The notes under the pieces were generated by a model, which was given only the letters and a program-made list of their open reading frames with translations, was not told the DNA's origin and searched no databases. Both the position numbers and the translations under genes were made by a program. A stretch of 64,000 nucleotides of DNA from an uncultured Helicobacteraceae bacterium. Lineage in GTDB: Bacteria > Campylobacterota > Campylobacteria > Campylobacterales > Helicobacteraceae. The stretch's first letter is position 1; each line of letters starts with the position of its first letter. Shown here piece by piece: positions 1 through 64,000 of this stretch. Location of the stretch: contig CANQAN010000001.1 in NCBI GenBank assembly GCA_947588965.1, positions 62,001 to 126,000 of the forward strand, in the 5' to 3' direction.

Positions 1-772
1 TAAATATCCCCTCCGCATCGCGCCCAAGCAGAATCAAAAACGCGCTTTGTGCGGAATTTTGCTCCATTAAAAGACTTTGCAATTGCGCCCTCACACTCGC
101 CATTTCCGACTTTGCTTGTTGCATATCAATCTCTGAAATCTTTCCGATTTCAAATTCTTTTTTACGATATTCATAGTTTTCCTCACGACTCTTTAGTGTA
201 TTTTGGGAGATTTGCAACTGATTATTTAGGGTGAGAATCCCAAAATAGCTCTCCACGACATTAGCAGCCAAGCTCAAGCGCACCATATCGCGACTTGCCT
301 TACTTGCAAGCAATTGCGCTAATGCACTTCTGTCTGCATCTCGCGCTCTCCCCCATAAATCCAATTCAAAGCTCAAAACAGCACTCAAAGAAAAATTATT
401 ATAATTCTCCAAATATCCCAATTTTTCATTTTTGCGATTCCTTGTTCCCTCTCCCTGTGCGCTGATGTTTGGATAACGATCGCTCCTTGCATAGCTCCAT
501 TGACTGCGCGCTTGTTCCACACGTTCCATTGCAACAAGCAAATCATAATTATTTTCCAAAGATTCCTCTACAAACGCATTGAGCCTAGAATCCCCAAATA
601 CTTCCCACCATTTTTGAGAGATCTCCATATCTTGTGCGCTCTCTAGAGATTCTTTAGAATCGGGCAAGTTCATTTGTGGCTGCGCATAACGGGGGGACAA
701 AGAACAACCACTCACACTAAGCGCAACAACCACCACAGCACTCAAATAAGTTTTAGAAAATTTAAAAACCAT
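1..772 (-). CDS. cmeC: Outer-membrane efflux lipoprotein of an RND pump (partial)
   Basis: This is the outer-membrane channel of a tripartite drug efflux pump (TolC/OprM/CmeC family). The reading frame runs from ATG at 770-772 off the left edge of the window, so only the first 257 residues are seen and the C-terminus is missing. The N-terminus is a lipoprotein signal with the lipobox VSGCS, followed by SPRYAQPQ, typical of NodT/OprM-type channels. The rest is helical, as expected for the periplasmic barrel. It starts 14 bases after cmeB with an AAAGGAT ribosome site, so it is the third gene of cmeABC. The family is clear; the symbol follows from gene order and resemblance to Campylobacter. 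Confidence 0.88.
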   Translation of the reverse strand, partial: MVFKFSKTYLSAVVVVALSVSGCSLSPRYAQPQMNLPDSKESLESAQDMEISQKWWEVFGDSRLNAFVEESLENNYDLLVAMERVEQARSQWSYARSDRYPNISAQGEGTRNRKNEKLGYLENYNNFSLSAVLSFELDLWGRARDADRSALAQLLASKASRDMVRLSLAANVVESYFGILTLNNQLQISQNTLKSREENYEYRKKEFEIGKISEIDMQQAKSEMASVRAQLQSLLMEQNSAQSAFLILLGRDAEGIF

Positions 773-786
773 AAATATCCTTTATC

Positions 787-3700
787 CTATTCTTTTGTCT
801 TAAAGGTCGCGATAAATTCACTCAAACGCGCAAAATAGGTATAAAACAACGGAATAAAGAATGTCCCAATGAAAGTTGCAGCAAGCATTCCACCAATAAC
901 GCCCGTTCCGATTGCGTGGCGACTTGCTGCTCCCGCCCCTGTACTGATTGCAAGAGGCAAAACACCAATCGTAAAGGCTAAAGAAGTCATAACAATCGGG
1001 CGGAATCTCAATCTTGCCGCCTCAATGGCAGAATCATAAATATCTTTGCCCTCCTGTTCTCTTGCTTGCATTGCAAATTCTACAATCAAAATAGCATTCT
1101 TCGCCGCTAGAGCAATCAACATAACAAGCCCAACATTGAAATAAATATCCACATTAAGCCCCCGTGCCCAAGTGAAAACAATCGCACCAAAAACCGCAAA
1201 AGGCACAGCAGTTAAGACTGCCATAGGCATGAGCCATTTTTCATATTGTGCTGCAAGAATGAGAAAAACAAATATAAGCCCAAAAATAAAGGCAATTGAT
1301 CCCGTACTGCCACTTGCTTTTTCTTGATAAGAAGTTCCCGACCACGCAATCGTATAGCCATCGGGCAAGACTTCATTTGCCACTTCTTCAATAGCCTTTA
1401 GGGCATCTCCAGAAGAATAACCTCGCGCAGTGTCTCCCGTTAATTTTGCTGCAGGGAACAGATTGAAGCGCTCCAAAATATCTGCTGCGACGATTCTTTG
1501 AAAAGTCACCAAAGAGCTAATGGGAATCAAATCTCCATTGCTAGAGCGCACAAAAACATTGCGCAAATCATTTGGCGTCTCTCGGAAAGAGCCTTCTGAT
1601 TGGATATTGACCTGATAGGTGCGCCCATAGAGATTAAAATCATTCACATAATACGCCCCAAATGTCGTTTGCAATGCAGAAAACACATCGCTCACATTCA
1701 CGCCCAGTGACTTTGCCTTTTCTCTATCCAAATGCACATTGTATTGTGGCACACTTGCACTCAATGTCGTCCTCACATTCATGAGTTCCTTACGTTGCGC
1801 GGCTTTTTCTAAAATAAGTCCCGTGTATTTTTGTAAGTCTGCAATTGAGCCTCCCGTTCTATCTTGAACATACATCTCAAAACCATCGGTCAAGCTAAGC
1901 CCATTAATCGGCGGGGGATTGAGAGCAAAAACTATCGCATTAGGATTCTGCATAAGCTGTCCTGTTAATTTTCCTGCAATGGTTTGAGAGTGATGCTCAT
2001 CTCCCTTGCGCATTTTCCAGTCTTTCAACTTCGCAAATGCAGCCCCACCAAATGTTCTCACCGCGCTAGAAAGAATATCATAACCCGCCAAAACCATAAT
2101 CGCTTCTACATCTTCATTTGCCCTCACACTCTGATCTACAAATGCTGCAAGTTCTGTTGTCTTACTTAATGCTGTTGCGGGTGGTAATTGCATTGAAATC
2201 AACAAAACACCCTTATCTTCAGATGGGACAAGCCCCGTTGGCATACGCGTGAATAATCCATACGCAACAATGATGAGGACCACAAACAAAGCCGCATACA
2301 AACTCCCCTTACGAATCGCATGGGCAACCTTATCGGTAAATTTATGTGTCAGCCATTCAAAAAAATCATTAAACTTCTTAACAACTAAAAAAGGCTTAGG
2401 TTCTTTTGTCCTCAAGAAAGAAACGCAAAGTGCGGGTGTGAGTGTCAATGCCACAAATCCAGAAATAACGACAGATATGACAAGCGTAATGGCAAATTGC
2501 TTATAAATTTCTCCTGCAAAACCACTGATAAACGCAATTGGCACAAACACCGCAGAAAGCGTTAAGACAATCGCCACAACGGGACTTGCAATCTCTTCCA
2601 TTGCCTTGATTGTCGCCTCCTTGACACCAAGCTTTTCTTCATGAATGAGACGCTCAACATTCTCAACGACAATAATCGCATCATCAACAACGATTCCAAT
2701 GGCCAAAATCAAGCCAAAGAGTGTGAGTAAGTTGATAGAAAATCCAAGCACATACATTCCCGCAAATGCGCCAATGATTGAAACAGGAACGGCAAGAAGT
2801 GGAATAATCGTCGCCCTTAGATTCTGCAAGAAAAAATAAATGATAATCACAACAAGCACAATCGCCTCTATGAAAGTCTTAATCACTTCCCTCACAGAGA
2901 CCGTTACAAAGGCTGTCGTATCATAAGGAATCGCATAGGTCACGCCTTCAGGAAAATTTTGAGATAATTCTTCTAGCTTATCTTTGACTGCATTAGCGAC
3001 ATTAAGAGCATTGGCTCCGGGCTGCAAAAAGGTCGCAAAGGCTACAGCGGGTTTTCCATTATAGAACGCATTAACACTATAATCCTCCGCTCCAAGCTCC
3101 ACTCTTGCGACATCTTTGAGCTTCAAAGAAGATCCATCGGGATTGCTACGAATGAGAATCTCGCCAAATTCCTCCGCACTAGAGAATCTGCCTTGTGTTG
3201 TTACTGTATAGGTGAAATCCAAATCTTTGCGCACAGGCTCCTGCCCAAAAGCACCCACTGCAAATTGAGAGTTTTGTTCCTGCACTGCAGCAATGACATC
3301 TGTCGGCGCCAAGTTGTATTTGACGAGCTTGTCAGGAGAGAGCCAAATGCGCATGGAATATTCCGAACGACTAAACAATGTCGCATCTCCGACACCCGGA
3401 ACCCTCTTTAATTCATCTAAAATATTAATGGCCGCATAATTAGCAAGGAAAATGGCGTCATGGTGAGGTGAAGAGAGGGAATAAACGGCCAGAATCGTAG
3501 AAGATCGTTTATTCACGGTCACACCGCGCCTTTGCACTTCTTGAGGAAGTTGGCTCAATACAGCTTGCACTCTGTTATTGACATTGATTGTCGCTTGATC
3601 GGGATCGGTTTCATTAGTAAAAAAAACATTAATAGAGAGAGAGCCACTTGAGGTAGAAGAAGTCTGCATATAAATCATACCTTCCACACCATTAATGCTG

Positions 3701-3903
3701 CTCTCCAATACACTTGCAACACTATTAGAAATCACTTCTGCACTCGCCCCCGCATAAGTCGCTTGTACGACAACTTGTGGCGGTGTAACTTGAGGATATT
3801 CCTCCACAGGAAGTGAGAATATAGAAAGAGAACCTGCTATCACAATGATAATGGACATAACCATTGCTAAGACAGGACGTTCAATGAAAAACTTAGAAAA
3901 CAT
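787..3903 (-). CDS. cmeB: RND multidrug efflux inner-membrane transporter
   Basis: Proton-driven drug exporter of the AcrB/MexB/CmeB (HAE1) family, 1038 residues, the normal length. Visible features are the N-terminal FIERPVLAMVMS helix, the paired aspartates of transmembrane helix 4 (GIVVDDAIIVVENVERL, about residues 403-419) that carry protons, two large periplasmic loops, and a second membrane half ending in IGTFFIPLFYTYFARL. The ribosome site AAGGAATCATAATG overlaps the cmeA stop nine bases upstream. Products of cmeA, B and C would assemble into one trans-envelope pump; substrates cannot be read from the sequence, but homologues export bile salts and antibiotics. Confidence 0.96.
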   Translation of the reverse strand: MFSKFFIERPVLAMVMSIIIVIAGSLSIFSLPVEEYPQVTPPQVVVQATYAGASAEVISNSVASVLESSINGVEGMIYMQTSSTSSGSLSINVFFTNETDPDQATINVNNRVQAVLSQLPQEVQRRGVTVNKRSSTILAVYSLSSPHHDAIFLANYAAINILDELKRVPGVGDATLFSRSEYSMRIWLSPDKLVKYNLAPTDVIAAVQEQNSQFAVGAFGQEPVRKDLDFTYTVTTQGRFSSAEEFGEILIRSNPDGSSLKLKDVARVELGAEDYSVNAFYNGKPAVAFATFLQPGANALNVANAVKDKLEELSQNFPEGVTYAIPYDTTAFVTVSVREVIKTFIEAIVLVVIIIYFFLQNLRATIIPLLAVPVSIIGAFAGMYVLGFSINLLTLFGLILAIGIVVDDAIIVVENVERLIHEEKLGVKEATIKAMEEIASPVVAIVLTLSAVFVPIAFISGFAGEIYKQFAITLVISVVISGFVALTLTPALCVSFLRTKEPKPFLVVKKFNDFFEWLTHKFTDKVAHAIRKGSLYAALFVVLIIVAYGLFTRMPTGLVPSEDKGVLLISMQLPPATALSKTTELAAFVDQSVRANEDVEAIMVLAGYDILSSAVRTFGGAAFAKLKDWKMRKGDEHHSQTIAGKLTGQLMQNPNAIVFALNPPPINGLSLTDGFEMYVQDRTGGSIADLQKYTGLILEKAAQRKELMNVRTTLSASVPQYNVHLDREKAKSLGVNVSDVFSALQTTFGAYYVNDFNLYGRTYQVNIQSEGSFRETPNDLRNVFVRSSNGDLIPISSLVTFQRIVAADILERFNLFPAAKLTGDTARGYSSGDALKAIEEVANEVLPDGYTIAWSGTSYQEKASGSTGSIAFIFGLIFVFLILAAQYEKWLMPMAVLTAVPFAVFGAIVFTWARGLNVDIYFNVGLVMLIALAAKNAILIVEFAMQAREQEGKDIYDSAIEAARLRFRPIVMTSLAFTIGVLPLAISTGAGAASRHAIGTGVIGGMLAATFIGTFFIPLFYTYFARLSEFIATFKTKE

Positions 3904-3912
3904 TATGATTCC

Positions 3913-5037
3913 TTATTTTGTCCCTTGAGATTCTTGTGCTTTCATGGGAGAGACGGGCATCCCCGGACGAATCTTAATTAATTGGCTCGTAACAATCACA
4001 TCGCCCTCTTTTAAGCCACTCTTAACAATCACTTGATTCCCTGTCGTATAACCAAGCTCTAAAGGAGCAACTTGTGCCTTTCCATCAACTATCTTATAGA
4101 CATAGCTTCCATTTTTGTCTTGCATTAACGCAACTTGCGGAATCGCAATAGAATTTTTCAAAAGAAAACCATCCAACTTCACGCGTGAAAACTCGCCCGG
4201 AACAAGCAAATTCTCCGGATTTTCTACAATGGAACGCGCCTTGATTGTCGCGGTATTCGCATCAATGACTGCATCAACAAAATCTATGCGCCCCTCCTTG
4301 TCGTAATGACTGCCATCTCCTAAGACATAATGCACTTTTACAGAATCCCTATCTAATGTGCGCAAAAAATAATAATCATTGCTGGGAATAGAAAATTCCG
4401 CATGGATGGGATCAAGCTGCGTCACAGTCGTAAGGACATTATTTGCACCCGCTTTCCCAACTAAATCACCAATATCATACTGCTTCATGCCAATTTTCCC
4501 ACTCGCTGTTGCAACGACATCCGTATAACCTAGATCAATCATTGCTGTGTCAAGATTCGCACGCGCACTTGCTACAGAGGCATTTGCATTTTCATAAGCA
4601 GATTGCGCAGAATCGTATTCTTTGGGACTTAACGCATTTTCTTTAAACAACTTTTGCGCCCTTTCCCAATCACGTTGTGCTGCTTTAAAAGTGGCTTGTG
4701 CAGAGAGCAATTGCGCCCTTGCCATATTCGCAGTCGCTTGATATTTCGCAGGATCGATTTTAAAGAGCTTATCGCCCTTTTTCACCAATCCTCCCTCTGT
4801 GAAATGCTGCTCTAATAAAACTCCCTCTACACGCGCATACACACCGACACTCTGCAAACTCTTTAGCTGCGCAGGATATTCAAAGCTTATGATGATGTCT
4901 TGATTTTTAACCACATGAGTCATGACAGGAATCGCACCTTGCTCCTGCCCTAATGGCTTGTCTTTAGAACAAGCACTCAATAAAAAAATACCACTCATAA
5001 GACTTAAAAATATTTTCAAAATCAAACCATATTGCAT
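3913..5037 (-). CDS. cmeA: RND efflux periplasmic adaptor lipoprotein
   Basis: Membrane-fusion (adaptor) subunit linking the inner-membrane pump to the outer-membrane channel; AcrA/MexA/CmeA family, 374 residues. It begins with a lipoprotein signal peptide and lipobox (FLLSACSK). The lipoyl half-motif (SVGVYARVEGVLLEQHFTEG) and a helical hairpin rich in Ala, Gln and Arg (about residues 95-165) are followed by the beta-barrel region. It is first in the operon. An inverted repeat resembling a CmeR operator lies 38-54 bases upstream of the start codon. Confidence 0.95.
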   Translation of the reverse strand: MQYGLILKIFLSLMSGIFLLSACSKDKPLGQEQGAIPVMTHVVKNQDIIISFEYPAQLKSLQSVGVYARVEGVLLEQHFTEGGLVKKGDKLFKIDPAKYQATANMARAQLLSAQATFKAAQRDWERAQKLFKENALSPKEYDSAQSAYENANASVASARANLDTAMIDLGYTDVVATASGKIGMKQYDIGDLVGKAGANNVLTTVTQLDPIHAEFSIPSNDYYFLRTLDRDSVKVHYVLGDGSHYDKEGRIDFVDAVIDANTATIKARSIVENPENLLVPGEFSRVKLDGFLLKNSIAIPQVALMQDKNGSYVYKIVDGKAQVAPLELGYTTGNQVIVKSGLKEGDVIVTSQLIKIRPGMPVSPMKAQESQGTK

Positions 5038-5075
5038 CTCTTTTCCTTAATAAAGAATCGTTCTTGTTCGTTAAG

Positions 5076-5091
5076 TGTAATTTATATTACA
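5076..5091. promoter_or_regulatory. Putative CmeR/TetR-type operator upstream of cmeABC
   Basis: A perfect inverted repeat, TGTAAT-TTAT-ATTACA; the arms extend one further base each side as G and C at 5075 and 5092. It lies between a possible -10 element and the cmeA start. It closely resembles, as I recall it, the 16-bp TGTAAT-N4-ATTACA repeat bound by CmeR in front of C. jejuni cmeABC. No TetR-family gene is found in the window, so the regulator, if present, is encoded elsewhere. Confidence 0.65.
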
Positions 5092-5107
5092 CACAAATGG
5101 AAGTCGC

Positions 5108-5113
5108 ATTTTA
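5108..5113 (-). promoter_or_regulatory. Possible -10 element for cmeABC
   Basis: On the minus strand TAAAAT lies in an AT-rich region, placing a transcription start near 5101 and the inverted repeat just downstream of it, where a bound repressor would block transcription. Based only on motif and position. Confidence 0.35.
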
Positions 5114-5194
5114 CTCTAATTTTTCTTAAAATCAATTTTAAAATTTAAAACACAAGGAGCGAAATTTGAGATTCCGCCCATACTTTAAGTTTTT

Positions 5195-6784
5195 CTAACA
5201 TTTAAACGAATCTAATTGTCCATTGAGTACATTTGCCTTTTCTGACATTTCTTTGGAGATTGTGTTAATTAAATGCACAGATTGGCTGTTTTCGTTTATG
5301 AGCTTATCAAGTTCGCTCACTTGTCGCAAAATGCTGTCAATCGCCTCAAAGAGTTTGCTCGTCTTTTGAAGTGCCTCCGTAGAAGCATCAACGGCTAATT
5401 TTAGGGATTGCGAACTTGTCTCTAAAATCTCTGTCCCTCCCATAGAATCATCCGCGACCTCTACGATTTTTTTGACATTTCTTCCCATGGCATTGTTTGC
5501 GTCGATTGTGGATTGAACGATTGTATTGACCACGACATTGATTTCCTCTAGACTCTTTTGTGTGCGCTCGGCAAGTTTCCTCACCTCATCGGCAACAACA
5601 GCAAATCCTCTTCCCGCTTCTCCTGCGCGTGCAGCCTCAATATTTGCATTAAGAGCCAATAAACTCGTCTGATCAGCAATCTCTGCAATAATCGTCAAAA
5701 CGCCCTTGATTTTATCTGTTTCTTGTGCGCTTTGCTCTAAACGTTCTGCGATGTCACGTTCTGCACTTACATTGTCTTGTGCGCTATTTGCGACCTTTAA
5801 GAGCAGTCTTTTAGTCTCTGCAAGTTGTTCAGCGGATTCTTTAATATCCCTTGCACTAAGCTGCACAAGCTCTTTTGCATTGTGAAGCATATGCTCTATT
5901 TCTTGCCCTAATTGCGTACTTGTTCTCACAGCCTCCACCGATTTTTCAATACGTTTGTCAATCTCCTGCGATGTATTGAATAGCTGATCGGATTGTAAAA
6001 TATTCTGATGGCTCGTTTCTTTCGCGCTAGAAACGGTGTTTCCGATCTTTTGAATGAAGCGATTGATTGAAGCACTCGCTTTTGCAATCTCATCTTCATT
6101 TTTCACGGGCAATCTCTTTGTCAAATCTCCATCTCCTTGCGCAAGTTCAGAAGCCACCTCTGCAAGGTTTGAAATCGGATAGAATACCAAGCGATTGAAT
6201 AAAAATAGCAGCACAAATAATGCAAAAATACCGATTCCTATCATAAGCAATACAATTCTTGTTTGAATCTCAAAAGAATCATCGACGAGTTCTTGAACAG
6301 AAATTTCCATCGCTGAAACTCCAAGTACATCGCCAACTTTAGCATTTGCATGACACATAACACACGCCTCTTCAGCAATAATCGCTCTTGCCATAAAGAA
6401 TCCATTGTCTTTTGCATTGCGATAGGGACGTATGATTTCTTGCTTTGTTTGAAAAATACGTTGAATTTCTGGATTGGTTGTGGGTTCTTTTTTAAGTCCC
6501 ATAAGTTCAATCACTTGAGGAGAGGGAAAAATCTCCAAACGTGAGATTCCATCGACCTTTTTAGACCCGTCAATAAAACCACCAATCACAATGGGATCGC
6601 CCGTGTTCATCGCGATCTTCAATCCCTCTGATAGTAACTCTTCTAACTGACGCAATTCGCGCGTGGAATTCTTTTCTGCGATACGTTCAAAGCCCCTGTT
6701 AAGATTATAATGCACAATCCCAAGCAATACTAACAAAAACACGACAATCATTACGATAATTTTAGAGCGGATTGTTTTAAACAT
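5195..6784 (-). CDS. Methyl-accepting chemotaxis protein with periplasmic c-haem motif
   Basis: Membrane chemoreceptor of about 529 residues from the chosen ATG at 6784, which is preceded by a strong GAGGAGG ribosome site; an ATG 18 bases upstream has none. Order: transmembrane helix (residues about 8-25), periplasmic sensor of about 150 residues, second helix (about 173-195), HAMP segment ([19 protein letters not shown]), and a cytoplasmic coiled coil with the conserved signalling tip ([20 protein letters not shown]). The sensor contains CVMCH (residues 141-145, bases 6350-6364), the c-type haem attachment motif, just before the second helix. Receptors with covalently bound haem are known in Geobacter and sense redox or gases; that function here is inferred. 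It is a single gene divergent from glyS. Confidence 0.9.
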
Positions 6785-6861
6785 ATTCACCTCCTCTAAC
6801 AAGCAATTCCCAACACACTTTTTATAGGTGTCTCTATAATCACTACCACACTTTGTGGGCT

Positions 6862-6867
6862 ATTATA
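6862..6867 (-). promoter_or_regulatory. Possible -10 element for the haem-motif chemoreceptor
   Basis: TATAAT preceded by TTT on the minus strand, about 78 bases before the start codon, in the AT-rich divergent intergenic region shared with glyS. Position and motif only. Confidence 0.35.
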
Positions 6868-7020
6868 AAACTTTCATCTTAAATTAACAATTAAGATTTT
6901 AAAAATATTGCAAATTTTACCCCTAACCCTTAGATTCTTAGAATCCACGTACCCTTCAACACTCCAAGCATAATTCTTTGAATCAAACTCACTTAAAAGC
7001 GTTTTTTAGATTTGTTTTGC

Positions 7021-7026
7021 TACAAT
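7021..7026 (+). promoter_or_regulatory. Possible -10 element for glyS
   Basis: TACAAT preceded by T-rich sequence (GTTTTTTAGATTTGTTTTGC), the usual look of an epsilonproteobacterial vegetative promoter with no clear -35. It lies 39 bases before the glyS ATG at 7065. Motif-based only. Confidence 0.4.
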
Positions 7027-7064
7027 GTCTGCATAAGGTTATCAAAGATTCAATAAGGACTATA

Positions 7065-9122
7065 ATGGACGCACCAGAAACAAGCTCTCTTTTACTTGAA
7101 ATCGGAACAGAAGAATTGCCTGCAATACCTTTTCTCAACGAACTGCCAAACATCCAACAAAAATTCCAAACCATTTTGCAAAAAAACCGCCTAGAATGCA
7201 CGATAAACTTCTACTACACACCGCGCCGTTTGGTGATTTTCTCTCCTCATTTTCCACGCTTTCAAAAGACAGAGACCTTAGAATTCTTCGGACCTCCACT
7301 CCAAATAGCCTACAAAAATGACAAACCCACACAAGCTGCGCTAGGATTCTTAAAAAAATGTGGAATCACAGAAGAAGAATTGCAAACCACCACAAAAGAC
7401 GGCAAAGAGATTTTGTATTGCAAAAAACAGGCCACCAAACTCCCCGCAAATGCCCTCTTAGAAGAAATCATTAAGGAATTTTTAGAATCTCTCAATTTTG
7501 GAAAAACAATGCGTTGGGGCAGTTTGAAAGAATCTTTTATCCGCCCTATTTCTTGGATTCTGTGCCTCTTAGATAACACTCTAGTCCCTCTGTGTCTATA
7601 TGATATAAAGTCCAAAGCTCAAACCTATGTGCATCGCAATGTCAGTTTTGAGCCTTTTGATGTCGCAAACACAGAGTCTTATTTCAAGATCCTCTCTGAA
7701 AATGGCGTGATTTTAGATCAAAATCTCAGAAAGGAAAAGATCCTAAGTGAGCTTCAGTCCATAGAAAAAACAAGAGGAATCCAAGTAGAAATCGATCCAG
7801 CATTACTAGAAGAGGTCATTGCCATCACAGAATATCCAAGCGCACTTTTAGGTGAATTTGAAGAGCGTTTTTTAGAGCTTCCAGCCCCCTGTATCATCAC
7901 CTCAATGAAAGTCAATCAACGTTATTTTGCTACCTACAAAGATGGCTCTCTTCATAACGGATTCGTGGTTATCTCAAACAGCTTAAGCCCCAATCAAGAC
8001 AAAATCATCACAGGAAATGTCAAGGTCTTACGTGCGCGATTAGAAGACGCGCTCTTTTTTTACCATAATGACTTAAAAAATGGCTTCTTGCCCGAGAAAT
8101 TAAAAGACGTTACTTTCGTAGAGGGATTAGGCTCAATGTGGGACAAAACGGAACGTGAGCGCAAACTAGCACGGGCATTAGGAGAATTTTTTCAAGAACA
8201 ACTTCAAGCGCAGGAATCCGACTTGAAACTTGCCTTAGAAATCATAGATCAAGCAGTGGCATTAAGCAAGGCAGACTTAATGACAGAAATGGTCTATGAA
8301 TTTACAGAATTGCAGGGAATTATGGGATTCTACTATGCTAAGGCTTTACGCTATGAAGACAGAATCGCACAAGCAATCAAAGAACAATATCTCCCAAACT
8401 CCGAAGAAAGCCTCCTACCAAGCAATCTTATAAGCGCAATTGTCGCCCTTGCCTATAAACTAGACAATCTCTTAGGGCTTTTTAGCCTCAATAAGATTCC
8501 AAGTGGCTCTCGCGATCCCTTTGCATTGCGCCGCGCCGCAAATGGCGTGATTAAGATTATTTTGCATTTCAACCTCTCCTTTCCACTCTCAGAGACACTC
8601 AACACACTCTCCAAAAATTACAAAAAGTTTGACATAAAAATGCTAGAAAACTTCATTTTAGAGCGCTTAGAATCCCTCTTAGAATTTAATCCCTCATTAC
8701 TTCGTGCAGTCTTAGCCACAGGCGAACGTGATTTGGTGCAAATATTTAAGAAAATTGACGCCCTCAACACCACATTTGAAAAGCAAGACAAACAGCTCTT
8801 AACGCAGACTTTCAAGCGTTTAGCAAACATTACAAAGGAGGTGGATTTACACTCTTCTTTGGAAATTTCAGAAGAACATCTCCTTGCAAGTGAAGAGATA
8901 GAACTCTATGAAGCCTTTAAACAATGCAAGGCTAAGGATACAGAGGATTATGCTGTGCGTTTAGAATCCCTCCTTTCTCTTGCGCCCATTTTAGAGCGCT
9001 TTTTTGACAAAGTTCTCGTTAATGCCCCAGAAGCAACCTTTAGAAACAATCGTAAGCATCTCATAGCACGGATTTACAAGGAGTTTTTAGCGATTGCAGA
9101 CATTAAAGAAATCAGCTTTTAA
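7065..9122 (+). CDS. glyS: Glycine-tRNA ligase beta subunit
   Basis: Beta subunit of the tetrameric bacterial glycyl-tRNA synthetase, which charges tRNA-Gly together with the alpha subunit GlyQ (not in this window). From ATG 7065 (ribosome site AAGGAC) it is 685 residues, normal for the family. Recognisable stretches are LLLEIGTEELPA at the N-terminus, PRRLVIF, and the SGSRDPFALRRAANG segment near residue 480, all characteristic of GlyS. An in-frame start at 6978 would lie upstream of the likely promoter and is rejected. Only 8 bases separate it from the next gene, so they are probably cotranscribed. Confidence 0.96.
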   Translation: MDAPETSSLLLEIGTEELPAIPFLNELPNIQQKFQTILQKNRLECTINFYYTPRRLVIFSPHFPRFQKTETLEFFGPPLQIAYKNDKPTQAALGFLKKCGITEEELQTTTKDGKEILYCKKQATKLPANALLEEIIKEFLESLNFGKTMRWGSLKESFIRPISWILCLLDNTLVPLCLYDIKSKAQTYVHRNVSFEPFDVANTESYFKILSENGVILDQNLRKEKILSELQSIEKTRGIQVEIDPALLEEVIAITEYPSALLGEFEERFLELPAPCIITSMKVNQRYFATYKDGSLHNGFVVISNSLSPNQDKIITGNVKVLRARLEDALFFYHNDLKNGFLPEKLKDVTFVEGLGSMWDKTERERKLARALGEFFQEQLQAQESDLKLALEIIDQAVALSKADLMTEMVYEFTELQGIMGFYYAKALRYEDRIAQAIKEQYLPNSEESLLPSNLISAIVALAYKLDNLLGLFSLNKIPSGSRDPFALRRAANGVIKIILHFNLSFPLSETLNTLSKNYKKFDIKMLENFILERLESLLEFNPSLLRAVLATGERDLVQIFKKIDALNTTFEKQDKQLLTQTFKRLANITKEVDLHSSLEISEEHLLASEEIELYEAFKQCKAKDTEDYAVRLESLLSLAPILERFFDKVLVNAPEATFRNNRKHLIARIYKEFLAIADIKEISF

Positions 9123-9130
9123 GGATTCCT

Positions 9131-9781
9131 TTGCGAGACTTCAACCCAACAGAAATTCAAAAGATCAAATCTCTCATTGCACAAAAAAAAGAAAAATTTG
9201 GACAAGATTGGCTCGGACGTAGCCTTGCCTACACACCCTATCAACCGCGACCCCTAAGCAACTTGCTAAGACGTGATAAAAATGAGCCTCTTAAAAGACT
9301 TTTTGCCCTCTCTCCTAATGAACAAAAAGAGCAGTTCTTAAGGGACGCAAAAGAATATGAAAAAACCTCTGCAGCATTCTTGATAGAATCTCTAGAAGAT
9401 CTCACCTATCTCAGACGCTACGTGCAGATTCCGCTCATTTATGACTTTTTAATCCTAGATTCCTACCAGCTCTTAGAATCTCTCGTGTATGGCGCAGATT
9501 GCATCACTCTTGCCCCCAAATATCTCTCTCAAAAAGAACTCAACGCTCTCAGCGATTATGCCCTAAAACTTGGGCTTGAGAGAATCTTTCAAATTGACTC
9601 TAAAGAGGATTTGACAAAGGCAATTTTTGCAAAAGCAGATATTTTAAACCTTAACAAAAATTTTGCACTTCTGTCTCTTGTCCCAAAAAACAAAATCATT
9701 CTTGGAATCACAGAAGAATGCCATCTCGATCTGTGCAATGGCATCGATGCAGAGATTGTCTTAACGCAAAATCAAGAATAA
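9131..9781 (+). CDS. TrpC-like (beta/alpha)8 protein lacking catalytic residues
   Basis: 216 residues starting at TTG 9131 (AAGGA five bases upstream, overlapping the glyS stop). Residues from about 70 on align by eye with indole-3-glycerol-phosphate synthase: IESLEDLTYLRRYVQIPLI, then YDFLILDSYQLLESLVYGAD where TrpC has KDFIIDPYQ, then IFQIDSKEDL where TrpC has the E of EV, then LNLNKNF for GINNRDL. The catalytic lysine of KDF is replaced by Tyr, the glutamate of the EV strand by Gln, the N-terminal KxxSPS strand is not evident, and the barrel is shorter than the usual 250-260 residues. It is unlikely to be an active tryptophan enzyme; its role is unknown. No other trp gene is nearby. Confidence 0.72.
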   Translation: MRDFNPTEIQKIKSLIAQKKEKFGQDWLGRSLAYTPYQPRPLSNLLRRDKNEPLKRLFALSPNEQKEQFLRDAKEYEKTSAAFLIESLEDLTYLRRYVQIPLIYDFLILDSYQLLESLVYGADCITLAPKYLSQKELNALSDYALKLGLERIFQIDSKEDLTKAIFAKADILNLNKNFALLSLVPKNKIILGITEECHLDLCNGIDAEIVLTQNQE

Positions 9782-9870
9782 GGAGTTGCGCTTGGATTTA
9801 AGACTAAATTTAGATTCTTTTAGGTAAAAGTCTCTTTTGTTTCAAAAATCTATGAAATAAGGAAGCCATA

Positions 9871-10122
9871 ATGTCTTTAATGATTAATGAAGAATGTATT
9901 GCCTGTGATGCTTGTCGTGAAGAATGCCCAAATGAAGCTATTGAAGAGGGAGATCCAAACTACACAATCGATCCAGAACGATGCACAGAATGTGTCGGAT
10001 TCTACGATGAACCCGCTTGTTTATCCGTCTGTCCTGTGGATGCAATCATTCCCGACCCCGATAATGTTGAGAGTTTAGAAGAGCTTAAATTCAAGCACTC
10101 TCAACTCCATTCAGAAGATTAA
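9871..10122 (+). CDS. 2[4Fe-4S] ferredoxin (YfhL/HP0277 type)
   Basis: 83-residue electron carrier with two cluster motifs: CIACDACREECPNEA near the start, then CTECVGFYDEPACLSVCPVDA, with the insertion between cysteines typical of the Alvin/YfhL-type ferredoxins. It starts at ATG 9871 with ribosome site AAGGAAG. The following genes (ppx/gppA, waaC, lpxL) have the same order as I recall for H. pylori HP0277-HP0280. The redox partner cannot be deduced from the sequence. Confidence 0.93.
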   Translation: MSLMINEECIACDACREECPNEAIEEGDPNYTIDPERCTECVGFYDEPACLSVCPVDAIIPDPDNVESLEELKFKHSQLHSED

Positions 10123-10148
10123 AGTGACGCCAAAAAATAGGGGAGAAA

Positions 10149-11630
10149 GTGGCAAAAATCACCGCTATCATTGATATTGGCTCAAACTCTGCGCGTATGG
10201 CGATTTTTGAGAAAACAAGTCATTTGGGATTCCATTTGCTCTATGAAACCAAAAGCAAGGTGAGAATCTCGGAATCCACCTATGAACATGATGGCTATTT
10301 GCAAGAAATCCCCATGCAGCGCGCAATTTCTGCGTTAGAAGATTTTTTGTGGATAGCGAAAGCACACAAGACACGTAAAATTCTGTGTGTCGCAACCTCT
10401 GCTGTACGTGATGCACCCAATCAATCGGATTTTTTGAGACGTGCCAAAAAAATCGGAATCTCCATTAAAGTCATAAGTGGAGAGCAGGAAGCCTATTTTG
10501 GCGCACTAAGCGCATTGAATCTCCTCCCCTATGCAAGCGGAATCACTATTGACATCGGCGGAGGAAGCACAGAATGTGCCTTGATCGAAAATCACAAAAT
10601 CATTGATAAAATCTCACTCAATATCGGAACAATAAGACTTAAAGAGTTGTTTTTTGACAAAAACAATCTCAAGGGCGCAAGGGAGTTTGTCCAAAAAGAA
10701 CTCGCCAAAATCCCAAGCCATTTCACAAATGACCATGTCTTTGGGATTGGTGGGACTGCAAGAGCCTTAAGCAAAGCCATTCAAAAGCACATTCAATACC
10801 CCATAGACACACTCCATGCCTTTGAATACGACTTTTTAGAGCATTCAGACTTTTTTCACACCATCTACACTTCTAAGCCTAGCGAACTTCAGAAGCTAGA
10901 CATCAAGGAGGATCGCGTAGATTCTATACAGGGCGGAGCACTCATTTTTCACCTCGCCCTTATGCAGTTTCATACAAAGCGCGTTGTTACAAGTGGCGTT
11001 GGTGTACGTGAGGGGGTTTTTCTCAATGATTTATTGCGCAATGAAAATGGGCATTTTCCGCCACATTTCAATCCAAGCGTGCGGAATCTCAAAGACAGAT
11101 TCATAAAGAATACCAAACAAGCAAACATGCAAAAAATCCTTGCTCTCAAGCTCTTTAAGGCACAAGAAAAAATCTCTCTTGTCAAAGAGCAGTACAAATT
11201 GCATCTTAGCATCAGCGCAGAACTCTACAATATCGGGACAACACTCAATTTCTATGAAAAAAACCAGCACAGCGATTATATCTTGCTTAATGCCCTAAGT
11301 TATGGTTTCACACACGAAGATCGACTCCTTATTGCAACGCTCGTAAAATATGCCACAAAAAAATTCCCCGATTCACTTCCTTTCTCAGCACTTCTCCCAG
11401 ACCAACAAACCCTAAAAATCCTTAGTTTTTTCATAGGACTCACGGAGATTCTCAGTCAAAACAAGAATCCCAAAGGCTTCCATTTTACCTTTTTTGAAAA
11501 TATCAATGGTTGCACATTGCAAATTGAGCACAACAATCTCAACCATCTCACAGAAGAGAGATTAAACAAGCTCAATCTTCCAAGCCCTATTTTGCAACTT
11601 GCCTTCAAGGCAAAGACTACGGAATCCTAA
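10149..11630 (+). CDS. ppx: Ppx/GppA family exopolyphosphatase / (p)ppGpp phosphohydrolase
   Basis: 493-residue enzyme of the Ppx/GppA phosphatase family, which removes phosphate from polyphosphate or pppGpp and links to stringent-response control. The N-terminal actin-like fold is clear: IIDIGSNSARMAIFE (phosphate 1 loop), ATSAVRDAPN, and TIDIGGGSTECALIE (phosphate 2 loop), then GGALIFHLAL and SGVGVREGVF. A helical C-terminal region follows. It starts with GTG at 10149 behind GGGGAG. It abuts waaC directly (TAA then ATG). Whether polyphosphate or pppGpp is the main substrate is not resolvable here. Confidence 0.9.
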   Translation: MAKITAIIDIGSNSARMAIFEKTSHLGFHLLYETKSKVRISESTYEHDGYLQEIPMQRAISALEDFLWIAKAHKTRKILCVATSAVRDAPNQSDFLRRAKKIGISIKVISGEQEAYFGALSALNLLPYASGITIDIGGGSTECALIENHKIIDKISLNIGTIRLKELFFDKNNLKGAREFVQKELAKIPSHFTNDHVFGIGGTARALSKAIQKHIQYPIDTLHAFEYDFLEHSDFFHTIYTSKPSELQKLDIKEDRVDSIQGGALIFHLALMQFHTKRVVTSGVGVREGVFLNDLLRNENGHFPPHFNPSVRNLKDRFIKNTKQANMQKILALKLFKAQEKISLVKEQYKLHLSISAELYNIGTTLNFYEKNQHSDYILLNALSYGFTHEDRLLIATLVKYATKKFPDSLPFSALLPDQQTLKILSFFIGLTEILSQNKNPKGFHFTFFENINGCTLQIEHNNLNHLTEERLNKLNLPSPILQLAFKAKTTES

Positions 11631-12620
11631 ATGGAATCCCATGCCAAACCACCCTTAAAGATCGCAATCGTGCGCTTGAGTGCGATGGGCGACATTATCC
11701 ATAGTGCAAGTGTCTTGCCACAACTCCTTTTAGAATTACAAAAAAACTATGTCATAACGCTCTATTGGTATGTTGATGAGAGATTTCAAGAAATTCTGTC
11801 CGATTCTCCATGCATCACGAAATGTATTGCGCTTCCACTTAAACGCGCAATGCGCTCAAAAAGCCTCACTGCACTCTTGTACATCTTTAGAATATTACGC
11901 AAAGAATCCTTTGATGTCGTGCTTGATATGCAAGGACTGCTTAAATCTGCCATCATCAGCCGTATATTGCGCACAAAAATGCGCGTAGGATTTGCACAAG
12001 CTAAAGAATCTCTTGCAAGTCTTTTTTATGACAAAAAGATTCCCATTCCCTACGAAAAGCACATTTTGTTGCGCAATGCAACCTTGGCTTTTGGTGCATT
12101 TAGCTTAGAAATTCCGCCCTTAGAATCCCTAAAGAGTGCCCAAAATTTTCTCGGATTCCAAGCGCAAAACTTCCCCATCTTAACTTCACAAAGCACAAAG
12201 ATTCTTTTTGTGCTTGAAACCTCTAAGCCCAACAAAACCTACCCGATCTCCCTTTTTATAGAGCTTGCCACACTTTTTAATGCAGAGCATCAAATCCCTT
12301 TTTTTCTCACGCAGACAAAAATCACCATCCCAAACCCTCAAAACGCGGACTTTCACAGCATTTATGATTTGAATCTCTCTGAAGTGAAGAGCCTCGTTGC
12401 GCAAATGGATTTGATTATCGGGGGCGATACAGGGATCACGCATCTTGCATGGGCTTTGCATCGTCCCTCTATCACATTATTTGGCGCGACACCACCCGAG
12501 AGATTCAACCTCACAACACCGCAAAATCAATTTTTAAGCGCAAAGAGTATTCAAGGAATCTCGCCCACACAGATTTTCAAATGCGCACAAGCCTTGCTTC
12601 ATAGGAATCCTAAATGCTAG
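11631..12620 (+). CDS. waaC: Lipopolysaccharide heptosyltransferase I
   Basis: Glycosyltransferase family 9 enzyme adding the first heptose to Kdo in the LPS inner core, on the cytoplasmic face of the inner membrane. 329 residues, the usual size. The N-terminal KIAIVRLSAMGDIIHSASVL is diagnostic of family 9, and GGDTGITHLAWAL followed by PSITLFGATPPER is the nucleotide-sugar site. The next gene, a lipid A acyltransferase, overlaps its end by 7 bases, giving an LPS core/lipid A unit. Confidence 0.95.
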   Translation: MESHAKPPLKIAIVRLSAMGDIIHSASVLPQLLLELQKNYVITLYWYVDERFQEILSDSPCITKCIALPLKRAMRSKSLTALLYIFRILRKESFDVVLDMQGLLKSAIISRILRTKMRVGFAQAKESLASLFYDKKIPIPYEKHILLRNATLAFGAFSLEIPPLESLKSAQNFLGFQAQNFPILTSQSTKILFVLETSKPNKTYPISLFIELATLFNAEHQIPFFLTQTKITIPNPQNADFHSIYDLNLSEVKSLVAQMDLIIGGDTGITHLAWALHRPSITLFGATPPERFNLTTPQNQFLSAKSIQGISPTQIFKCAQALLHRNPKC

Positions 12621-13546
12621 AGACATGTAAGAAATTTCTACTTTTTTCCTTTCTCAAAGCGCTGGGATATTTTTTCTTATACATTCCCCACTTCTTGCGC
12701 TTTGGGTTTGCAAAGGGCGTTGCTTACATTCTCTATCTCCTTGATTCAAGGCGCAAATATGATTTATATAACAATCTTGATTTTGCCTATCAAGGCACAC
12801 TGGAACCACAAAAAAAACAAGAGATTCTAATGACAAACTACCTCAATTGTGTCTATAATGCTATTTGCTTTTTCATGCTCTCTGTCAGCAATAAGCGACA
12901 AGTCCTAGAAATGACGACCTTTGATAATCCAGAAATTGTTTGGAATCTCTTAGAAAAAAATGAAAAAATCATTTTCACAACCGCACATTATGGGAATTGG
13001 GAATACACCACTCCCGCATTCACCTGCACTTTTGATCGTCCCATTGCTGCTATTATGCGCTTAACACCAAGCGCAATTGTTAATGCTTATCTCTTAAATG
13101 TGCGCTCACGTTTTAATGTTGTGGCTATTGATAAAAGAAAGGGTGCATCAAGGCTCATTTCTGCACTCAAAAATATCGGAATCATTGGAATCCTCACCGA
13201 TCAAAATACCAGCACAAATGAGGGCATTATCGTGAAATTTTTCAACAAAGATGTGCGCCACACCCCTATTGCCTCACTGCTCTCCCTTAAATACAACGCA
13301 AAAATCATCTACGCCTTTTCGGAATATTCTAAGGATTATCGCAAGATTCACATCAAATTCCTTCCTCCCCTAGAGATTCCAAGAACAGATAATCTCCAGC
13401 AAGACATCCAATCCCTCACGCAACTCCAAAGTGACGCGCTTGAACAAATCATACGCAACAACCCCAAAGAATGGCTGTGGTTTCATCGCAAATTTAAGAG
13501 CCAATATCCCGAAATCTACACTTATGGGCAAAAATCCACGCACTAA
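12614..13546 (+). CDS. lpxL: Lipid A biosynthesis acyltransferase (LpxL/HtrB family)
   Basis: 310-residue inner-membrane protein that transfers a secondary acyl chain to lipid A. It has an N-terminal hydrophobic segment (residues about 8-30), the catalytic H-x4-E motif in AHYGNWEY (about residues 119-126), and the C-terminal PKEWLWFHRKFK characteristic of the family. It overlaps waaC by 7 bases and closes the operon. No obvious terminator separates it from the convergent gene 43 bases downstream. Chain specificity is unknown. Confidence 0.93.
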   Translation: MLETCKKFLLFSFLKALGYFFLYIPHFLRFGFAKGVAYILYLLDSRRKYDLYNNLDFAYQGTLEPQKKQEILMTNYLNCVYNAICFFMLSVSNKRQVLEMTTFDNPEIVWNLLEKNEKIIFTTAHYGNWEYTTPAFTCTFDRPIAAIMRLTPSAIVNAYLLNVRSRFNVVAIDKRKGASRLISALKNIGIIGILTDQNTSTNEGIIVKFFNKDVRHTPIASLLSLKYNAKIIYAFSEYSKDYRKIHIKFLPPLEIPRTDNLQQDIQSLTQLQSDALEQIIRNNPKEWLWFHRKFKSQYPEIYTYGQKSTH

Positions 13547-13589
13547 CCCCGATCAATTCCGCAAATTGCGACAAAATAATGCTCAATAG

Positions 13590-13922
13590 TTAAAGTGTCA
13601 CAGAATTATCCGCGCTCAAAAGAGCCTCTAATGTGTCCTTTGCATTTCCGACCTCTCCAACCTTAATGGCATCCAAAAGCCCATAATGTTCCAAACATGT
13701 ATGACATGAATAAATCGCAACACCCCTCTCTTCTAGCGCCTTAAGGGCCGCGATTGTTGCCTCATTTTGTGTTGATAAAAACACACCACGATTCAGCAAA
13801 TAAATCGCGCTTGGTAAGCTCTTGCAATCTTTCATTGTCGCCAAAAATCCACAAATAAGCTTCTGTCCTAGTGCGCCATTTTCACCAATGGCATCATCGC
13901 GAATCAATAACACCTTTTTCAT
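13590..13922 (-). CDS. DsrE-like protein, C-terminal half of YedF type
   Basis: 110 residues from ATG 13922 (AAGGAG six bases upstream). It resembles the DsrE domain of YedF proteins linked to selenium/sulfur handling: KKVLLIRDDAIGEN at the N-terminus, ALKALEERGVAIYSCHTCLE, and YGLLDAIKVGEVGNAKDTLE. Full YedF proteins carry an N-terminal TusA-like domain; it is absent here. Two cysteines (CHTC) lie where YedF has its conserved cysteine. It overlaps the end of tilS by 29 bases, a tRNA-modification context, but a role in tRNA thiolation is only a guess. Confidence 0.75.
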   Translation of the reverse strand: MKKVLLIRDDAIGENGALGQKLICGFLATMKDCKSLPSAIYLLNRGVFLSTQNEATIAALKALEERGVAIYSCHTCLEHYGLLDAIKVGEVGNAKDTLEALLSADNSVTL

Positions 13923-15045
13923 TTTCACTCCTTAAATCCTGAATTCTATCAAAAATCTCCTGTGCTTTCCCTAATTTTCGCGCCGTCTCCAAGAAAATGC
14001 GAAATTTATTTGGAATCCGTAAGAGGCGATATTTCTCACGCCAAATTTTTGGAATCGCCTCTTTAGCGCATACGGGGAATACAAAAATTTCTTGATTATT
14101 TTTTTCTATTGCGACTTTGCCTTGCGAGATAGAAAATTTCTGCTGTCCTAAAAGCCCTGTAATGTTGAGCTTTTGTTTGCGCGAGAGTAAAACTCCACAA
14201 ATCTTACAAGCCCTATCAATTTGCTCTAATGCACAAAGGGGTTCTAGTTTAAAGATAAAAAACAAAGGCAAGGGAAGAATCCTAAGTGGAGTGAGCGCGT
14301 TCATATCCTTTAAGATTCTCTCTTGTCCATTGCATAAATTCTCCAGACTGAATAGGATTCCCTTCTCAAATCGCGCTAACAAGGGATTGCTAAAGTGCAT
14401 TCTAAAATCATTGCGCAAAAAGTCTGTGTTTGCATTACTAAAGTCTTCAAAATAAAAAATCTCATTCTCTTGTAAAAATCTCAAAATGCGATTCCTACTG
14501 ACTCTTAAAAGTGGGCGTACAATGTAGTATTCCCCACTTAAGCCCTGCTTCTTATAGCATGATGGCATTTGCAAATAATGCCCACTTGTTCCCTTGCAAA
14601 ACTGCATTAAAAACCACTCGAGTGCATCATTGAGCTGATGAGCTAAAATCAAATGCGTATAACCAAACCTCACGATTAATTCTTCAAAAAACTCATAACG
14701 TGCTTTTCGTGCATTGTTTTCAAAGTCTGTTGTGATTTTTGGAATCTCTCTGACATAACATTGTCTCCTATCCAAAAAAGACAAAAGCTTCGCACGTGAA
14801 ACTTCAAGACTGGATTGCACCCTTATACCATAATCCACAATCACAACATCAAAAGGGATTCCACATGCGCGTAACAAAAAATAGAGCGCAGTAGAATCCA
14901 CTCCCGCAGAAAAGGCTAAGAGATTCCGCTCTCCTTTGAGCCTCTCCAAGTCCTGCAATTCCTCAAAAAGTGCGCGATTATTCTTGTTTTCTAAGCACAC
15001 AGCCAAGCACATCATCTCCCGCAATCTCTGTGATTTTAGCCACAT
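13894..15045 (-). CDS. tilS: tRNA(Ile)-lysidine synthase
   Basis: Attaches lysine to C34 of the CAU-anticodon tRNA-Ile so it reads AUA. The ATP-binding P-loop AFSAGVDSTALYFLL (about residues 43-57) is clear, followed by VDYGIRVQSS and LILAHQLNDALEWFLMQ typical of TilS. Length 383 residues from the first ATG; the start is uncertain because it overlaps rimO by 68 bases, and ATG codons at 15015 and 15012 are alternatives with GGGAG just upstream. The rimO-tilS pair is, as I recall, also found in C. jejuni. Confidence 0.92.
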   Translation of the reverse strand: MWLKSQRLREMMCLAVCLENKNNRALFEELQDLERLKGERNLLAFSAGVDSTALYFLLRACGIPFDVVIVDYGIRVQSSLEVSRAKLLSFLDRRQCYVREIPKITTDFENNARKARYEFFEELIVRFGYTHLILAHQLNDALEWFLMQFCKGTSGHYLQMPSCYKKQGLSGEYYIVRPLLRVSRNRILRFLQENEIFYFEDFSNANTDFLRNDFRMHFSNPLLARFEKGILFSLENLCNGQERILKDMNALTPLRILPLPLFFIFKLEPLCALEQIDRACKICGVLLSRKQKLNITGLLGQQKFSISQGKVAIEKNNQEIFVFPVCAKEAIPKIWREKYRLLRIPNKFRIFLETARKLGKAQEIFDRIQDLRSENEKGVIDSR

Positions 15046-16309
15046 AATAACCGCAGTCTAAAGGCTCACTTAAGGCATTGTCGTTAATGAGAATCTCTCC
15101 ATCAATCTCCGGCGCAAAACGCTTATCACGTGCGCTATAGAAATATTCTCCCTCTTGTGAGATTCCATCAACAATCACATCAATTTCCTGTCCTAATGTC
15201 GCTTTAAGCCCATGTTTGTATTGTCGCTCAAAAATCTCATTGATTTTTTTGAGCCTTGCTTGAATGATTTTTTGCGGAATCTGTGGCATTGAAGCACTCT
15301 TTGTTCCTTCTTCTTTTGAGTAGGCAAACAGATTCATTCTATCAAATTTAAAGGATTCAATAAAAGAACAAAGATGCTCAAAATCCTCTTCACTCTCATA
15401 GGGATGTCCTATAATAAAACTCGTGCGCACAAAGCTGTGAGGGGTCTTGCGCATAGCCTCAAGCAAATGTTTAAACTCTCCCGTCCGTCCCATTGCCCCT
15501 AACACATTTGCGCTCGTGTGCTGTAAGGGTATGTCAAAATAGTTTTGAAACACACTTGAGTTGCGTATGGATTCTATCAAGCGTAGAGAGGTCGTTGAGG
15601 GGTAGAGATACAAAATCCTTGCACTGCGAATCTCTAAGCCCTTTTGCGCAAGAGATTCTATCCCTTCAATCAATCCCACAAGCCCATCGGTGATTCCTAA
15701 ATCGCGCAAATAAGAGCTGGAATCTTGCGCGATAAAAGTAAAATCCCTAAAGCCCATTTTAACGAGATTTTGTACTTCTTTGAGCGCGGATTCTAGGGTT
15801 CTTGAATGCAATTTTCCCTTGAAACTCGGAATCGCGCAAAAACTGCACTTTTGATTGCAACCCTCTGAAAGCTTAATGTAAGCATGAATCTTGGAGCCAC
15901 TAATGATGCGCTTGTGATTTTCGTTAGCCAAAAATACGCCTCTTTGATTCTGACAAATCTGCCCACCCCTTTTGCGCTCCGCAATGAGCGCATCAATCCT
16001 GTCATAAGCACCCACACCCACAATGATGTCAATTTCTGGTATCTCTTCTTTGAGTTCTTTAGCATAACGTTCGCTCAAACAGCCACTTGCGACTAAAATC
16101 GCATCATCTCTCTTATATTCTAGCGCATTAAGGATCGTTTGGATGCTCTCTTGTTTCGCTGCTTCTATAAATCCACAAGTATTAACAATCACAACATCGG
16201 CTTCTTCTAGGCTTGTATGCTCATATTGTGCCAAGCATCCAAGCATAACCTCACTATCAACCAAATTTTTCGTACAACCCAAAGAAATCAAATGAAGTTT
16301 TTTGCTCAT
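14978..16309 (-). CDS. rimO: Ribosomal protein S12 methylthiotransferase
   Basis: Radical SAM enzyme that adds a methylthio group to the conserved aspartate of ribosomal protein S12. 443 residues. The N-terminal cluster domain starts LHLISLGCTKNLVDSEVML, a RimO signature distinguishing it from MiaB, and the radical SAM motif is CNQKCSFCAIPSFKG (about residues 151-165). A C-terminal TRAM-like region follows. It lies between ruvA and tilS on the same strand, 11 bases from ruvA. Confidence 0.95.
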   Translation of the reverse strand: MSKKLHLISLGCTKNLVDSEVMLGCLAQYEHTSLEEADVVIVNTCGFIEAAKQESIQTILNALEYKRDDAILVASGCLSERYAKELKEEIPEIDIIVGVGAYDRIDALIAERKRGGQICQNQRGVFLANENHKRIISGSKIHAYIKLSEGCNQKCSFCAIPSFKGKLHSRTLESALKEVQNLVKMGFRDFTFIAQDSSSYLRDLGITDGLVGLIEGIESLAQKGLEIRSARILYLYPSTTSLRLIESIRNSSVFQNYFDIPLQHTSANVLGAMGRTGEFKHLLEAMRKTPHSFVRTSFIIGHPYESEEDFEHLCSFIESFKFDRMNLFAYSKEEGTKSASMPQIPQKIIQARLKKINEIFERQYKHGLKATLGQEIDVIVDGISQEGEYFYSARDKRFAPEIDGEILINDNALSEPLDCGYYVAKITEIAGDDVLGCVLRKQE

Positions 16310-16320
16310 TGTTGATTCCC

Positions 16321-16896
16321 TTATAATGTTTGCAACTTTTTGAGTGCGGCTTTCACCATCTCTCCCACTTCACCGTGTTCTAAGCCCTTTGTTACCCTTG
16401 TAATCACATCATTTTTATAGCCTAAGGATTCTAGGGCCAAAATCACTTGATGCAAATGAGAATCCTCCACTCTACTCTGCCCATGTGCAAGCTCTAGCGA
16501 CCAGCCCGATAATTCTACCAGAATCCTCCCTGCACTTTTTTGTCCGATTCCCGGAACTCTCTGCATGGACTTAATGTCATTGCTCTCGATAATTTGCGCA
16601 AAGGCTTGAGGGCTGTAAGTGGATAGAATCGCCATGGCAACCTTTGGTCCGACACCGCTAATCTTAATAAGCCTCTCAAAAAGGCTTTTTTCTAGCAAAT
16701 CCATAAAGCCAAACAACAAATGTGCATCCTCGCGTATGATTTGCGTAATGTGCAACATGAGATTTTCACCAACCTTTACCTTGATTTGATGAGAAGTTTG
16801 CAAAGAAATCAGAATCTCATACACAACACCTGCGCATTTAATAGCCACACGAGTCGGCTCTTTGAAAAAAACTTCTCCCTCTATTGCGATAATCAT
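16321..16896 (-). CDS. ruvA: Holliday junction branch-migration protein RuvA
   Basis: Binds four-way DNA junctions and directs the RuvB motor during recombination repair. 191 residues, normal. It starts MIIAIEGEV and has the two helix-hairpin-helix motifs LIKISGVGPKVAMAIL (about 73-88) and MQRVPGIGQKSAGRIL (about 110-125), then a C-terminal RuvB-binding domain (VILALESLGYKNDVI). It lies 11 bases after the DUF342 gene and before rimO. RuvB and RuvC are not in the window. Confidence 0.97.
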   Translation of the reverse strand: MIIAIEGEVFFKEPTRVAIKCAGVVYEILISLQTSHQIKVKVGENLMLHITQIIREDAHLLFGFMDLLEKSLFERLIKISGVGPKVAMAILSTYSPQAFAQIIESNDIKSMQRVPGIGQKSAGRILVELSGWSLELAHGQSRVEDSHLHQVILALESLGYKNDVITRVTKGLEHGEVGEMVKAALKKLQTL

Positions 16897-16907
16897 AGGA
16901 ATCCTTG

Positions 16908-18695
16908 CTACAAAATCAAATGGATGGCATCATTTTCATAAACCACTTTTGATGGCTCACCGGGCTTTGGAATGCAGAGCAATTCACGACTGGGAGAATA
17001 GAATACATAATGTACTTCATTGTATTCCACCCAGCCACTATCTATAACAACCGTGGCATCTTTTGTCCTCTCATCCATTTGCGCTAGAAGCGCACGAGCT
17101 TTTTTGAAATCCTCACTCATTTTGTGGATTCTTTCGCGCTTTTCTTTGAGGGCTAAAGTACGCGCACGATAGGCTTCAAACTGACTCAAAAGATAGGCAG
17201 GTGGAATCGTTTTTGTGTTTTTATACTGCATAAGGACACTGCGCACTTCATCATTTGTCGTCTTTAGCTTAAGCAGCTCCAAACTCTCCACCTTTAATTC
17301 CTTTGTCAAGCGGATGGCATTTTCAATGGATTCATTCTTCTGTTGCAAAAGTCTTGCCCATTTGTCCCCATTGAGAGAGCCATAATTTGCCGCAAGATAA
17401 AATTTGTTTTCACCCTTTTTCATATGCACAACACGAATGCTCTTTGTCGCATACAAAAATGCATTGGCATGGAGTGTTTGGATAATGATCTCATCGGCAT
17501 AAATCTTGCCTCCATACATTTTATCAACCTCCACCTTTTCCCCCTCAATCACGCCTGTTTCTAGAAGGTCAATTTGGATATTCTTTCCCTTAATGTATCC
17601 CTTATGCGTTGCGACTTTAACATTATCGGCGTAAATCTTAGAACTCTTGTGTGTGAATCCTCCGATATTTGCCTCTTTGGAATGCACAATGGCATCGGGA
17701 CCCACATTACCATCAACATTGACCGTCCCTGCTTGGATTTTCATTCCCTGACCGAGCGCCTCTTTGAGGCTGTCTGTTTCTTTGATATTCACCACAGTTC
17801 CGCTATCAATCTCGCCTATCAAAGAGCCTGTTGTCTTGAAAGACACCTCTTGTGTCTCTAGTGTGTCCTCCACACTCAAAACATCATCGGCATAATTTAG
17901 GATTCCACCTGCGATGCTTTTAAAATAGGTACAAAAGGGATATTCTTCGGCTTTAATACTCTGCGTGTCGTATTTGAGATGGCAACTCTCATGTTCTGTT
18001 TGTGGCGGGGGGGGAATCACATATTCTCCGCGTATGTTGCGCCCGGGCTTTCCTTGTGATGGCTTTTTATACACACAAATCACTTCGTTTTCTAGCACTG
18101 TTTGGAATTGCGCCGTGACGTCCTTTTTGAATTCCAATTGCGCTTCCTCGCTCATAATGAGATTCACACCACGAATCAATAAATAGCGCACTTCTTCCTT
18201 GAGTGGATAATCCAAAGTTGCCAAAAACTCACCCAAAGCCTTGCACTCATTTTCCTCATCAAAACAAAGAATCTTATTCCATGCCTTTTCTTTGCGGATT
18301 TGCGCATAAATTTCTTCGAGATTATCCTTGCTATAATAAAAACCCACATGAAAATTCAAAAATGCCTCACTAAAGGACTTGTCCGTTGTCAAATGGAATT
18401 GTATCTCGCGGCTCTTTTTTTCTTGAACTAAAATGCAATAATACTGCTGTATGACCAAATTAGGCTCTAGCATATTGTTACGGTCTGATAAAAAGCTATC
18501 CACGTCCTTAGCAAAGACTTGTTGCGACTCATGGTCATAGAGATTCTTTTTGTAAGTTACAATGGACTGCAATTCAAAGTCAAAAGAATCCGCGTCTTTA
18601 TTGGATTGTGAGGCAATTTGTTTTATCGCAAACTTTATGTCTTCACATTCATTGACATAACAAGGACGAAACTTTCTTGTGGTTTTTTTTAACAT
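16908..18695 (-). CDS. DUF342/FapA-domain protein
   Basis: 595-residue cytoplasmic protein of the FapA (flagellar assembly protein A, DUF342) family. A polar N-terminal third is followed by a right-handed parallel beta-helix core with repeated valine- and glycine-rich strands (for example KIQAGTVNVDGNVGPDAIV and GYIKGKNIQIDLLE, about residues 310-380) and a C-terminal coiled-coil segment (LKEKRERIHKMSEDFKKAR). Function is not well established; some homologues affect flagella or envelope. The order ruvA-DUF342-murJ matches what I recall from H. pylori. A run of eight C on the coding strand (18007-18014) encodes consecutive prolines. Confidence 0.85.
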   Translation of the reverse strand: MLKKTTRKFRPCYVNECEDIKFAIKQIASQSNKDADSFDFELQSIVTYKKNLYDHESQQVFAKDVDSFLSDRNNMLEPNLVIQQYYCILVQEKKSREIQFHLTTDKSFSEAFLNFHVGFYYSKDNLEEIYAQIRKEKAWNKILCFDEENECKALGEFLATLDYPLKEEVRYLLIRGVNLIMSEEAQLEFKKDVTAQFQTVLENEVICVYKKPSQGKPGRNIRGEYVIPPPPQTEHESCHLKYDTQSIKAEEYPFCTYFKSIAGGILNYADDVLSVEDTLETQEVSFKTTGSLIGEIDSGTVVNIKETDSLKEALGQGMKIQAGTVNVDGNVGPDAIVHSKEANIGGFTHKSSKIYADNVKVATHKGYIKGKNIQIDLLETGVIEGEKVEVDKMYGGKIYADEIIIQTLHANAFLYATKSIRVVHMKKGENKFYLAANYGSLNGDKWARLLQQKNESIENAIRLTKELKVESLELLKLKTTNDEVRSVLMQYKNTKTIPPAYLLSQFEAYRARTLALKEKRERIHKMSEDFKKARALLAQMDERTKDATVVIDSGWVEYNEVHYVFYSPSRELLCIPKPGEPSKVVYENDAIHLIL

Positions 18696-18808
18696 ATGTC
18701 TAAAACCTTTTATGTAAAAATATTTTCAAAATTTTAACCAAACTTAATGTGAGTTTCATTGAGATTTTAAAATTTTACCACAAATTCATTAATCAAAAAG
18801 AGGGTTGA

Positions 18809-20245
18809 ATGTTTTTAAAGGGCTTTTTGACCAATTCTAGCGGAATATTAACCTCTAGGATTCTGGGATTTTTCCGCGATTTACTCACGGCAACAACCCT
18901 AGGAGCAGGAATTTACAGCGATATATTCTTTGTCGCCTTTAAGCTCCCCAATCTCTTTCGTCGCGTCTTTGGTGAAGGAGCATTTAATCAATCCTTTCTG
19001 CCGAGCTTTTTTAACGCACACTTTAGGGGAGGATTTGCGCTTAAAGTCGGCACGATTTTTTGTGCGATTTTGGTTTTACTCTCTTGCGTTGTTTGCGTTT
19101 TTTCTGATTTTTTCACAAAAATCTTAGCCTTTGGATTCTCCGAAGAACTTATCACTCTTGCCGCCCCGCTTGTAGCGATTAATTTTTGGTATCTCTTGCT
19201 TGTATTTATCGTCACACTCTTTGGCGCGATTTTGCAATACAAGCGCAACTTCACCGCTTGGGCTTATTCTCCCGCTCTTTTGAATCTTGCCATGATTATC
19301 GCGCTCCTCTTAGCACGAAATAGCGATTCTTACGAAGCTGTACTGATGTTAAGTTATGGAGTTTTAGCAGGGGGCGTTGCACAAATTTTATTGCATCTGT
19401 TTCCCGCTTACAAGCTGGGCTTCTTAAAACTTTTATGGGTGGGATTCCTAGAATTTCAACATCACTCCACAAGCAAACAAAAAGAAAGAATCAAAACAAT
19501 TAACAAAGATGTTAAGTTTTTCTTTAAGCAATTCTTTCCTGCAATGCTTGGGAGTTCCACCGCACAACTTGCATCTTTTATTGACACACTTCTGGCATCA
19601 TTTTTGACAAGCGGAGCGATTTCGTATCTGTATTATGCCAATCGTATTTTTCAACTGCCCTTAGCAATCTTTGCCATTGCAACCTCAACAGCCCTCTTTC
19701 CACTCGTCGCAAAACACATTAAAAATTCCAAAGAAGAAGAAGCTTTGCAAGCCCTCTCTAAGTCCTTTTGGCTTTTGAGCATTCTATTGGGATTGTGTGT
19801 GCTTGGTGGAATCGTGTTGAAAAACGAATTGATTTGGCTGATTTTTGAACGTGGAAAGTTTGTGCGCACAGATACACTCATTTGCGCTAATGTCTTAAGT
19901 GCCTATTTAATAGGACTTTTACCCTTTGGACTTGCGCGGATTTTTTCGCTTTGGCTGTATTCAAAAAACAAGCAAGTCTTGGCGGCAAAAATCTCTGCCT
20001 TCTCTCTGTGCGTTGGCGCCTTATTTTCATTGATTCTTATGCGTTTTTTTGATGTTGTCGGACTTGCGCTTGCAGGGAGCATTGGGGGATTCTTTATGTT
20101 TTTCTTAACCTTGCATTACTTTGGCTGGAGAAAGTTTTTCAAAATTCTGTGGATTCCAAAATGCATCGCACTTTTAGCTATGTGCGTTCTGCTAGAATTG
20201 CTTGTGCTGTTGCTTTTTAAACACTTCATTTTCAGCCTGCATTAG
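18809..20245 (+). CDS. murJ: Lipid II flippase
   Basis: Integral membrane protein (MviN/MurJ family) that moves lipid II across the inner membrane for peptidoglycan synthesis. 478 residues with about 13-14 hydrophobic helices; the N-terminus SGILTSRILGFFRDLLTATTLG and FGEGAFNQSFLPSF are family hallmarks and include the arginines of the central cavity. It is divergent from the DUF342 gene across a 113-base AT-rich gap, and its stop overlaps the end of the convergent dusB gene by 4 bases. Confidence 0.96.
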   Translation: MFLKGFLTNSSGILTSRILGFFRDLLTATTLGAGIYSDIFFVAFKLPNLFRRVFGEGAFNQSFLPSFFNAHFRGGFALKVGTIFCAILVLLSCVVCVFSDFFTKILAFGFSEELITLAAPLVAINFWYLLLVFIVTLFGAILQYKRNFTAWAYSPALLNLAMIIALLLARNSDSYEAVLMLSYGVLAGGVAQILLHLFPAYKLGFLKLLWVGFLEFQHHSTSKQKERIKTINKDVKFFFKQFFPAMLGSSTAQLASFIDTLLASFLTSGAISYLYYANRIFQLPLAIFAIATSTALFPLVAKHIKNSKEEEALQALSKSFWLLSILLGLCVLGGIVLKNELIWLIFERGKFVRTDTLICANVLSAYLIGLLPFGLARIFSLWLYSKNKQVLAAKISAFSLCVGALFSLILMRFFDVVGLALAGSIGGFFMFFLTLHYFGWRKFFKILWIPKCIALLAMCVLLELLVLLLFKHFIFSLH

Positions 20246-21195
20246 CCCTCAAAAACAGCAGAATCAAAAAACTCCACGATTGCCTCACGCATTAAAGCAG
20301 GATTGGAAATTCCATTCACGCGATTTCTAAACTCACTAGAGCCCTTAAGCCCTTTAGAATAGGCATGCAGATTCTTACGAAAGATAATGGCACCATAATC
20401 TCCCCTAAAAGCTATTGTGCGATCAAAATGCTCTAGGGCAACTCTACCCCTTAACTCCACGTTTTCCTCTTGCGTATTTTCTTTGATTTGTGCGAATATC
20501 CAAGGCTTCTCCACAGCTGCCCTCCCTATCATCACGCCATCAGCACCTGTATAGTGCAAAACTTCTGCGCTTTTTTTTGCGCTTGTAATTTCTCCATTAG
20601 CGATAAGAGGGACATTGAGAGCCTGTTTCATAAGACGGATTGCTTCATAATCAATGCGATCCTTTTTGTAACCATCAGTCTTTGTGCGCCCATGCACGAC
20701 AGCATAATGAATGGGCGCATCATTGAGTGCATGGGCTATTTCTAGTGGAATCTTTTTATCAAATCCTAAGCGTACTTTCACGCTTAAAAAGGGAATTTCG
20801 GTATTTTTGGCAATGATTTGTAGGATTTTCACAAGCTTATTTAAGTCTTTCAAAAGCGCACTCCCACTTCCGCTACTAGAGACCTTAGGTGCTGGACAGC
20901 CACAATTGAAGTCTAAAATCTGAATCTCTGCTTTGTAAGTATTGAGGAATTTAACTGCACGTTCAATAATTTCAAAATCATTCCCCGCAATCTGCAACGC
21001 AAAAGGTGTCTCAAGTGGGGATTTTTCAAGCATTTTGAGTGTTTTTTTATTTTTAAAAGCAAGGGCATGGGAACTGATCATCTCACTCACAGTAATGTCT
21101 GCGCCAAAGCTCTTTGCAACCTCGCGCAAGGGCAAATCGCTATAGCCCGCCAATGGCGCAAGCATGAGGGTGTTTTGCTTAATAATGGATTCCAA
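20242..21195 (-). CDS. dusB: tRNA-dihydrouridine synthase
   Basis: FMN enzyme that reduces uridine to dihydrouridine in tRNA. MLAPLAGYSDLPLR near the N-terminus is the FMN-binding strand, and FNCGCPAPKV holds the catalytic cysteine. VVHGRTKTDGYK, IANGEI and DGVMIGRAAVEKPW are further family motifs. I chose the TTG at 21195 (AAAGGG five to eight bases upstream), giving 317 residues; a GTG at 21237 would add 14 residues with no ribosome site. DusB is the closest class, but assignment among Dus subfamilies is by eye. Confidence 0.88.
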   Translation of the reverse strand: MESIIKQNTLMLAPLAGYSDLPLREVAKSFGADITVSEMISSHALAFKNKKTLKMLEKSPLETPFALQIAGNDFEIIERAVKFLNTYKAEIQILDFNCGCPAPKVSSSGSGSALLKDLNKLVKILQIIAKNTEIPFLSVKVRLGFDKKIPLEIAHALNDAPIHYAVVHGRTKTDGYKKDRIDYEAIRLMKQALNVPLIANGEITSAKKSAEVLHYTGADGVMIGRAAVEKPWIFAQIKENTQEENVELRGRVALEHFDRTIAFRGDYGAIIFRKNLHAYSKGLKGSSEFRNRVNGISNPALMREAIVEFFDSAVFEG

Positions 21196-21284
21196 ATTTA
21201 CCCTTTGTTTTTTTTGCAATCTTAACAAAAAACACACAATAATTCATTAAAATTCCCCCACAAAATTAAATTCAAGGAGTGAAA

Positions 21285-21617
21285 ATGCAGTGCAAATTTC
21301 TCTTAAAATTCTTTTTATCCCTTTGCGCTTTATCCCTAGTGGCATTCGCAGATATGGATATGCATGGGCAAATTCTTAGTGTTGATTCTGCAAAGAAGCA
21401 AATCATCTTGCAAGGACCTCAAGGAAATATTCCCGTGCAAGTATTCCCCTACACCAAGCTTAAAGGAGACGATTGCGGCTTGTTTGGGACTTATGACACT
21501 TATGAAAAGTTTAACGCATTACAACCCGGAATGTTTGTTGAAATCGACGGCTATCCACAGGGACAAATCTTTAATGCTCAAGAGATTGAATGGAAATGCG
21601 GCCGTCGCGCATACTAA
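21285..21617 (+). CDS. Small secreted protein with two cysteines
   Basis: 110 residues from ATG 21285 (AAGGAG upstream). A Sec signal peptide (CKFLLKFFLSLCALSLVAFA) is followed by about 88 residues of predicted beta-structure: MDMHGQILSVDSAKKQIIL, GNIPVQVFPYTKL, QPGMFVEIDGYP, FNAQEIEWKCG. This pattern resembles small periplasmic OB-like domains such as DUF5666. Two cysteines in the mature part (in DDCG and WKCG) could form a disulfide. Function unknown. It is transcribed alone between dusB and a convergent gene. Confidence 0.75.
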   Translation: MQCKFLLKFFLSLCALSLVAFADMDMHGQILSVDSAKKQIILQGPQGNIPVQVFPYTKLKGDDCGLFGTYDTYEKFNALQPGMFVEIDGYPQGQIFNAQEIEWKCGRRAY

Positions 21618-21670
21618 AATATTTTAAACGACACTGTCAGCTCACGCCAAGTGCATGGCGGTGTTGAATC

Positions 21671-22015
21671 CTACGTATTTGTCGTTTCCCTAAGCCTCGT
21701 TGCAATCACAAGCCCAAATGACGCTAATTGCACATAATACTTGTAGTTTTGCAGACAAAATTGTTCATCCCTTAAAAAAAAGTAAATCTTACAACCACAA
21801 CTTGCAATCTCATTAAAAATCTCCGCATACTTCTCTAACTCATTTTCTTTGCAAACAAAATTTTCTAGCGCCAATGCCTCCACTCTCTCTCCGTCATGCA
21901 ATCTTTCGTAACTTAGAGAGATTGCATCTTCGCAGGATTCCCCACTTCCACAAATACTAAACTCTCCCAAAGTCGCACAAAAATCAGAGAATCTCAAAGA
22001 AACAGATTCTTGCAA
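21671..22015 (-). CDS. Conserved hypothetical protein downstream of the FtsH-like gene
   Basis: 114 residues, TTG start at 22015 behind GGAGG, 10 bases after the FtsH-like gene. I recognise no domain. It is acidic with five cysteines in the first 80 residues (FSDFC, FSICGSGESCEDA, SCGCKIYFFL). Position matches the gene I recall following the FtsH homologue in H. pylori (HP0287 region), which supports it being real and linked to that operon. Confidence 0.6.
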   Translation of the reverse strand: MQESVSLRFSDFCATLGEFSICGSGESCEDAISLSYERLHDGERVEALALENFVCKENELEKYAEIFNEIASCGCKIYFFLRDEQFCLQNYKYYVQLASFGLVIATRLRETTNT

Positions 22016-22025
22016 TCCCCCTCCC

Positions 22026-23702
22026 TTAAACCTCTGCGTGGATTAAATCCCCGACTTCTTCGTATTCTAATTTCTCGTTGTTTAAAAGAGCGGTTTTAAT
22101 GTTTTCTAAAATCCCACGATAGCTTCTAAAAAAACTCACGCGTTCATTCTTGCAATCCTCCAAAATCCTCAAAACATCTTTTTCATTTCCTAAAAGATAA
22201 GTCCCCATACCATAAGATTCCACCATTTTATGCGCAATCGCCTTTGCTGCGTTTAAATCATGTTTTGCATGGGAATATTGCTCTTCATACAAAAACTCCA
22301 GTGCCGCAATCCCAGAGAGATGAATCTTTATTTGGTTTTCCATTTCGTTTTTGCTCAAAAATTCCTTATCAACAGATTTTAGTCCATCGCTCATAAGTGT
22401 AATCTTCTCAAAGGGAACCTCCAAAGAATGCGCGCTAAAGGCTTTTGCTGCTTGATAGTATGCAAGAATCTCTCTTTCTTGATGACTAAAGCTCAATTTT
22501 TTGCGCACACCAAGCATGACCTTATCGCGCACATTTAGCACGTCTTCTTTTGTGATGACTTTTGCATTTCTTTTAATCGCACACAATGCTGCTTCATTCA
22601 CAAGCGCAGCAAGCGCAGCACCGCTGAATCCAACGCACATTTTAGAAACTTCCTCAAAGTCAAAATCGCAATTTTTCCCACGTGTATGTACTTTTAGAAT
22701 CTTTATTCTCTCTTGCAAATTAGGCAGCTCAACAAAAATTCTCCTATCAAATCTCCCACTGCGCAACAATGCTTCATCTAAAGATTCCACATTGTTTGTC
22801 GCGCCAATGACAATCACGCCTGAACTATCCTCAAAACCGTCCATTTCTGTTAAGAGCTGATTGAGTGTCGCCTCTCTCTCATCATTGCGCATATTGCCAC
22901 GTGCTTTGCCCACCGCATCAATTTCATCTATAAAGATAATGGATGGCGCATTGAGTTTTGCTTTTGTGAATAAATCATGTACCCTCTTTGCGCCCATTCC
23001 CACATAAATTTGCACAAAACTCGCTCCACTTTGATAGAAAAATGGCACACGTGCCTCCCCCGCAAGTGCCTTTGCAATCAAGGTTTTCCCAACGCCCGGA
23101 ACACCTATGAGCAAGACGCCCTTAGGGAGTTTTACGCCAAAGTCTTGATATTTCTTAGGAAATTTCAAATAATCAATCATCTCTTCTAATTCATTTTTCG
23201 CCTCGCTCACTCCTGCGACATCTTCAAAGGTAACATTAGAAGTCATGGGACGTATATGATGGAGTGAAAAGGCCTCATTTGCAATGCTTTTTGCGAGATT
23301 CTCATAGGATGTGGAATCTTTTGTTGGTTTTGTTGGCTTGTGTTTGGTCTGCTTGAAGGCTAAAAATATCAATAACAGCACAAACAAGATTCCAACAATC
23401 ATAATAATCTCTGCTAACTTTTGTAATATCCCCCATTCATCTTGTATCTCTAAAGGGACTTTTTGTCCAAATTCTTGCAAATCAACGCTACTTTTTGCGA
23501 TTTTGTACTCTTGATCTTTGAGTGTGAAAAACAAATAATCACCCTTAATGGTCGCAACACTCGGCAGGGATTCTTTAAGGAGTTGCTGGAGCTGAATCGC
23601 ACTAATCAAAGTCGGTTGAGATGGCAAAAAAAAGGTGCCAAATAATAAGATTGCAAGCAAAACTGCTCCCACTCCAAGATAGAGATTTTTAAATTTTTGC
23701 AT
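22026..23702 (-). CDS. FtsH-like membrane AAA+ protein without the HExxH protease motif
   Basis: 558 residues from ATG 23702, which places two transmembrane helices (about 5-25 and 100-122) around a small periplasmic domain as in FtsH. The AAA+ module is intact: Walker A GVPGVGKTLIAKAL, Walker B SIIFIDEIDAVGKARG, and the SRH LLRSGRFDRRIFVELP. The C-terminal domain aligns with the FtsH peptidase, but where FtsH has HEAGH this protein has YQAAK (in EREILAYYQAAKAFSAH), so both zinc histidines and the catalytic glutamate are lost; the distal aspartate region (AKHDLNAAKAIAHKMV) remains. It is probably an ATP-driven membrane unfoldase or chaperone. Translation from further upstream (23804) would overlap mtaB by 116 bases and is less likely. 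Confidence 0.9.
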   Translation of the reverse strand: MQKFKNLYLGVGAVLLAILLFGTFFLPSQPTLISAIQLQQLLKESLPSVATIKGDYLFFTLKDQEYKIAKSSVDLQEFGQKVPLEIQDEWGILQKLAEIIMIVGILFVLLLIFLAFKQTKHKPTKPTKDSTSYENLAKSIANEAFSLHHIRPMTSNVTFEDVAGVSEAKNELEEMIDYLKFPKKYQDFGVKLPKGVLLIGVPGVGKTLIAKALAGEARVPFFYQSGASFVQIYVGMGAKRVHDLFTKAKLNAPSIIFIDEIDAVGKARGNMRNDEREATLNQLLTEMDGFEDSSGVIVIGATNNVESLDEALLRSGRFDRRIFVELPNLQERIKILKVHTRGKNCDFDFEEVSKMCVGFSGAALAALVNEAALCAIKRNAKVITKEDVLNVRDKVMLGVRKKLSFSHQEREILAYYQAAKAFSAHSLEVPFEKITLMSDGLKSVDKEFLSKNEMENQIKIHLSGIAALEFLYEEQYSHAKHDLNAAKAIAHKMVESYGMGTYLLGNEKDVLRILEDCKNERVSFFRSYRGILENIKTALLNNEKLEYEEVGDLIHAEV

Positions 23703-24954
23703 AATTTTTATCCATTTTTGGTGTGAATTGTGAAATCTTAGCCCAACAATCCTTTGACAAAGGGCTTTTTGACTCAATTTGTATTCTATTATAATACTCA
23801 TCAAAGCCCTGTGCGATAAAGGCAGAATCCTTCAAGCTCACGCTTTCTATCAAAACATTCAAAGGCACACCCCTTGCGCACAGATGCTCTCTGAAGCGTA
23901 AATTATTTTCTTGTGCGATTTTTTCAATCTGATTTTTACGTTGCTTTGCAATGTCTTTGCGCACTTTTTTATCCAAACTTGCCGATGGTGTGTTATCACG
24001 CTCACTATAGATAAAGCTGTGCAAATGCGTGATGGGCAGAAGCGCGAAATTTCTCAAAGCCTCTTCCCAAATCTCCGCACTCTCATAGGGATGCCCAACA
24101 ATAAAATCACTGCCAAGAGCAAAACCTTTTTGCGCAAGGGATTCAAAAAGTGGCAAGTCCTCTGCAAAGCGATTTTTGCGATTCATAACCTCAAGCATCC
24201 TCTCTGAAGTGTGCTGTAATGCGATATGCAAATGCCTCTCTATCTTTTCATTTTCTAATAATTCTAGAAAATGTTCGTCAATCTGCGATGGCTCCAAACT
24301 TCCGATTCTAAGACGCCTTAAGTGTGGAATCTTGCAGAGAGATTCTAAGAGATCGGCAATGCTTTTTCCAAAGTCTTTCCCCCAACTTCCCACATTTGTA
24401 CCCGTTAAAACAAACTCACTAAAGCCCTTATTTATGAGACTTTTTATCTGTGCGATGATTTGTTCTTCAGAGAAACTGCGCGACTTTCCGCGCACAAAGG
24501 GAATAATACAATAAGAACAGCTAAAATCACATCCCTCTTGTATCTTTATAAACGCGCGACTTTTCCCTATAAAATCACCCAAAATATCGCTCTCTAGGGA
24601 CTTCAAATCATCTTCTAAGAAAAATTGACTTGTCTGCAAAAGCGCATTAATGCTCTCTTTGTGTGAATGCCCAAACACACCAGAAACCAAACCCCTCTCT
24701 AGCAGATTTTGCCCCTGTGTTTGTACTCCACAGCCTGTAAAATAGATTCTTTTTCCCTCATTTTGAAGGCGATTGATATAATTCCTCACGCCGCTATCGG
24801 CACCATTGGTGACTGTGCAAGAATTGACAACGACAATATCACTCTCCTCTTCTAGTGTTGTTGGAGTGAAATCCCTTAGAGCGTTTATCATCGCTTGTGT
24901 ATCAAACAGATTTGTGCGACAACCAAAGGTTTTAAAATAGACTTTTTGCTTCAT
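23689..24954 (-). CDS. mtaB: tRNA t6A37 methylthiotransferase
   Basis: Radical SAM methylthiotransferase converting t6A to ms2t6A at position 37 of ANN-decoding tRNAs. 421 residues. The N-terminus VYFKTFGCRTNLFDTQAM and VNSCTVTNGADSGVRNYI are MtaB-type, and the radical SAM motif is CDFSCSYCIIPFVRGKSRS (about 141-159). It overlaps the FtsH-like gene by 14 bases and follows mscS by 10 bases. It differs from RimO at 14978-16309, the other methylthiotransferase in the window. Confidence 0.92.
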   Translation of the reverse strand: MKQKVYFKTFGCRTNLFDTQAMINALRDFTPTTLEEESDIVVVNSCTVTNGADSGVRNYINRLQNEGKRIYFTGCGVQTQGQNLLERGLVSGVFGHSHKESINALLQTSQFFLEDDLKSLESDILGDFIGKSRAFIKIQEGCDFSCSYCIIPFVRGKSRSFSEEQIIAQIKSLINKGFSEFVLTGTNVGSWGKDFGKSIADLLESLCKIPHLRRLRIGSLEPSQIDEHFLELLENEKIERHLHIALQHTSERMLEVMNRKNRFAEDLPLFESLAQKGFALGSDFIVGHPYESAEIWEEALRNFALLPITHLHSFIYSERDNTPSASLDKKVRKDIAKQRKNQIEKIAQENNLRFREHLCARGVPLNVLIESVSLKDSAFIAQGFDEYYNRIQIESKSPLSKDCWAKISQFTPKMDKNYAKI

Positions 24955-24964
24955 AATGCAGACT

Positions 24965-26659
24965 CTATTCTAAATGCACAGGAGGAACTGTGCCATCGCC
25001 TCTTAATGCCTTAAAGGACTCGTTGCTTGGAGCATCTTTGCGCTTTCCCTCATAAATCGTTGTGCTTGGATAGGCAATTTGGATTCCATCTTCTCGTAAA
25101 ATCTCATTGATAATCTCTGCGCTAATACTACTGCGCAGAGCTAAAGTCGCATAGGCATTGGTCAAATACCACACGGAAATCCGAATCCCATTAGGCTCTA
25201 AGAGACTAAAAACACGTGGTTCAACATTGACGTTGCGCAAAGTAAAGCGATCGCGCATTTTAATGAATTGTTTGCGCGTGGTGTCTATGTAGCCCTTGGC
25301 GTATTTTCTGGCACATTCTCTTGCGATGTGACAAGCCTTTGCGTGATCTGAATCAAAAGTAATGGTAAAGTCAATCCCATCCCAAACGGTTTTCATGCCG
25401 CTGTGCGTGTAATTAGAAAACATTGTTGTGAATACAAAATTGTTTGGGACAAAAATAATCCGCCCTGCCCTGCGATTCTCTCTGTATGAGGTCATTGTAA
25501 TGTCTTCATAGAGTGTGATTCTAAGTACAGAAATATCCAAAACATCGCCCACATAAACAGCTCCATCTTTCACCACACGAATCCTATCGCCTGCATGCAC
25601 AGCTCCACCAACGACAATCACAATCCAACCCAAAACAGACATAAAGAGATCTTTCATGGCAATAGCCAGACCCGCAGAGGCAAATCCCAAAACGGTAACA
25701 AGATAGCTGACATTATCCAAATAAGCAAAAAGCAGTAACAAAACAATGAGCGTAATGTTTAAAAAATTAATGATTTTATTGGTTGTATAGATTCTTTCAT
25801 TATCATGAATGTATCTGCGCACACCGAGTTTAAGGGAAAAGGCGATTCCAATTAAAACAAGAATGCTCACACCAATATAGATTCCCTTTAAAAACTGCGC
25901 TTCAATTTGCGATTTGAGACGCACTTTGTTTTCTTCAATCTCTTTTGTCAGAATCTCTAAGGTTGTCTTAAAGACTTCCTGCGTGGTTTCAAGAGCAGTG
26001 AGAGCGTTGAGATTGGATTCATAGGATGCAATAACATCTTCTTTTTTTGCAAACAAACAATAATTAGAGCGACAGATATTTGCGAGTTCGTTTTTATTTT
26101 TCGTCTGCGTGTAGAGACGCAAGAGCTTCTTTAGCGCGTCGTCTTTTTGATTGAGCCATTTAATATTTTCTTGCAAAAGATGATAGTTACGATTCAAGGT
26201 TTCTAGCTCTTCATCAACCTTATTGATATAAGAATAGGCGCGCACTATAAGCAGAGGATTTGTCACATTAGGAATCTCTTCTAGCTCTTTTGTCTCCGTG
26301 AGATCCTTAAAAGGCAAATCCTTATAAATATCCAAAACCTTTTTTTGTTGTTCTAATGCATCCAAATTGCGCCTTAGGACAATGAGCTTACTCTGTGCTT
26401 CTGTGCTCTTTGCATCCACTTCTAAACGCGAAATTTCTTCTTGTGTTTGCGTGAGATTTGCAAGGATTTGCTGATAAGAATTGTAGTTGGAATAACGTTT
26501 CATCCAAGTGTTGTTTTGGGCATTGAGATAATTGTCTGCATTAATGATTTCTGCATCAAGACTCTTAAGAAGCTTAACATCATCAATTACCGAAGCACAT
26601 GCGCATCCTGCGCAAATGAGCCACAAAAATATTTGATAAAGCACTCTCTTGCCCATCAT
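24965..26659 (-). CDS. MscS-family mechanosensitive channel with long N-terminal domain
   Basis: 564 residues. A signal peptide (YQIFLWLICAGCACA) leads a periplasmic domain of about 230 residues predicted as coiled coil (STEAQSKLIVLRRNLDALEQQK). About four transmembrane helices follow; the last one, rich in Gly and Ala (VTVLGFASAGLAIAMKDLF), is the pore helix of MscS channels. The beta-domain (AGDRIRVVKDGAVYVGDV) and cytoplasmic alpha/beta vestibule end the protein. It resembles the KefA/MscK-like expanded channels more than small MscS. It overlaps aroB by 4 bases. Its role is pressure relief during osmotic downshock, by family. Confidence 0.88.
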   Translation of the reverse strand: MMGKRVLYQIFLWLICAGCACASVIDDVKLLKSLDAEIINADNYLNAQNNTWMKRYSNYNSYQQILANLTQTQEEISRLEVDAKSTEAQSKLIVLRRNLDALEQQKKVLDIYKDLPFKDLTETKELEEIPNVTNPLLIVRAYSYINKVDEELETLNRNYHLLQENIKWLNQKDDALKKLLRLYTQTKNKNELANICRSNYCLFAKKEDVIASYESNLNALTALETTQEVFKTTLEILTKEIEENKVRLKSQIEAQFLKGIYIGVSILVLIGIAFSLKLGVRRYIHDNERIYTTNKIINFLNITLIVLLLLFAYLDNVSYLVTVLGFASAGLAIAMKDLFMSVLGWIVIVVGGAVHAGDRIRVVKDGAVYVGDVLDISVLRITLYEDITMTSYRENRRAGRIIFVPNNFVFTTMFSNYTHSGMKTVWDGIDFTITFDSDHAKACHIARECARKYAKGYIDTTRKQFIKMRDRFTLRNVNVEPRVFSLLEPNGIRISVWYLTNAYATLALRSSISAEIINEILREDGIQIAYPSTTIYEGKRKDAPSNESFKALRGDGTVPPVHLE

Positions 26660-27696
26660 AAAAATTCCTCTAAAACTTCCAAAACAAGCTCTTTAGGAAT
26701 ATCATCGCGGAAACAAAAACTCCCAATTCCCTTTGGTAAGACAAACTTAATGCGTGAGTGCAGACTCTTTTTGTCCATAAAAAACGCTTGATAAAAGGCA
26801 TTCACATCGGCAATCCTATAGCTTGTCGGAATCAAAAATTTCTCCAAAAGAGACTTTATGGCTTCCAGCTCATTTTGTGTGATAAGCTTAAGCCGCAAAG
26901 CCAATTTATTTGCCATGACAATTCCCATTCCAACAGCCTCTCCATGCAAATACGTCCCATAGCCACTTTGCATCTCAATCACATGTCCAAAAGTATGCCC
27001 ATAATTGAGAGCCGCACGGATTCCACATTCCCTTTCATCTTCTGCGACAACTTTTGCTTTAATGCAAATGGCTTTATGAATCACTTCTAAAAGCTCTTCT
27101 TTGCTCTCTTTTTTAAAGTTTTCTAATCTCTTAAAAAAATCTGCGCTAAAACAAACGGACATTTTAATAATTTCTGCCATCCCTGCACTGAACTCATTTT
27201 GCGGAAGTGTGCCTAAAAAATAGGGATCAATATAGACAGCCTTAGGCTGGTGAAAAAGTCCGATGAGATTCTTGCCAAATTTATGATTCACTCCCGTTTT
27301 TCCGCCAACACTAGAATCCACCTGCGACAAAAGCGTCGTTGGAATCTGAACAAAGTCAATCCCACGCATAAAAATCCCCGAAGCAAACCCTACAATATCG
27401 CCAATCACACCACCACCAAAGGCTATCATCAATGAATTTCTATCCAAACGATGATTGAAGGCAGATTCCAAAACGCTCTCCACACTTGTAAAATCCTTAT
27501 ATCTCTCTCCATCAGGCAAAGTGTGACAATAAATCTCTTGTGCATCCAATGTCTCAAAAAGCCTTTGAATGTGTAATCCAGCGATTTTAGGATTCGTTAT
27601 AACAAGCACTTTTTGCGCATAGGTTAATTTGGGCAAACAACCCAGATGAATTTGATAGCTTGGCAAAGTGATCGTAAAATTTGTATTTGCAGACAC
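26656..27696 (-). CDS. aroB: 3-dehydroquinate synthase
   Basis: Second enzyme of the shikimate pathway, converting DAHP to 3-dehydroquinate with NAD and a metal ion. 346 residues. Diagnostic motifs are AFGGGVIGDIVGFAS, FVQIPTTLLSQVDSSVGGK and ALNYGHTFGHVIEMQ, the last holding metal-ligand histidines. First gene of the minus-strand run aroB-mscS-mtaB-FtsH-like-hypothetical, whose order matches my recollection of H. pylori HP0283-HP0287. Confidence 0.97.
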   Translation of the reverse strand: MSANTNFTITLPSYQIHLGCLPKLTYAQKVLVITNPKIAGLHIQRLFETLDAQEIYCHTLPDGERYKDFTSVESVLESAFNHRLDRNSLMIAFGGGVIGDIVGFASGIFMRGIDFVQIPTTLLSQVDSSVGGKTGVNHKFGKNLIGLFHQPKAVYIDPYFLGTLPQNEFSAGMAEIIKMSVCFSADFFKRLENFKKESKEELLEVIHKAICIKAKVVAEDERECGIRAALNYGHTFGHVIEMQSGYGTYLHGEAVGMGIVMANKLALRLKLITQNELEAIKSLLEKFLIPTSYRIADVNAFYQAFFMDKKSLHSRIKFVLPKGIGSFCFRDDIPKELVLEVLEEFL

Positions 27697-27796
27697 ACAG
27701 CACCCTTTTAGAGTTTAGGATTTTCGGATTCTAGCAATTTTTTGTTTTATTTATCCTTTTATCTTTAAGAAAAATGATTCAAATCCTGCAAGCTTA

Positions 27797-29182
27797 CTAT
27801 TTTCCTAGACAAAATTCTCCAAACATCACATCAAGCATTTGAGAATATTCATAGGGCTTACTGAGATTGGCTAGAGATCTGATGGCTTCATTTAAATGAA
27901 AGCTAAAAAGCTCTAATTCTCCGTTCTGAAGCGGATTTACAGAATCCCTTAAGGCATTAATGCAAGCCTCAACACATTGGAATTGATAGACAGAGACGAG
28001 CAAGAGGGATTCTGAAAACTCACCGACATTCAAAACCTCTTTAAGCCGTGCCTTAAACTGCGACAATAAGGAATCTTTAGAATGTAAATCTCCCTTGAGC
28101 GTCAAAAAAATCGGATTAAACTCTTTGAGAGCATCGACATTGCATTGATTTTCCAAATCCGACTTGTTGAGAACGACAAGAATCTTTTTTGTCTTTTGAT
28201 ATTTTTTCAATAGAGCAATAATTTGTGCATCATTTTCATCAAGAGGACAAGAATTATCAAAGAGCGCGATAATCAAATCACTCTCCTCTGCCTTTTTAAG
28301 ACTGCGTCTGATGCCTTCAGATTCTACAATATCGCTACTATCGCGGATTCCTGCGGTATCAATCAAGCGCAAAACCTGCCCATCAACGACAAAATTCTCT
28401 TCCACACTATCCCTTGTCGTCCCTGCAATCGCGCTCACAATCGCACGATTTTCACGCAAAAGCGCATTCAAAAGAGAGCTTTTCCCGACATTTGGCTTCC
28501 CTATAATACAAACCCTTAAGCCCTCAAACAGCACGAGTTTATTTTGAGATTGCTCAAGCAGGGAATGGAGTTTTTGAAAAATATCATTGAGCTGATTTTC
28601 TAAATTTTGCAACAAATCTGAAGGCAAATCCTCTTCTGCATAATCAATCAAAACCTCGCTGTGTGCCAATAATGTCAAAATGCGCGTCTGCAAATTCTCA
28701 CAAAATTCCTGCATTTCGCCCTTTAAATGTCGCATGAGCATCTTGTGTGTCTTTGAACTTTGCGCATCTATGAGTTTGGCTATGGCTTGAGCTTGCGAGA
28801 GATCGATGCGACCCCCCAAAAATGCGCGTTTGGTAAATTCTCCTGCATGGGCAAGGCGCGCACCATAATTCAAGCATTCCTGCAAGAGATTCTGCGCTAT
28901 GAAACTCCCCCCATGACATTGAAACTCAATCACATCCTCTGTTGTATAGCTATGAGGTGCTTTGAAATACAGCATAATACATTCATCTAAAGGCTCTCTG
29001 TTTGCAAAATACACTTTTAATAATTTTGCATAGCGCGGGGGTAGAATTTGCGCAAACCTTTCCTCATCAAAACCTGCAAGTTTAGCGGCAATAGACAATG
29101 CTCTGCCTCCACTTAGTCGTATAATATTCAGAGAAGATCGACCATAGGTCGTTGCGGGAGCTACAATGGTATCATTATCCAT
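27797..29182 (-). CDS. mnmE: tRNA uridine-5-carboxymethylaminomethyl GTPase
   Basis: With MnmG, makes cmnm5U34 in tRNA. 461 residues from ATG 29182, whose A is the last base of the khpB stop (TAATG). The N-terminal folate domain begins DNDTIVAPATTYGRSSLNIIR. The GTPase has P-loop GKPNVGKSSLLNALL, AGTTRDSVEE, DTAGIR and NKSD. It ends with the invariant catalytic FCLGK. Last gene of the rpmH-rnpA-yidD-yidC-khpB-mnmE run. Confidence 0.97.
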   Translation of the reverse strand: MDNDTIVAPATTYGRSSLNIIRLSGGRALSIAAKLAGFDEERFAQILPPRYAKLLKVYFANREPLDECIMLYFKAPHSYTTEDVIEFQCHGGSFIAQNLLQECLNYGARLAHAGEFTKRAFLGGRIDLSQAQAIAKLIDAQSSKTHKMLMRHLKGEMQEFCENLQTRILTLLAHSEVLIDYAEEDLPSDLLQNLENQLNDIFQKLHSLLEQSQNKLVLFEGLRVCIIGKPNVGKSSLLNALLRENRAIVSAIAGTTRDSVEENFVVDGQVLRLIDTAGIRDSSDIVESEGIRRSLKKAEESDLIIALFDNSCPLDENDAQIIALLKKYQKTKKILVVLNKSDLENQCNVDALKEFNPIFLTLKGDLHSKDSLLSQFKARLKEVLNVGEFSESLLLVSVYQFQCVEACINALRDSVNPLQNGELELFSFHLNEAIRSLANLSKPYEYSQMLDVMFGEFCLGK

Positions 29183-29949
29183 TAGCAACGATAAAAATCA
29201 TTGATGACAATATAACGTTCGCCATCGCTATTGAGGCGGAATGAAACATATTTATCGGGAAATTTCTCACGCAATTGCTTGAGCGCGATGTGTGCTAGGA
29301 CACCATCTAGGGGCTTTGTTTGCGCCCTACCTGTTGCCCTTACACTCTCAATAGTTGAGACAAGATAATTTGCAATCATTTCTTCTTGATTGTGCAAAAA
29401 TTCCGCAATCTCAAGGCGTACCATGAGTCCATAGACATGATTAACCCAATTGAAAATCAAATAGGATATAGCCTTATAGCGATAGCCCTCCTTGCCTATT
29501 AATAGCGCGGAATCCTCGCCATCAATTTTAATAAACAATGTGTTTTCATCATAGGGTTGCACAAGAATCTCATTAAGCCTATAAGGCAAGAATCCAAAAA
29601 GTTCTTCTAATTCCATTTGCACTTGCTTAGACACTTTTTGCAAATCCCATTTTGTCGGAGTGCTTTTGTGCTTACTTCTATGGTCATTGCTCTCTTCGTA
29701 AGAATCCCAATCACTCTCTCTTAGTGCCATACGCGATTCTGTCGCCATGCTGTTGTGTGTATGATTATCTGCTGACTTGAGCTTAATCTTAGATTGTGCG
29801 CAAATAATTGCAGGTTTCTTACCGATCCCTAAAAAACCCTTAGAATGATTCTGAATGATCGTATATTCCAGATCAACAACAGAACAGCCCAATTCCTTTG
29901 TTGCAATAATCAATGCTTCTTCTAATGTCTGTGCTTCTATCTTTTTCAT
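29182..29949 (-). CDS. khpB: RNA-binding protein KhpB/Jag (SpoIIIJ-associated)
   Basis: 255-residue single-stranded RNA-binding protein. The N-terminal Jag domain has KKIEAQTLEEALIIATKELG and GFLGIGKKPAI. A variable polar linker (about residues 60-115) leads to a KH-like domain (LFIKIDGEDSALLIGKEGYR, GKEG loop) and a C-terminal R3H region. Between yidC (3-base gap) and mnmE (1-base overlap), the usual place for this gene. Family members bind many mRNAs and affect envelope growth; targets here are unknown. Confidence 0.9.
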   Translation of the reverse strand: MKKIEAQTLEEALIIATKELGCSVVDLEYTIIQNHSKGFLGIGKKPAIICAQSKIKLKSADNHTHNSMATESRMALRESDWDSYEESNDHRSKHKSTPTKWDLQKVSKQVQMELEELFGFLPYRLNEILVQPYDENTLFIKIDGEDSALLIGKEGYRYKAISYLIFNWVNHVYGLMVRLEIAEFLHNQEEMIANYLVSTIESVRATGRAQTKPLDGVLAHIALKQLREKFPDKYVSFRLNSDGERYIVINDFYRC

Positions 29950-29952
29950 ATC

Positions 29953-31578
29953 TTAGTCTTTATGTTTATTTTCATGTTTATGCTCAGCAATTTCGCGCTC
30001 CTTTTTACGTGCTAAAGATTTGTTGATTAAAATTTGTTGAATGATTGAAAAAACATTATTAACAAACCAATATAAAACAAGCCCCGCAGGAAATGTGATA
30101 AAAAATATCATAAAAATCAAGGGCAAAAACTTAAAAACTTTTTCCTGCATGGGATCGTTGAAAGTTGTTGGGGTCAAATGCTGCTGCAAATACATTGTCG
30201 CTCCCATTAAAATGGGCAAAACAAAATAGGGATCCATCACAGATAAATCGGTAATCCACAGCAACCAATCTGCCCCTTTTAGCTCAATAGCATTAAATAA
30301 CACACGATAAATTGCAAAAAACACGGGAATCTGCAACAAAAGAGGCAAACAGCCCCCCATAGGATTTGCACCATGCCTTTTGTAAAGATCCATCATGTGT
30401 GCTTGAAGCTTTTGTGGATCTCCCTTGTATTTTTGTTGCAATTCTTTCATTTTTGGTGCAAGATCTTTAAGTTTCTGCATAGAAACCATTCCCTTATATG
30501 TGAGAGGATACAGCACAACTCTCACAATAAAGGTCAAAAGTACAATAGCCCAACCCCAATTTCCACAAATGTCATGCAATTTGTCTAGAAGCAAAAATAA
30601 TGGTTTAGCAAAAAACGTAATCATTCCATATTCTACAACATCCGTTAAAAGAGGGTTGATAGAATCCAACAAATGATAATCTTTAGCCCCAATGTAACCC
30701 TTAAGCTTCAAATCCCCATCCCCACTCACAAAGAGCATGGGATTTTCATCTGCATTCCCTAGAATTGTCGCATTCATGCCATTTTCCTCAAACAGCAATG
30801 TCGTATAATAGCGATCCACTGCGGCTAAGATCTTGGCCTTTACGAAATTTTCCTGTCCCTTAGCATCCCCATCCCCAACTGTTGTAATCGTATCATCAGA
30901 TTCCTTGATGATGGCCCCCTTGAATACATAGGTGTCATTTTCTACACGTGGGCGCATTCCGGGAGAAATGAAATAGGCGTGTCCCTTAGGAATCTTAACT
31001 GCAATCTCATAAGCTCCATTAGGGTAAAATGTCAGCTCTTTTTGCACAAGAATATTTCCAAGACGTTGTGTGAGATTCAATGTCTGTGGCTTTTCTTTAA
31101 GCTCTATATGCTCTTGATCTGCGGTGTAGGATGTGCTTAGAGCTTGTTGATTTATAAGAGGGTCAGAAAAGCGCAATTCTAAAGTCTTGGGGTCATTTTG
31201 TACCGCAATATTTTCTGGAAATAGCGAGAGTGGAGCGGAATCCTTTTGATACTTCATATCCTTTAAAAGTACCTCCGCAATCCTTCCTAATCTGTCAATT
31301 TTATAGACAAAATTGTCTGCGTTGATTGTGGCAATTATGGCGGCATTTTGTGCTTCTGTGGAGGCAGTCTGCATGGATATACTCTGCGATTCTGCATTCT
31401 GTGTATTTGGAATCTCTTGTGTTGCGGATGCTTGGGATTCCAACTTTTGTGTTGCGTTGTTTTCTTGGTTAATTTTGGGCTGATACAAATAGCTATAGGG
31501 AATGAAAAACGCCAGAGCTAACAAAACAGCAATGAGGATTCTCGTTTGAAAACTCAATTGTTCAATCTTATCAAACAC
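29953..31578 (-). CDS. yidC: Membrane protein insertase YidC
   Basis: Inserts proteins into the inner membrane with or without SecYEG. 541 residues with the Gram-negative layout: N-terminal helix (ILIAVLLALAFFIPYSYLY), a periplasmic beta-rich domain (about 85-310), then five helices including the family core NWGWAIVLLTFIVRVVLYP, GANPMGGCLPLLLQIPVF and a charged lysine-rich tail that can contact ribosomes. It overlaps yidD by 8 bases. Confidence 0.97.
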   Translation of the reverse strand: MFDKIEQLSFQTRILIAVLLALAFFIPYSYLYQPKINQENNATQKLESQASATQEIPNTQNAESQSISMQTASTEAQNAAIIATINADNFVYKIDRLGRIAEVLLKDMKYQKDSAPLSLFPENIAVQNDPKTLELRFSDPLINQQALSTSYTADQEHIELKEKPQTLNLTQRLGNILVQKELTFYPNGAYEIAVKIPKGHAYFISPGMRPRVENDTYVFKGAIIKESDDTITTVGDGDAKGQENFVKAKILAAVDRYYTTLLFEENGMNATILGNADENPMLFVSGDGDLKLKGYIGAKDYHLLDSINPLLTDVVEYGMITFFAKPLFLLLDKLHDICGNWGWAIVLLTFIVRVVLYPLTYKGMVSMQKLKDLAPKMKELQQKYKGDPQKLQAHMMDLYKRHGANPMGGCLPLLLQIPVFFAIYRVLFNAIELKGADWLLWITDLSVMDPYFVLPILMGATMYLQQHLTPTTFNDPMQEKVFKFLPLIFMIFFITFPAGLVLYWFVNNVFSIIQQILINKSLARKKEREIAEHKHENKHKD

Positions 31579-31951
31579 ACAAGTCCTTTGAATGATTTTT
31601 TATCACATAGGCTTTAAAGCGCACAACATTGCCACGTCCTAAATTTTTAAAAGAGTCATTAAAGCGACAACAAGGAACAATCCAATATGCAATCAAGCAT
31701 GGCCTATGCAAACATTCCATTTTTCTAAATACAATACATGGATAAGAGATTCCACCCTTGAATAATTGATGACAAGAAAGAATCCGCACAAGAGTCTTTA
31801 AGAGAGCAAAAAAGGGGTTTTGAAACTCAAAAAGCTCCCTAGCATATTCAGAACAGCTTGGATAATAGCGGCAAGTCAAACCTAGCGCAGGTGAAACAAA
31901 CTTTTGATAAGCGTTGAGTGCGGCAATACAAAACTTTTTCAACATTTTCAT
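31571..31951 (-). CDS. yidD: Membrane protein insertion efficiency factor
   Basis: Small membrane-associated factor thought to help YidC-dependent insertion. 126 residues; NAYQKFVSPALGLTCRYYPS followed by CSEYARE is the family signature with its conserved cysteines. The C-terminal half (about residues 70-126) is extended relative to the minimal ~70-85 residue YidD, as in other epsilonproteobacteria. Overlaps rnpA by 4 bases and yidC by 8. Confidence 0.93.
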   Translation of the reverse strand: MKMLKKFCIAALNAYQKFVSPALGLTCRYYPSCSEYARELFEFQNPFFALLKTLVRILSCHQLFKGGISYPCIVFRKMECLHRPCLIAYWIVPCCRFNDSFKNLGRGNVVRFKAYVIKNHSKDLCV

Positions 31952-32274
31952 ATGACCAAATCAAGACGCTTCAATGCGTAGCGATAATCGTTAAGCAGAG
32001 TTTTATAGGCGATTCTATCCAATCCACTCTTCGCCAACAAAACCATATCCCCATTCCTCAAATAGGGCATTGACTCCCTATAAATATGGCGCAATCTCCT
32101 CTTAATGAGATTTCGACACACTGCATTCCCGATTTTCTTAGAGACAGAGAAGCCAACCCTCTTCTCTAGGAGTCCAGAATCATTTTGAAAAAACATAATA
32201 AAATAAGGGCTGTGCCACTTCCTCTGGCTTTTATAGACACGATCAAAATCGCGCTTGACATTTAAAGTTACCAA
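31948..32274 (-). CDS. rnpA: Ribonuclease P protein component
   Basis: Protein subunit of RNase P, which matures tRNA 5' ends with the RNA subunit (not in the window). 108 residues; GFSVSKKIGNAVCRNLIKRRLRHIY contains the RNR-type motif that binds the RNA, here RNLIKRRLR. It lies 44 bases after rpmH. Confidence 0.95.
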   Translation of the reverse strand: MVTLNVKRDFDRVYKSQRKWHSPYFIMFFQNDSGLLEKRVGFSVSKKIGNAVCRNLIKRRLRHIYRESMPYLRNGDMVLLAKSGLDRIAYKTLLNDYRYALKRLDLVI

Positions 32275-32318
32275 ATATTTTCCTGCTTTTAAAACTCTGT
32301 TGATTCACATAAAGCATA

Positions 32319-32453
32319 TTAAACGGCGAGCTTTCTTCTGCCTTTAGCGCGTCTTGCATTAATGATTTTACGCCCACTCTTTGTCTGCATCCTTGCTCTG
32401 AAGCCATGTGTGCGCTTACGCGGTGTATTGTGCGGTTGATATGTTCTTTTCAT
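32319..32453 (-). CDS. rpmH: 50S ribosomal protein L34
   Basis: 44-residue very basic protein, start ATG at 32453. The translation begins [18 protein letters not shown] and ends [10 protein letters not shown], the unmistakable L34 pattern. It heads the rpmH-rnpA-yidD-yidC-khpB-mnmE run, the arrangement conserved through bacteria. The 60 bases upstream to the end of pycA are AT-rich and presumably hold its promoter. Confidence 0.98.
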
Positions 32454-32513
32454 TGTTAAAACCTTGTTAAAAAATAAACGTTGATTTTAGTATAACTTTA
32501 CTTAAAACTAAAT

Positions 32514-33944
32514 TTATTTTTCACTTCTCTCCAACGCACAAGTCAATGCAACAGCAATTGCAGCGACCAAATCACTATCATCTCTGCTCACTTCTGGCAT
32601 GAGGGCTTCCACTTTCTGCTCTAAATAAGAAGTATCAAAATTCCCACGTCTAAAGTCTCTGTCATTGCAAATGTTCATTAAAAAGGGAATCGTTGTCTTA
32701 ACGCCGCGTATTTTAAACTCGTTCAAAGCGCGATTGAGCTTTTTAACCGCCAAATCATAACTTGTCGCACGGACAATGAGTTTTGCAATCATAGAATCAT
32801 AAAAGGGTGGAATCGTAAAATCCTTATAAATATAGCTATCTACGCGCACAAAGGGACCAAGAGCAGGATAATATGATGTAATTTTGCCGGGATTTGGCAC
32901 GAAGTCATTATGCACATCTTCTGCATTGATTCGTGCTTCAATAGCGAATCCTTGCGCATTGACATCACTTTGTGCGATATCAAGAATCTCACCGCTTGCA
33001 ATTCTAATCTGGCGCCCTATCAAGTCAAACCCCGTAATCTCCTCTGTTACGCCATGCTCAACTTGAATGCGTGTGTTCATTTCCATAAAATAAAAATTAT
33101 TGTCATCATCCACTAGAAATTCTATTGTTCCAGCATTTGTGTATTTTGCCGCCCTTGCTGCAGCGACAGCAACACTTCCCATTCTACGACGCAAATCAAC
33201 ACTCATCGTCGGACAAGGCGCGATTTCAATGAGTTTTTGATGTCTCCTTTGGATCGAGCAGTCCCTCTCAAAGAGATGAATCACATGTCCATAATTATCT
33301 GCAAGAATCTGAAATTCAATGTGTCTTGGGTTTTGAATGTATTTTTCCATAAAGACATCTTCGTTCTTAAAAAATGTCAATGCCTCTCTCTTGCAAGCTT
33401 CAAAAGAAGACTCCAACTCTTTTTCTTCCCAAACAACGCGGATTCCACGTCCTCCACCCCCACTACTTGCTTTCAAAATCACAGGATAGCCAATTTTACG
33501 TGCAATCTTTTGAATCTCATACAAACTCAACGCATTGAGTGGCTCTGTACCCGGAACAACAGGAATCCCGTTTGCAATCATTAAATTACGCGCCGCATTC
33601 TTATCGCCCATCTTAGCAATCACATCGCTATCAGGTCCAATCCAAACAAGTCCCGCTTCTTTAACCTTTTTTGCAAACAGCGCATTCTCGCTCAAAAATC
33701 CGTATCCCGGATGGATCGCGTCCGCCTCTGTTTCTTTAGCTGCTTGAATGATTAAATCAGGATCCAAATAACTCTTAATCGGATCGTCGCTGATTGCATA
33801 AGTGTGTGTCGCCATTTTCACATGCATACTATCACGATCGGCTCGCGAATAAATCGCTATTGATTCTATATTCAAGTCATTACAAGCCCTAATAATACGC
33901 ACAGCAATCTCTCCACGATTTGCAATCAAAACTCTTCTAAACAT
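32514..33944 (-). CDS. pycA: Pyruvate carboxylase subunit A (biotin carboxylase)
   Basis: ATP-grasp biotin carboxylase of 476 residues from ATG 33944. Motifs: FRRVLIANRGEIAVRIIRAC at the N-terminus, the ATP loop KASSGGGGRGIRVV, FMEKYIQNPRHIEFQILAD, and EMNTRIQVEHGVTEEI. By sequence alone it could be AccC of acetyl-CoA carboxylase, but the PycB-like biotin-bearing subunit is encoded 2.1 kb away on the same strand, which favours pyruvate carboxylase, as in C. jejuni. Together they make oxaloacetate from pyruvate. Confidence 0.85.
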   Translation of the reverse strand: MFRRVLIANRGEIAVRIIRACNDLNIESIAIYSRADRDSMHVKMATHTYAISDDPIKSYLDPDLIIQAAKETEADAIHPGYGFLSENALFAKKVKEAGLVWIGPDSDVIAKMGDKNAARNLMIANGIPVVPGTEPLNALSLYEIQKIARKIGYPVILKASSGGGGRGIRVVWEEKELESSFEACKREALTFFKNEDVFMEKYIQNPRHIEFQILADNYGHVIHLFERDCSIQRRHQKLIEIAPCPTMSVDLRRRMGSVAVAAARAAKYTNAGTIEFLVDDDNNFYFMEMNTRIQVEHGVTEEITGFDLIGRQIRIASGEILDIAQSDVNAQGFAIEARINAEDVHNDFVPNPGKITSYYPALGPFVRVDSYIYKDFTIPPFYDSMIAKLIVRATSYDLAVKKLNRALNEFKIRGVKTTIPFLMNICNDRDFRRGNFDTSYLEQKVEALMPEVSRDDSDLVAAIAVALTCALERSEK

Positions 33945-34073
33945 AACCGCTCCAAACAAAAAATCAATTTATTCTATACTTTTATTTTTGATTTATTGTT
34001 GAAACATTTTGCAAATTTGCAAAAATTAAAAAATATGCTACAATTTGCGCCATTTTCACTAACAGGCGCTTTA

Positions 34074-34853
34074 ATGGATTTTATTTGTGCAATTATTTTA
34101 GGATTAGTCGAAGGTTTGACAGAGTTTTTACCCATCTCTTCAACAGGGCATTTAATCCTTACTTCAGAATTACTCAAAATCCCGCAAGACACATTTCATA
34201 AGACTTTTGAAGTTGTGATTCAGCTAGGCTCTATCCTCGCAGTACTCTTTACATTTTGGGAAAAACTTTTTAAAAACAGCTTTTATTTGTGGATAAAACT
34301 CGCGCTTGGTCTTTTACCTGCTGGAATCTTAGGATTCCTTTTTTACTCTAATATCAAAGAACTTTTTGCCCCCATCACAGTGTCTGTTATGCTGATTTTT
34401 GGCGGAATCGTTTTTATTATTTTGGAGATTTTTTACAAAGAAAAAGAACATCACACAAAAGAGATTGGCGCCATTTCTTACAAACAAGCCTTTCTAATCG
34501 GATTCTTTCAAGCTCTAGCAATGATTCCGGGAACTTCACGTTCGGGCGCTACGATTGTTGGAGGTTTGCTTTTGGGTTGCAATCGCGTTGTGGCTACAGA
34601 ATTTTCATTCCTACTTGCCCTGCCTACGATGATGATTGCAAGCACTTACAGCCTCTACAAAAATCACGAAATCCTTAACTCTGACAATCTCCTCATTCTT
34701 GGAGTCGGCTTTATCGTAGCCTTTTTAAGCTCTCTTGTTGCGATCAGACTTTTTTTAAACTTTATTTCACGTTTTAACTTCATTCCTTTTGGGATTTATC
34801 GCATTATTTTGGGCTTTGTTTTTTTGTATTATTTGGATGCTCTAGCACTCTAA
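34074..34853 (+). CDS. uppP: Undecaprenyl-diphosphate phosphatase
   Basis: Recycles undecaprenyl diphosphate to the monophosphate carrier for peptidoglycan and O-antigen synthesis (BacA family, bacitracin target). 259 residues from ATG 34074, with about eight hydrophobic helices. The catalytic motifs LVEGLTEFLPISSTGHLIL and MIPGTSRSGATIVGG are both present. A longer in-frame start at 33996 would add a segment not found in the family. Its 3' end overlaps the convergent xseA gene by 50 bases, an unusually long convergent overlap. Confidence 0.96.
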   Translation: MDFICAIILGLVEGLTEFLPISSTGHLILTSELLKIPQDTFHKTFEVVIQLGSILAVLFTFWEKLFKNSFYLWIKLALGLLPAGILGFLFYSNIKELFAPITVSVMLIFGGIVFIILEIFYKEKEHHTKEIGAISYKQAFLIGFFQALAMIPGTSRSGATIVGGLLLGCNRVVATEFSFLLALPTMMIASTYSLYKNHEILNSDNLLILGVGFIVAFLSSLVAIRLFLNFISRFNFIPFGIYRIILGFVFLYYLDALAL

Positions 34854-36087
34854 TTTCCTTAATCTCAACCTTAGCCACAGCACTGCTGTCTTCTAATTCC
34901 AAAATATCCTTAGGCTTTAACTGCTCTAAGGATTTGATTCTGCAACCAAGATGCATGGCATAGACATAGCCATTTTTGCGAAAATTTTGCGGATTCTTAG
35001 CCTCTAATTGCAAAGCAAAAGCATTCAATCGCGCTTGGAATCTTGCAAAGATTTGCTGCATTTTCATTTCAATTTGAGCAGACGGCGTTTGCATTTTTAG
35101 AGCATTTAGCATAAGGCACTGTTCCATTCTTTGTGCAAGCAAAGTCTGGTGAGATTTAAATTCTAAATCCAACTTTTGCAATCTCAAAAAAAACCTACTC
35201 TCATTCAAAAAATTATAAAAATTATGCAATTTTGCACTCTTTGTTGCAAAGATTCTCTGCAACTTTTCTTCTAAATCATTTTGCAACATATCAAGATTCA
35301 TAAGCCATTCATTTTTATCAGGTAGAATCATTTCCATTGCCGCAGATGGTGTTGGTGCGCGTAAATCCGCGACAAAATCACTCAAAACAACATCGGGCTC
35401 ATGCCCAATAGCTGAAACAATTGGAGTTTGAGCCTTAAAGATTGCTTCAATCACAGGTACTTCATTGAATGCCCACAAATCCTCAATGCTCCCTCCCCCG
35501 CGCGCAATCACAATGCAATCCACCCTCAACGCATCCGCGATTTCAATATTCTTTGCAATGCTCTCCTTTGCGCTTTCTCCTTGCACAAGCGTATTGAGCA
35601 AAACAAATTCCACGAGATTCCAACGTTTTTGTGCAACACTTAACATATCATGCAACACAGCCCCCGTCTTGGAAGTGAGTAATGCAATTTTTTGAGGAAA
35701 TTTTGGCAGAGGCTTTTTGTTTTCAAAATAGCCCTTTTTCTGATACATTTCTTTGAGTTGTTCATAGGCAAGCGTCAGCTCTCCAACACCATTTGGAGAA
35801 GCACTCAAGCAGTTGAGTTGATAATCCCCACGTGGCACATAAACACTGATGGTGCCATTTAATGTAAGGGACATTCCATCTTGAATTTGGAATTTCAAAC
35901 GCGATGCATTGCCTCGAAACATAACACATCGCAGAGACGAATCCTTATCTTTGAGTGTGAAATACAAATGTCCGCTCGTGTGCGTCGTCAGATTTTTCAC
36001 CTCTCCTGCAACGCTCACTTGTATGAAGGTCGTCTCTAAAAGGCTCTTAATTTGCGCATTCAGCTCACTGACATTTAAAGTTCGCAT
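34804..36087 (-). CDS. xseA: Exodeoxyribonuclease VII large subunit
   Basis: Large subunit of the single-strand DNA exonuclease ExoVII. 427 residues: an N-terminal OB domain (LNVSELNAQIKSLLE, GEVKNLTTHTSGHLYFTLKD), the catalytic core with IVIARGGGSIEDLWAFNE and SAIGHEPDVVLSDFVADLRAPTP quoted in parts, and a C-terminal coiled coil. Its ATG shares a base with the pycB stop (TAATG), implying translational coupling. The small subunit gene xseB is not in the window. Confidence 0.95.
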   Translation of the reverse strand: MRTLNVSELNAQIKSLLETTFIQVSVAGEVKNLTTHTSGHLYFTLKDKDSSLRCVMFRGNASRLKFQIQDGMSLTLNGTISVYVPRGDYQLNCLSASPNGVGELTLAYEQLKEMYQKKGYFENKKPLPKFPQKIALLTSKTGAVLHDMLSVAQKRWNLVEFVLLNTLVQGESAKESIAKNIEIADALRVDCIVIARGGGSIEDLWAFNEVPVIEAIFKAQTPIVSAIGHEPDVVLSDFVADLRAPTPSAAMEMILPDKNEWLMNLDMLQNDLEEKLQRIFATKSAKLHNFYNFLNESRFFLRLQKLDLEFKSHQTLLAQRMEQCLMLNALKMQTPSAQIEMKMQQIFARFQARLNAFALQLEAKNPQNFRKNGYVYAMHLGCRIKSLEQLKPKDILELEDSSAVAKVEIKEIRVLEHPNNTKKQSPK

Positions 36088-37874
36088 TACTCTACAAGCA
36101 TAATGGCAAGGTTTGCGCTAATTTGCTGTCCTTCTTTAGCATAAATCTCCTTAATCTCTCCGCCGATTGTCGCCAAAACTTGATTTTCCATTTTCATAGC
36201 CTCTACAATCGCTAAAACATCGCCTTCTTTGATTTTATCACCCACTTTCACTTTAAGTTTTGTCAAGTTTCCGGGCATTGGCGAGATGATATGACCGGGC
36301 AAACTCGCTTGAGGTAAGGAATCACTCGTCTTTTGCAAATGCTGTCCAGACTCATTAGATTCCACTAAAACTTCTCTCAAATCTCCATCCACACGCACAA
36401 AAAAAGGTCGCACATCTTCAGTTTTTTCTCCGCTTCCCTCAATCTTAACCCGATAAGTCTCTCCATGTAAATTAATGGTAAAATCCTTTGGCATTGGTGC
36501 ATTCAAATCACCTTCAAATGTCGTTAAAGCCTCTGGACTCAAACGATTCTCGTTACGTTCATTCAAAAATTGTTTTGCAATTGCACCAAAAATTGCATAA
36601 GAAATCACATCCGTCTCGCTCTTTGCAAAATCTTTGGATTCCTCACGTGCTTTTTGCAATTCAGGGGGAATCTTATCCGCAGGGCGCACAGTGATTATCT
36701 CCTCGCCCTCCTGCTTGACTCGCGCGATAAGCTCACTAGAAACAGGGGCGGGCGTCTTACCATAATAGCCCTTAATGATATTTTTGGATTCTGTTGTGAG
36801 TGTCTTATAGCGCGTTTGAGCTAATACGTTTAAAACCGCTTGCGTACCGACAATCTGACTTGAAGGTGTAACGAGCGGAGGGTAGCCAAAATCCTTGCGG
36901 ACATTAGGAATCTCTAACAACACTTCATCCATTTTATCAAGTGCATTTTGCTCTTTGAGTTGATTGGCCATATTTGAAATCATACCACCCGGAATTTGAC
37001 TCACCAAAACGCGCGTGTCAATTTGATTGTATTCGGATTCAAACTTTTTGTATTTTCTGCGATTCCTCTTTAATATCTCCGCTGCCTTTTCCATTAATGA
37101 TAGATCAAGCTTTGTATCCCATTGTGTGTTTTGCAAAGTCGCAACCATTGATTGTGTACAAGGATGGCTCGTTCCCTCTGCAAGAGCGGAATTTGAAAGA
37201 TCTAAAATATCCACACCCGCTTCAATGGCGCGCAAATGAGAGCCAAACGCAAATCCAGCTGTGGCGTGCGTATGAAGCGCCAAAGGCAAATCAATCTCAC
37301 TCTTTAGCGCACGTACCAATTCAAATGTCGCATTAGGAGTAATCAAACCCGCCATATCCTTGATAGCTAAAGAATCGCAACCTCTCTTAGCGAGTTCTTT
37401 GCCATATTCTACGAAACTCTTAATCGTATGCACAGGCGAAGTGGTGTAACAAATCGCGCCTTGTGCGTGTTTGCCATGCTTTTTGACTTCCTCAATAGAG
37501 ACCTCAACATTTCTTATATCGTTGAGTGCATCAAAGATTCTAAAAATATCCACTCCATTTTGAGTGCAAAGGCGCACAAACTCGCGCACAACATCATCTG
37601 CATAATGACGATAGCCAATGAGATTTTGCCCACGCAAGAGCATTTGAATCGGAGTCTTTTGAAAAATCTCTTTAAAAATTGCAAGACGTTCAAAAGGATC
37701 CTCTTTAAGATAGCGCAAACAGGTATCATAAGTCGCGCCTCCCCACACTTCTACACTATGGAATCCAACTTGTTCAAAAATCTGCGCCGCTTCCACCAGA
37801 TCTTCTGTGCGCATACGTGTCGCAAGAAGCGATTGATGCCCATCTCTTAAGCTGTTTTCAGTAATTTTTATCAT
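36087..37874 (-). CDS. pycB: Pyruvate carboxylase subunit B (carboxyltransferase, biotin carrier)
   Basis: 595 residues from ATG 37874 (GGAG upstream). The N-terminal carboxyltransferase barrel includes ITENSLRDGHQSLLATRM, FRIFDALND and LAIKDMAGLITP, with the metal histidines in HTHATAG. The C-terminal 70 residues are a biotinyl domain with the target lysine in EAMKMEN. The same architecture is found in oxaloacetate decarboxylase alpha, but no OadB/OadG membrane subunit is present and pycA lies nearby, so anaplerotic carboxylation is favoured. Cotranscribed with xseA. Confidence 0.88.
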   Translation of the reverse strand: MIKITENSLRDGHQSLLATRMRTEDLVEAAQIFEQVGFHSVEVWGGATYDTCLRYLKEDPFERLAIFKEIFQKTPIQMLLRGQNLIGYRHYADDVVREFVRLCTQNGVDIFRIFDALNDIRNVEVSIEEVKKHGKHAQGAICYTTSPVHTIKSFVEYGKELAKRGCDSLAIKDMAGLITPNATFELVRALKSEIDLPLALHTHATAGFAFGSHLRAIEAGVDILDLSNSALAEGTSHPCTQSMVATLQNTQWDTKLDLSLMEKAAEILKRNRRKYKKFESEYNQIDTRVLVSQIPGGMISNMANQLKEQNALDKMDEVLLEIPNVRKDFGYPPLVTPSSQIVGTQAVLNVLAQTRYKTLTTESKNIIKGYYGKTPAPVSSELIARVKQEGEEIITVRPADKIPPELQKAREESKDFAKSETDVISYAIFGAIAKQFLNERNENRLSPEALTTFEGDLNAPMPKDFTINLHGETYRVKIEGSGEKTEDVRPFFVRVDGDLREVLVESNESGQHLQKTSDSLPQASLPGHIISPMPGNLTKLKVKVGDKIKEGDVLAIVEAMKMENQVLATIGGEIKEIYAKEGQQISANLAIMLVE

Positions 37875-37982
37875 CGCCAAAACTCCAAATTTTTGTCCTA
37901 ACATTATAACAACAAAAACTAAGGAATCTCACGCATTGAAGCAAAATTACACGACTTTTTGAAGGCTATGATTCTTTTGGTA

Positions 37983-38183
37983 TCATGCAGGATTTTTCTG
38001 CGCCTTGCCCTTAGCATACAAAATCATTACCTTTTCGTTTTCTTTTGTGCTATTGAGATACACGCCACCCTCATTTTCGCTTTTTTTTAAGTTTGCTTCA
38101 TTAGGATTCTTTTCCTCATTACAAAGTGCCTTAATATCAAAAAAACTGCAAAAGCTCAATCCATCATCCTTTAAGAATTCCAT
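37983..38183 (-). CDS. Small hypothetical protein of 66 residues
   Basis: ATG 38183 has a good AAAGGAGAG ribosome site. The protein is polar and charged, rich in Lys, Glu and Asn, with no membrane segment. It begins MEFLKDDGLSFCSFF and has two cysteines in the first 20 residues. Not recognised. It sits alone between pycB and the MOMP gene on the same strand. A longer reading frame upstream (to 38279) has no ribosome site. Confidence 0.5.
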   Translation of the reverse strand: MEFLKDDGLSFCSFFDIKALCNEEKNPNEANLKKSENEGGVYLNSTKENEKVMILYAKGKAQKNPA

Positions 38184-38309
38184 TTTCTCTCCTTTCAATT
38201 TCCTTATTGAAGTATTTAGAAATATACAAGCAAAATTTATTCCATAAAGAATCATTGCAAAAAGCTTTAAGCAAAACACATAAGGTAGATTAGAAAAACC
38301 AAAAAAACC

Positions 38310-38345
38310 ACAAAAAAGAGCTAAACACCCAGCCTAAAAGGCTGG
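38310..38345 (-). terminator. Rho-independent terminator after the MOMP gene
   Basis: A perfect 7-bp stem CCAGCCT/AGGCTGG with a 3-base loop (38329-38345) lies 30 bases past the MOMP stop. On the minus strand it is followed by GTGTTTAGCTCTTTTTTG, giving the T-run. Good fit to an intrinsic terminator for a highly expressed gene. Confidence 0.8.
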
Positions 38346-38374
38346 ATAAGTCAAGTCATAACCAAAAGAGCAGA

Positions 38375-39790
38375 TTAGAAAGAATATTTAATCTCAACGC
38401 GCAGACGGTTGCGATCTTCAGAATCGGAATTTTCGGCGGGATTCCAAGTGCTCACATCTGAACTTCCTAAGACAATCTGCTTATCTGCATCTGTTGTGAG
38501 CATTGAATACCAAGCAATCACCCTAAGATTCTTAGAATGTTGGTAAGAAAAATAGGGGTTGATTTCTTGAAAGTCAATATCCCCGCTGTATCGCGCATTA
38601 TCTAAACCACGTGTAATTTTATTTGTCCCATTGACATAGTCAATTCCTAGTGTCAAATTCTCCAAAATGTCATAACTTAAATTCCCATAGAACACACTCA
38701 ATTCATTGCTTTCATCTTGTAGTGGCATAAATTGTCCCTCTGCAAAGGGAGAGACGGAAATGCTCACACGTGTCGCATTGTTTTCAAACCAAATTTGTCC
38801 AACCTTTTGAAAAGAACCCTCATTATCCAATGAGACCGCATAAGAATCCTTTGTGTTACCAATATACCCAACCTTAAAAGACAATGGCACATTCCAACGA
38901 TGGAATTTTGTCCCCGCTTCAATCGTATAGAGATCGGCGCTATCTTGAATTTGTCCCCCATAGAGAGCTGCAAAAGGCTGATCCGCTTCATTATTTAAAT
39001 TTGCAAAAGCATATTGTCCAACCAACCAATAAAAATCACTGTGCCACCCTAACTGCGCAAAGACACCGCTATCAAGCAAATCATCAATCTTAAAGCCCCA
39101 AACTTGCGCTTCAATATTGCCAAAATTTGTCTCATAATTCCCAATGGCCGCAAGTGTATAGAGAGGCTTATCTACAGAGCGATCATCGGGTGTGAGTGCG
39201 TATCCTACAAACATATCATCAAGGCTCCAAGAATCAAACGCTCCTGCTACAAATGTCCAGTGATTCAAATCAGCATTTGTCGCCAAAATTCCGGTGCCTC
39301 TGTCATCTAGCGGGTCATTAAGGGGGGTTGTTAAAATCATCTTGCCCACTTTAATAGCCGTTGTCGTAGAATCAGGCGTAATAACCGCATTAAATTCACT
39401 CACACCAAAGCTTGAATCCTTTCCACTACCAAGCCCATTTCCCAAGAACGAAGTTGTAGTCCCATCGGCATTTGTTATGCCTTTTCCATGATTGACATTT
39501 TGCTCTGCATTGTGATAGCGCACACCAAGATTCATAGAGACGGCGTTAATAGCGGGAGTCTTAAAGAGAGCCTCTGCACGCCATTGATGTGCTGCACTTC
39601 CACGTCCACTACTATTTGCACTATCGTTATCAACAAAGCCACGTTTATCATAGCGATTGTCTGTATAGCGATAACGTAACATTCCGCTCACATCTACGCC
39701 TTTAATGGCTTCTTCTAAGGGCTGTGCTTCTGCCGTATGGATTCCACAGATTGCGACACAAGCCATTAAACTGATTTTTGTCAATTTCAT
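38375..39790 (-). CDS. Major outer-membrane porin (Campylobacter MOMP family)
   Basis: 471-residue beta-barrel porin. Signal peptide KISLMACVAICGIHTAEA, then PLEEAIKGVDVSGMLRYRYT, close to the N-terminus of C. jejuni PorA/MOMP. The body alternates hydrophobic and polar residues with aromatic girdle positions, and it ends in a phenylalanine (RVEIKYSF), the outer-membrane assembly signal. It has its own likely promoter and a strong terminator. H. pylori uses other porins, so this supports an enterohepatic, unsheathed-type Helicobacter or a relative. Loop regions are the expected surface antigens. Confidence 0.92.
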   Translation of the reverse strand: MKLTKISLMACVAICGIHTAEAQPLEEAIKGVDVSGMLRYRYTDNRYDKRGFVDNDSANSSGRGSAAHQWRAEALFKTPAINAVSMNLGVRYHNAEQNVNHGKGITNADGTTTSFLGNGLGSGKDSSFGVSEFNAVITPDSTTTAIKVGKMILTTPLNDPLDDRGTGILATNADLNHWTFVAGAFDSWSLDDMFVGYALTPDDRSVDKPLYTLAAIGNYETNFGNIEAQVWGFKIDDLLDSGVFAQLGWHSDFYWLVGQYAFANLNNEADQPFAALYGGQIQDSADLYTIEAGTKFHRWNVPLSFKVGYIGNTKDSYAVSLDNEGSFQKVGQIWFENNATRVSISVSPFAEGQFMPLQDESNELSVFYGNLSYDILENLTLGIDYVNGTNKITRGLDNARYSGDIDFQEINPYFSYQHSKNLRVIAWYSMLTTDADKQIVLGSSDVSTWNPAENSDSEDRNRLRVEIKYSF

Positions 39791-39830
39791 TACTCAATCC
39801 TCACAAATTTCAAAAGTTTTAAAAACATTC

Positions 39831-39836
39831 ATTTTA
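39831..39836 (-). promoter_or_regulatory. Possible -10 element for the MOMP gene
   Basis: TAAAAT preceded by T-rich sequence in the 67-base gap between proB and the porin gene, about 41 bases before its start codon; a GAGGAT ribosome site follows. Motif-based. Confidence 0.4.
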
Positions 39837-39857
39837 TCCAAAAATCATTAAAAACGA

Positions 39858-40643
39858 TTAAGAATTAGGATTTGAAGTGAATAATGTACCTTTTTCATGC
39901 CTGTGTTCTAGCAAAAAATCTCGCAATATCGTCAGATCTTTGCCACTAGAGAGAAACATCTCTCTCTTGCGCTCCAATAAAAATTGCGCCGCCTTGAGCT
40001 TCGTAACGATTCCGCCCGTGGCAAAAGCATTATTAGGCGTCGCTTCTGCTGCAAGCTCTTCTTCAGAGAGTTGCGTAACGATTTTACGCATTTTTGCGTT
40101 AGGATTTGTATGAGGATTCGCGGTATAGTACCCATCAATATCACTCAAAATTGCCAAAAGATGCGCACAAAAAAAATGAGTAACATAGGCAGAGAGCTGA
40201 TCATTATCACCAAACCCTAAAAACATCAGTTCACCTGTGGTGGTCACATCATTTTCATTAATGATAGGCAAAACATTGTTTTGCAGTAGAACCTCCATTG
40301 CATTTTGCGCATTACGTGTCCTTTTCCTAGAATCCAAATCATAGCCCGAAAATAGCACCTGCGCACTGAGAATTCCATATTTCCCCAATGCCCTAGCATA
40401 AGTTTGCATAAGCAATGGCTGTCCAATGGCAGCAAGAGCCTGTTTGTTTGAGAGATTTGATTTATCTAATTCTAATGCAGTGAAACCAGAAGCCACAGCA
40501 CCAGAACTCACCAAAATCACCTCATAAGAATTCCGAATCTCATTGATAAGTTGTACCAAAGATTCTATTCTCTCTAAATTGATTTTTTGATTCTCTACCA
40601 AAATCGCGCTTCCAACCTTGATAACAACTCTCTTTTTTTGCAT
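39858..40643 (-). CDS. proB: Glutamate 5-kinase
   Basis: First step of proline synthesis, phosphorylating glutamate. 261 residues: the amino-acid kinase domain only, without the C-terminal PUA domain of E. coli ProB. RVVIKVGSAILVENQKINLE, LVSSGAVASGF, ENDVTTTGELMFLGFGDND and GTGGI-like ATGGIVTKLKAAQ are visible. It lies 18 bases after obgE; the order rplU-rpmA-obgE-proB matches C. jejuni as I recall it. ProA is not in the window. Confidence 0.95.
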   Translation of the reverse strand: MQKKRVVIKVGSAILVENQKINLERIESLVQLINEIRNSYEVILVSSGAVASGFTALELDKSNLSNKQALAAIGQPLLMQTYARALGKYGILSAQVLFSGYDLDSRKRTRNAQNAMEVLLQNNVLPIINENDVTTTGELMFLGFGDNDQLSAYVTHFFCAHLLAILSDIDGYYTANPHTNPNAKMRKIVTQLSEEELAAEATPNNAFATGGIVTKLKAAQFLLERKREMFLSSGKDLTILRDFLLEHRHEKGTLFTSNPNS

Positions 40644-40661
40644 TCCATCCTTTCCTTAAAT

Positions 40662-41810
40662 TTATGAGATTTTCCTCTTGACACTTGCGCTCTCTAGGCT
40701 CTTTAAATCCCTAAGAATCTCATATAATGTTTGTTTAAGCCAATCCATATTTTCTCCACTCACACTTGAAATACCCATAGCAAAGAGCGGACATTCACCA
40801 TCATAAACAGTGCAAGATTCTGCATGTCTATTTTCTATAGAATCTTGCATGGAATCTTGCGCAAAATACAAAGAATGCGTACTTCTTAAGTGTAATGCAA
40901 AATGAAACTTCTTAATAAAATCGTTTATCCTCTCCTCAATCTGCCCTCTATCCCCCAACACATCACTTTTAGAAAACACGATCCCATAGGGTCTAGCAGA
41001 CAATAACGTGCTAAAGTTATGAATCTCACGTCGTAGTGTCAAAAATTGCTGTTCTAAATCCCGTGTACTTGACAAATCCAACACAAACAAAAAAAAACGC
41101 GTTCTTTCAATGTGTCGCAAAAACTCTATTCCAAGACCTTTTCCCTCACTCGCCCCTCCGATGATTCCGGGAATATCCGCAATCACAAAGGATTGATAAT
41201 CTCCAACATTAACAATCCCTAAACTCGGAATCAAGGTTGTAAATTCGTAATTTGCAATTTCTGGTTTTGCATTAGACAACACGGAGACAAGCGTTGATTT
41301 TCCAACATTTGGGAATCCGACAAGTCCAACATCGGCAATGAGCTTCAATTCTAAGCGCAATCTTTTTTCTACTCCGGGCAAACCTTTTTGCGCATAAGTT
41401 GGACGCTGATTTGTCGCACTCTTAAAATGCACATTTCCTAATCCTCCCTTGCCCCCTTCAAGGAACAAAATCTTTTGACCTTCTTCTAGCAAATCCAACA
41501 ACAACGCACCACTACAAACATCATAGACTTGCGTTCCCGGCGGAACGGTGATGACGAGATCTTTGCCTTTTTTACCATATTTATTATGCCCAGACCCCTG
41601 CTGCCCATTTTGAGCCTTGAAATTTTTGTGTCCTCTAAAATGCGACAATGTATCGGTATTCCTATCCACCTGAAAATAGACATTTCCGCCCCTGCCACCA
41701 TCGCCACCATCGGGACCACCATTGATGACAAACTTCTCACGGCGAAACGAAACTGCCCCTTCTCCACCCTTGCCAGAAGACACAGAGATTTCAACACAAT
41801 CCACAAACAT
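40662..41810 (-). CDS. obgE: Obg-family GTPase
   Basis: Essential GTPase acting in 50S ribosome assembly and growth control. 382 residues from ATG 41810. The glycine-rich Obg fold ([31 protein letters not shown]) is followed by the G domain: [31 protein letters not shown] and FSKSD. The C-terminal region is longer than the minimal core but lacks a clear OCT domain. Third gene of the L21/L27 operon. Confidence 0.96.
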
Positions 41811-41890
41811 AAAAAACCTTAGAAAAGAAGTCCCCACAAGAGTGTTCCAATCGCACGAAAACTTGTGGAGTGTTAAAGAAAATTAAAGAC

Positions 41891-42148
41891 TTAAGAAGCG
41901 GGGATAATAGAAACTTTTTTGCGATTCCTGTCTTTTCTCTCAAAAGAAACAGTCCCATCAACTAAGGCAAATATCGTATGATCCTTTCCGAGTCCGACAT
42001 TATTTCCGGGATGTATTTTTGTTCCCCTTTGACGCACAATAATATTTCCTGCGCGAACAAATTGACCACCAAACTTCTTAACACCCAAACGACGTCCCGC
42101 AGAATCGCGGTTATTTTGCGTACTACCTTGACCCTTTTTGTGTGCCAT
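41891..42148 (-). CDS. rpmA: 50S ribosomal protein L27
   Basis: 85 residues. The start [18 protein letters not shown] then [13 protein letters not shown] and [15 protein letters not shown] are characteristic of L27, whose N-terminus reaches the peptidyl-transferase centre. It lies 20 bases after rplU. Confidence 0.98.
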
Positions 42149-42168
42149 TTCAAACTCCTTTAATTTTC

Positions 42169-42483
42169 TTATGCGACGATTTTAACCACGCGCACTCGTG
42201 TAAAATCGCGCCTAAAGCCTCTTTTTGTCTTGCTGTCTTTTCTGCGACGTTTCTTAAAAGTGATGACCTTTTTGCCTCTGCCCTCGTTGATGACCTCTAG
42301 TATGACCTTTGCGTTTTTCACATAAGGTGTGCCAAGATTGATATCATCTCCATTACAAACTGCTAAAACTTCACTCACTTCAACTTCTGACTTTGGCTCA
42401 AGATTCAAGCGATCAAGCAAAATAACATCACCCGCGCTCACCTTGTATTGTTTGCCTCCATTCGCAATGATTGCATACATCAT
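42169..42483 (-). CDS. rplU: 50S ribosomal protein L21
   Basis: 104 residues; [17 protein letters not shown] at the N-terminus and the basic [20 protein letters not shown] stretch mark L21. Two adjacent ATG codons (42483 and 42480) follow AAGGA; either may start. First gene of rplU-rpmA-obgE-proB. Confidence 0.98.
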
Positions 42484-42530
42484 ACAATTCCTTAATTTGA
42501 AGTTTTTATTTTAAGCTAATAAAGTCCGCG

Positions 42531-42536
42531 ATTCTA
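42531..42536 (-). promoter_or_regulatory. Possible -10 element for rplU-rpmA-obgE-proB
   Basis: TAGAAT on the minus strand, about 48 bases before the rplU start, preceded by alternating A/T tracts. The only gap of size upstream of this operon. Motif-based. Confidence 0.4.
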
Positions 42537-42595
42537 CCTCAAACTTTATTAAACTTACTTAAAACGCAAAAATCTCTATCATCAATTCTCAAAAA

Positions 42596-42967
42596 TCATT
42601 GCAACGCAATGCATTCTATCTCCACTAATGCTCCTTTGGGCAATTCCTTGACCCCAACGGTACTTCTTGCGGGCTTATGCTCTCCGAAGAATTCCGCATA
42701 AATCGCATTAACAGTTGCAAAATCTTCCATATTGCTTAGAAAAATCGTTGTTTTAACGACTTGATTGAGGCGGCTTCCTCCCGCTTTTAAAACCGCGCTA
42801 AGATTCTCTAGTACCTGTCTTGTTTGCACTTGGATATCCCCTACAAGCTCTCCTTGTGGTGTTAATCCAATTTGTCCAGAAGTGTAAATCACATTCCCAA
42901 ATTTCACCGCTTGTGAATAGGGACCAATTGCTTGAGGGGCATTTTGTGTTGCGATAATCTCTATCAT
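42596..42967 (-). CDS. ridA: RidA-family enamine/imine deaminase
   Basis: 123 residues, YjgF/YER057c/UK114 family. Hydrolyses reactive 2-aminoacrylate-type enamines formed by PLP enzymes. APQAIGPYSQAVKFGNVIYTSGQIG and the C-terminal RSTVGVKELPKGALVEIECIA with the key arginine are present. It is transcribed alone, divergent from the secreted protein gene at 43036. Confidence 0.95.
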   Translation of the reverse strand: MIEIIATQNAPQAIGPYSQAVKFGNVIYTSGQIGLTPQGELVGDIQVQTRQVLENLSAVLKAGGSRLNQVVKTTIFLSNMEDFATVNAIYAEFFGEHKPARSTVGVKELPKGALVEIECIALQ

Positions 42968-43035
42968 AAAAAGTCCTTTACTTTGTCAATGTTTTATTAT
43001 AAAATTATAACCAAATTCACTTTGAAGGATTCTTT

Positions 43036-43425
43036 ATGTCTCTATCCAAATTAAGCTTAAAAAGTTTTTGGGTATTTTTGCTGGTTTTTTTAATCTGTCC
43101 CGCTCTCTATGCAGACACTTTTGTGAGTGTCAATCCACAAAAACGTCTCTCAAATAGCATAACAAAATATCAGCTCTCACCTCTCACACCCTTTGATGAA
43201 GCCCTCAAAAACGAAATGCAAAAATACCCTAAGGATTCCGCGTTTTTTGTTGATGGAAGGACAGGAAAGATTCTCTCCGTCAAGCCACTTGCAAACTCCA
43301 AACGCCAAGCACATCCCGCACAGACAAGACAAGCACCACAAAGGCAGAATCCCACTCCTAACATAAACGGAACAAGATTGCCTCCCTACCAAATGCAAGA
43401 AGAATACATTGAACTCTTACAATAA
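43036..43425 (+). CDS. Secreted hypothetical protein upstream of moaD
   Basis: 129 residues with a signal peptide (LKSFWVFLLVFLICPALYA) and a strong GAAGGA ribosome site. The mature part has a short ordered segment (YPKDSAFFVDGRTGKILSV) and a tail rich in Pro, Gln, Arg and Asn, likely disordered. I recognise no family. It lies 21 bases before moaD on the same strand, so it may be cotranscribed with the molybdenum cofactor genes without sharing their function. Confidence 0.65.
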   Translation: MSLSKLSLKSFWVFLLVFLICPALYADTFVSVNPQKRLSNSITKYQLSPLTPFDEALKNEMQKYPKDSAFFVDGRTGKILSVKPLANSKRQAHPAQTRQAPQRQNPTPNINGTRLPPYQMQEEYIELLQ

Positions 43426-43446
43426 AAGTTTTACAAAGGATTTACA

Positions 43447-43668
43447 ATGATAGAAGTAGAATTTTTAGGACCACTTGGAAACAAAACCTATAAAGCAAAC
43501 GCAAATGATCTCTATGCCCTCAAAGAAGAATTACAAAAAATTCCCGAGATAGAGCCTTGGCTGAAAGATTGCGCAATTGCCCTTAACGATGAGATTATCA
43601 CTTCATTAGACAAAACTATTAATAAGGGCGATAGAGTCGCCTTACTTCCTCCCGTGTGTGGTGGATAA
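43447..43668 (+). CDS. moaD: Molybdopterin synthase small subunit
   Basis: 73-residue ubiquitin-like sulfur carrier that donates sulfur to precursor Z together with MoaE. It ends in the required GG (PPVCGG). MIEVEFLGPLG and ALNDEIITSLDKTINKGDRVALLPP match the family. moaE starts 9 bases later. Confidence 0.93.
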   Translation: MIEVEFLGPLGNKTYKANANDLYALKEELQKIPEIEPWLKDCAIALNDEIITSLDKTINKGDRVALLPPVCGG

Positions 43669-43676
43669 GGAATTTT

Positions 43677-44159
43677 ATGCAAGAGTGCTTCCAGCAAGAA
43701 GCAAAAAGGATTCAAGTAATCGGCTTAGAACTCTTTGAAGGTGCGCTAGACACTGCTAAAATCTATGCTTCTTGGTATCACTTTGGGACACAAAACAACT
43801 TTGGCGCAAACGCCATTTTCACAGGCATAGTTCGCGCCGAAAATCATTGTGATGGGTTGAGTTTTGACATTTATGCGCCTCTTTTAGAAAAATGGTTTCT
43901 CAAATGGCAACAGAAAGCCTCTCAAAAACAAGCTTTCTTAAAAATGGCTCACTCTCAAGGAGATGTCCCCAATCACAAAAGTTCCTATATGGCTGGAGTC
44001 TTTAGCGCAAAACGTCGTGCAACTTTAGAGATTTTTGAGGAATTCATAGAGGATTTTAAGCATAACGCACCCATTTGGAAATACGATTTGAAAGATGGTG
44101 TGCGCATTTATGCAAAAGATCGCAGCCACAAACTCCCCCATAGTGGAATTTTAGGCTAA
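43677..44159 (+). CDS. moaE: Molybdopterin synthase large subunit
   Basis: 160 residues from ATG 43677 (AAGGA six bases upstream, overlapping the moaD stop). ANAIFTGIVRAENHCDGLSF is the family start and SSYMAGVFSAKRRATLEIFE followed by IWKYD holds the catalytic lysine region. It makes molybdopterin with MoaD. Confidence 0.93.
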   Translation: MQECFQQEAKRIQVIGLELFEGALDTAKIYASWYHFGTQNNFGANAIFTGIVRAENHCDGLSFDIYAPLLEKWFLKWQQKASQKQAFLKMAHSQGDVPNHKSSYMAGVFSAKRRATLEIFEEFIEDFKHNAPIWKYDLKDGVRIYAKDRSHKLPHSGILG

Positions 44160-44169
44160 GGGCATTCAT

Positions 44170-44664
44170 TTGAGAGCCGTAGCATTCACAGGGGATTCTA
44201 ACAGCGGGAAAACAACGCTTATAGAAAAGCTCTCTCTATGGCTTAAATCGCATGCCCCCAACAAACGCATAGCTATCATTAAGCATGACCCAAAGGACAA
44301 AGCCATCATAGACACACCCCATAAAGATTCTGCAAGATTTTTTGAAAGTGGTGCCGATGTTGTCATTCTAGGAGCGACTCAAACTACTCTCCGCTTCCAT
44401 AGATCATTAGAGCTTGAAGCCTTAAAAAAACAATTTCAAGACTATGATTATTTGTTTGTTGAGGGCTTAAAGGAGTTGCCATTTCCTAGAATCTGTGTTG
44501 CAAGAAATGTCTTTAATGAGCGATTTTTACCCTACATTCAAGCCGTTGCCATCGATTCTAGCATCGCCAAAGAATCCCTGCAATCTTACCCTTTAGAGAT
44601 TTTAGATTTAAACAATCCTGCAGAAATCATACAATGGATTCATCATAACATAAAGGACATATAA
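44170..44664 (+). CDS. mobB: Molybdopterin-guanine dinucleotide biosynthesis adaptor
   Basis: 164 residues, TTG start at 44170 behind AAGGG. P-loop NTPase of the MobB family: AVAFTGDSNSGKTTLIEKL, then KHDPKDKAIIDTPHKDSARF and FVEGLKELPFPRICVAR. It supports attachment of GMP to molybdopterin by MobA (not in the window). Its stop and the mogA ATG overlap (TAATG). Confidence 0.92.
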   Translation: MRAVAFTGDSNSGKTTLIEKLSLWLKSHAPNKRIAIIKHDPKDKAIIDTPHKDSARFFESGADVVILGATQTTLRFHRSLELEALKKQFQDYDYLFVEGLKELPFPRICVARNVFNERFLPYIQAVAIDSSIAKESLQSYPLEILDLNNPAEIIQWIHHNIKDI

Positions 44665-45194
44665 TGAAAGAGGCCATCATAGGAATCCTTACAATCTCTG
44701 ATCGTGCAAGTGCCGGAATCTACGAAGATATTTCTGGAAAAGCGATACTAGAAACCCTGCAAGAATATCTTAGCACACCCTTTAAGCCTGTCTATAAGGT
44801 TATCGCCGATGAATGCACTCTCATTCAAGAAGAGCTCAAAACACTTGCCGACAAAGAGGCTTGTGATCTCATTATTACTACAGGCGGAACAGGTCCTGCA
44901 AGTCGCGATGTGACACCCGAAGCAACAGAAGCGGTGTGTGAAAAAATGCTTCCGGGCTTTGGAGAGCTTATGCGACAAGTAAGCCTAAAGTACGTCCCCA
45001 CAGCAATCCTCTCGCGACAAAGTGCCGGAATCTATCACAAAAGCCTCATTGTCAATCTGCCAGGAAAACCAAAGTCCATTAGGGAATGCCTCGATGCCGT
45101 TTTCCCTGCGATTCCCTATTGTCTGGATTTAATCGGAGCAGCCTATTTGGAGACAAACGAAGAGGTGATTAAAGCCTTCCGCCCTAAATCCTAA
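44664..45194 (+). CDS. mogA: Molybdopterin adenylyltransferase (MogA/MoaB family)
   Basis: 176 residues. Activates molybdopterin by adenylation before molybdate insertion. ILTISDRASAGIYEDISGKA, LIITTGGTGPASRDVTPEAT and SRQSAGIYHKSLIVNLPGKP are family motifs. Last gene of the plus-strand cofactor cluster; its end overlaps the convergent cyclophilin gene by 4 bases. Molybdenum cofactor would serve enzymes such as formate or nitrate reductases encoded elsewhere. Confidence 0.92.
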   Translation: MKEAIIGILTISDRASAGIYEDISGKAILETLQEYLSTPFKPVYKVIADECTLIQEELKTLADKEACDLIITTGGTGPASRDVTPEATEAVCEKMLPGFGELMRQVSLKYVPTAILSRQSAGIYHKSLIVNLPGKPKSIRECLDAVFPAIPYCLDLIGAAYLETNEEVIKAFRPKS

Positions 45195-45775
45195 GGGTTA
45201 GCAATAATGTAGGCTTTAATGATTTTTTGTTCTTTAAGTGGTTTGTCATTCCCGTCTGTTTGCGTATATTCTATCTTGCGCAAGGCTCTAAAACTCTCCT
45301 CCCTATCCGTTGCACTAATCTCACCAAAAATCGTGTGTTTTCCATTAAGATGGGGCGTACGTGTCGTTGTAATGAAAAATTGACTGCCATTTGTGTTTGC
45401 ACCAGAATTTGCCATAGCAAGAATCCCCGCTCTATCAAAGACATAGCCCTCTGCAATCTCATCTTCAAAGTCTTTTCCCCAAATTGACTCACCGCCTCTA
45501 CCTGTCCCGCTAGGATCTCCGCCTTGAATCATAAACTTACGAATCACACGATGAAATATCACTCCATTGTAATATCCTTCATTAATGTGTGTAACGAAGT
45601 TTTCTACAGCCTTTGGAGCAACTTCTGGAAACAAATCTAAGACAATCTTGCCCGAAGTCGTCTCAAGTACCGCCTGTATTTTATGCTCCGATTCCTGCGC
45701 ACAGAGATTGAGGAATCCTAACATTAAAATGATTCCTATTTTAAACAAATAACGAATCAACACTTTGTCCATCAT
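45191..45775 (-). CDS. Exported cyclophilin-type peptidyl-prolyl isomerase
   Basis: 194 residues; a signal peptide (LFKIGIILMLGFLNLCA) directs it to the periplasm. The cyclophilin domain is complete: IVLDLFPEVAPKAVENFVTH, YYNGVIFHRVIRKFMIQGGD with the catalytic arginine, and LAMANSGANTNGSQFFITT. Adjacent ATG codons (45775, 45772) follow AAGGA. The 5' end overlaps prs by 35 bases on the same strand. Catalyses proline isomerisation in exported proteins. Confidence 0.94.
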   Translation of the reverse strand: MMDKVLIRYLFKIGIILMLGFLNLCAQESEHKIQAVLETTSGKIVLDLFPEVAPKAVENFVTHINEGYYNGVIFHRVIRKFMIQGGDPSGTGRGGESIWGKDFEDEIAEGYVFDRAGILAMANSGANTNGSQFFITTTRTPHLNGKHTIFGEISATDREESFRALRKIEYTQTDGNDKPLKEQKIIKAYIIANP

Positions 45776-46670
45776 TAATCCTTCTAATCACTTCGGCAAA
45801 CAAAGGAGCGGCACTCAAAATCTTAATCTTATCACACTCCATTCTTGGCGGAATCGTATCTGTTACGATCACCTCATCAATTTCATCTTGCATGATGCGC
45901 TCATATGCAGGACCACTAAAAACAGCGTGCGTTCCAAGCGCGATCACGCTCACAGCGCCCTTTTGTTTGAACGCCCGCGCCGCTTTTACCATTGTCCCTG
46001 CGGTATCAATAATGTCATCAATCAAAATCACATTCTTCCCCTCCACATTTCCAATGATATTCATAACCTCACTCTCATTTGCTTTTTCGCGTCTTTTATC
46101 AACAATGACAATGTCCAACCCCAAAAGCTTCGCAAAATACCGCGCCCTCCCAACGCCACCAATATCAGGACTTGCAACAACAGAATTCTGCAAATTGTGC
46201 GTGAGAATGTATTCCTTGAATATAATTGAGCCATAGAGATTATCCACAGGAATATCAAAAAAGCCCTGAATTTGTCCAGCATGCAAATCCATCGTAACAA
46301 GACGCGTGATTCCTGCGCACTGCAAAAGATCAGCAACCAGCTTTGCGGTGATTGGAACGCGCGGAGCAGCCTTGCGATCTTGTCGCGCATAGCCAAAATA
46401 AGGCATGACTGCATTTACACTCTTTGCCGAACTACGTTTGAGCGTATCTATCATAATGAGCAATTCCATGAGATTGTCATTTGTGGGAGCACAAGTAGGC
46501 TGAATCACAAACACATCTTTTCCGCGCACACTCTCGCACAGACGAATACTCACCTCTCCGTCACTAAAGCGCGACACTTCTGCTTCAGAGAGCTTCATCC
46601 CTAAAGCCTTCACGACTTGCGCAGAAAATTCCCTATGCGCACTCCCTGTAAAAATCTTGTAATCTTGCAT
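45741..46670 (-). CDS. prs: Ribose-phosphate pyrophosphokinase
   Basis: Makes PRPP for nucleotide, histidine and tryptophan synthesis. 309 residues from ATG 46670, the standard family start (MQDYKIFTGSAHREFSAQVV). FSDGEVSIRLCESVRGKDVF, YFGYARQDRKAAPRVPITAK and VILIDDIIDTAGTM, the PRPP-binding loop, are all present. An upstream ATG at 46700 lacks family support. Confidence 0.97.
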   Translation of the reverse strand: MQDYKIFTGSAHREFSAQVVKALGMKLSEAEVSRFSDGEVSIRLCESVRGKDVFVIQPTCAPTNDNLMELLIMIDTLKRSSAKSVNAVMPYFGYARQDRKAAPRVPITAKLVADLLQCAGITRLVTMDLHAGQIQGFFDIPVDNLYGSIIFKEYILTHNLQNSVVASPDIGGVGRARYFAKLLGLDIVIVDKRREKANESEVMNIIGNVEGKNVILIDDIIDTAGTMVKAARAFKQKGAVSVIALGTHAVFSGPAYERIMQDEIDEVIVTDTIPPRMECDKIKILSAAPLFAEVIRRINDGQSVDSLFV

Positions 46671-46736
46671 TTGAAGCCTTCTGTTGATTTGAAAGCTCAA
46701 TTATAGTCTCTCAAATCTTTAAAATCACACAAAAAA

Positions 46737-47291
46737 TTATTTTTTGCAATAATAAACAAAAGCGGGAGGTAAATTTTTCCAAACGACATCAGAAGTTGTC
46801 ACTTCAGAAAAGTATTTGCATAATTTCTTTTTAAACAGCAGTGCCTTAGGCGTGGGAAGCATGTAGGCAAAGGTGGAAAAGTATCCTCCAACGCGCAAAG
46901 AGCGGTGAATATTCTTTAATAAAATATCTTGCTCTTTGTCCTTCAAAAGACTCCAAGGAATCCCAGAAATCACAACATCAAGACTCTTGATTTTCCGATT
47001 CCGCATAATTGACGGCAAACGATTTGCATTTTTGTTCTCCACTTCAATGCCTTGAAATTTTTCTTGCAATTTTCTTGCATAATAAGAATTAATCTCAATG
47101 GCAAAAAAATGCGCTTCTTTTTGCTTGAGTGCAAGAATCTTTTCTGTAAAAACCCCACCACCTGGACCGATTTCTGCAATGTATTCCGCATCAGTGATTC
47201 CGATATTGCGCATCATTGCACTGCCCAGACTTTTAGAGCTAGCACACAGAGCCCCTATGTGCTTTGGCTCTTTTAAAAATTGTAAAATCAC
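46737..47291 (-). CDS. SAM-dependent methyltransferase, phospholipid N-methyltransferase-like
   Basis: 184 residues, GTG start at 47291 behind GAGGG. The order LKEPKHIGALCASSKSLGSAM, then IAEIGPGGGVFTEKILAL (SAM-binding motif I), FAIEINSYYARKL, and VVISGIPWSLL resembles bacterial PmtA phosphatidylethanolamine N-methyltransferases; KsgA-type rRNA dimethylases share motif I but have NLPY, not SGIPW. It could therefore methylate a phospholipid head group. The substrate is inferred from weak by-eye similarity. Confidence 0.7.
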   Translation of the reverse strand: MILQFLKEPKHIGALCASSKSLGSAMMRNIGITDAEYIAEIGPGGGVFTEKILALKQKEAHFFAIEINSYYARKLQEKFQGIEVENKNANRLPSIMRNRKIKSLDVVISGIPWSLLKDKEQDILLKNIHRSLRVGGYFSTFAYMLPTPKALLFKKKLCKYFSEVTTSDVVWKNLPPAFVYYCKK

Positions 47292-47426
47292 AATCAGACC
47301 CTCTAAAAATAATATTTTTAAAAAATTCTGCTAAAATTATACAGCAATTATCATTAATGGATTGTTATGATTCTATCAAGAAAATGTTAAGAACATTTCA
47401 ATGGGACAACTTTAAGGACTTTATTA

Positions 47427-49355
47427 ATGGGGATTTTAGAATTTTTAAAAACAAGCAGTTGTGAACAAATAGAAGCTTTTTGTCATCAACAATTCAATGC
47501 CAATGTGCAATACTTCAGAAATCACTATCCTAACTTAGCCGAATTCTTGCAAACTCCTGCTAAGGAATACAAGCTCCACATAGGTACAGATGGAATCAAT
47601 ATTTTTAATTTTATACAAAACACCTTTATGTTTCCTATCGTCGATGGAAAATCCACAATGCTGGATGTCCATGAGACTTGTGCCTACAACCCTCCAATTA
47701 ATGAAAAATGGCATCGCATTATTGGCAGTAGGGGGGGAATGATGGAAGAAGAGTTTCAATACAGCAAGATTCTTGTCAATGGAATCCTCACCTATGCTTC
47801 AGAAAATGGTGCAGTTGATGCCTATCATCTCCCAAGCGATTTTTTGCCAAGCCTGAATCTCTTCGGCTTAGGCGGGGGGATATTTTTGCAGATTCTTGCA
47901 GAAAAATACTCTTTTATCCATAATTTTTTAATCTTTGAGGAGTCGCTTGATCTCTTTAGAATCTCTTGTTTTTTTGTGGATTTTGCCCTTTTGTTTAGCA
48001 AGACACAGCAACAAGCAGGATATATCTTTTTAGAGAGCATCATAAAGAGAGAATACATTACAAATTTTTTCTTAATGCGTCGCATAAGCTCTGCGATTAT
48101 CCGCTTTGAGCTTGTTTTCTACCAAACCCCCGTTAGCCTCAATGCACGTGAGCTTGTCTTTGAGGCACAGTCTCAAACCCTACGCGGTTGGGGAACATTT
48201 GAAGATGAAATGCGCGGAATCCGTAATAAACTCTCTTGCAAGATGAATACAATGCTGATAGAACCAAAGCGCGTTAATGCTCCAATCTGCGTGATTGCAA
48301 ATGGACCAAGCCTTGACTTTTTGTTGCCTTTCATTAAAGAAAATCAAGACAAAATGATTCTCTTTAGTTGCGGAACAGCCCTAAAACCACTGCTTAACTA
48401 TGGAATCAAGCCCGATTTCCAAATAGAAATTGAGCGCCATGAATATTTAGATAAAGTCTTAGAAGAAGCACCACTTGGGGATATTCCGTTACTTTGCGCG
48501 AGTGTCGTTGATAAAAAGGCCAAAAAAGTCGCAAAGGAGATTTATTACTTTGAGCGCGAGGGAAGCAGTGCAGCAAACCTCAATGCTCCAATCTTTAAGG
48601 TGCAATTCACCTCTCCGCTTGTCGGAAACGCAGGGACTTCCCTTGCATGTTATTTGGGCAGTGATGTGGTTTTGTGCGGACTTGATTGTGGTTATAAAAA
48701 AGGTGCCAAAAAACATGCCACAAATTCCTATTATGGCGACGAAGATACGGGCTTACCATCTGATGCCTTTCCTGTGGCTGGAAACTTTAGCGATGATATT
48801 TATTCTGATCCGCTATTTTCGCTCTCTAAGAGTTCCTTAGAAGAAGCCTTTAGCAGACTCAAGCCTTTCCACATCCTCAATCTCAACGATGGAGCGAAGC
48901 TAGAAGGAGCAACCCCCATTCATTTTGAAGACTTTGAATTAAAACCCATCAAAAAAAAGACTGTCATCAAGCAGCTCAAATCTCTTTTTAGGAATCCCTA
49001 TGAAGAGAATTTCTATACAAAAAAGACAGAAAAATATCTCTTTGAAATCCTTGCTTTCAAAAACAAAATCCATGATATATTCAAAAAGCCAATTGATAAC
49101 AAAAAATCTCTTTTCCTTGTGCTTGATGTGATGCATAATGCCATTGCTATGGAGCAAGAACGCGAACCATTTATCAGCATACTTTTTGGTGGAAGTTTGA
49201 GCCATTTCCTCTATGCCACAGCATTAGCTGCTCTCCATCTTCCCCATGATCATATACAAGAACTTTGGAATAAGGCTGGAGAGCTTTATTTGGAGGGAAT
49301 GGATGGCATGTTGCAAGAATTGAGATCTGTGTTGTTAGAAAAAGTGGAACACTAA
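47427..49355 (+). CDS. Motility accessory factor (Maf-type, MptE-like glycosyltransferase)
   Basis: 642 residues, start behind AAGGAC. The central DUF115/MptE-like domain includes CVIANGPSLDFLLPFIKEN, FSCGTALKPLLNYGIKPDFQ and SPLVGNAGTSLACYLGSDVV followed by LCGLDCGY. The N-terminal 280 and C-terminal 150 residues fit the Maf_flag10 layout. In Campylobacter and Helicobacter, such proteins attach pseudaminic-type sugars to flagellin, probably as the glycosyltransferase. A run of seven G (47731-47737, near residue 102) could allow slippage. It is followed by an LPP20/FlgP-like gene. Confidence 0.9.
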   Translation: MGILEFLKTSSCEQIEAFCHQQFNANVQYFRNHYPNLAEFLQTPAKEYKLHIGTDGINIFNFIQNTFMFPIVDGKSTMLDVHETCAYNPPINEKWHRIIGSRGGMMEEEFQYSKILVNGILTYASENGAVDAYHLPSDFLPSLNLFGLGGGIFLQILAEKYSFIHNFLIFEESLDLFRISCFFVDFALLFSKTQQQAGYIFLESIIKREYITNFFLMRRISSAIIRFELVFYQTPVSLNARELVFEAQSQTLRGWGTFEDEMRGIRNKLSCKMNTMLIEPKRVNAPICVIANGPSLDFLLPFIKENQDKMILFSCGTALKPLLNYGIKPDFQIEIERHEYLDKVLEEAPLGDIPLLCASVVDKKAKKVAKEIYYFEREGSSAANLNAPIFKVQFTSPLVGNAGTSLACYLGSDVVLCGLDCGYKKGAKKHATNSYYGDEDTGLPSDAFPVAGNFSDDIYSDPLFSLSKSSLEEAFSRLKPFHILNLNDGAKLEGATPIHFEDFELKPIKKKTVIKQLKSLFRNPYEENFYTKKTEKYLFEILAFKNKIHDIFKKPIDNKKSLFLVLDVMHNAIAMEQEREPFISILFGGSLSHFLYATALAALHLPHDHIQELWNKAGELYLEGMDGMLQELRSVLLEKVEH

Positions 49356-49394
49356 TTGCTTCATCTCTAGTATCTTATGTCAGAAAGGATTGAA

Positions 49395-49976
49395 ATGACA
49401 CGAACATCAATTTCACTAGTTTTAGCAGGAATGCTTTTGGGAAGTAGTTTATTTGCGCTTACAAGCACAGCAAGCAATAGTGCTATCTTAAGCACAAGCA
49501 GTTTGCAAGAAAGCCCGATTGGAAATGCAGGAGTACAAGCTTCTTCGTCTATTGGTCGGAATTCTAACACACCCGTTGGTTTGCAAGGGACTGAAATCGG
49601 TGGAGATGACATTGTGATTCCAAATGCTCCAATCATCACGCCTTCAAGTATCATTGAGATTAGCGCGATTGGAATGGGAGTTGCTCCTGATACAACACTC
49701 TCACCTGCACAGGCTCTAGCCCTAGCAAAACGCGCAGCAATCGTGGATGCCTACAGACAGATTGGGGAAAAAATGTATGGAATCCGCGTCAATGCACAAG
49801 ATACAGTGCGCGACATGATGCTTAAGAACTCAACAGTGAAGACAAAAGTTCTTGCTGTGATTCGCAATGCTGAAATCGTAGAAACCATTTATAAAGATGG
49901 TCTTTGCCAAGTCAATATGGAACTCAAACTTGATGGTAAAAGATGGTATCGCGTATTAACAGGCGAACAATTCTAA
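49395..49976 (+). CDS. LPP20-family periplasmic protein, FlgP-like
   Basis: 193 residues from ATG 49395 (AAAGGA upstream); an ATG 18 bases earlier lacks a site. A signal peptide (SLVLAGMLLGSSLFA) has no lipobox cysteine. The C-terminal half, LSPAQALALAKRAAIVDAYRQIGEKMYGI then AQDTVRDMMLKNSTVKTKV and IRNAEIVETIYKDG (quoted in parts), matches LPP20/FlgP proteins; C. jejuni FlgP forms the flagellar basal disk. Its lack of a lipid anchor differs from that FlgP. The position after maf supports a flagellar role. Confidence 0.75.
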   Translation: MTRTSISLVLAGMLLGSSLFALTSTASNSAILSTSSLQESPIGNAGVQASSSIGRNSNTPVGLQGTEIGGDDIVIPNAPIITPSSIIEISAIGMGVAPDTTLSPAQALALAKRAAIVDAYRQIGEKMYGIRVNAQDTVRDMMLKNSTVKTKVLAVIRNAEIVETIYKDGLCQVNMELKLDGKRWYRVLTGEQF

Positions 49977-50464
49977 TTCCTCTCTTTGCTCTATTGACTC
50001 TCTTTGTGGTGGGGGGATGTGCGCAAGCCCCCTCTGCACTGCAAACTTCTTCTACAAAAACGGTATTTTTTTCTACTAAAGATTTCAGATTCTATGATTT
50101 AGGTTTTGTCAAAACATACGCAAATCACACGGATTTAGAGATTTTTAATGCAGGAGTTGTGTTGCTTCAAATGAAATGCTACAGCAACAAAATCTGTCTC
50201 AATCAAGAGTGCTATGCAAAAGACTCTATCATACGTCGCTTTTTTGGCAATGATCATTTCAAGGAACTAGACTTTAGCGCCCTTCTCAATGGACATGAAA
50301 TCTTTAGCGGAGAAAATAAACAAAAGCTCTCCGATGGCTTCAAACAAATCATTGTACGCAATGGTGAGAGCCTCATTTACACTTCTAAGAGTGATTCCAT
50401 CTCACTGCACATGCAAACGCACACGCAAAAGACGATTTTTCAATTAGAGATTCACGCAAATTAG
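49943..50464 (+). CDS. Lipoprotein of unknown function downstream of the FlgP-like gene
   Basis: 173 residues with a lipoprotein signal (LIPLFALLTLFVVGGCAQAP). The mature part has three cysteines close together (MKCYSNKICLNQECY) and beta-rich sequence. It resembles the small H. pylori lipoproteins of the HP0838 type as I recall them, but I cannot name a function. It overlaps the previous gene by 34 bases, suggesting coupling. A run of six G falls in the lipobox codons (VVGGC). Confidence 0.75.
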   Translation: MVSRINRRTILIPLFALLTLFVVGGCAQAPSALQTSSTKTVFFSTKDFRFYDLGFVKTYANHTDLEIFNAGVVLLQMKCYSNKICLNQECYAKDSIIRRFFGNDHFKELDFSALLNGHEIFSGENKQKLSDGFKQIIVRNGESLIYTSKSDSISLHMQTHTQKTIFQLEIHAN

Positions 50465-50472
50465 GGATTCTT

Positions 50473-51186
50473 ATGCAAATTTATCAACCAAAAGATGGAT
50501 ATTGTTATAACAGCGACACATTATTCCTCTACTCTTTTGCCAAAGATTTTTTAAAACCACACTCCACAGTCTTAGAAGTTGGCGCAGGTTGTGGAATCTT
50601 AGGATTATTGTGCGCTAGAGATATTCCCTTGCATTTAACCTTAATAGAAAAGAATCCAAAGATTGTGGAATTTTGCACACACAATTTACGTATCAATCAC
50701 TCACAAGCCGACCTCATTTGCGATGATTTCTTAAGCTTTAATTTTCAAGCTCACACGAATCACACTCCCTTTGATGTGATTCTTAGCAATCCTCCCTTTT
50801 ATCACGATGGCGTTGTAAAATCTAAAAACAGCGACATTTCAAGCGCACGTTATGCAGAAAATCTTCCGTTTTTTGATTTTGTCAAAAAGTCCAATGCTAT
50901 TCTCAAACACAATGGAGAGCTTATTTTTTGCTATGATGCAAAGTCCATAAACACATTGACAAGCGCATTAAATGCCTTTAAGATTCCACTCATTTCTTTG
51001 CGCTTTGTTTATCCAAAGCCAGACAAAAGCGCAAGTTTGGTATTATGTCGTGCAAAAAAAAATTCCAAAAGTCTTTGCGTGATTTTTCCGCCGCTTTTTA
51101 CGCACGAGAGCGGAAGAAACGGAGATTTTACGCAGGAGACAAAATCAATTTACAAGAGTGCAAATACTTGGAGCATTAAATGTTAG
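50473..51186 (+). CDS. tRNA1(Val) adenine-37 N6-methyltransferase family (TrmN6/YfiC)
   Basis: 237-residue class I SAM methyltransferase. Motif I VLEVGAGCGILGLLCARDIP and the catalytic NPPFY (ILSNPPFYHDG) of N6-adenine methyltransferases are present. The start QIYQPKDGYCYNSDTLFLYSF matches the TrmN6/YfiC group (drgfrfnlDslLLa). The nucleotide target is inferred from that group. It overlaps the next gene by 7 bases. Confidence 0.85.
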   Translation: MQIYQPKDGYCYNSDTLFLYSFAKDFLKPHSTVLEVGAGCGILGLLCARDIPLHLTLIEKNPKIVEFCTHNLRINHSQADLICDDFLSFNFQAHTNHTPFDVILSNPPFYHDGVVKSKNSDISSARYAENLPFFDFVKKSNAILKHNGELIFCYDAKSINTLTSALNAFKIPLISLRFVYPKPDKSASLVLCRAKKNSKSLCVIFPPLFTHESGRNGDFTQETKSIYKSANTWSIKC

Positions 51187-51560
51187 AACACTTAGAAGAA
51201 CATGGCGATTTCAACTTTTTCTTCAATCCTAGCAAATGCGCACAATGCGGTGGGCGCTGTTGCACGGGTGAGAGTGGATATATTTTTGTCACACCAAAAG
51301 AGATTCAAAATATCGCAGAATTCTTAGGAGTGGAATTTGAGCAATTTTGCCAGAATTTTGTCAAAAAGGTCGGTTATCGCTATTCTTTGCGCGAGATTTC
51401 AGAGGGTGGAGATGTTTATTCTTGTGTCTTTTTTAAAGATGGCGCATGTCAAATCTACCCAAAACGTCCCGCACAATGTGTCAATTTTCCCTTTTGGGAT
51501 TGCTATAAAGAAGATTTTAGAGACTTATTAAAGGAATGTATCGGTGTGGTGGAAAAATAA
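51180..51560 (+). CDS. YkgJ-family cysteine cluster protein
   Basis: 126 residues. The eight-cysteine pattern CAQCGGRCCTGESGYIFVTP, CVFFKDGACQIYPKRPAQCV and FWDC is that of the YkgJ/UPF0153 family, thought to bind a metal or Fe-S centre; function unknown. It overlaps trmN6 by 7 bases and the TPR lipoprotein gene by 17. Confidence 0.88.
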   Translation: MLEHLEEHGDFNFFFNPSKCAQCGGRCCTGESGYIFVTPKEIQNIAEFLGVEFEQFCQNFVKKVGYRYSLREISEGGDVYSCVFFKDGACQIYPKRPAQCVNFPFWDCYKEDFRDLLKECIGVVEK

Positions 51561-52842
51561 AAAATTCATTGGAGGATTCAGTGCATTTTTGCTATTTATC
51601 GGTCTTGTTGGTTGCATAAAAAAAGAAATCATACCAAACTCAAGCTTCAAAGAAGTCAAAAATCCCGAAGACATTCTCATTATGCAGGGATATGCAGCCG
51701 CCGATGCGAAAGATTATGCCGGAGCTAAGGAGTTTTTCACTCAAGCTTATACTCTAAGCAAGAATCCAAGCTATCTCAAAGAGATTCTAGGAATCCTTGT
51801 CGCACAACATGACACTGCAAATGCAAAAATCAATGCCTATAAATATTTAGAAAAATATCCTAAAGACGAAGAGGTTCGCGCCGCGCTCGTTGGGATTCTC
51901 ACTAATGCAAAAGAATTTCAAGAAGCCATAAAAGAGGCTAATATCCTCATAAATGACAACAAAAGTGCGACAAACTACGAACTCCTCTCTTCTGTGTATT
52001 TTCTCCAGCAAGACTTCACAAATGCGACAAAATACCTGCAAAAAGCCTATCAATTCAATCAAGATGAAGTTTTGCTTGACAAACTCGTAGCTATTTATTT
52101 GCTTTTTTTAAAGGACAAAAAGACTGCGATTAAGCTCTATGAAACACACATTCAAAACAATGGAATCTCTCAACTCACAGGTGAAAAGTTAGCCCTCATT
52201 TATGTGGAGATGCAGGACTTCCAAAATGCCTCTAGAATCTACAAATCTCTCTTTGAAGAATTAGGCACACAAAAATACGCAAGAATCGCTTTAGAGATTG
52301 ATTTCCAGCTTAAAGATTTCAAAAAAGCAGAATCTTTTTTATCCAAAAATCCAAAAATCAATGAGAGGGATAAGATTCTCTTTGAAGTCTATCGTCTAGA
52401 AAAAAATACAAAAAAAAGCATAGAGCAGGCTAAAATTATTTATCAAAACACGCAGGATGCTAACTTCCTCGCCTATCAAGCCATGATGAGTTATGAGAGT
52501 ACCAAGCCCCGCGCAAAACAACAGATCGCCTCTATTGAAAGAGATCTAAAAGAGGCTGCAAATTCCACAAATGACGCGCTCTATTGGAATTATTTAGGCT
52601 ATTTGATGATAGAGCATGACTTCAACGATGCCACACGCATACAAGAGGGCATGGATTATGTCAATAATGCCCTTCAACAAGAATCCGAAAACGCCTATTA
52701 TCTTGATTCTCTCGCGTGGGGATATTATAAACTCAAACAATGCGAGATGGCAAGGGAGCTTATGGAAAGGATTCCACAAGATTTACGCGAAAGTGAAAAA
52801 GAAATCAAAGAGCATTACACAAAGATTCTGCAATGCCCATAG
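51544..52842 (+). CDS. TPR-repeat lipoprotein
   Basis: 432 residues, GTG start at 51544. An N-terminal lipoprotein signal (FSAFLLFIGLVGCIKKE) is followed by about ten tetratricopeptide-like helical pairs, such as YAAADAKDYAGAKEFFTQAY and LSSVYFLQQDFTNATKYLQK, ending in YYLDSLAWGYYKLKQCEMAR. It is likely an outer- or inner-membrane-anchored scaffold in the periplasm. It resembles the C. jejuni Cj0089-type lipoproteins as I recall. No specific partner can be named. Confidence 0.85.
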   Translation: MWWKNKKFIGGFSAFLLFIGLVGCIKKEIIPNSSFKEVKNPEDILIMQGYAAADAKDYAGAKEFFTQAYTLSKNPSYLKEILGILVAQHDTANAKINAYKYLEKYPKDEEVRAALVGILTNAKEFQEAIKEANILINDNKSATNYELLSSVYFLQQDFTNATKYLQKAYQFNQDEVLLDKLVAIYLLFLKDKKTAIKLYETHIQNNGISQLTGEKLALIYVEMQDFQNASRIYKSLFEELGTQKYARIALEIDFQLKDFKKAESFLSKNPKINERDKILFEVYRLEKNTKKSIEQAKIIYQNTQDANFLAYQAMMSYESTKPRAKQQIASIERDLKEAANSTNDALYWNYLGYLMIEHDFNDATRIQEGMDYVNNALQQESENAYYLDSLAWGYYKLKQCEMARELMERIPQDLRESEKEIKEHYTKILQCP

Positions 52843-52855
52843 ATAAAGGAACATT

Positions 52856-53890
52856 ATGAATCTTTTTGCACTCTTTTCTCCTAAATATGGCACAAGCATA
52901 CGCAACAATAAGCCACGTTTTTCTGCACTCAAAAATACCTTTATGCAAGATTCCATTCAGGCCAACCAAAAAGAACAAAACGTCCTTAAAGTTTCTATGT
53001 TTAGCGCACTTATTTTAGCGATTTTTGGCATTGGATTTGGAGTTTTTGTTAAATCAATGGCGGTGATTTTTGATGGCTTTGTTGCACTTATTAGCGTTGG
53101 TCTTGGCGCATTGAGTGTAATTACTTCGCGATATATCTACAAAGAAGATGATGATATTTTTCAATATGGCTATGTGCGCTTTGAGCCTATGGTGAATCTC
53201 TTTAAATCTCTTGTCTTAGTTTTTGTTTGCGTCTATGCTCTGTTTAATGCCCTACAAAGCCTCCTAAATGGAGGCTACACTGTTGAACTTGGTGGAGCTG
53301 TGATATACAGCCTTTGTGCGTTTTTATTCTGCGCATTTTTGTATTTTTACACATTCTTTTACACAAAAATCCTAGAATCCGATCTCATTAGAGTTGATAG
53401 CACAGAATGGAAAATTGACTGCGTCCTCTATCTTGGGACACTCATTGCCTTTGGTTGCATTTATTCCCTGCTCTTTTTGGAGGCACGATTCTTTCTTGTA
53501 GAATCCATAACGCTTGAAAAAATGATGCACTACATCGATCCCATCCTTCTAGCGATTCTCTCCATACTTCTTTGCATCACACCCATTCGTATAGCCATAA
53601 GCAATTTTAAAGATTTAATGATGGTCGCTCCCCTAGAGCTTGATGAAAAGATTACGCAAATTATGGAAGATTTGAGCGCGGAATTTGGCTTTAGCGATTA
53701 TGACACTCATGTGGCAAAGTCGGGGCGCTTCTATATGGTAGAAGTCAATATTCTCACGCAAAAAAACTTCAAACCAACAACCATGCAGGAGTTTGATTTC
53801 ATACGCGAACGCATAGAAAAGGCACTAGAGATTCCAAGTTACAAAATCTGGCTCTCTGTGAGCTTCACAGCAAACCCAAAATGGCTCTAA
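52856..53890 (+). CDS. Cation diffusion facilitator family transporter (atypical)
   Basis: 344 residues with six hydrophobic helices and a cytoplasmic C-terminal domain (EKITQIMEDLSAEFGFSDYD), the CDF layout. The first helix pair reads MAVIFDGFVALISVGLGAL; the usual HSxxD-type second ligand is not present (D-x3-A). The helix 5 site reads EWKID (E-x3-D) in place of the usual H/D-x3-D. Substrate metal cannot be assigned and the ligand changes suggest a divergent member. It follows the TPR lipoprotein by 13 bases and abuts the convergent AEC gene. Confidence 0.82.
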   Translation: MNLFALFSPKYGTSIRNNKPRFSALKNTFMQDSIQANQKEQNVLKVSMFSALILAIFGIGFGVFVKSMAVIFDGFVALISVGLGALSVITSRYIYKEDDDIFQYGYVRFEPMVNLFKSLVLVFVCVYALFNALQSLLNGGYTVELGGAVIYSLCAFLFCAFLYFYTFFYTKILESDLIRVDSTEWKIDCVLYLGTLIAFGCIYSLLFLEARFFLVESITLEKMMHYIDPILLAILSILLCITPIRIAISNFKDLMMVAPLELDEKITQIMEDLSAEFGFSDYDTHVAKSGRFYMVEVNILTQKNFKPTTMQEFDFIRERIEKALEIPSYKIWLSVSFTANPKWL

Positions 53891-54793
53891 TTACGCAAAA
53901 TACAACCAAATTGGCACACTAAGGAAGCTAACGAGAATTCCAAATGTAACGGCATTTAAGGCAAGTTTCCCATTCAATCCTGCCCCATAAATCACGGCCA
54001 CACCACTCAACAATGGAGGCATTGCTGTCTCTATGAGCGCCATTTTCCAACTCTCACTAAACTCACCATAAAAAAATCGCACGGCAATGAACAAAAACAG
54101 GGGCGCAAGGAACATCTTCGCACTCAAAAGCAAAATGGGACATTTCCAATCTAAGATCCCCTTAATGTCTAAGCGCACACCAATAGCAAAGAGTGCGACA
54201 GGCGTAGCCGTCTGTGCAAGGGACTTGAGCGGAGTGAAAAGCTCATCGGGAATGGAAAAGGGAATGAATCTAAAAGCGATTCCACATATGAAAGACAAAA
54301 ATAGCGGACTCTTAGCTAAACGTAAAAAAATCCCCTTAAGACTAAAGGATGCATTGCCTCCAAGCGATGCAATGAAAGGTGCAAGGAATGCAAAAGGGAT
54401 TCCTGTGACAATCTGATCATAAATAATCACTTGATTGGCATAGGCATTTCCTAAAGCCCCTTGCACAAAAGGGAATCCAAGAAAAAGCGTGTTTCCTAGC
54501 AATGCCATAAAACAAAGCGTAATGAGTGTATTGCGCTCAATCTTTAATGCACGACCCACAAAGAGCAGAATCACAACTGCACTAAAGTTTGACAAAAACG
54601 CCACACAACAAATCAATAAAAAATCCCAACTCACATTGGCATGATAAGTACCATTAAAAATTTGCGCAGGAAGCGCAAAATTCACTAAAAATCCAAGCAG
54701 GATTCCACTCTGTTTATTGCCCACAAGTCGTAAAATATTTGCCATATAACCGATAAAAATAAAAACAAAGATATTATAGATGGCAAGCAACAT
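53891..54793 (-). CDS. AEC-family (auxin efflux carrier type) transporter
   Basis: 300 residues from ATG 54793 (GAGAG eight bases upstream). About ten hydrophobic helices; the two halves have the family pattern, with GILLGFLVNFALPAQIFNG near the N-terminus and ATPVALFAIGVRLD in the second half. Bacterial AEC members export malate or related organic acids, so that is the best guess. It converges on the CDF gene with no gap. Confidence 0.88.
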   Translation of the reverse strand: MLLAIYNIFVFIFIGYMANILRLVGNKQSGILLGFLVNFALPAQIFNGTYHANVSWDFLLICCVAFLSNFSAVVILLFVGRALKIERNTLITLCFMALLGNTLFLGFPFVQGALGNAYANQVIIYDQIVTGIPFAFLAPFIASLGGNASFSLKGIFLRLAKSPLFLSFICGIAFRFIPFSIPDELFTPLKSLAQTATPVALFAIGVRLDIKGILDWKCPILLLSAKMFLAPLFLFIAVRFFYGEFSESWKMALIETAMPPLLSGVAVIYGAGLNGKLALNAVTFGILVSFLSVPIWLYFA

Positions 54794-54845
54794 TAAACAC
54801 ACTCTCTAAATTTTTGCAAGATCTTACTCCTTTTGTATAAAAACC

Positions 54846-55772
54846 TCATAAAGTCAGTACATAGAATTCCACATCTCCTATGACTTTGATTTGTACGCGC
54901 TGTGATAGAATCAGTGATTTGAGAATCTCCTGACTCTCTATGCTCCATAGACTTTGCACGTCCTTTATACTCATAGGGCGCAGGGCGAGTGTTTTTAATA
55001 TCTCCTCTGCACTGATTGTGAGATTTTCTTTTTTTGCTACTTCTGTGCGCTTTGGGACAAATACAGGAATCCCATAGCGCACAAAAATCTCTCGCACTCT
55101 TTCTAAATCCTCTGGCAAAAGGGATTCTACTCTGTAGGCTGGTGGTCTGTCAATGCTACCAATATCTAATCTCTTTAAAGGCAAAGGTGCGAGGAATTGT
55201 GCCATTTTCTGAATCTCTTGCACATCATCATTGACACCCTTAACAAACAAAATTTCCGCATAGAGCTCCCCTCTGAAATCCCCGCAAAACTGATAGATTC
55301 CTCTTAGAATCTGTTCTAAGTCTATCTGCTTATGGGGTCTGTCGATCTTTTTGAAAACTTCTTTTGTAACAGCATCAAGTGAAAATTTCACTTTATCAAA
55401 CAATAAACAAGCCCTAGCCACACAAATGTCATACAATAATGAGCCATTTGTCAGCAGAAGCGTTTCTTTGTCTCCCTTGATATCCTCTAATCTCAACATC
55501 AACTCGTACAAATGCGGATATAAAGTCGGTTCACCATTTGCCGTAATGGTTAAAGACTGCACTTTAGGGAATCTCCTAAGCCCATCCTCAATGGCTTCTA
55601 AAATCTCACCAACCTCTAAAATCGCGCTCATTTCCCCTTGTACTCTTTCTTTACCAAGCTCACAATACAGACAATCATAATTGCATTGCTTCTTGTAAGG
55701 GGACAAATCCACCCCCAAAGATTCCCCAAAACGTCTTGATTGCACAGGTCCAAAAATAATATTCACGCGCAT
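54846..55772 (-). CDS. Radical SAM protein, COG0731 (Elp3/TYW1-like) family
   Basis: 308 residues. N-terminus IIFGPVQSRRFGESLGVDLS, then the cluster motif CNYDCLYCELGK, then LTITANGEPTLYPHLYELM and KFSLDAVTKEVF. This is a widespread family of unknown exact function related to wybutosine-type enzymes. The C-terminal region looks like a winged-helix segment (ISAEEILKTLALRPMSIKDV). It is a single gene between the AEC gene and a divergent ferredoxin. Confidence 0.85.
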   Translation of the reverse strand: MRVNIIFGPVQSRRFGESLGVDLSPYKKQCNYDCLYCELGKERVQGEMSAILEVGEILEAIEDGLRRFPKVQSLTITANGEPTLYPHLYELMLRLEDIKGDKETLLLTNGSLLYDICVARACLLFDKVKFSLDAVTKEVFKKIDRPHKQIDLEQILRGIYQFCGDFRGELYAEILFVKGVNDDVQEIQKMAQFLAPLPLKRLDIGSIDRPPAYRVESLLPEDLERVREIFVRYGIPVFVPKRTEVAKKENLTISAEEILKTLALRPMSIKDVQSLWSIESQEILKSLILSQRVQIKVIGDVEFYVLTL

Positions 55773-55907
55773 TCCTTGAAGTTACAGATTGTGCCTCTGA
55801 AATTTTACAGCATTTTATACAAAAACTTTCACAAATCATTTTTAAAAGCTAATTTTTATAAAATTTTCTATATACTCAAGGCTTAATCTAAAATCTAAGG
55901 AGAAATT

Positions 55908-56192
55908 ATGGCTGTTAAAATTACTGATATTTGCATTGCCTGTGGTGCATGCATTGATGAATGCCCGGTAGAAGCAATCGTAGATGATGATGATAGCCCA
56001 AACAACGACGGATGCTATTTCGTCTATAATGACAAATGCGTAGAATGCGTAGGACACAATGACGAACCTGCTTGTGCAACCGCTTGTCCAACGGAGGGAT
56101 GTATCGTCTGGGATGCTGTTGTTGGTTCTCAAGCGCACAGAGATGACATAGGAGATGACAAGCGCAACTCACACACTCCTGTTGTTGAATAA
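55908..56192 (+). CDS. 2[4Fe-4S] ferredoxin
   Basis: 94 residues; CIACGACIDECPVEAI and CVECVGHNDEPACATACPTEG are the two cluster motifs. It differs from the ferredoxin at 9871 by an acidic insert (VDDDDSPNNDG) and a C-terminal tail (about residues 70-94). It resembles the C. jejuni single ferredoxin (Cj0333c) as I recall; such proteins accept electrons from pyruvate or 2-oxoglutarate oxidoreductases. Ribosome site AAGGAG. Confidence 0.94.
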   Translation: MAVKITDICIACGACIDECPVEAIVDDDDSPNNDGCYFVYNDKCVECVGHNDEPACATACPTEGCIVWDAVVGSQAHRDDIGDDKRNSHTPVVE

Positions 56193-56198
56193 AATCTT

Positions 56199-56221
56199 AG
56201 CTAATCCACTTTGGATTAGCT
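56199..56221. terminator. Bidirectional terminator between the ferredoxin and znuA genes
   Basis: A perfect 9-bp stem AGCTAATCC/GGATTAGCT with a 5-base loop, between two convergent genes. On the minus strand it is followed by AAGATTTTATT; on the plus strand the T-run is weak. It can act for znuA and probably for the ferredoxin gene. Confidence 0.65.
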
Positions 56222-56232
56222 GGATTCTCACC

Positions 56233-57084
56233 TCAATCCCCCTGTAATTCCACTAAAGTTTTTGCAAATGTTAGGAGATTCTCCCCCCAAGGTGTCTGTA
56301 ATGGCGAAAAGTAACCGAGCTTCGCCCCACTCTCTTTAGAGATAAATTCCGCAGACTTCACAGAAAATTCTGGCTGCGCAAACACAACTTTCAAATGTTC
56401 CCTCTTAATCGTCTCTATCACCTCTATCATTTCTTTCATTTTGGGGCTTTTTCCCTCAACTTCAATGGCAATCTCTTCTAAATGATAATCTCTTGCGAAA
56501 TATCCAAGCATCGGGTGAAACACGACAAATTTCTGATGTTTTGGAAGTTTTTTTAGAATCTCTTGCAATTCCTTGTCGATCCCTGCGATCTCTGCAATCA
56601 AACGTTCATAAGATTCAGTATAAGATGCGTTAGGATTCAAAGACATGAGTGCATTGTAGATATTTTCTGCGATTTTGAGTGCATTCTTTGTAGAGAGCCA
56701 AATGTGCGTATCGCCATGCTCATGCTCATGTGAAGCGTGTGCGTGATGGGCTTCAAGAGCAAAATTGATTTTTTCAACCCCCTTGTCTGTTGCAAAAGTG
56801 CGCATGGCTTTATTTTGATTCTTAAATCGTGGCAACCATGTCTCTTCAAATTCAATCCCGATAGACAAATATGCCACCGCAATATTGACCTCTTTAATCT
56901 CCGAGATTTTGGGCTCAAAATCATGGGGATTGACGCCCTGCGTTACCATTGAAATCACTCTATAAGAATCTCCTGCGATTTTTTGTACAAATTCTTTTTG
57001 CATGGGTATGCTCACGGCAATCACATCACGCGCACAAGCTATCTCAAGCGACAAAAACAACAATACAAGCAGAATCCTTTTCAT
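56233..57084 (-). CDS. znuA: Zinc ABC transporter substrate-binding protein
   Basis: 283 residues with a signal peptide (RILLVLLFLSLEIACA). The ZnuA/TroA fold is indicated by VTQGVNPHDFEPKISEIKE with the first zinc histidine, HPMLGYFARDY, and EPEFSV-like AQPEFSVKSAEFISKE. A histidine-rich loop HHAHASHEHEHGDTH (about residues 112-126) is typical for zinc uptake. The permease and ATPase genes znuB/znuC are not adjacent. Second metal-binding His is in the HIWLS segment. Confidence 0.92.
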   Translation of the reverse strand: MKRILLVLLFLSLEIACARDVIAVSIPMQKEFVQKIAGDSYRVISMVTQGVNPHDFEPKISEIKEVNIAVAYLSIGIEFEETWLPRFKNQNKAMRTFATDKGVEKINFALEAHHAHASHEHEHGDTHIWLSTKNALKIAENIYNALMSLNPNASYTESYERLIAEIAGIDKELQEILKKLPKHQKFVVFHPMLGYFARDYHLEEIAIEVEGKSPKMKEMIEVIETIKREHLKVVFAQPEFSVKSAEFISKESGAKLGYFSPLQTPWGENLLTFAKTLVELQGD

Positions 57085-57140
57085 TTCTCTTTCCTTTTTA
57101 TAAAGTCTTAAAAGTTTCTAAGATATGATTCCAATCCTAA

Positions 57141-57217
57141 GCGTCCATAGCTCAATTGGATAGAGCATCAGACTTCGGATCTGAGGGTTGGGGGTTCGAC
57201 TCCCTCTGGGCGTACCA
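57141..57217 (+). tRNA. tRNA-Arg (anticodon TCG)
   Basis: 77 bases that fold into a full cloverleaf: acceptor stem GCGTCCA/TGGGCGT, D-arm GCTC...GAGC, anticodon stem TCAGA/TCTGA around the loop CTTCGGA giving anticodon TCG, T-arm with GGTTCGACT-like loop, and an encoded 3' ACCA. Reads CGA and related arginine codons. The only tRNA in the window; it lies in the gap between znuA and cheV. Confidence 0.95.
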
Positions 57218-57314
57218 CAACACCCCTTTAAAATTCTCTAAGATTCTAAATTTAAGCAAAAAATAAAATTTCTAAAAGAGAGATTCTAAGTTCGCACCGC
57301 AAATGTGATGCCCC

Positions 57315-58274
57315 TTATTTAATCATAAAGCGCCTTAGCGCATCTTCAATTTGTACAGGATTTGACTTTGAGATAAATTCATCAGCGTTGAGCGATCGCG
57401 CCATGTCCTCATTGCTACTTCCACTCATAGAAGAATTCACGACAATAGGTATTCTTGCAGTCATCGGATTTGCCTTGACTTGCTTGATGACCTCAAAACC
57501 GCTTGCCTCTGGCATTTCTAAGTCTGTAATGATGATCCCAATTCTAGAAATATCTGTGTCTTGCGCAAACAAATAATCCAACAACTTCTGTCCATTGACA
57601 AAAGTTTTGTAATTGACACCCAATTTGTTAAGGATATTTTGCATAGTCTTAATGACACTTGGGGAATCATCTGCCAATAAAACTTCATTGTCTGTTACGA
57701 TTTGTCTGATTTTATCCACTTCTGCATTTTTCTCATCTTCAATCCACGGGAACACATCAACAAGCATTTTTTCAATATCCACAACCTGCACCAAGCGCCC
57801 ATCATAATAACGCGTCCTGCTGACTAGTTTGCTATTCAATCCCGAATTTCCGATTCCAGCACTCTGCTCAATTTCTGTCCATTTTTTATTTAAGATTCTG
57901 TCCGCTTCATAGATCCTCACGCCAACAGTCCATCGCGAAAACTCACAAATCATAATCACCTCATCCTCACCCGGCTCTCTTTTTATCGCATAGGGAGCGA
58001 GATCTTTGCTTCTCTCCCTCGCATCAAAGTAAAACCATTTGCGCAAATCAATAAGAGGAATCGTCAGCTCACGTATCGTAATGAGCCCCTCAACAAGCGA
58101 ACTTCCCTCGTGCGAAACCACAGTAATCTCTCCGCGATATTTGACGACCTCGCGTATTTTAAACACATTCACAGCAAAGAGATCCTTATCTTTTTCAAGC
58201 CGAAAGCACAAAAGCTGTAATTCGTTATTTCTATGCAGATTGGTAATCTGATCAACATTAGACAAATTGGACAT
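57315..58274 (-). CDS. cheV: Chemotaxis coupling/response regulator protein CheV
   Basis: 319 residues: an N-terminal CheW domain (LLCFRLEKDKDLFAVNVFKI, about 20-165, with VVSHEGSSLVEGLITIRELT) followed by a receiver domain (about 190-319). The phosphorylated aspartate is in IIITDLEMPEASGFEVIKQV, with the switch Ser/Thr in VVNSSMSG and the lysine in FISKSNP. CheV links chemoreceptors to CheA and is phosphorylated. It is one of possibly several CheV paralogues, as in H. pylori. The window also holds two receptors and CetB. Confidence 0.96.
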   Translation of the reverse strand: MSNLSNVDQITNLHRNNELQLLCFRLEKDKDLFAVNVFKIREVVKYRGEITVVSHEGSSLVEGLITIRELTIPLIDLRKWFYFDARERSKDLAPYAIKREPGEDEVIMICEFSRWTVGVRIYEADRILNKKWTEIEQSAGIGNSGLNSKLVSRTRYYDGRLVQVVDIEKMLVDVFPWIEDEKNAEVDKIRQIVTDNEVLLADDSPSVIKTMQNILNKLGVNYKTFVNGQKLLDYLFAQDTDISRIGIIITDLEMPEASGFEVIKQVKANPMTARIPIVVNSSMSGSSNEDMARSLNADEFISKSNPVQIEDALRRFMIK

Positions 58275-58403
58275 CCTAAACCCTCAAAACAAAATTTTCT
58301 CAATTATAGCACAAAAACTATGTTTTAAGCTTTATATCTCTACAATTCCATATATGCGCTTAAATCACTCAAACACTAAAGATGCTTGATAATTTACAAA
58401 TTA

Positions 58404-59006
58404 TTATCTTTTTGCCTCTCTTCTTTTTATATTTTTCTCTCGCACAGAGCTATTTTTGAGTAATTCAGCGTGTCTGTCTTTAATATCTGTTGGCCAATCC
58501 CTTCCTTGCTCTTGCACATTCCAATCAGGATGTTTGCCATTCTCAACACTCAAATAATCCTCCACACAACATTGCTCAATGAGCTTGTAAGAAATATATG
58601 CATTTTGTATCTTTTTGACGCCAAATAAACCTTTGATTTCTTTTTCAAAATTCTCTTGATAGATCATATAAAATTCTATTTTTGCACCACTTAAAATTGT
58701 ATAATACAAAAAAATACCATACCCCAAAACTACGAATGCTAGGGCGACCCTTCGTTCCACCATCTCTATAAATGGATAGAGTATTTTTTATCCCGCCTTC
58801 CGCTTGACTTCCACCAATCTTTTTTATCTCACCATCAACAACGATAAGATAAACTCTTGCTACATTTTGTGTCAAAATGCTTTGTGGTAAAGTATTCCTT
58901 TTTCATTTTTTAAATCTTTAAGGTAATTAAAGTTTAACCTTGTGCTTCCCTTTACAAACTCCACATCAGCGATTTTAAAGGCGGTTTTCACTTCACTTAT
59001 TTTCAT
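58404..59006 (-). pseudogene. Frameshifted partner of the adenine methyltransferase (putative restriction endonuclease)
   Basis: Three reading-frame segments line up into one protein of about 200 residues. Segment 1 (59006-58872) begins MKISEVKTAFKIADVEFVKG and stops after ILYHKAF. Segment 2 (to about 58708) continues ILTQNVARVYLIVVDGEIKK. Segment 3 (58404 on) continues YYTILSGAKIEFYMIYQ and ends with a lysine/arginine tail. A +1 base in CTTTACC would join 1 to 2 as GILLPQSIL; loss of one T in a run of seven (58708-58714) would join 2 to 3 as WYFLYYT. The segment VYLIVVDGEIKKIGGSQAEG looks faintly like a GIY-YIG nuclease (VYxx...KIG), an inference only. The gene follows a DNA methyltransferase with a 4-base ATGA coupling, as restriction-modification genes do. 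Confidence 0.7.
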
Positions 59007-59124
59007 AAAGTATTCCTTTTTCATTTTTTAAATCTTTAAGGTAATTAAAGTTTAACCTTGTGCTTCCCTTTACAAACTCCACATCAGCGATTTTAAAGGC
59101 GGTTTTCACTTCACTTATTTTCAT
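58889..59124 (-). repeat. Perfect 118-bp tandem duplication
   Basis: Two identical head-to-tail copies, 58889-59006 and 59007-59124. Each begins (minus strand) ATGAAAATAAGTGAAGTG and ends GGAATACTTT, so the unit is exactly the first 118 bases of the downstream gene, including its start codon. Because 118 is not a multiple of three, the copy next to the methyltransferase reads only 43 codons (58993-59124) and then stops in TGA at the junction. The second copy supplies a new start. A recent event, since no base differs. Confidence 0.97.
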
Positions 59125-60098
59125 AACGACTCCTTTATGATTAATAACTCATGGCTTTGCTTGATATTATCTGCACTGCCACGTTCTAAGCGGTTCTTGC
59201 CTATGCGTATTTCGCCCTGTCCCATTGTGTATTGCCATTGAGGCTCTAGGATTTTAAAATCCCTATATGTTTTCCTTACAAATTCACAATCATTATAACT
59301 TAAGATAAATTTGCCTTTATGATTTTTAAGGCATTGTGCTAAAAGCTCGTGTTTAAAGTCCTTATGATGGATAGGAAAATTTCGCATAGGGTAAATTCCT
59401 TTAAACATTTGGGAATCTCCCTCTAAAAAATAAGGGGGATCGCAATAGAAAAATTCGTTAGGATACCTTTGAAAAACCCTTTCAAAACTTTCACATTCCA
59501 CACTTAAATTTTGAGTTTTAAAATTCTTAATCTTCTCTAAAGCACTCAAATAACGTTCTCTATCCTCATAAATCTTACTCATCCAGCCCAAAAATCCGGG
59601 TCCATAGCTAAGATTAAAATTAAAATAATAATCCCTTGCAAGCATTAAGGAATCCAAATGTCTTTGTGGAATATTTTTTGTATTTTTATGTCTGTCATTC
59701 CAAAAGGCTTTAAGCTCATCTTTTATGTGTGCGTAAGTTTCTTTTGTCGGCTCAAGTTTGAGGAGCTCTTCATAGAGACTTTGAGAATCTGCAATCAAAA
59801 CCTGCCAAAAATTCACTAAAACATCAAAAACATCAAAGGCTTTGACTTCTAAGTTAAGCTCTAAAGCACTTGCAACTTCAACACTTCCTCCACCTATAAA
59901 GGGGCTCACAAGCCTCTTTAAATCATTTGGAAAATGCTCTACGATTAATCCCACAGCCAAAGACTTACCCCCACCATAACGTAAAGGACTTTTGCTATAG
60001 CGTTTATAATTGAGCGTTTTCTTACTCTTAAGAGAGTGCAAAAACAAATCTTTTTTATTCTTTAAAGATTCACCACTCAAATATTCTCCTAAGGACAT
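59121..60098 (-). CDS. D12-class adenine-specific DNA methyltransferase
   Basis: 325 residues. Dam-like layout: SPLRYGGGKSLAVGLI (motif X), SPFIGGGSVEVASAL (motif I, the SAM site), and FYCDPPYFLEGDSQMF (motif IV, DPPY) for N6-adenine transfer. Its stop overlaps the start of the downstream gene (ATGA). It begins 5 bases after cetA on the same strand, an odd site for a restriction-modification gene and suggestive of insertion. Recognition sequence is unknown. With its partner broken, it would be an orphan methyltransferase. Confidence 0.93.
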   Translation of the reverse strand: MSLGEYLSGESLKNKKDLFLHSLKSKKTLNYKRYSKSPLRYGGGKSLAVGLIVEHFPNDLKRLVSPFIGGGSVEVASALELNLEVKAFDVFDVLVNFWQVLIADSQSLYEELLKLEPTKETYAHIKDELKAFWNDRHKNTKNIPQRHLDSLMLARDYYFNFNLSYGPGFLGWMSKIYEDRERYLSALEKIKNFKTQNLSVECESFERVFQRYPNEFFYCDPPYFLEGDSQMFKGIYPMRNFPIHHKDFKHELLAQCLKNHKGKFILSYNDCEFVRKTYRDFKILEPQWQYTMGQGEIRIGKNRLERGSADNIKQSHELLIIKESL

Positions 60099-60103
60099 TT
60101 AAC

Positions 60104-61480
60104 TTAATGCACTTCCAAAAGCTTAATGGCGTTTTGAGACTGCTTTTCTATCTCTTCAAAGGTTGCAATGATTGATTCTATGCTTTCTTTTGTCAAGGGA
60201 TGACTCAACTCCTCTAATGCTTCTTGTGTATTTGTGACAAGATCAGATTTGATTTGATTTAGAGATTCCACATCAAGCTCTTTTATGCGCATAAGCGATG
60301 CGCTATGATCAAGATATTTAGAAATAGGATTCGTTGCGCTAAAGTCAAAGATTTGCTTTTTGAGATTGAAACTCAAATATAAATTAGATTTATACACAAT
60401 ATGCTCTAACTTAGAAATGCTAAGAAGCAATCTCGCATAAAGCGCATCAAAAACCTCTTGCAGATTCGCAGTTGTCTGCTCCATTTTGCTAAAAACATCG
60501 TTGAAATTTGCAATGTTACTGTGTGTGGAATTTGCAAAGTCGGCGATCTGTGTGAAACTGTCTTGTATCTCGGCAATCTCTTGTTGCATATTTTGTACGA
60601 CAATAGAGATTCCATTGGTTGCTTTATGTGTTTTTTCTGCGAGCTGTCGCACTTCATCGGCAACAACGGCAAAGCCTCTCCCATGTTCCCCCGCTCTTGC
60701 AGCTTCTATGCTTGCATTAAGGGCAAGCAGATTGGTTTGATTGGCAATATCAGCAATGATCTCCACGACAGAACTGATTTCTTTTGACTTTTGTTGAAAA
60801 TTATCCACTGTGGCGACATTTTCATTAATCAAACTCATAAGCTCATCAATAGAACCCGTGATGCTCTCAACATCTCTTTGGGAACTGCGCGTATTTTTGG
60901 TGATTTTTGTTACATTTTCATTGACGATATCCAATTGCTGCATATCACCGTCCAAATCTGAAGAGATTTTTGTGAGATTGGTGTTTTGACTCCCCAAACT
61001 CATATCCAAAAGAGATTTTGCTAGGGCATTTTGCAGATTGTCTTTTGCATTTTCTTTGATTTTTAAGAGTGCGTCATTAATGTCATTGATATTTTGGATA
61101 AAGGAACCCTTCAATCCTTGCGCATAGGCGAGACGATAATACTTACCCTCTTGTGAGCAATGAATTGCCGTTGCAATCTCACGCATAAAGGCTTCTAAAT
61201 TATCCGCAACGGTATTGAGATTGTTTGCCATTGTGCAAAGATCCAAATCGCCCTTAATGCGCAAGATACGCTTTTCAAACTTCCCTTGTTGGTAGAGTTT
61301 GGAGACTTCTAGCATCCTGCAAATAAAATTTTCGCGCTTTTTGAATCTGAAAAATCCCATAACAATCACCAGACAAATCAAAATATAAAAGACAAGATAA
61401 AGCCCTAATCCCTGTAAAAAGACCCCAACAAAAAATCCTAACACACTCAATACAATTCCGCACATTAAGAGAGTTTTCAC
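60104..61480 (-). CDS. cetA: Energy-taxis chemoreceptor CetA-like
   Basis: 458 residues from GTG 61480, whose GTGA overlaps the cetB stop by 4 bases; an AGGAGG site lies six bases upstream. The ATG at 61534 would overlap cetB by 58 bases without such a site. Two close transmembrane helices (about residues 5-48) with no periplasmic sensor lead to a HAMP-like region and the signalling tip ([20 protein letters not shown]). After it comes [15 protein letters not shown], resembling the chemoreceptor zinc-binding (CZB) domain, without the expected cysteine. In C. jejuni CetA signals for the PAS protein CetB. Confidence 0.85.
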
Positions 61481-62010
61481 CAATAACCTCCTATTTTGCC
61501 TTGATCCTGAAGATTGATCATTAATTCTGTCCAAGTGATTTTGTTCTGTTCTAAATAATCTAAGACAAATTGCACACTTGCATTCATATCTTGCTCTTTT
61601 TCGATCTGCAAAAGCTGATTGTAGATTCCTATAACTGCTTCCACTCCCGCCTTACTCGGTCTTCTCCGCACAGAATAATAGCTAATCATTGCCCCTTTTT
61701 CATCATAAGATGGAGTTACATTTGTAAAAACCCAATACGTCCCACCATTTCTTGAGAGATTACACACAAAAGCAAAGAACTCCTTTCCATTTTGTATGAA
61801 GTTCCACAACAATTTAAACGCAGCACGTGGCATAAAAGGATGGCGCACAATACTATGTGGTTTGCCTAAGAATTGTTCTTCACTATAACCACTATAATGG
61901 ATAAAATCAAGATTCCCATAGATGATTTTTCCTTGCAAATCCGTCTTAGAAGTGATTAAAGTGTCATTTTGTAAAAAAATTTCATTTTTTAAAAGATGAG
62001 TGAAATCCAT
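61477..62010 (-). CDS. cetB: PAS-domain redox sensor CetB-like (Aer-type)
   Basis: 177 residues, soluble, with one Aer-like PAS domain (about residues 15-120): [40 protein letters not shown], and [17 protein letters not shown]. Such domains bind FAD and report respiratory redox state. Coupled to the CetA-like receptor by a 4-base overlap, so sensor and transducer are split between two proteins, unlike E. coli Aer. No equivalent is known to me in H. pylori. Confidence 0.88.
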
Positions 62011-62167
62011 AAGAGCTTCCTGTTGTTCTTAATAATCATTAATCCTATCATAAATATTCTAAAAGATGAGCTGTTTTTGTCAAGCAAGATGTTATTTGTG
62101 AGGGCTTTAAAAATCAATTAAAGTATTTTTTTTATAATCGCATTATAACTTCACAGAGGATTCTATT

Positions 62168-63220
62168 ATGAAAATACACAAAAGAACAGATTTTTTAGAT
62201 CCCAAAAAAGCCCTAGAACTCTATGAGCTTGATATTTTTACCCTCGGAGAGTTGGCAAATTCTATCCGCGCGGAATATTATGACAAACAAGTGTTTTTTA
62301 ACTCAAATCGTCATATCAACCCCACTAATGAGTGTGCAAGTATTTGTAAATTCTGCGGATTCTCTGCACATCGCAAGAATCCAAACGCTTACACAATGAC
62401 CAAAGAAGAAATACTCAAAATAGCTGAAGATTCAGTCTCTTCTGGCGCATTAGAATTCCACATCGTCGGCGCACACAATCCAAAATTAAATCTCTCATGG
62501 TATTTGGATTTATTCTCAACACTCAAATCGCGCTTCCCAAACATTCACATCAAGGCACTCACTGCAGCAGAAGTGCATTACCTTAGCACATTAGATGGAA
62601 AGAGTTACGAGGAAGTCTTAGAAGCGATGGCAGAGAGCGGGGTTGATTCCATGCCTGGAGGGGGCGCAGAGATTTTTGATGAAGATTTGCGTACAATCAT
62701 CTGCAAGGGAAAAGTGGATTCCAAAAATTGGCTTAAAATCCATGAAATCTGGCATTCTCTTGGCAAACAATCTAATGCAACGATGCTCTTTGGGCACATA
62801 GAGACACGAAAACATCGCATAGATCACCTCTTGCGACTCTATCATCAGCAAGAAAAAAGTGGTGGTTTTAATGCCTTCATTCCGCTCTTATATCAAAAAG
62901 AAAACAATTTTTTAAAAGTTACAAATTTTCCAAGCGGACAAGAAATTCTAAAAACCATAGCTATTGCAAGGATCTTATTGCCAAACATTCCGCATATTAA
63001 AGCCTATTGGGCAACTCTAGGCTTAAATCTTGCTCTTGTAGCACAAGAATTTGGCGCAGACGATATTGATGGAACGATTCAAAGAGAATCCATTCAAAGC
63101 GCAAGCGGAAGCAAAAGTGCCCATGGGGTCTCAAAAGAAAAGCTCATAGCACAAATCAAAGACGCAGGTTTTACTCCTGTTGAGCGCGATAGTCTCTATC
63201 AAGTCATTCAAAGTTTTTAG
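62168..63220 (+). CDS. mqnE: Aminodeoxyfutalosine synthase
   Basis: Radical SAM enzyme of the futalosine route to menaquinone, joining 3-[(1-carboxyvinyl)oxy]benzoate to a SAM-derived adenosyl radical. 350 residues. The cluster motif is CASICKFCGFSAHRKNPNAY, and EFHIVGAHNPKLNLSWYLDL, DSMPGGGAEIFDE and FNAFIPLLYQKENN are typical of MqnE rather than MqnC. Menaquinone serves respiration in this group. Other mqn genes are outside the window. Confidence 0.92.
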   Translation: MKIHKRTDFLDPKKALELYELDIFTLGELANSIRAEYYDKQVFFNSNRHINPTNECASICKFCGFSAHRKNPNAYTMTKEEILKIAEDSVSSGALEFHIVGAHNPKLNLSWYLDLFSTLKSRFPNIHIKALTAAEVHYLSTLDGKSYEEVLEAMAESGVDSMPGGGAEIFDEDLRTIICKGKVDSKNWLKIHEIWHSLGKQSNATMLFGHIETRKHRIDHLLRLYHQQEKSGGFNAFIPLLYQKENNFLKVTNFPSGQEILKTIAIARILLPNIPHIKAYWATLGLNLALVAQEFGADDIDGTIQRESIQSASGSKSAHGVSKEKLIAQIKDAGFTPVERDSLYQVIQSF

Positions 63221-63229
63221 GAGGATTGT

Positions 63230-63706
63230 ATGCAGTATTATAGCTATGAGATGTTTAGGGAAGATATGAAAGAATTAGTCGCTCAAATTGATTTCAATCC
63301 CGATGGCATTGTCGCCATTTCAAGAGGCGGACTTACAATGGCACATTTTATCGGAATCGCACTTGATTTAAGGAGCATTTACACCATTAACGCCTCTTCA
63401 TTTTTCAACAAAGTTCAGCATGAAGTACAGATTTCAAACATACCCGAGTTAAACGGGAATCAACGCGTCTTAATCGTCGATGAAATCGTAGATAGCGGGA
63501 CAAGCATGGAAAAGGTCTGGACAATCCTTAGGACAATTTATTCTCATATGGATTTCAAAACTGCGTGCATTTTTCACAAGCCCACCGCAACTTTCAAGCC
63601 CGATTTTATCTTGCGCGAGGCTAAGGATTGGATAGAATTTTTCTGGGAAGTTGATATTGCAAAATCCATTCACGAGCGCAGACAAGAATCGCACAATCCG
63701 CAATAA
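63230..63706 (+). CDS. Purine phosphoribosyltransferase (Gpt-like)
   Basis: 158 residues with a strong AGGAGG ribosome site, 9 bases after mqnE. The PRPP-binding loop is VLIVDEIVDSGTSMEKVWTI, and FNPDGIVAISRGGLTMAHFI is the N-terminal strand of type I PRTases. It probably salvages xanthine or guanine, as the H. pylori gpt homologue does; base specificity is not readable. It ends six bases before the convergent fur gene. Confidence 0.88.
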   Translation: MQYYSYEMFREDMKELVAQIDFNPDGIVAISRGGLTMAHFIGIALDLRSIYTINASSFFNKVQHEVQISNIPELNGNQRVLIVDEIVDSGTSMEKVWTILRTIYSHMDFKTACIFHKPTATFKPDFILREAKDWIEFFWEVDIAKSIHERRQESHNPQ

Positions 63707-63712
63707 ATACAA

Positions 63713-64000
63713 TCACCTGCTATGTTTTGTTTTTGATTGACCATTCTGCTTATTCAGACAATTCTCACAGACAACATAGAGCAACATATCATGTGTGACC
63801 AATTTTGCATGATGCGCATCCGTTACTTCAATTTGCAATTTTTCTATTTCATCATTGCAAAATTCCTCGATCTTCCCGCATTCTAAGCAATACATATGAT
63901 CATGATGCAATTCACTTGCGATCTCATAACGTTTCCCGTTCCTATCCACTTCTATAGAATTCACAAAACCCTCTTTTTCTAAAAAAGGCAGAATCCTATA
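63713..64000 (-). CDS. fur: Ferric uptake regulator Fur (C-terminal part)
   Basis: The C-terminal 95 residues of a Fur-family regulator; the start lies beyond the right edge. YRILPFLEKEGFVNSIEVDR is the end of the winged helix, then ELHHDHMYCLECGKIEEF (His and Cys metal ligands) and VVCENCLNKQN (second CxxC). The HHDH with two CxxC motifs is typical of Fur, the iron-dependent repressor; PerR or Zur would be alternatives. Confidence 0.88.
   Translation of the reverse strand, partial: YRILPFLEKEGFVNSIEVDRNGKRYEIASELHHDHMYCLECGKIEEFCNDEIEKLQIEVTDAHHAKLVTHDMLLYVVCENCLNKQNGQSKTKHSR

Follow-up and report, generated by a model that had tools for sequence, protein, structure and literature searches.

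Probable recent decay of an Hpy188I-family nuclease gene, with a 118-bp start-codon duplication, beside an intact D12 adenine methyltransferase in a Helicobacteraceae genome

The locus analyzed here raises the question of why a gene coupled to an intact adenine methyltransferase should carry an exact duplication of its start and a frame broken at two points. It lies in a 64,000-nucleotide stretch of DNA from an uncultured Helicobacteraceae bacterium (hereafter, the window) and is single-copy in the source genome. A preliminary description made from the letters of the window had proposed the recent loss of a restriction enzyme, a reversible switch or, for the single-base breaks, a sequencing error. 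Its account of the layout was accurate: the stop codon of a D12-class methyltransferase gene overlaps the start codon of its partner, the first 118 bases of the partner are exactly duplicated, the remaining frame is broken twice, and the copy coupled to the methyltransferase yields only 43 residues (Table 1). Its claim that the other copy reinitiates translation stands insofar as that copy has a start codon preceded by an AAGGA motif, but the frame ends after 44 codons, or 50 residues when started at the ATG at 59024, and provides no usable enzyme. In the list of open reading frames, the locus has no nuclease frame that is unbroken.

Table 1. Coordinates of the methyltransferase gene, the duplicated start and the remaining pieces of the nuclease gene in the window.
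Feature	Position	Strand	Evidence or remark
D12-class (PF02086) DNA adenine methyltransferase, intact, 325 aa, M.HpyAORF481P-like type II MTase	59121..60098	-	Pfam E 1.2e-44; PADLOC MTase_II E 4e-149
118-bp direct repeat, copy A; ATG 59124-59122 overlaps MTase stop TGA (ATGA)	59006..59123	-	
118-bp direct repeat, copy B, identical to copy A; ATG 59006-59004, AAGGA motif before ATG	58888..59005	-	
Copy A ORF, 43 aa: nuclease residues 1-39, then stop within copy B	58993..59124	-	
Copy B ORF, 44 codons: nuclease residues 1 to ~39, then frame break and TGA	58872..59006	-	
Frame break 1, codons ~37-43, one base off relative to intact relatives	about 58878..58897	-	Comparison with about 50 relatives
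Nuclease segment 2, other frame, GIY-YIG core (VYLIV..KKIGG..GRPSIRSFG)	58715..58875	-	Mostly 82-94% identity to intact relatives
Frame break 2, T7 on coding strand (A7 on forward)	58708..58714	-	T6 is the longest run here in intact relatives
Nuclease segment 3, C-terminal half (catalytic Glu, WNVQEQG), 101 residues, third frame stretch	58404..58706	-	69-88% identity to relatives
TTA microhomology	59124..59126 (left breakpoint); 59006-59008 (junction); 58888-58890 (right breakpoint)	-	

The partner had been held to be of no nameable family, with a faint resemblance to GIY-YIG nucleases. Searches with its pieces against Pfam, NCBIfam and PADLOC returned no informative family, nor did searches with an intact homologue against Pfam or PADLOC. 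Intact homologues of approximately 200 aa are nonetheless found directly after the same methyltransferase in many Helicobacteraceae, and the window pieces are ~69-94% identical to the matching parts of these proteins. A profile of 22 homologues identified Hpy188I among PDB entries (E 7.5e-5), and an AF2 model of the intact H. japonicus homologue built from 22 sequences (pLDDT 88), which superseded a poor model from 10 close sequences (pLDDT 59.5), matched Hpy188I (3oqg, E 7e-7; also 3or3) and T4 EndoII (2wsh, E 1e-5) in Foldseek. With the same model, VIA returned T4 EndoII at Z 13.4 (2.4 A over 129 residues) and Hpy188I at Z 9.5, and a PHROG hit was to phrog_1111, an endonuclease family. Phage matches were to cyanophages, several of them adjoining an annotated DNA methylase, and there were no plasmid matches. 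The profile, AF2, Foldseek and VIA results make the GIY-YIG relationship firm and the family identifiable as that of Hpy188I.

Two residues, Y53 and K63, are invariant among the 22 homologues, so that the GIY tyrosine is kept and a lysine replaces the tyrosine of YIG; segment 2 of the window likewise carries VYLIV..KKIGG. The arginine of the orthodox helix and both cysteines are absent, and R92 is invariant in a loop, in an HMM alignment whose register does not match the published position 104/105. R.HpyAORF481P and its relatives constitute a described second branch of the Hpy188I family, characterized by alpha-class PF02086 methylases and a lysine in the YIG half-motif (PMC2630997), with no target specificity given for this branch in the literature searched. 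Judged by sequence, the window partner belongs to the R.HpyAORF481P branch of Hpy188I GIY-YIG restriction enzymes, as a pseudogene.

Homologues of the methyltransferase are present in 48 of 121 family genomes, and the comparison of the locus among relatives that the preliminary description had proposed recovered intact nuclease homologues, of this restriction-enzyme branch, beside an intact methyltransferase at about 28 of 53 related loci, a count that includes one locus (G081) scored as intact despite a frameshift near codon 10. The methyltransferase is intact and the nuclease broken or absent at 12 of these loci, and at 3 the nuclease is intact beside a broken or missing methylase. Locus L106 (G036), as well as L107 (G031), L109 (G044) and L110 (G038), combines a truncated or frameshifted methylase with a complete or almost complete nuclease frame; without its methylase such a nuclease should be harmful, and is presumably silent or otherwise protected. 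At another locus (L111, G117, 128-991), a 139-aa protein with weak similarity (26%) to nuclease residues 51-198 is encoded between the methylase and the frameshifted original nuclease, possibly representing a partner replacement in progress. The pair can also be multiplied. A complete genome holds it in three copies (L058, G085:C1:296500-311000; L059, G085:C1:50500-55500), two of them in a tandem array whose 5,776-bp units additionally encode a 517-aa protein and two further DNA methylases; the third copy lies ~250 kb away, and the arrangement looks like an amplification of the restriction-modification (RM) cluster. The window pair itself is flanked by CheV-like and methyl-accepting chemotaxis genes (57315-58274 and 60104-61534). 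Because these flanking genes are adjacent in none of 18 same-genus genomes (0/18), and often differ in orientation, the pair sits at a rearrangement breakpoint, and no clean empty site can be read from these genomes.

Within the window, the two 118-bp units abut head to tail with 100% identity and no DNA between them, forming a TRF array (58888-59126) of 2.03 copies at 100%, the excess over two copies being 3 bp. Tandem-repeat and homopolymer controls were computed on 280 kb of the contig bearing the window, where this is the sole tandem repeat with a period above 24 bp, so that chance is not the explanation. Frame break 1 falls within the final ten bases of the repeated unit and is hence the same in copies A and B, away from any long homopolymer. 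That one gene holds both a T7 run and a perfect tandem repeat had suggested a reversible on/off switch for the nuclease, operating through recombination between the repeats and slippage in the T run. With break 1 inside the unit, however, collapse to a single copy would leave the gene out of frame, and break 2 is independent of it; the frame could be opened only by two separate changes occurring together, not by one recombination or slippage event. A T7 run is also short for phase variation, the runs of intact relatives at this point are T6 or interrupted, and the 118-bp duplication is found in none of them. The frame arithmetic contradicts a switch, which is highly improbable.

The position of break 2 in a homopolymer and the draft status of the source assembly (21 contigs) would fit an alternative in which one or both single-base breaks are sequencing or assembly errors. 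The same contig, though, carries 122 A7/T7 and 31 A8/T8 runs inside open reading frames of at least 100 aa, at a coding fraction of 0.94. Break 1 is identical in both copies and lies outside long homopolymers, assemblers collapse perfect 118-bp tandem repeats more often than they invent them, the genome has a completeness score of 99.96%, and breaks occur in relatives at this very place. Error, which the preliminary description had left as an option, is in our view very unlikely, if somewhat less so than a switch.

The identity of break 1 in both copies is most simply explained if it is older than the duplication, and the nuclease was thus probably dead already when the 118-bp repeat arose. 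The duplication is bounded by a pair of similar sequences: AAAGGAGTCGTTA, which is the ribosome-binding site preceding the start codon, and AAAGGAATACTTTA, which lies within the gene. TTA is shared at the junction, and the repeat could be generated simply by slippage, or by illegitimate recombination, between the two sequences. In the sequence of events we propose, a small frameshift near codon 40 would first have disabled the nuclease, and 118 bp from the start codon would then have been duplicated by slippage or illegitimate recombination between the homeologous AAAGGA..TTA stretches, with the one-base gain in the T run taking place at any point in this order. Nuclease segments 2 and 3 (155 codons) show dN/dS values against relatives of 0.07-0.14 where dS is unsaturated, although synonymous changes are near saturation and the measure is therefore blunt. 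Intact pairs span the same range (0.07-0.14), suggesting that loss of the nuclease is recent.

Another reading is that internal starts still give rise to a functional nuclease, in split or shortened form. Three relatives (G008, G015 and G010) do retain a core frame open from residues 18, 30 and 40 onward, respectively, with the N-terminal 20-40 residues cut off. In the window, by contrast, the core is further split between its KIGG and Glu/Gln halves, and the N-terminal residues correspond to confident beta strands in the AF2 model; we give a working residual enzyme almost no credence. The lesions, the family assignment, the intact relatives and the dN/dS values instead bear out the first of the readings originally proposed, the recent loss of a restriction enzyme beside an intact adenine methyltransferase. 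We consider it likely that the locus represents an HpyAORF481P-like type II RM system whose nuclease gene has recently become a pseudogene, through a frameshift and then a simple tandem duplication, and whose D12 methylase is intact and probably orphan.

The start of this nuclease gene is disrupted in many relatives. In H. mesocricetorum (L006, G008), a MunI-type RM system (MT-A70 methylase, MunI nuclease and HTH protein) lies inside the gene, flanked by 91-bp direct repeats corresponding to about codons 18-48. Other relatives carry, at the start codon, an N4/N6 methylase and a type II nuclease with 50-bp flanking repeats (L016/G013), a BsaWI-like nuclease and a methylase with 17-bp repeats of the ribosome-binding site (G068), or a D12 methylase and a 366-aa protein without repeats (L018/G015). 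The gene is cut at codon ~47 beside a TnpB-like gene in G050, with its two parts on separate contigs, and has its own frameshift near codon 42 in H. rodentium. At four further loci (L066, L075, L087 and L020), the sequence after the methylase changes to an unrelated gene exactly at the start codon, and in G029 a 14-bp tandem duplication with nothing inserted lies at the stop codon of the methylase. In a prophage-like contig with H. pylori-type flanks, the gene is split at codons ~34-39 between 17-bp direct repeats, likely the attachment site; the contig (L157 position 592-710 and L146 position 4000-4514; IMGVR_UViG_2531839608_000001) encodes a tyrosine integrase. As read from these loci, the nuclease start is repeatedly struck in relatives: foreign RM systems have inserted at least four times, and there are also an H. 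pylori prophage, an insertion sequence, independent frameshifts and replacements of the partner at the start codon. Published precedents exist for one RM system inserting into another, for long duplications of the target and for RM genes disrupted by prophages (PMC2630997, PMC3031569, PMC11321410).

This pattern brings in a further explanation, in which the 118-bp repeat is the footprint or intermediate of a foreign RM insertion with long target duplication, the insert having never been there or having been lost. RM insertion with long target duplication has been described in H. pylori (Nobusato et al. 2000, as cited in PMC2630997 and PMC3031569), whole RM systems occupy the same junction in relatives between direct repeats of the same stretch (91, 50 and 17 bp in G008, G013 and G068), and the 14-bp duplication in G029, at that junction too, is likewise empty. 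The defining feature, foreign DNA between the long repeats, is present in those three relatives and missing in the window. No ordinary mechanism would remove an insert exactly while sparing two perfect copies, since homologous recombination would also delete one of them, and the junction microhomology accounts for a simple tandem duplication without any insertion process. We regard an insertion footprint as doubtful, and as slightly more doubtful still the specific proposal that the empty duplication represents RM insertion arrested at its first step, with target duplication preceding the insertion of DNA, or occurring independently of it, at a site near the nuclease start that is breakage-prone in the Helicobacteraceae. 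Were the latter correct, it would imply a duplication-first mechanism for RM mobility.

Under the preferred reading of frameshift followed by simple tandem duplication, the window provides a further instance of RM decay where the nuclease is lost before the methylase, which persists, an ordinary outcome that is nevertheless useful for understanding the turnover of RM loci. Retention of the methylase would be expected because its loss is lethal while any nuclease remains, and methylation may also serve the cell by itself. The window extends what is known of disruption at this gene to a long duplication that holds no insert, and the nuclease start offers a natural test site for RM replacement and for the origin of long target duplications.

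Several known systems resemble the locus in part. The closest are the HpyAORF481P, Hpy99ORF433P and CupORF237P RM systems (PMC2630997), in which, as in the window, an alpha-class PF02086 methylase is directly followed by a GIY-YIG nuclease of ~200 aa; in the C. upsaliensis case, another RM system is inserted between the two genes (PMC2630997). In contrast to systems of this kind, the window nuclease is a pseudogene with its start duplicated over 118 bp and no insert. With the long-target-duplication insertions (Nobusato et al. 2000, as relayed by later work; PMC3031569), the window shares a direct repeat of ~100 bp at an RM gene, and its relatives bear insertions at the same locus, but no DNA lies between the window repeats. 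H. pylori prophages that disrupt RM genes (PMC11321410) have a parallel in the prophage contig described above, which splits the homologous nuclease, while the window locus is free of phage DNA. The methylase is absent by name from the H. pylori methylome literature searched, and we offer no target motif for it. With its gene intact and no functional cognate nuclease, it is probably now an orphan methylase, and the locus in this respect resembles the orphan type II methyltransferases left after endonuclease loss, such as the GCGC and CATG methylases of H. pylori (PMC10423294), in which an intact methylase likewise accompanies a dead or missing nuclease.
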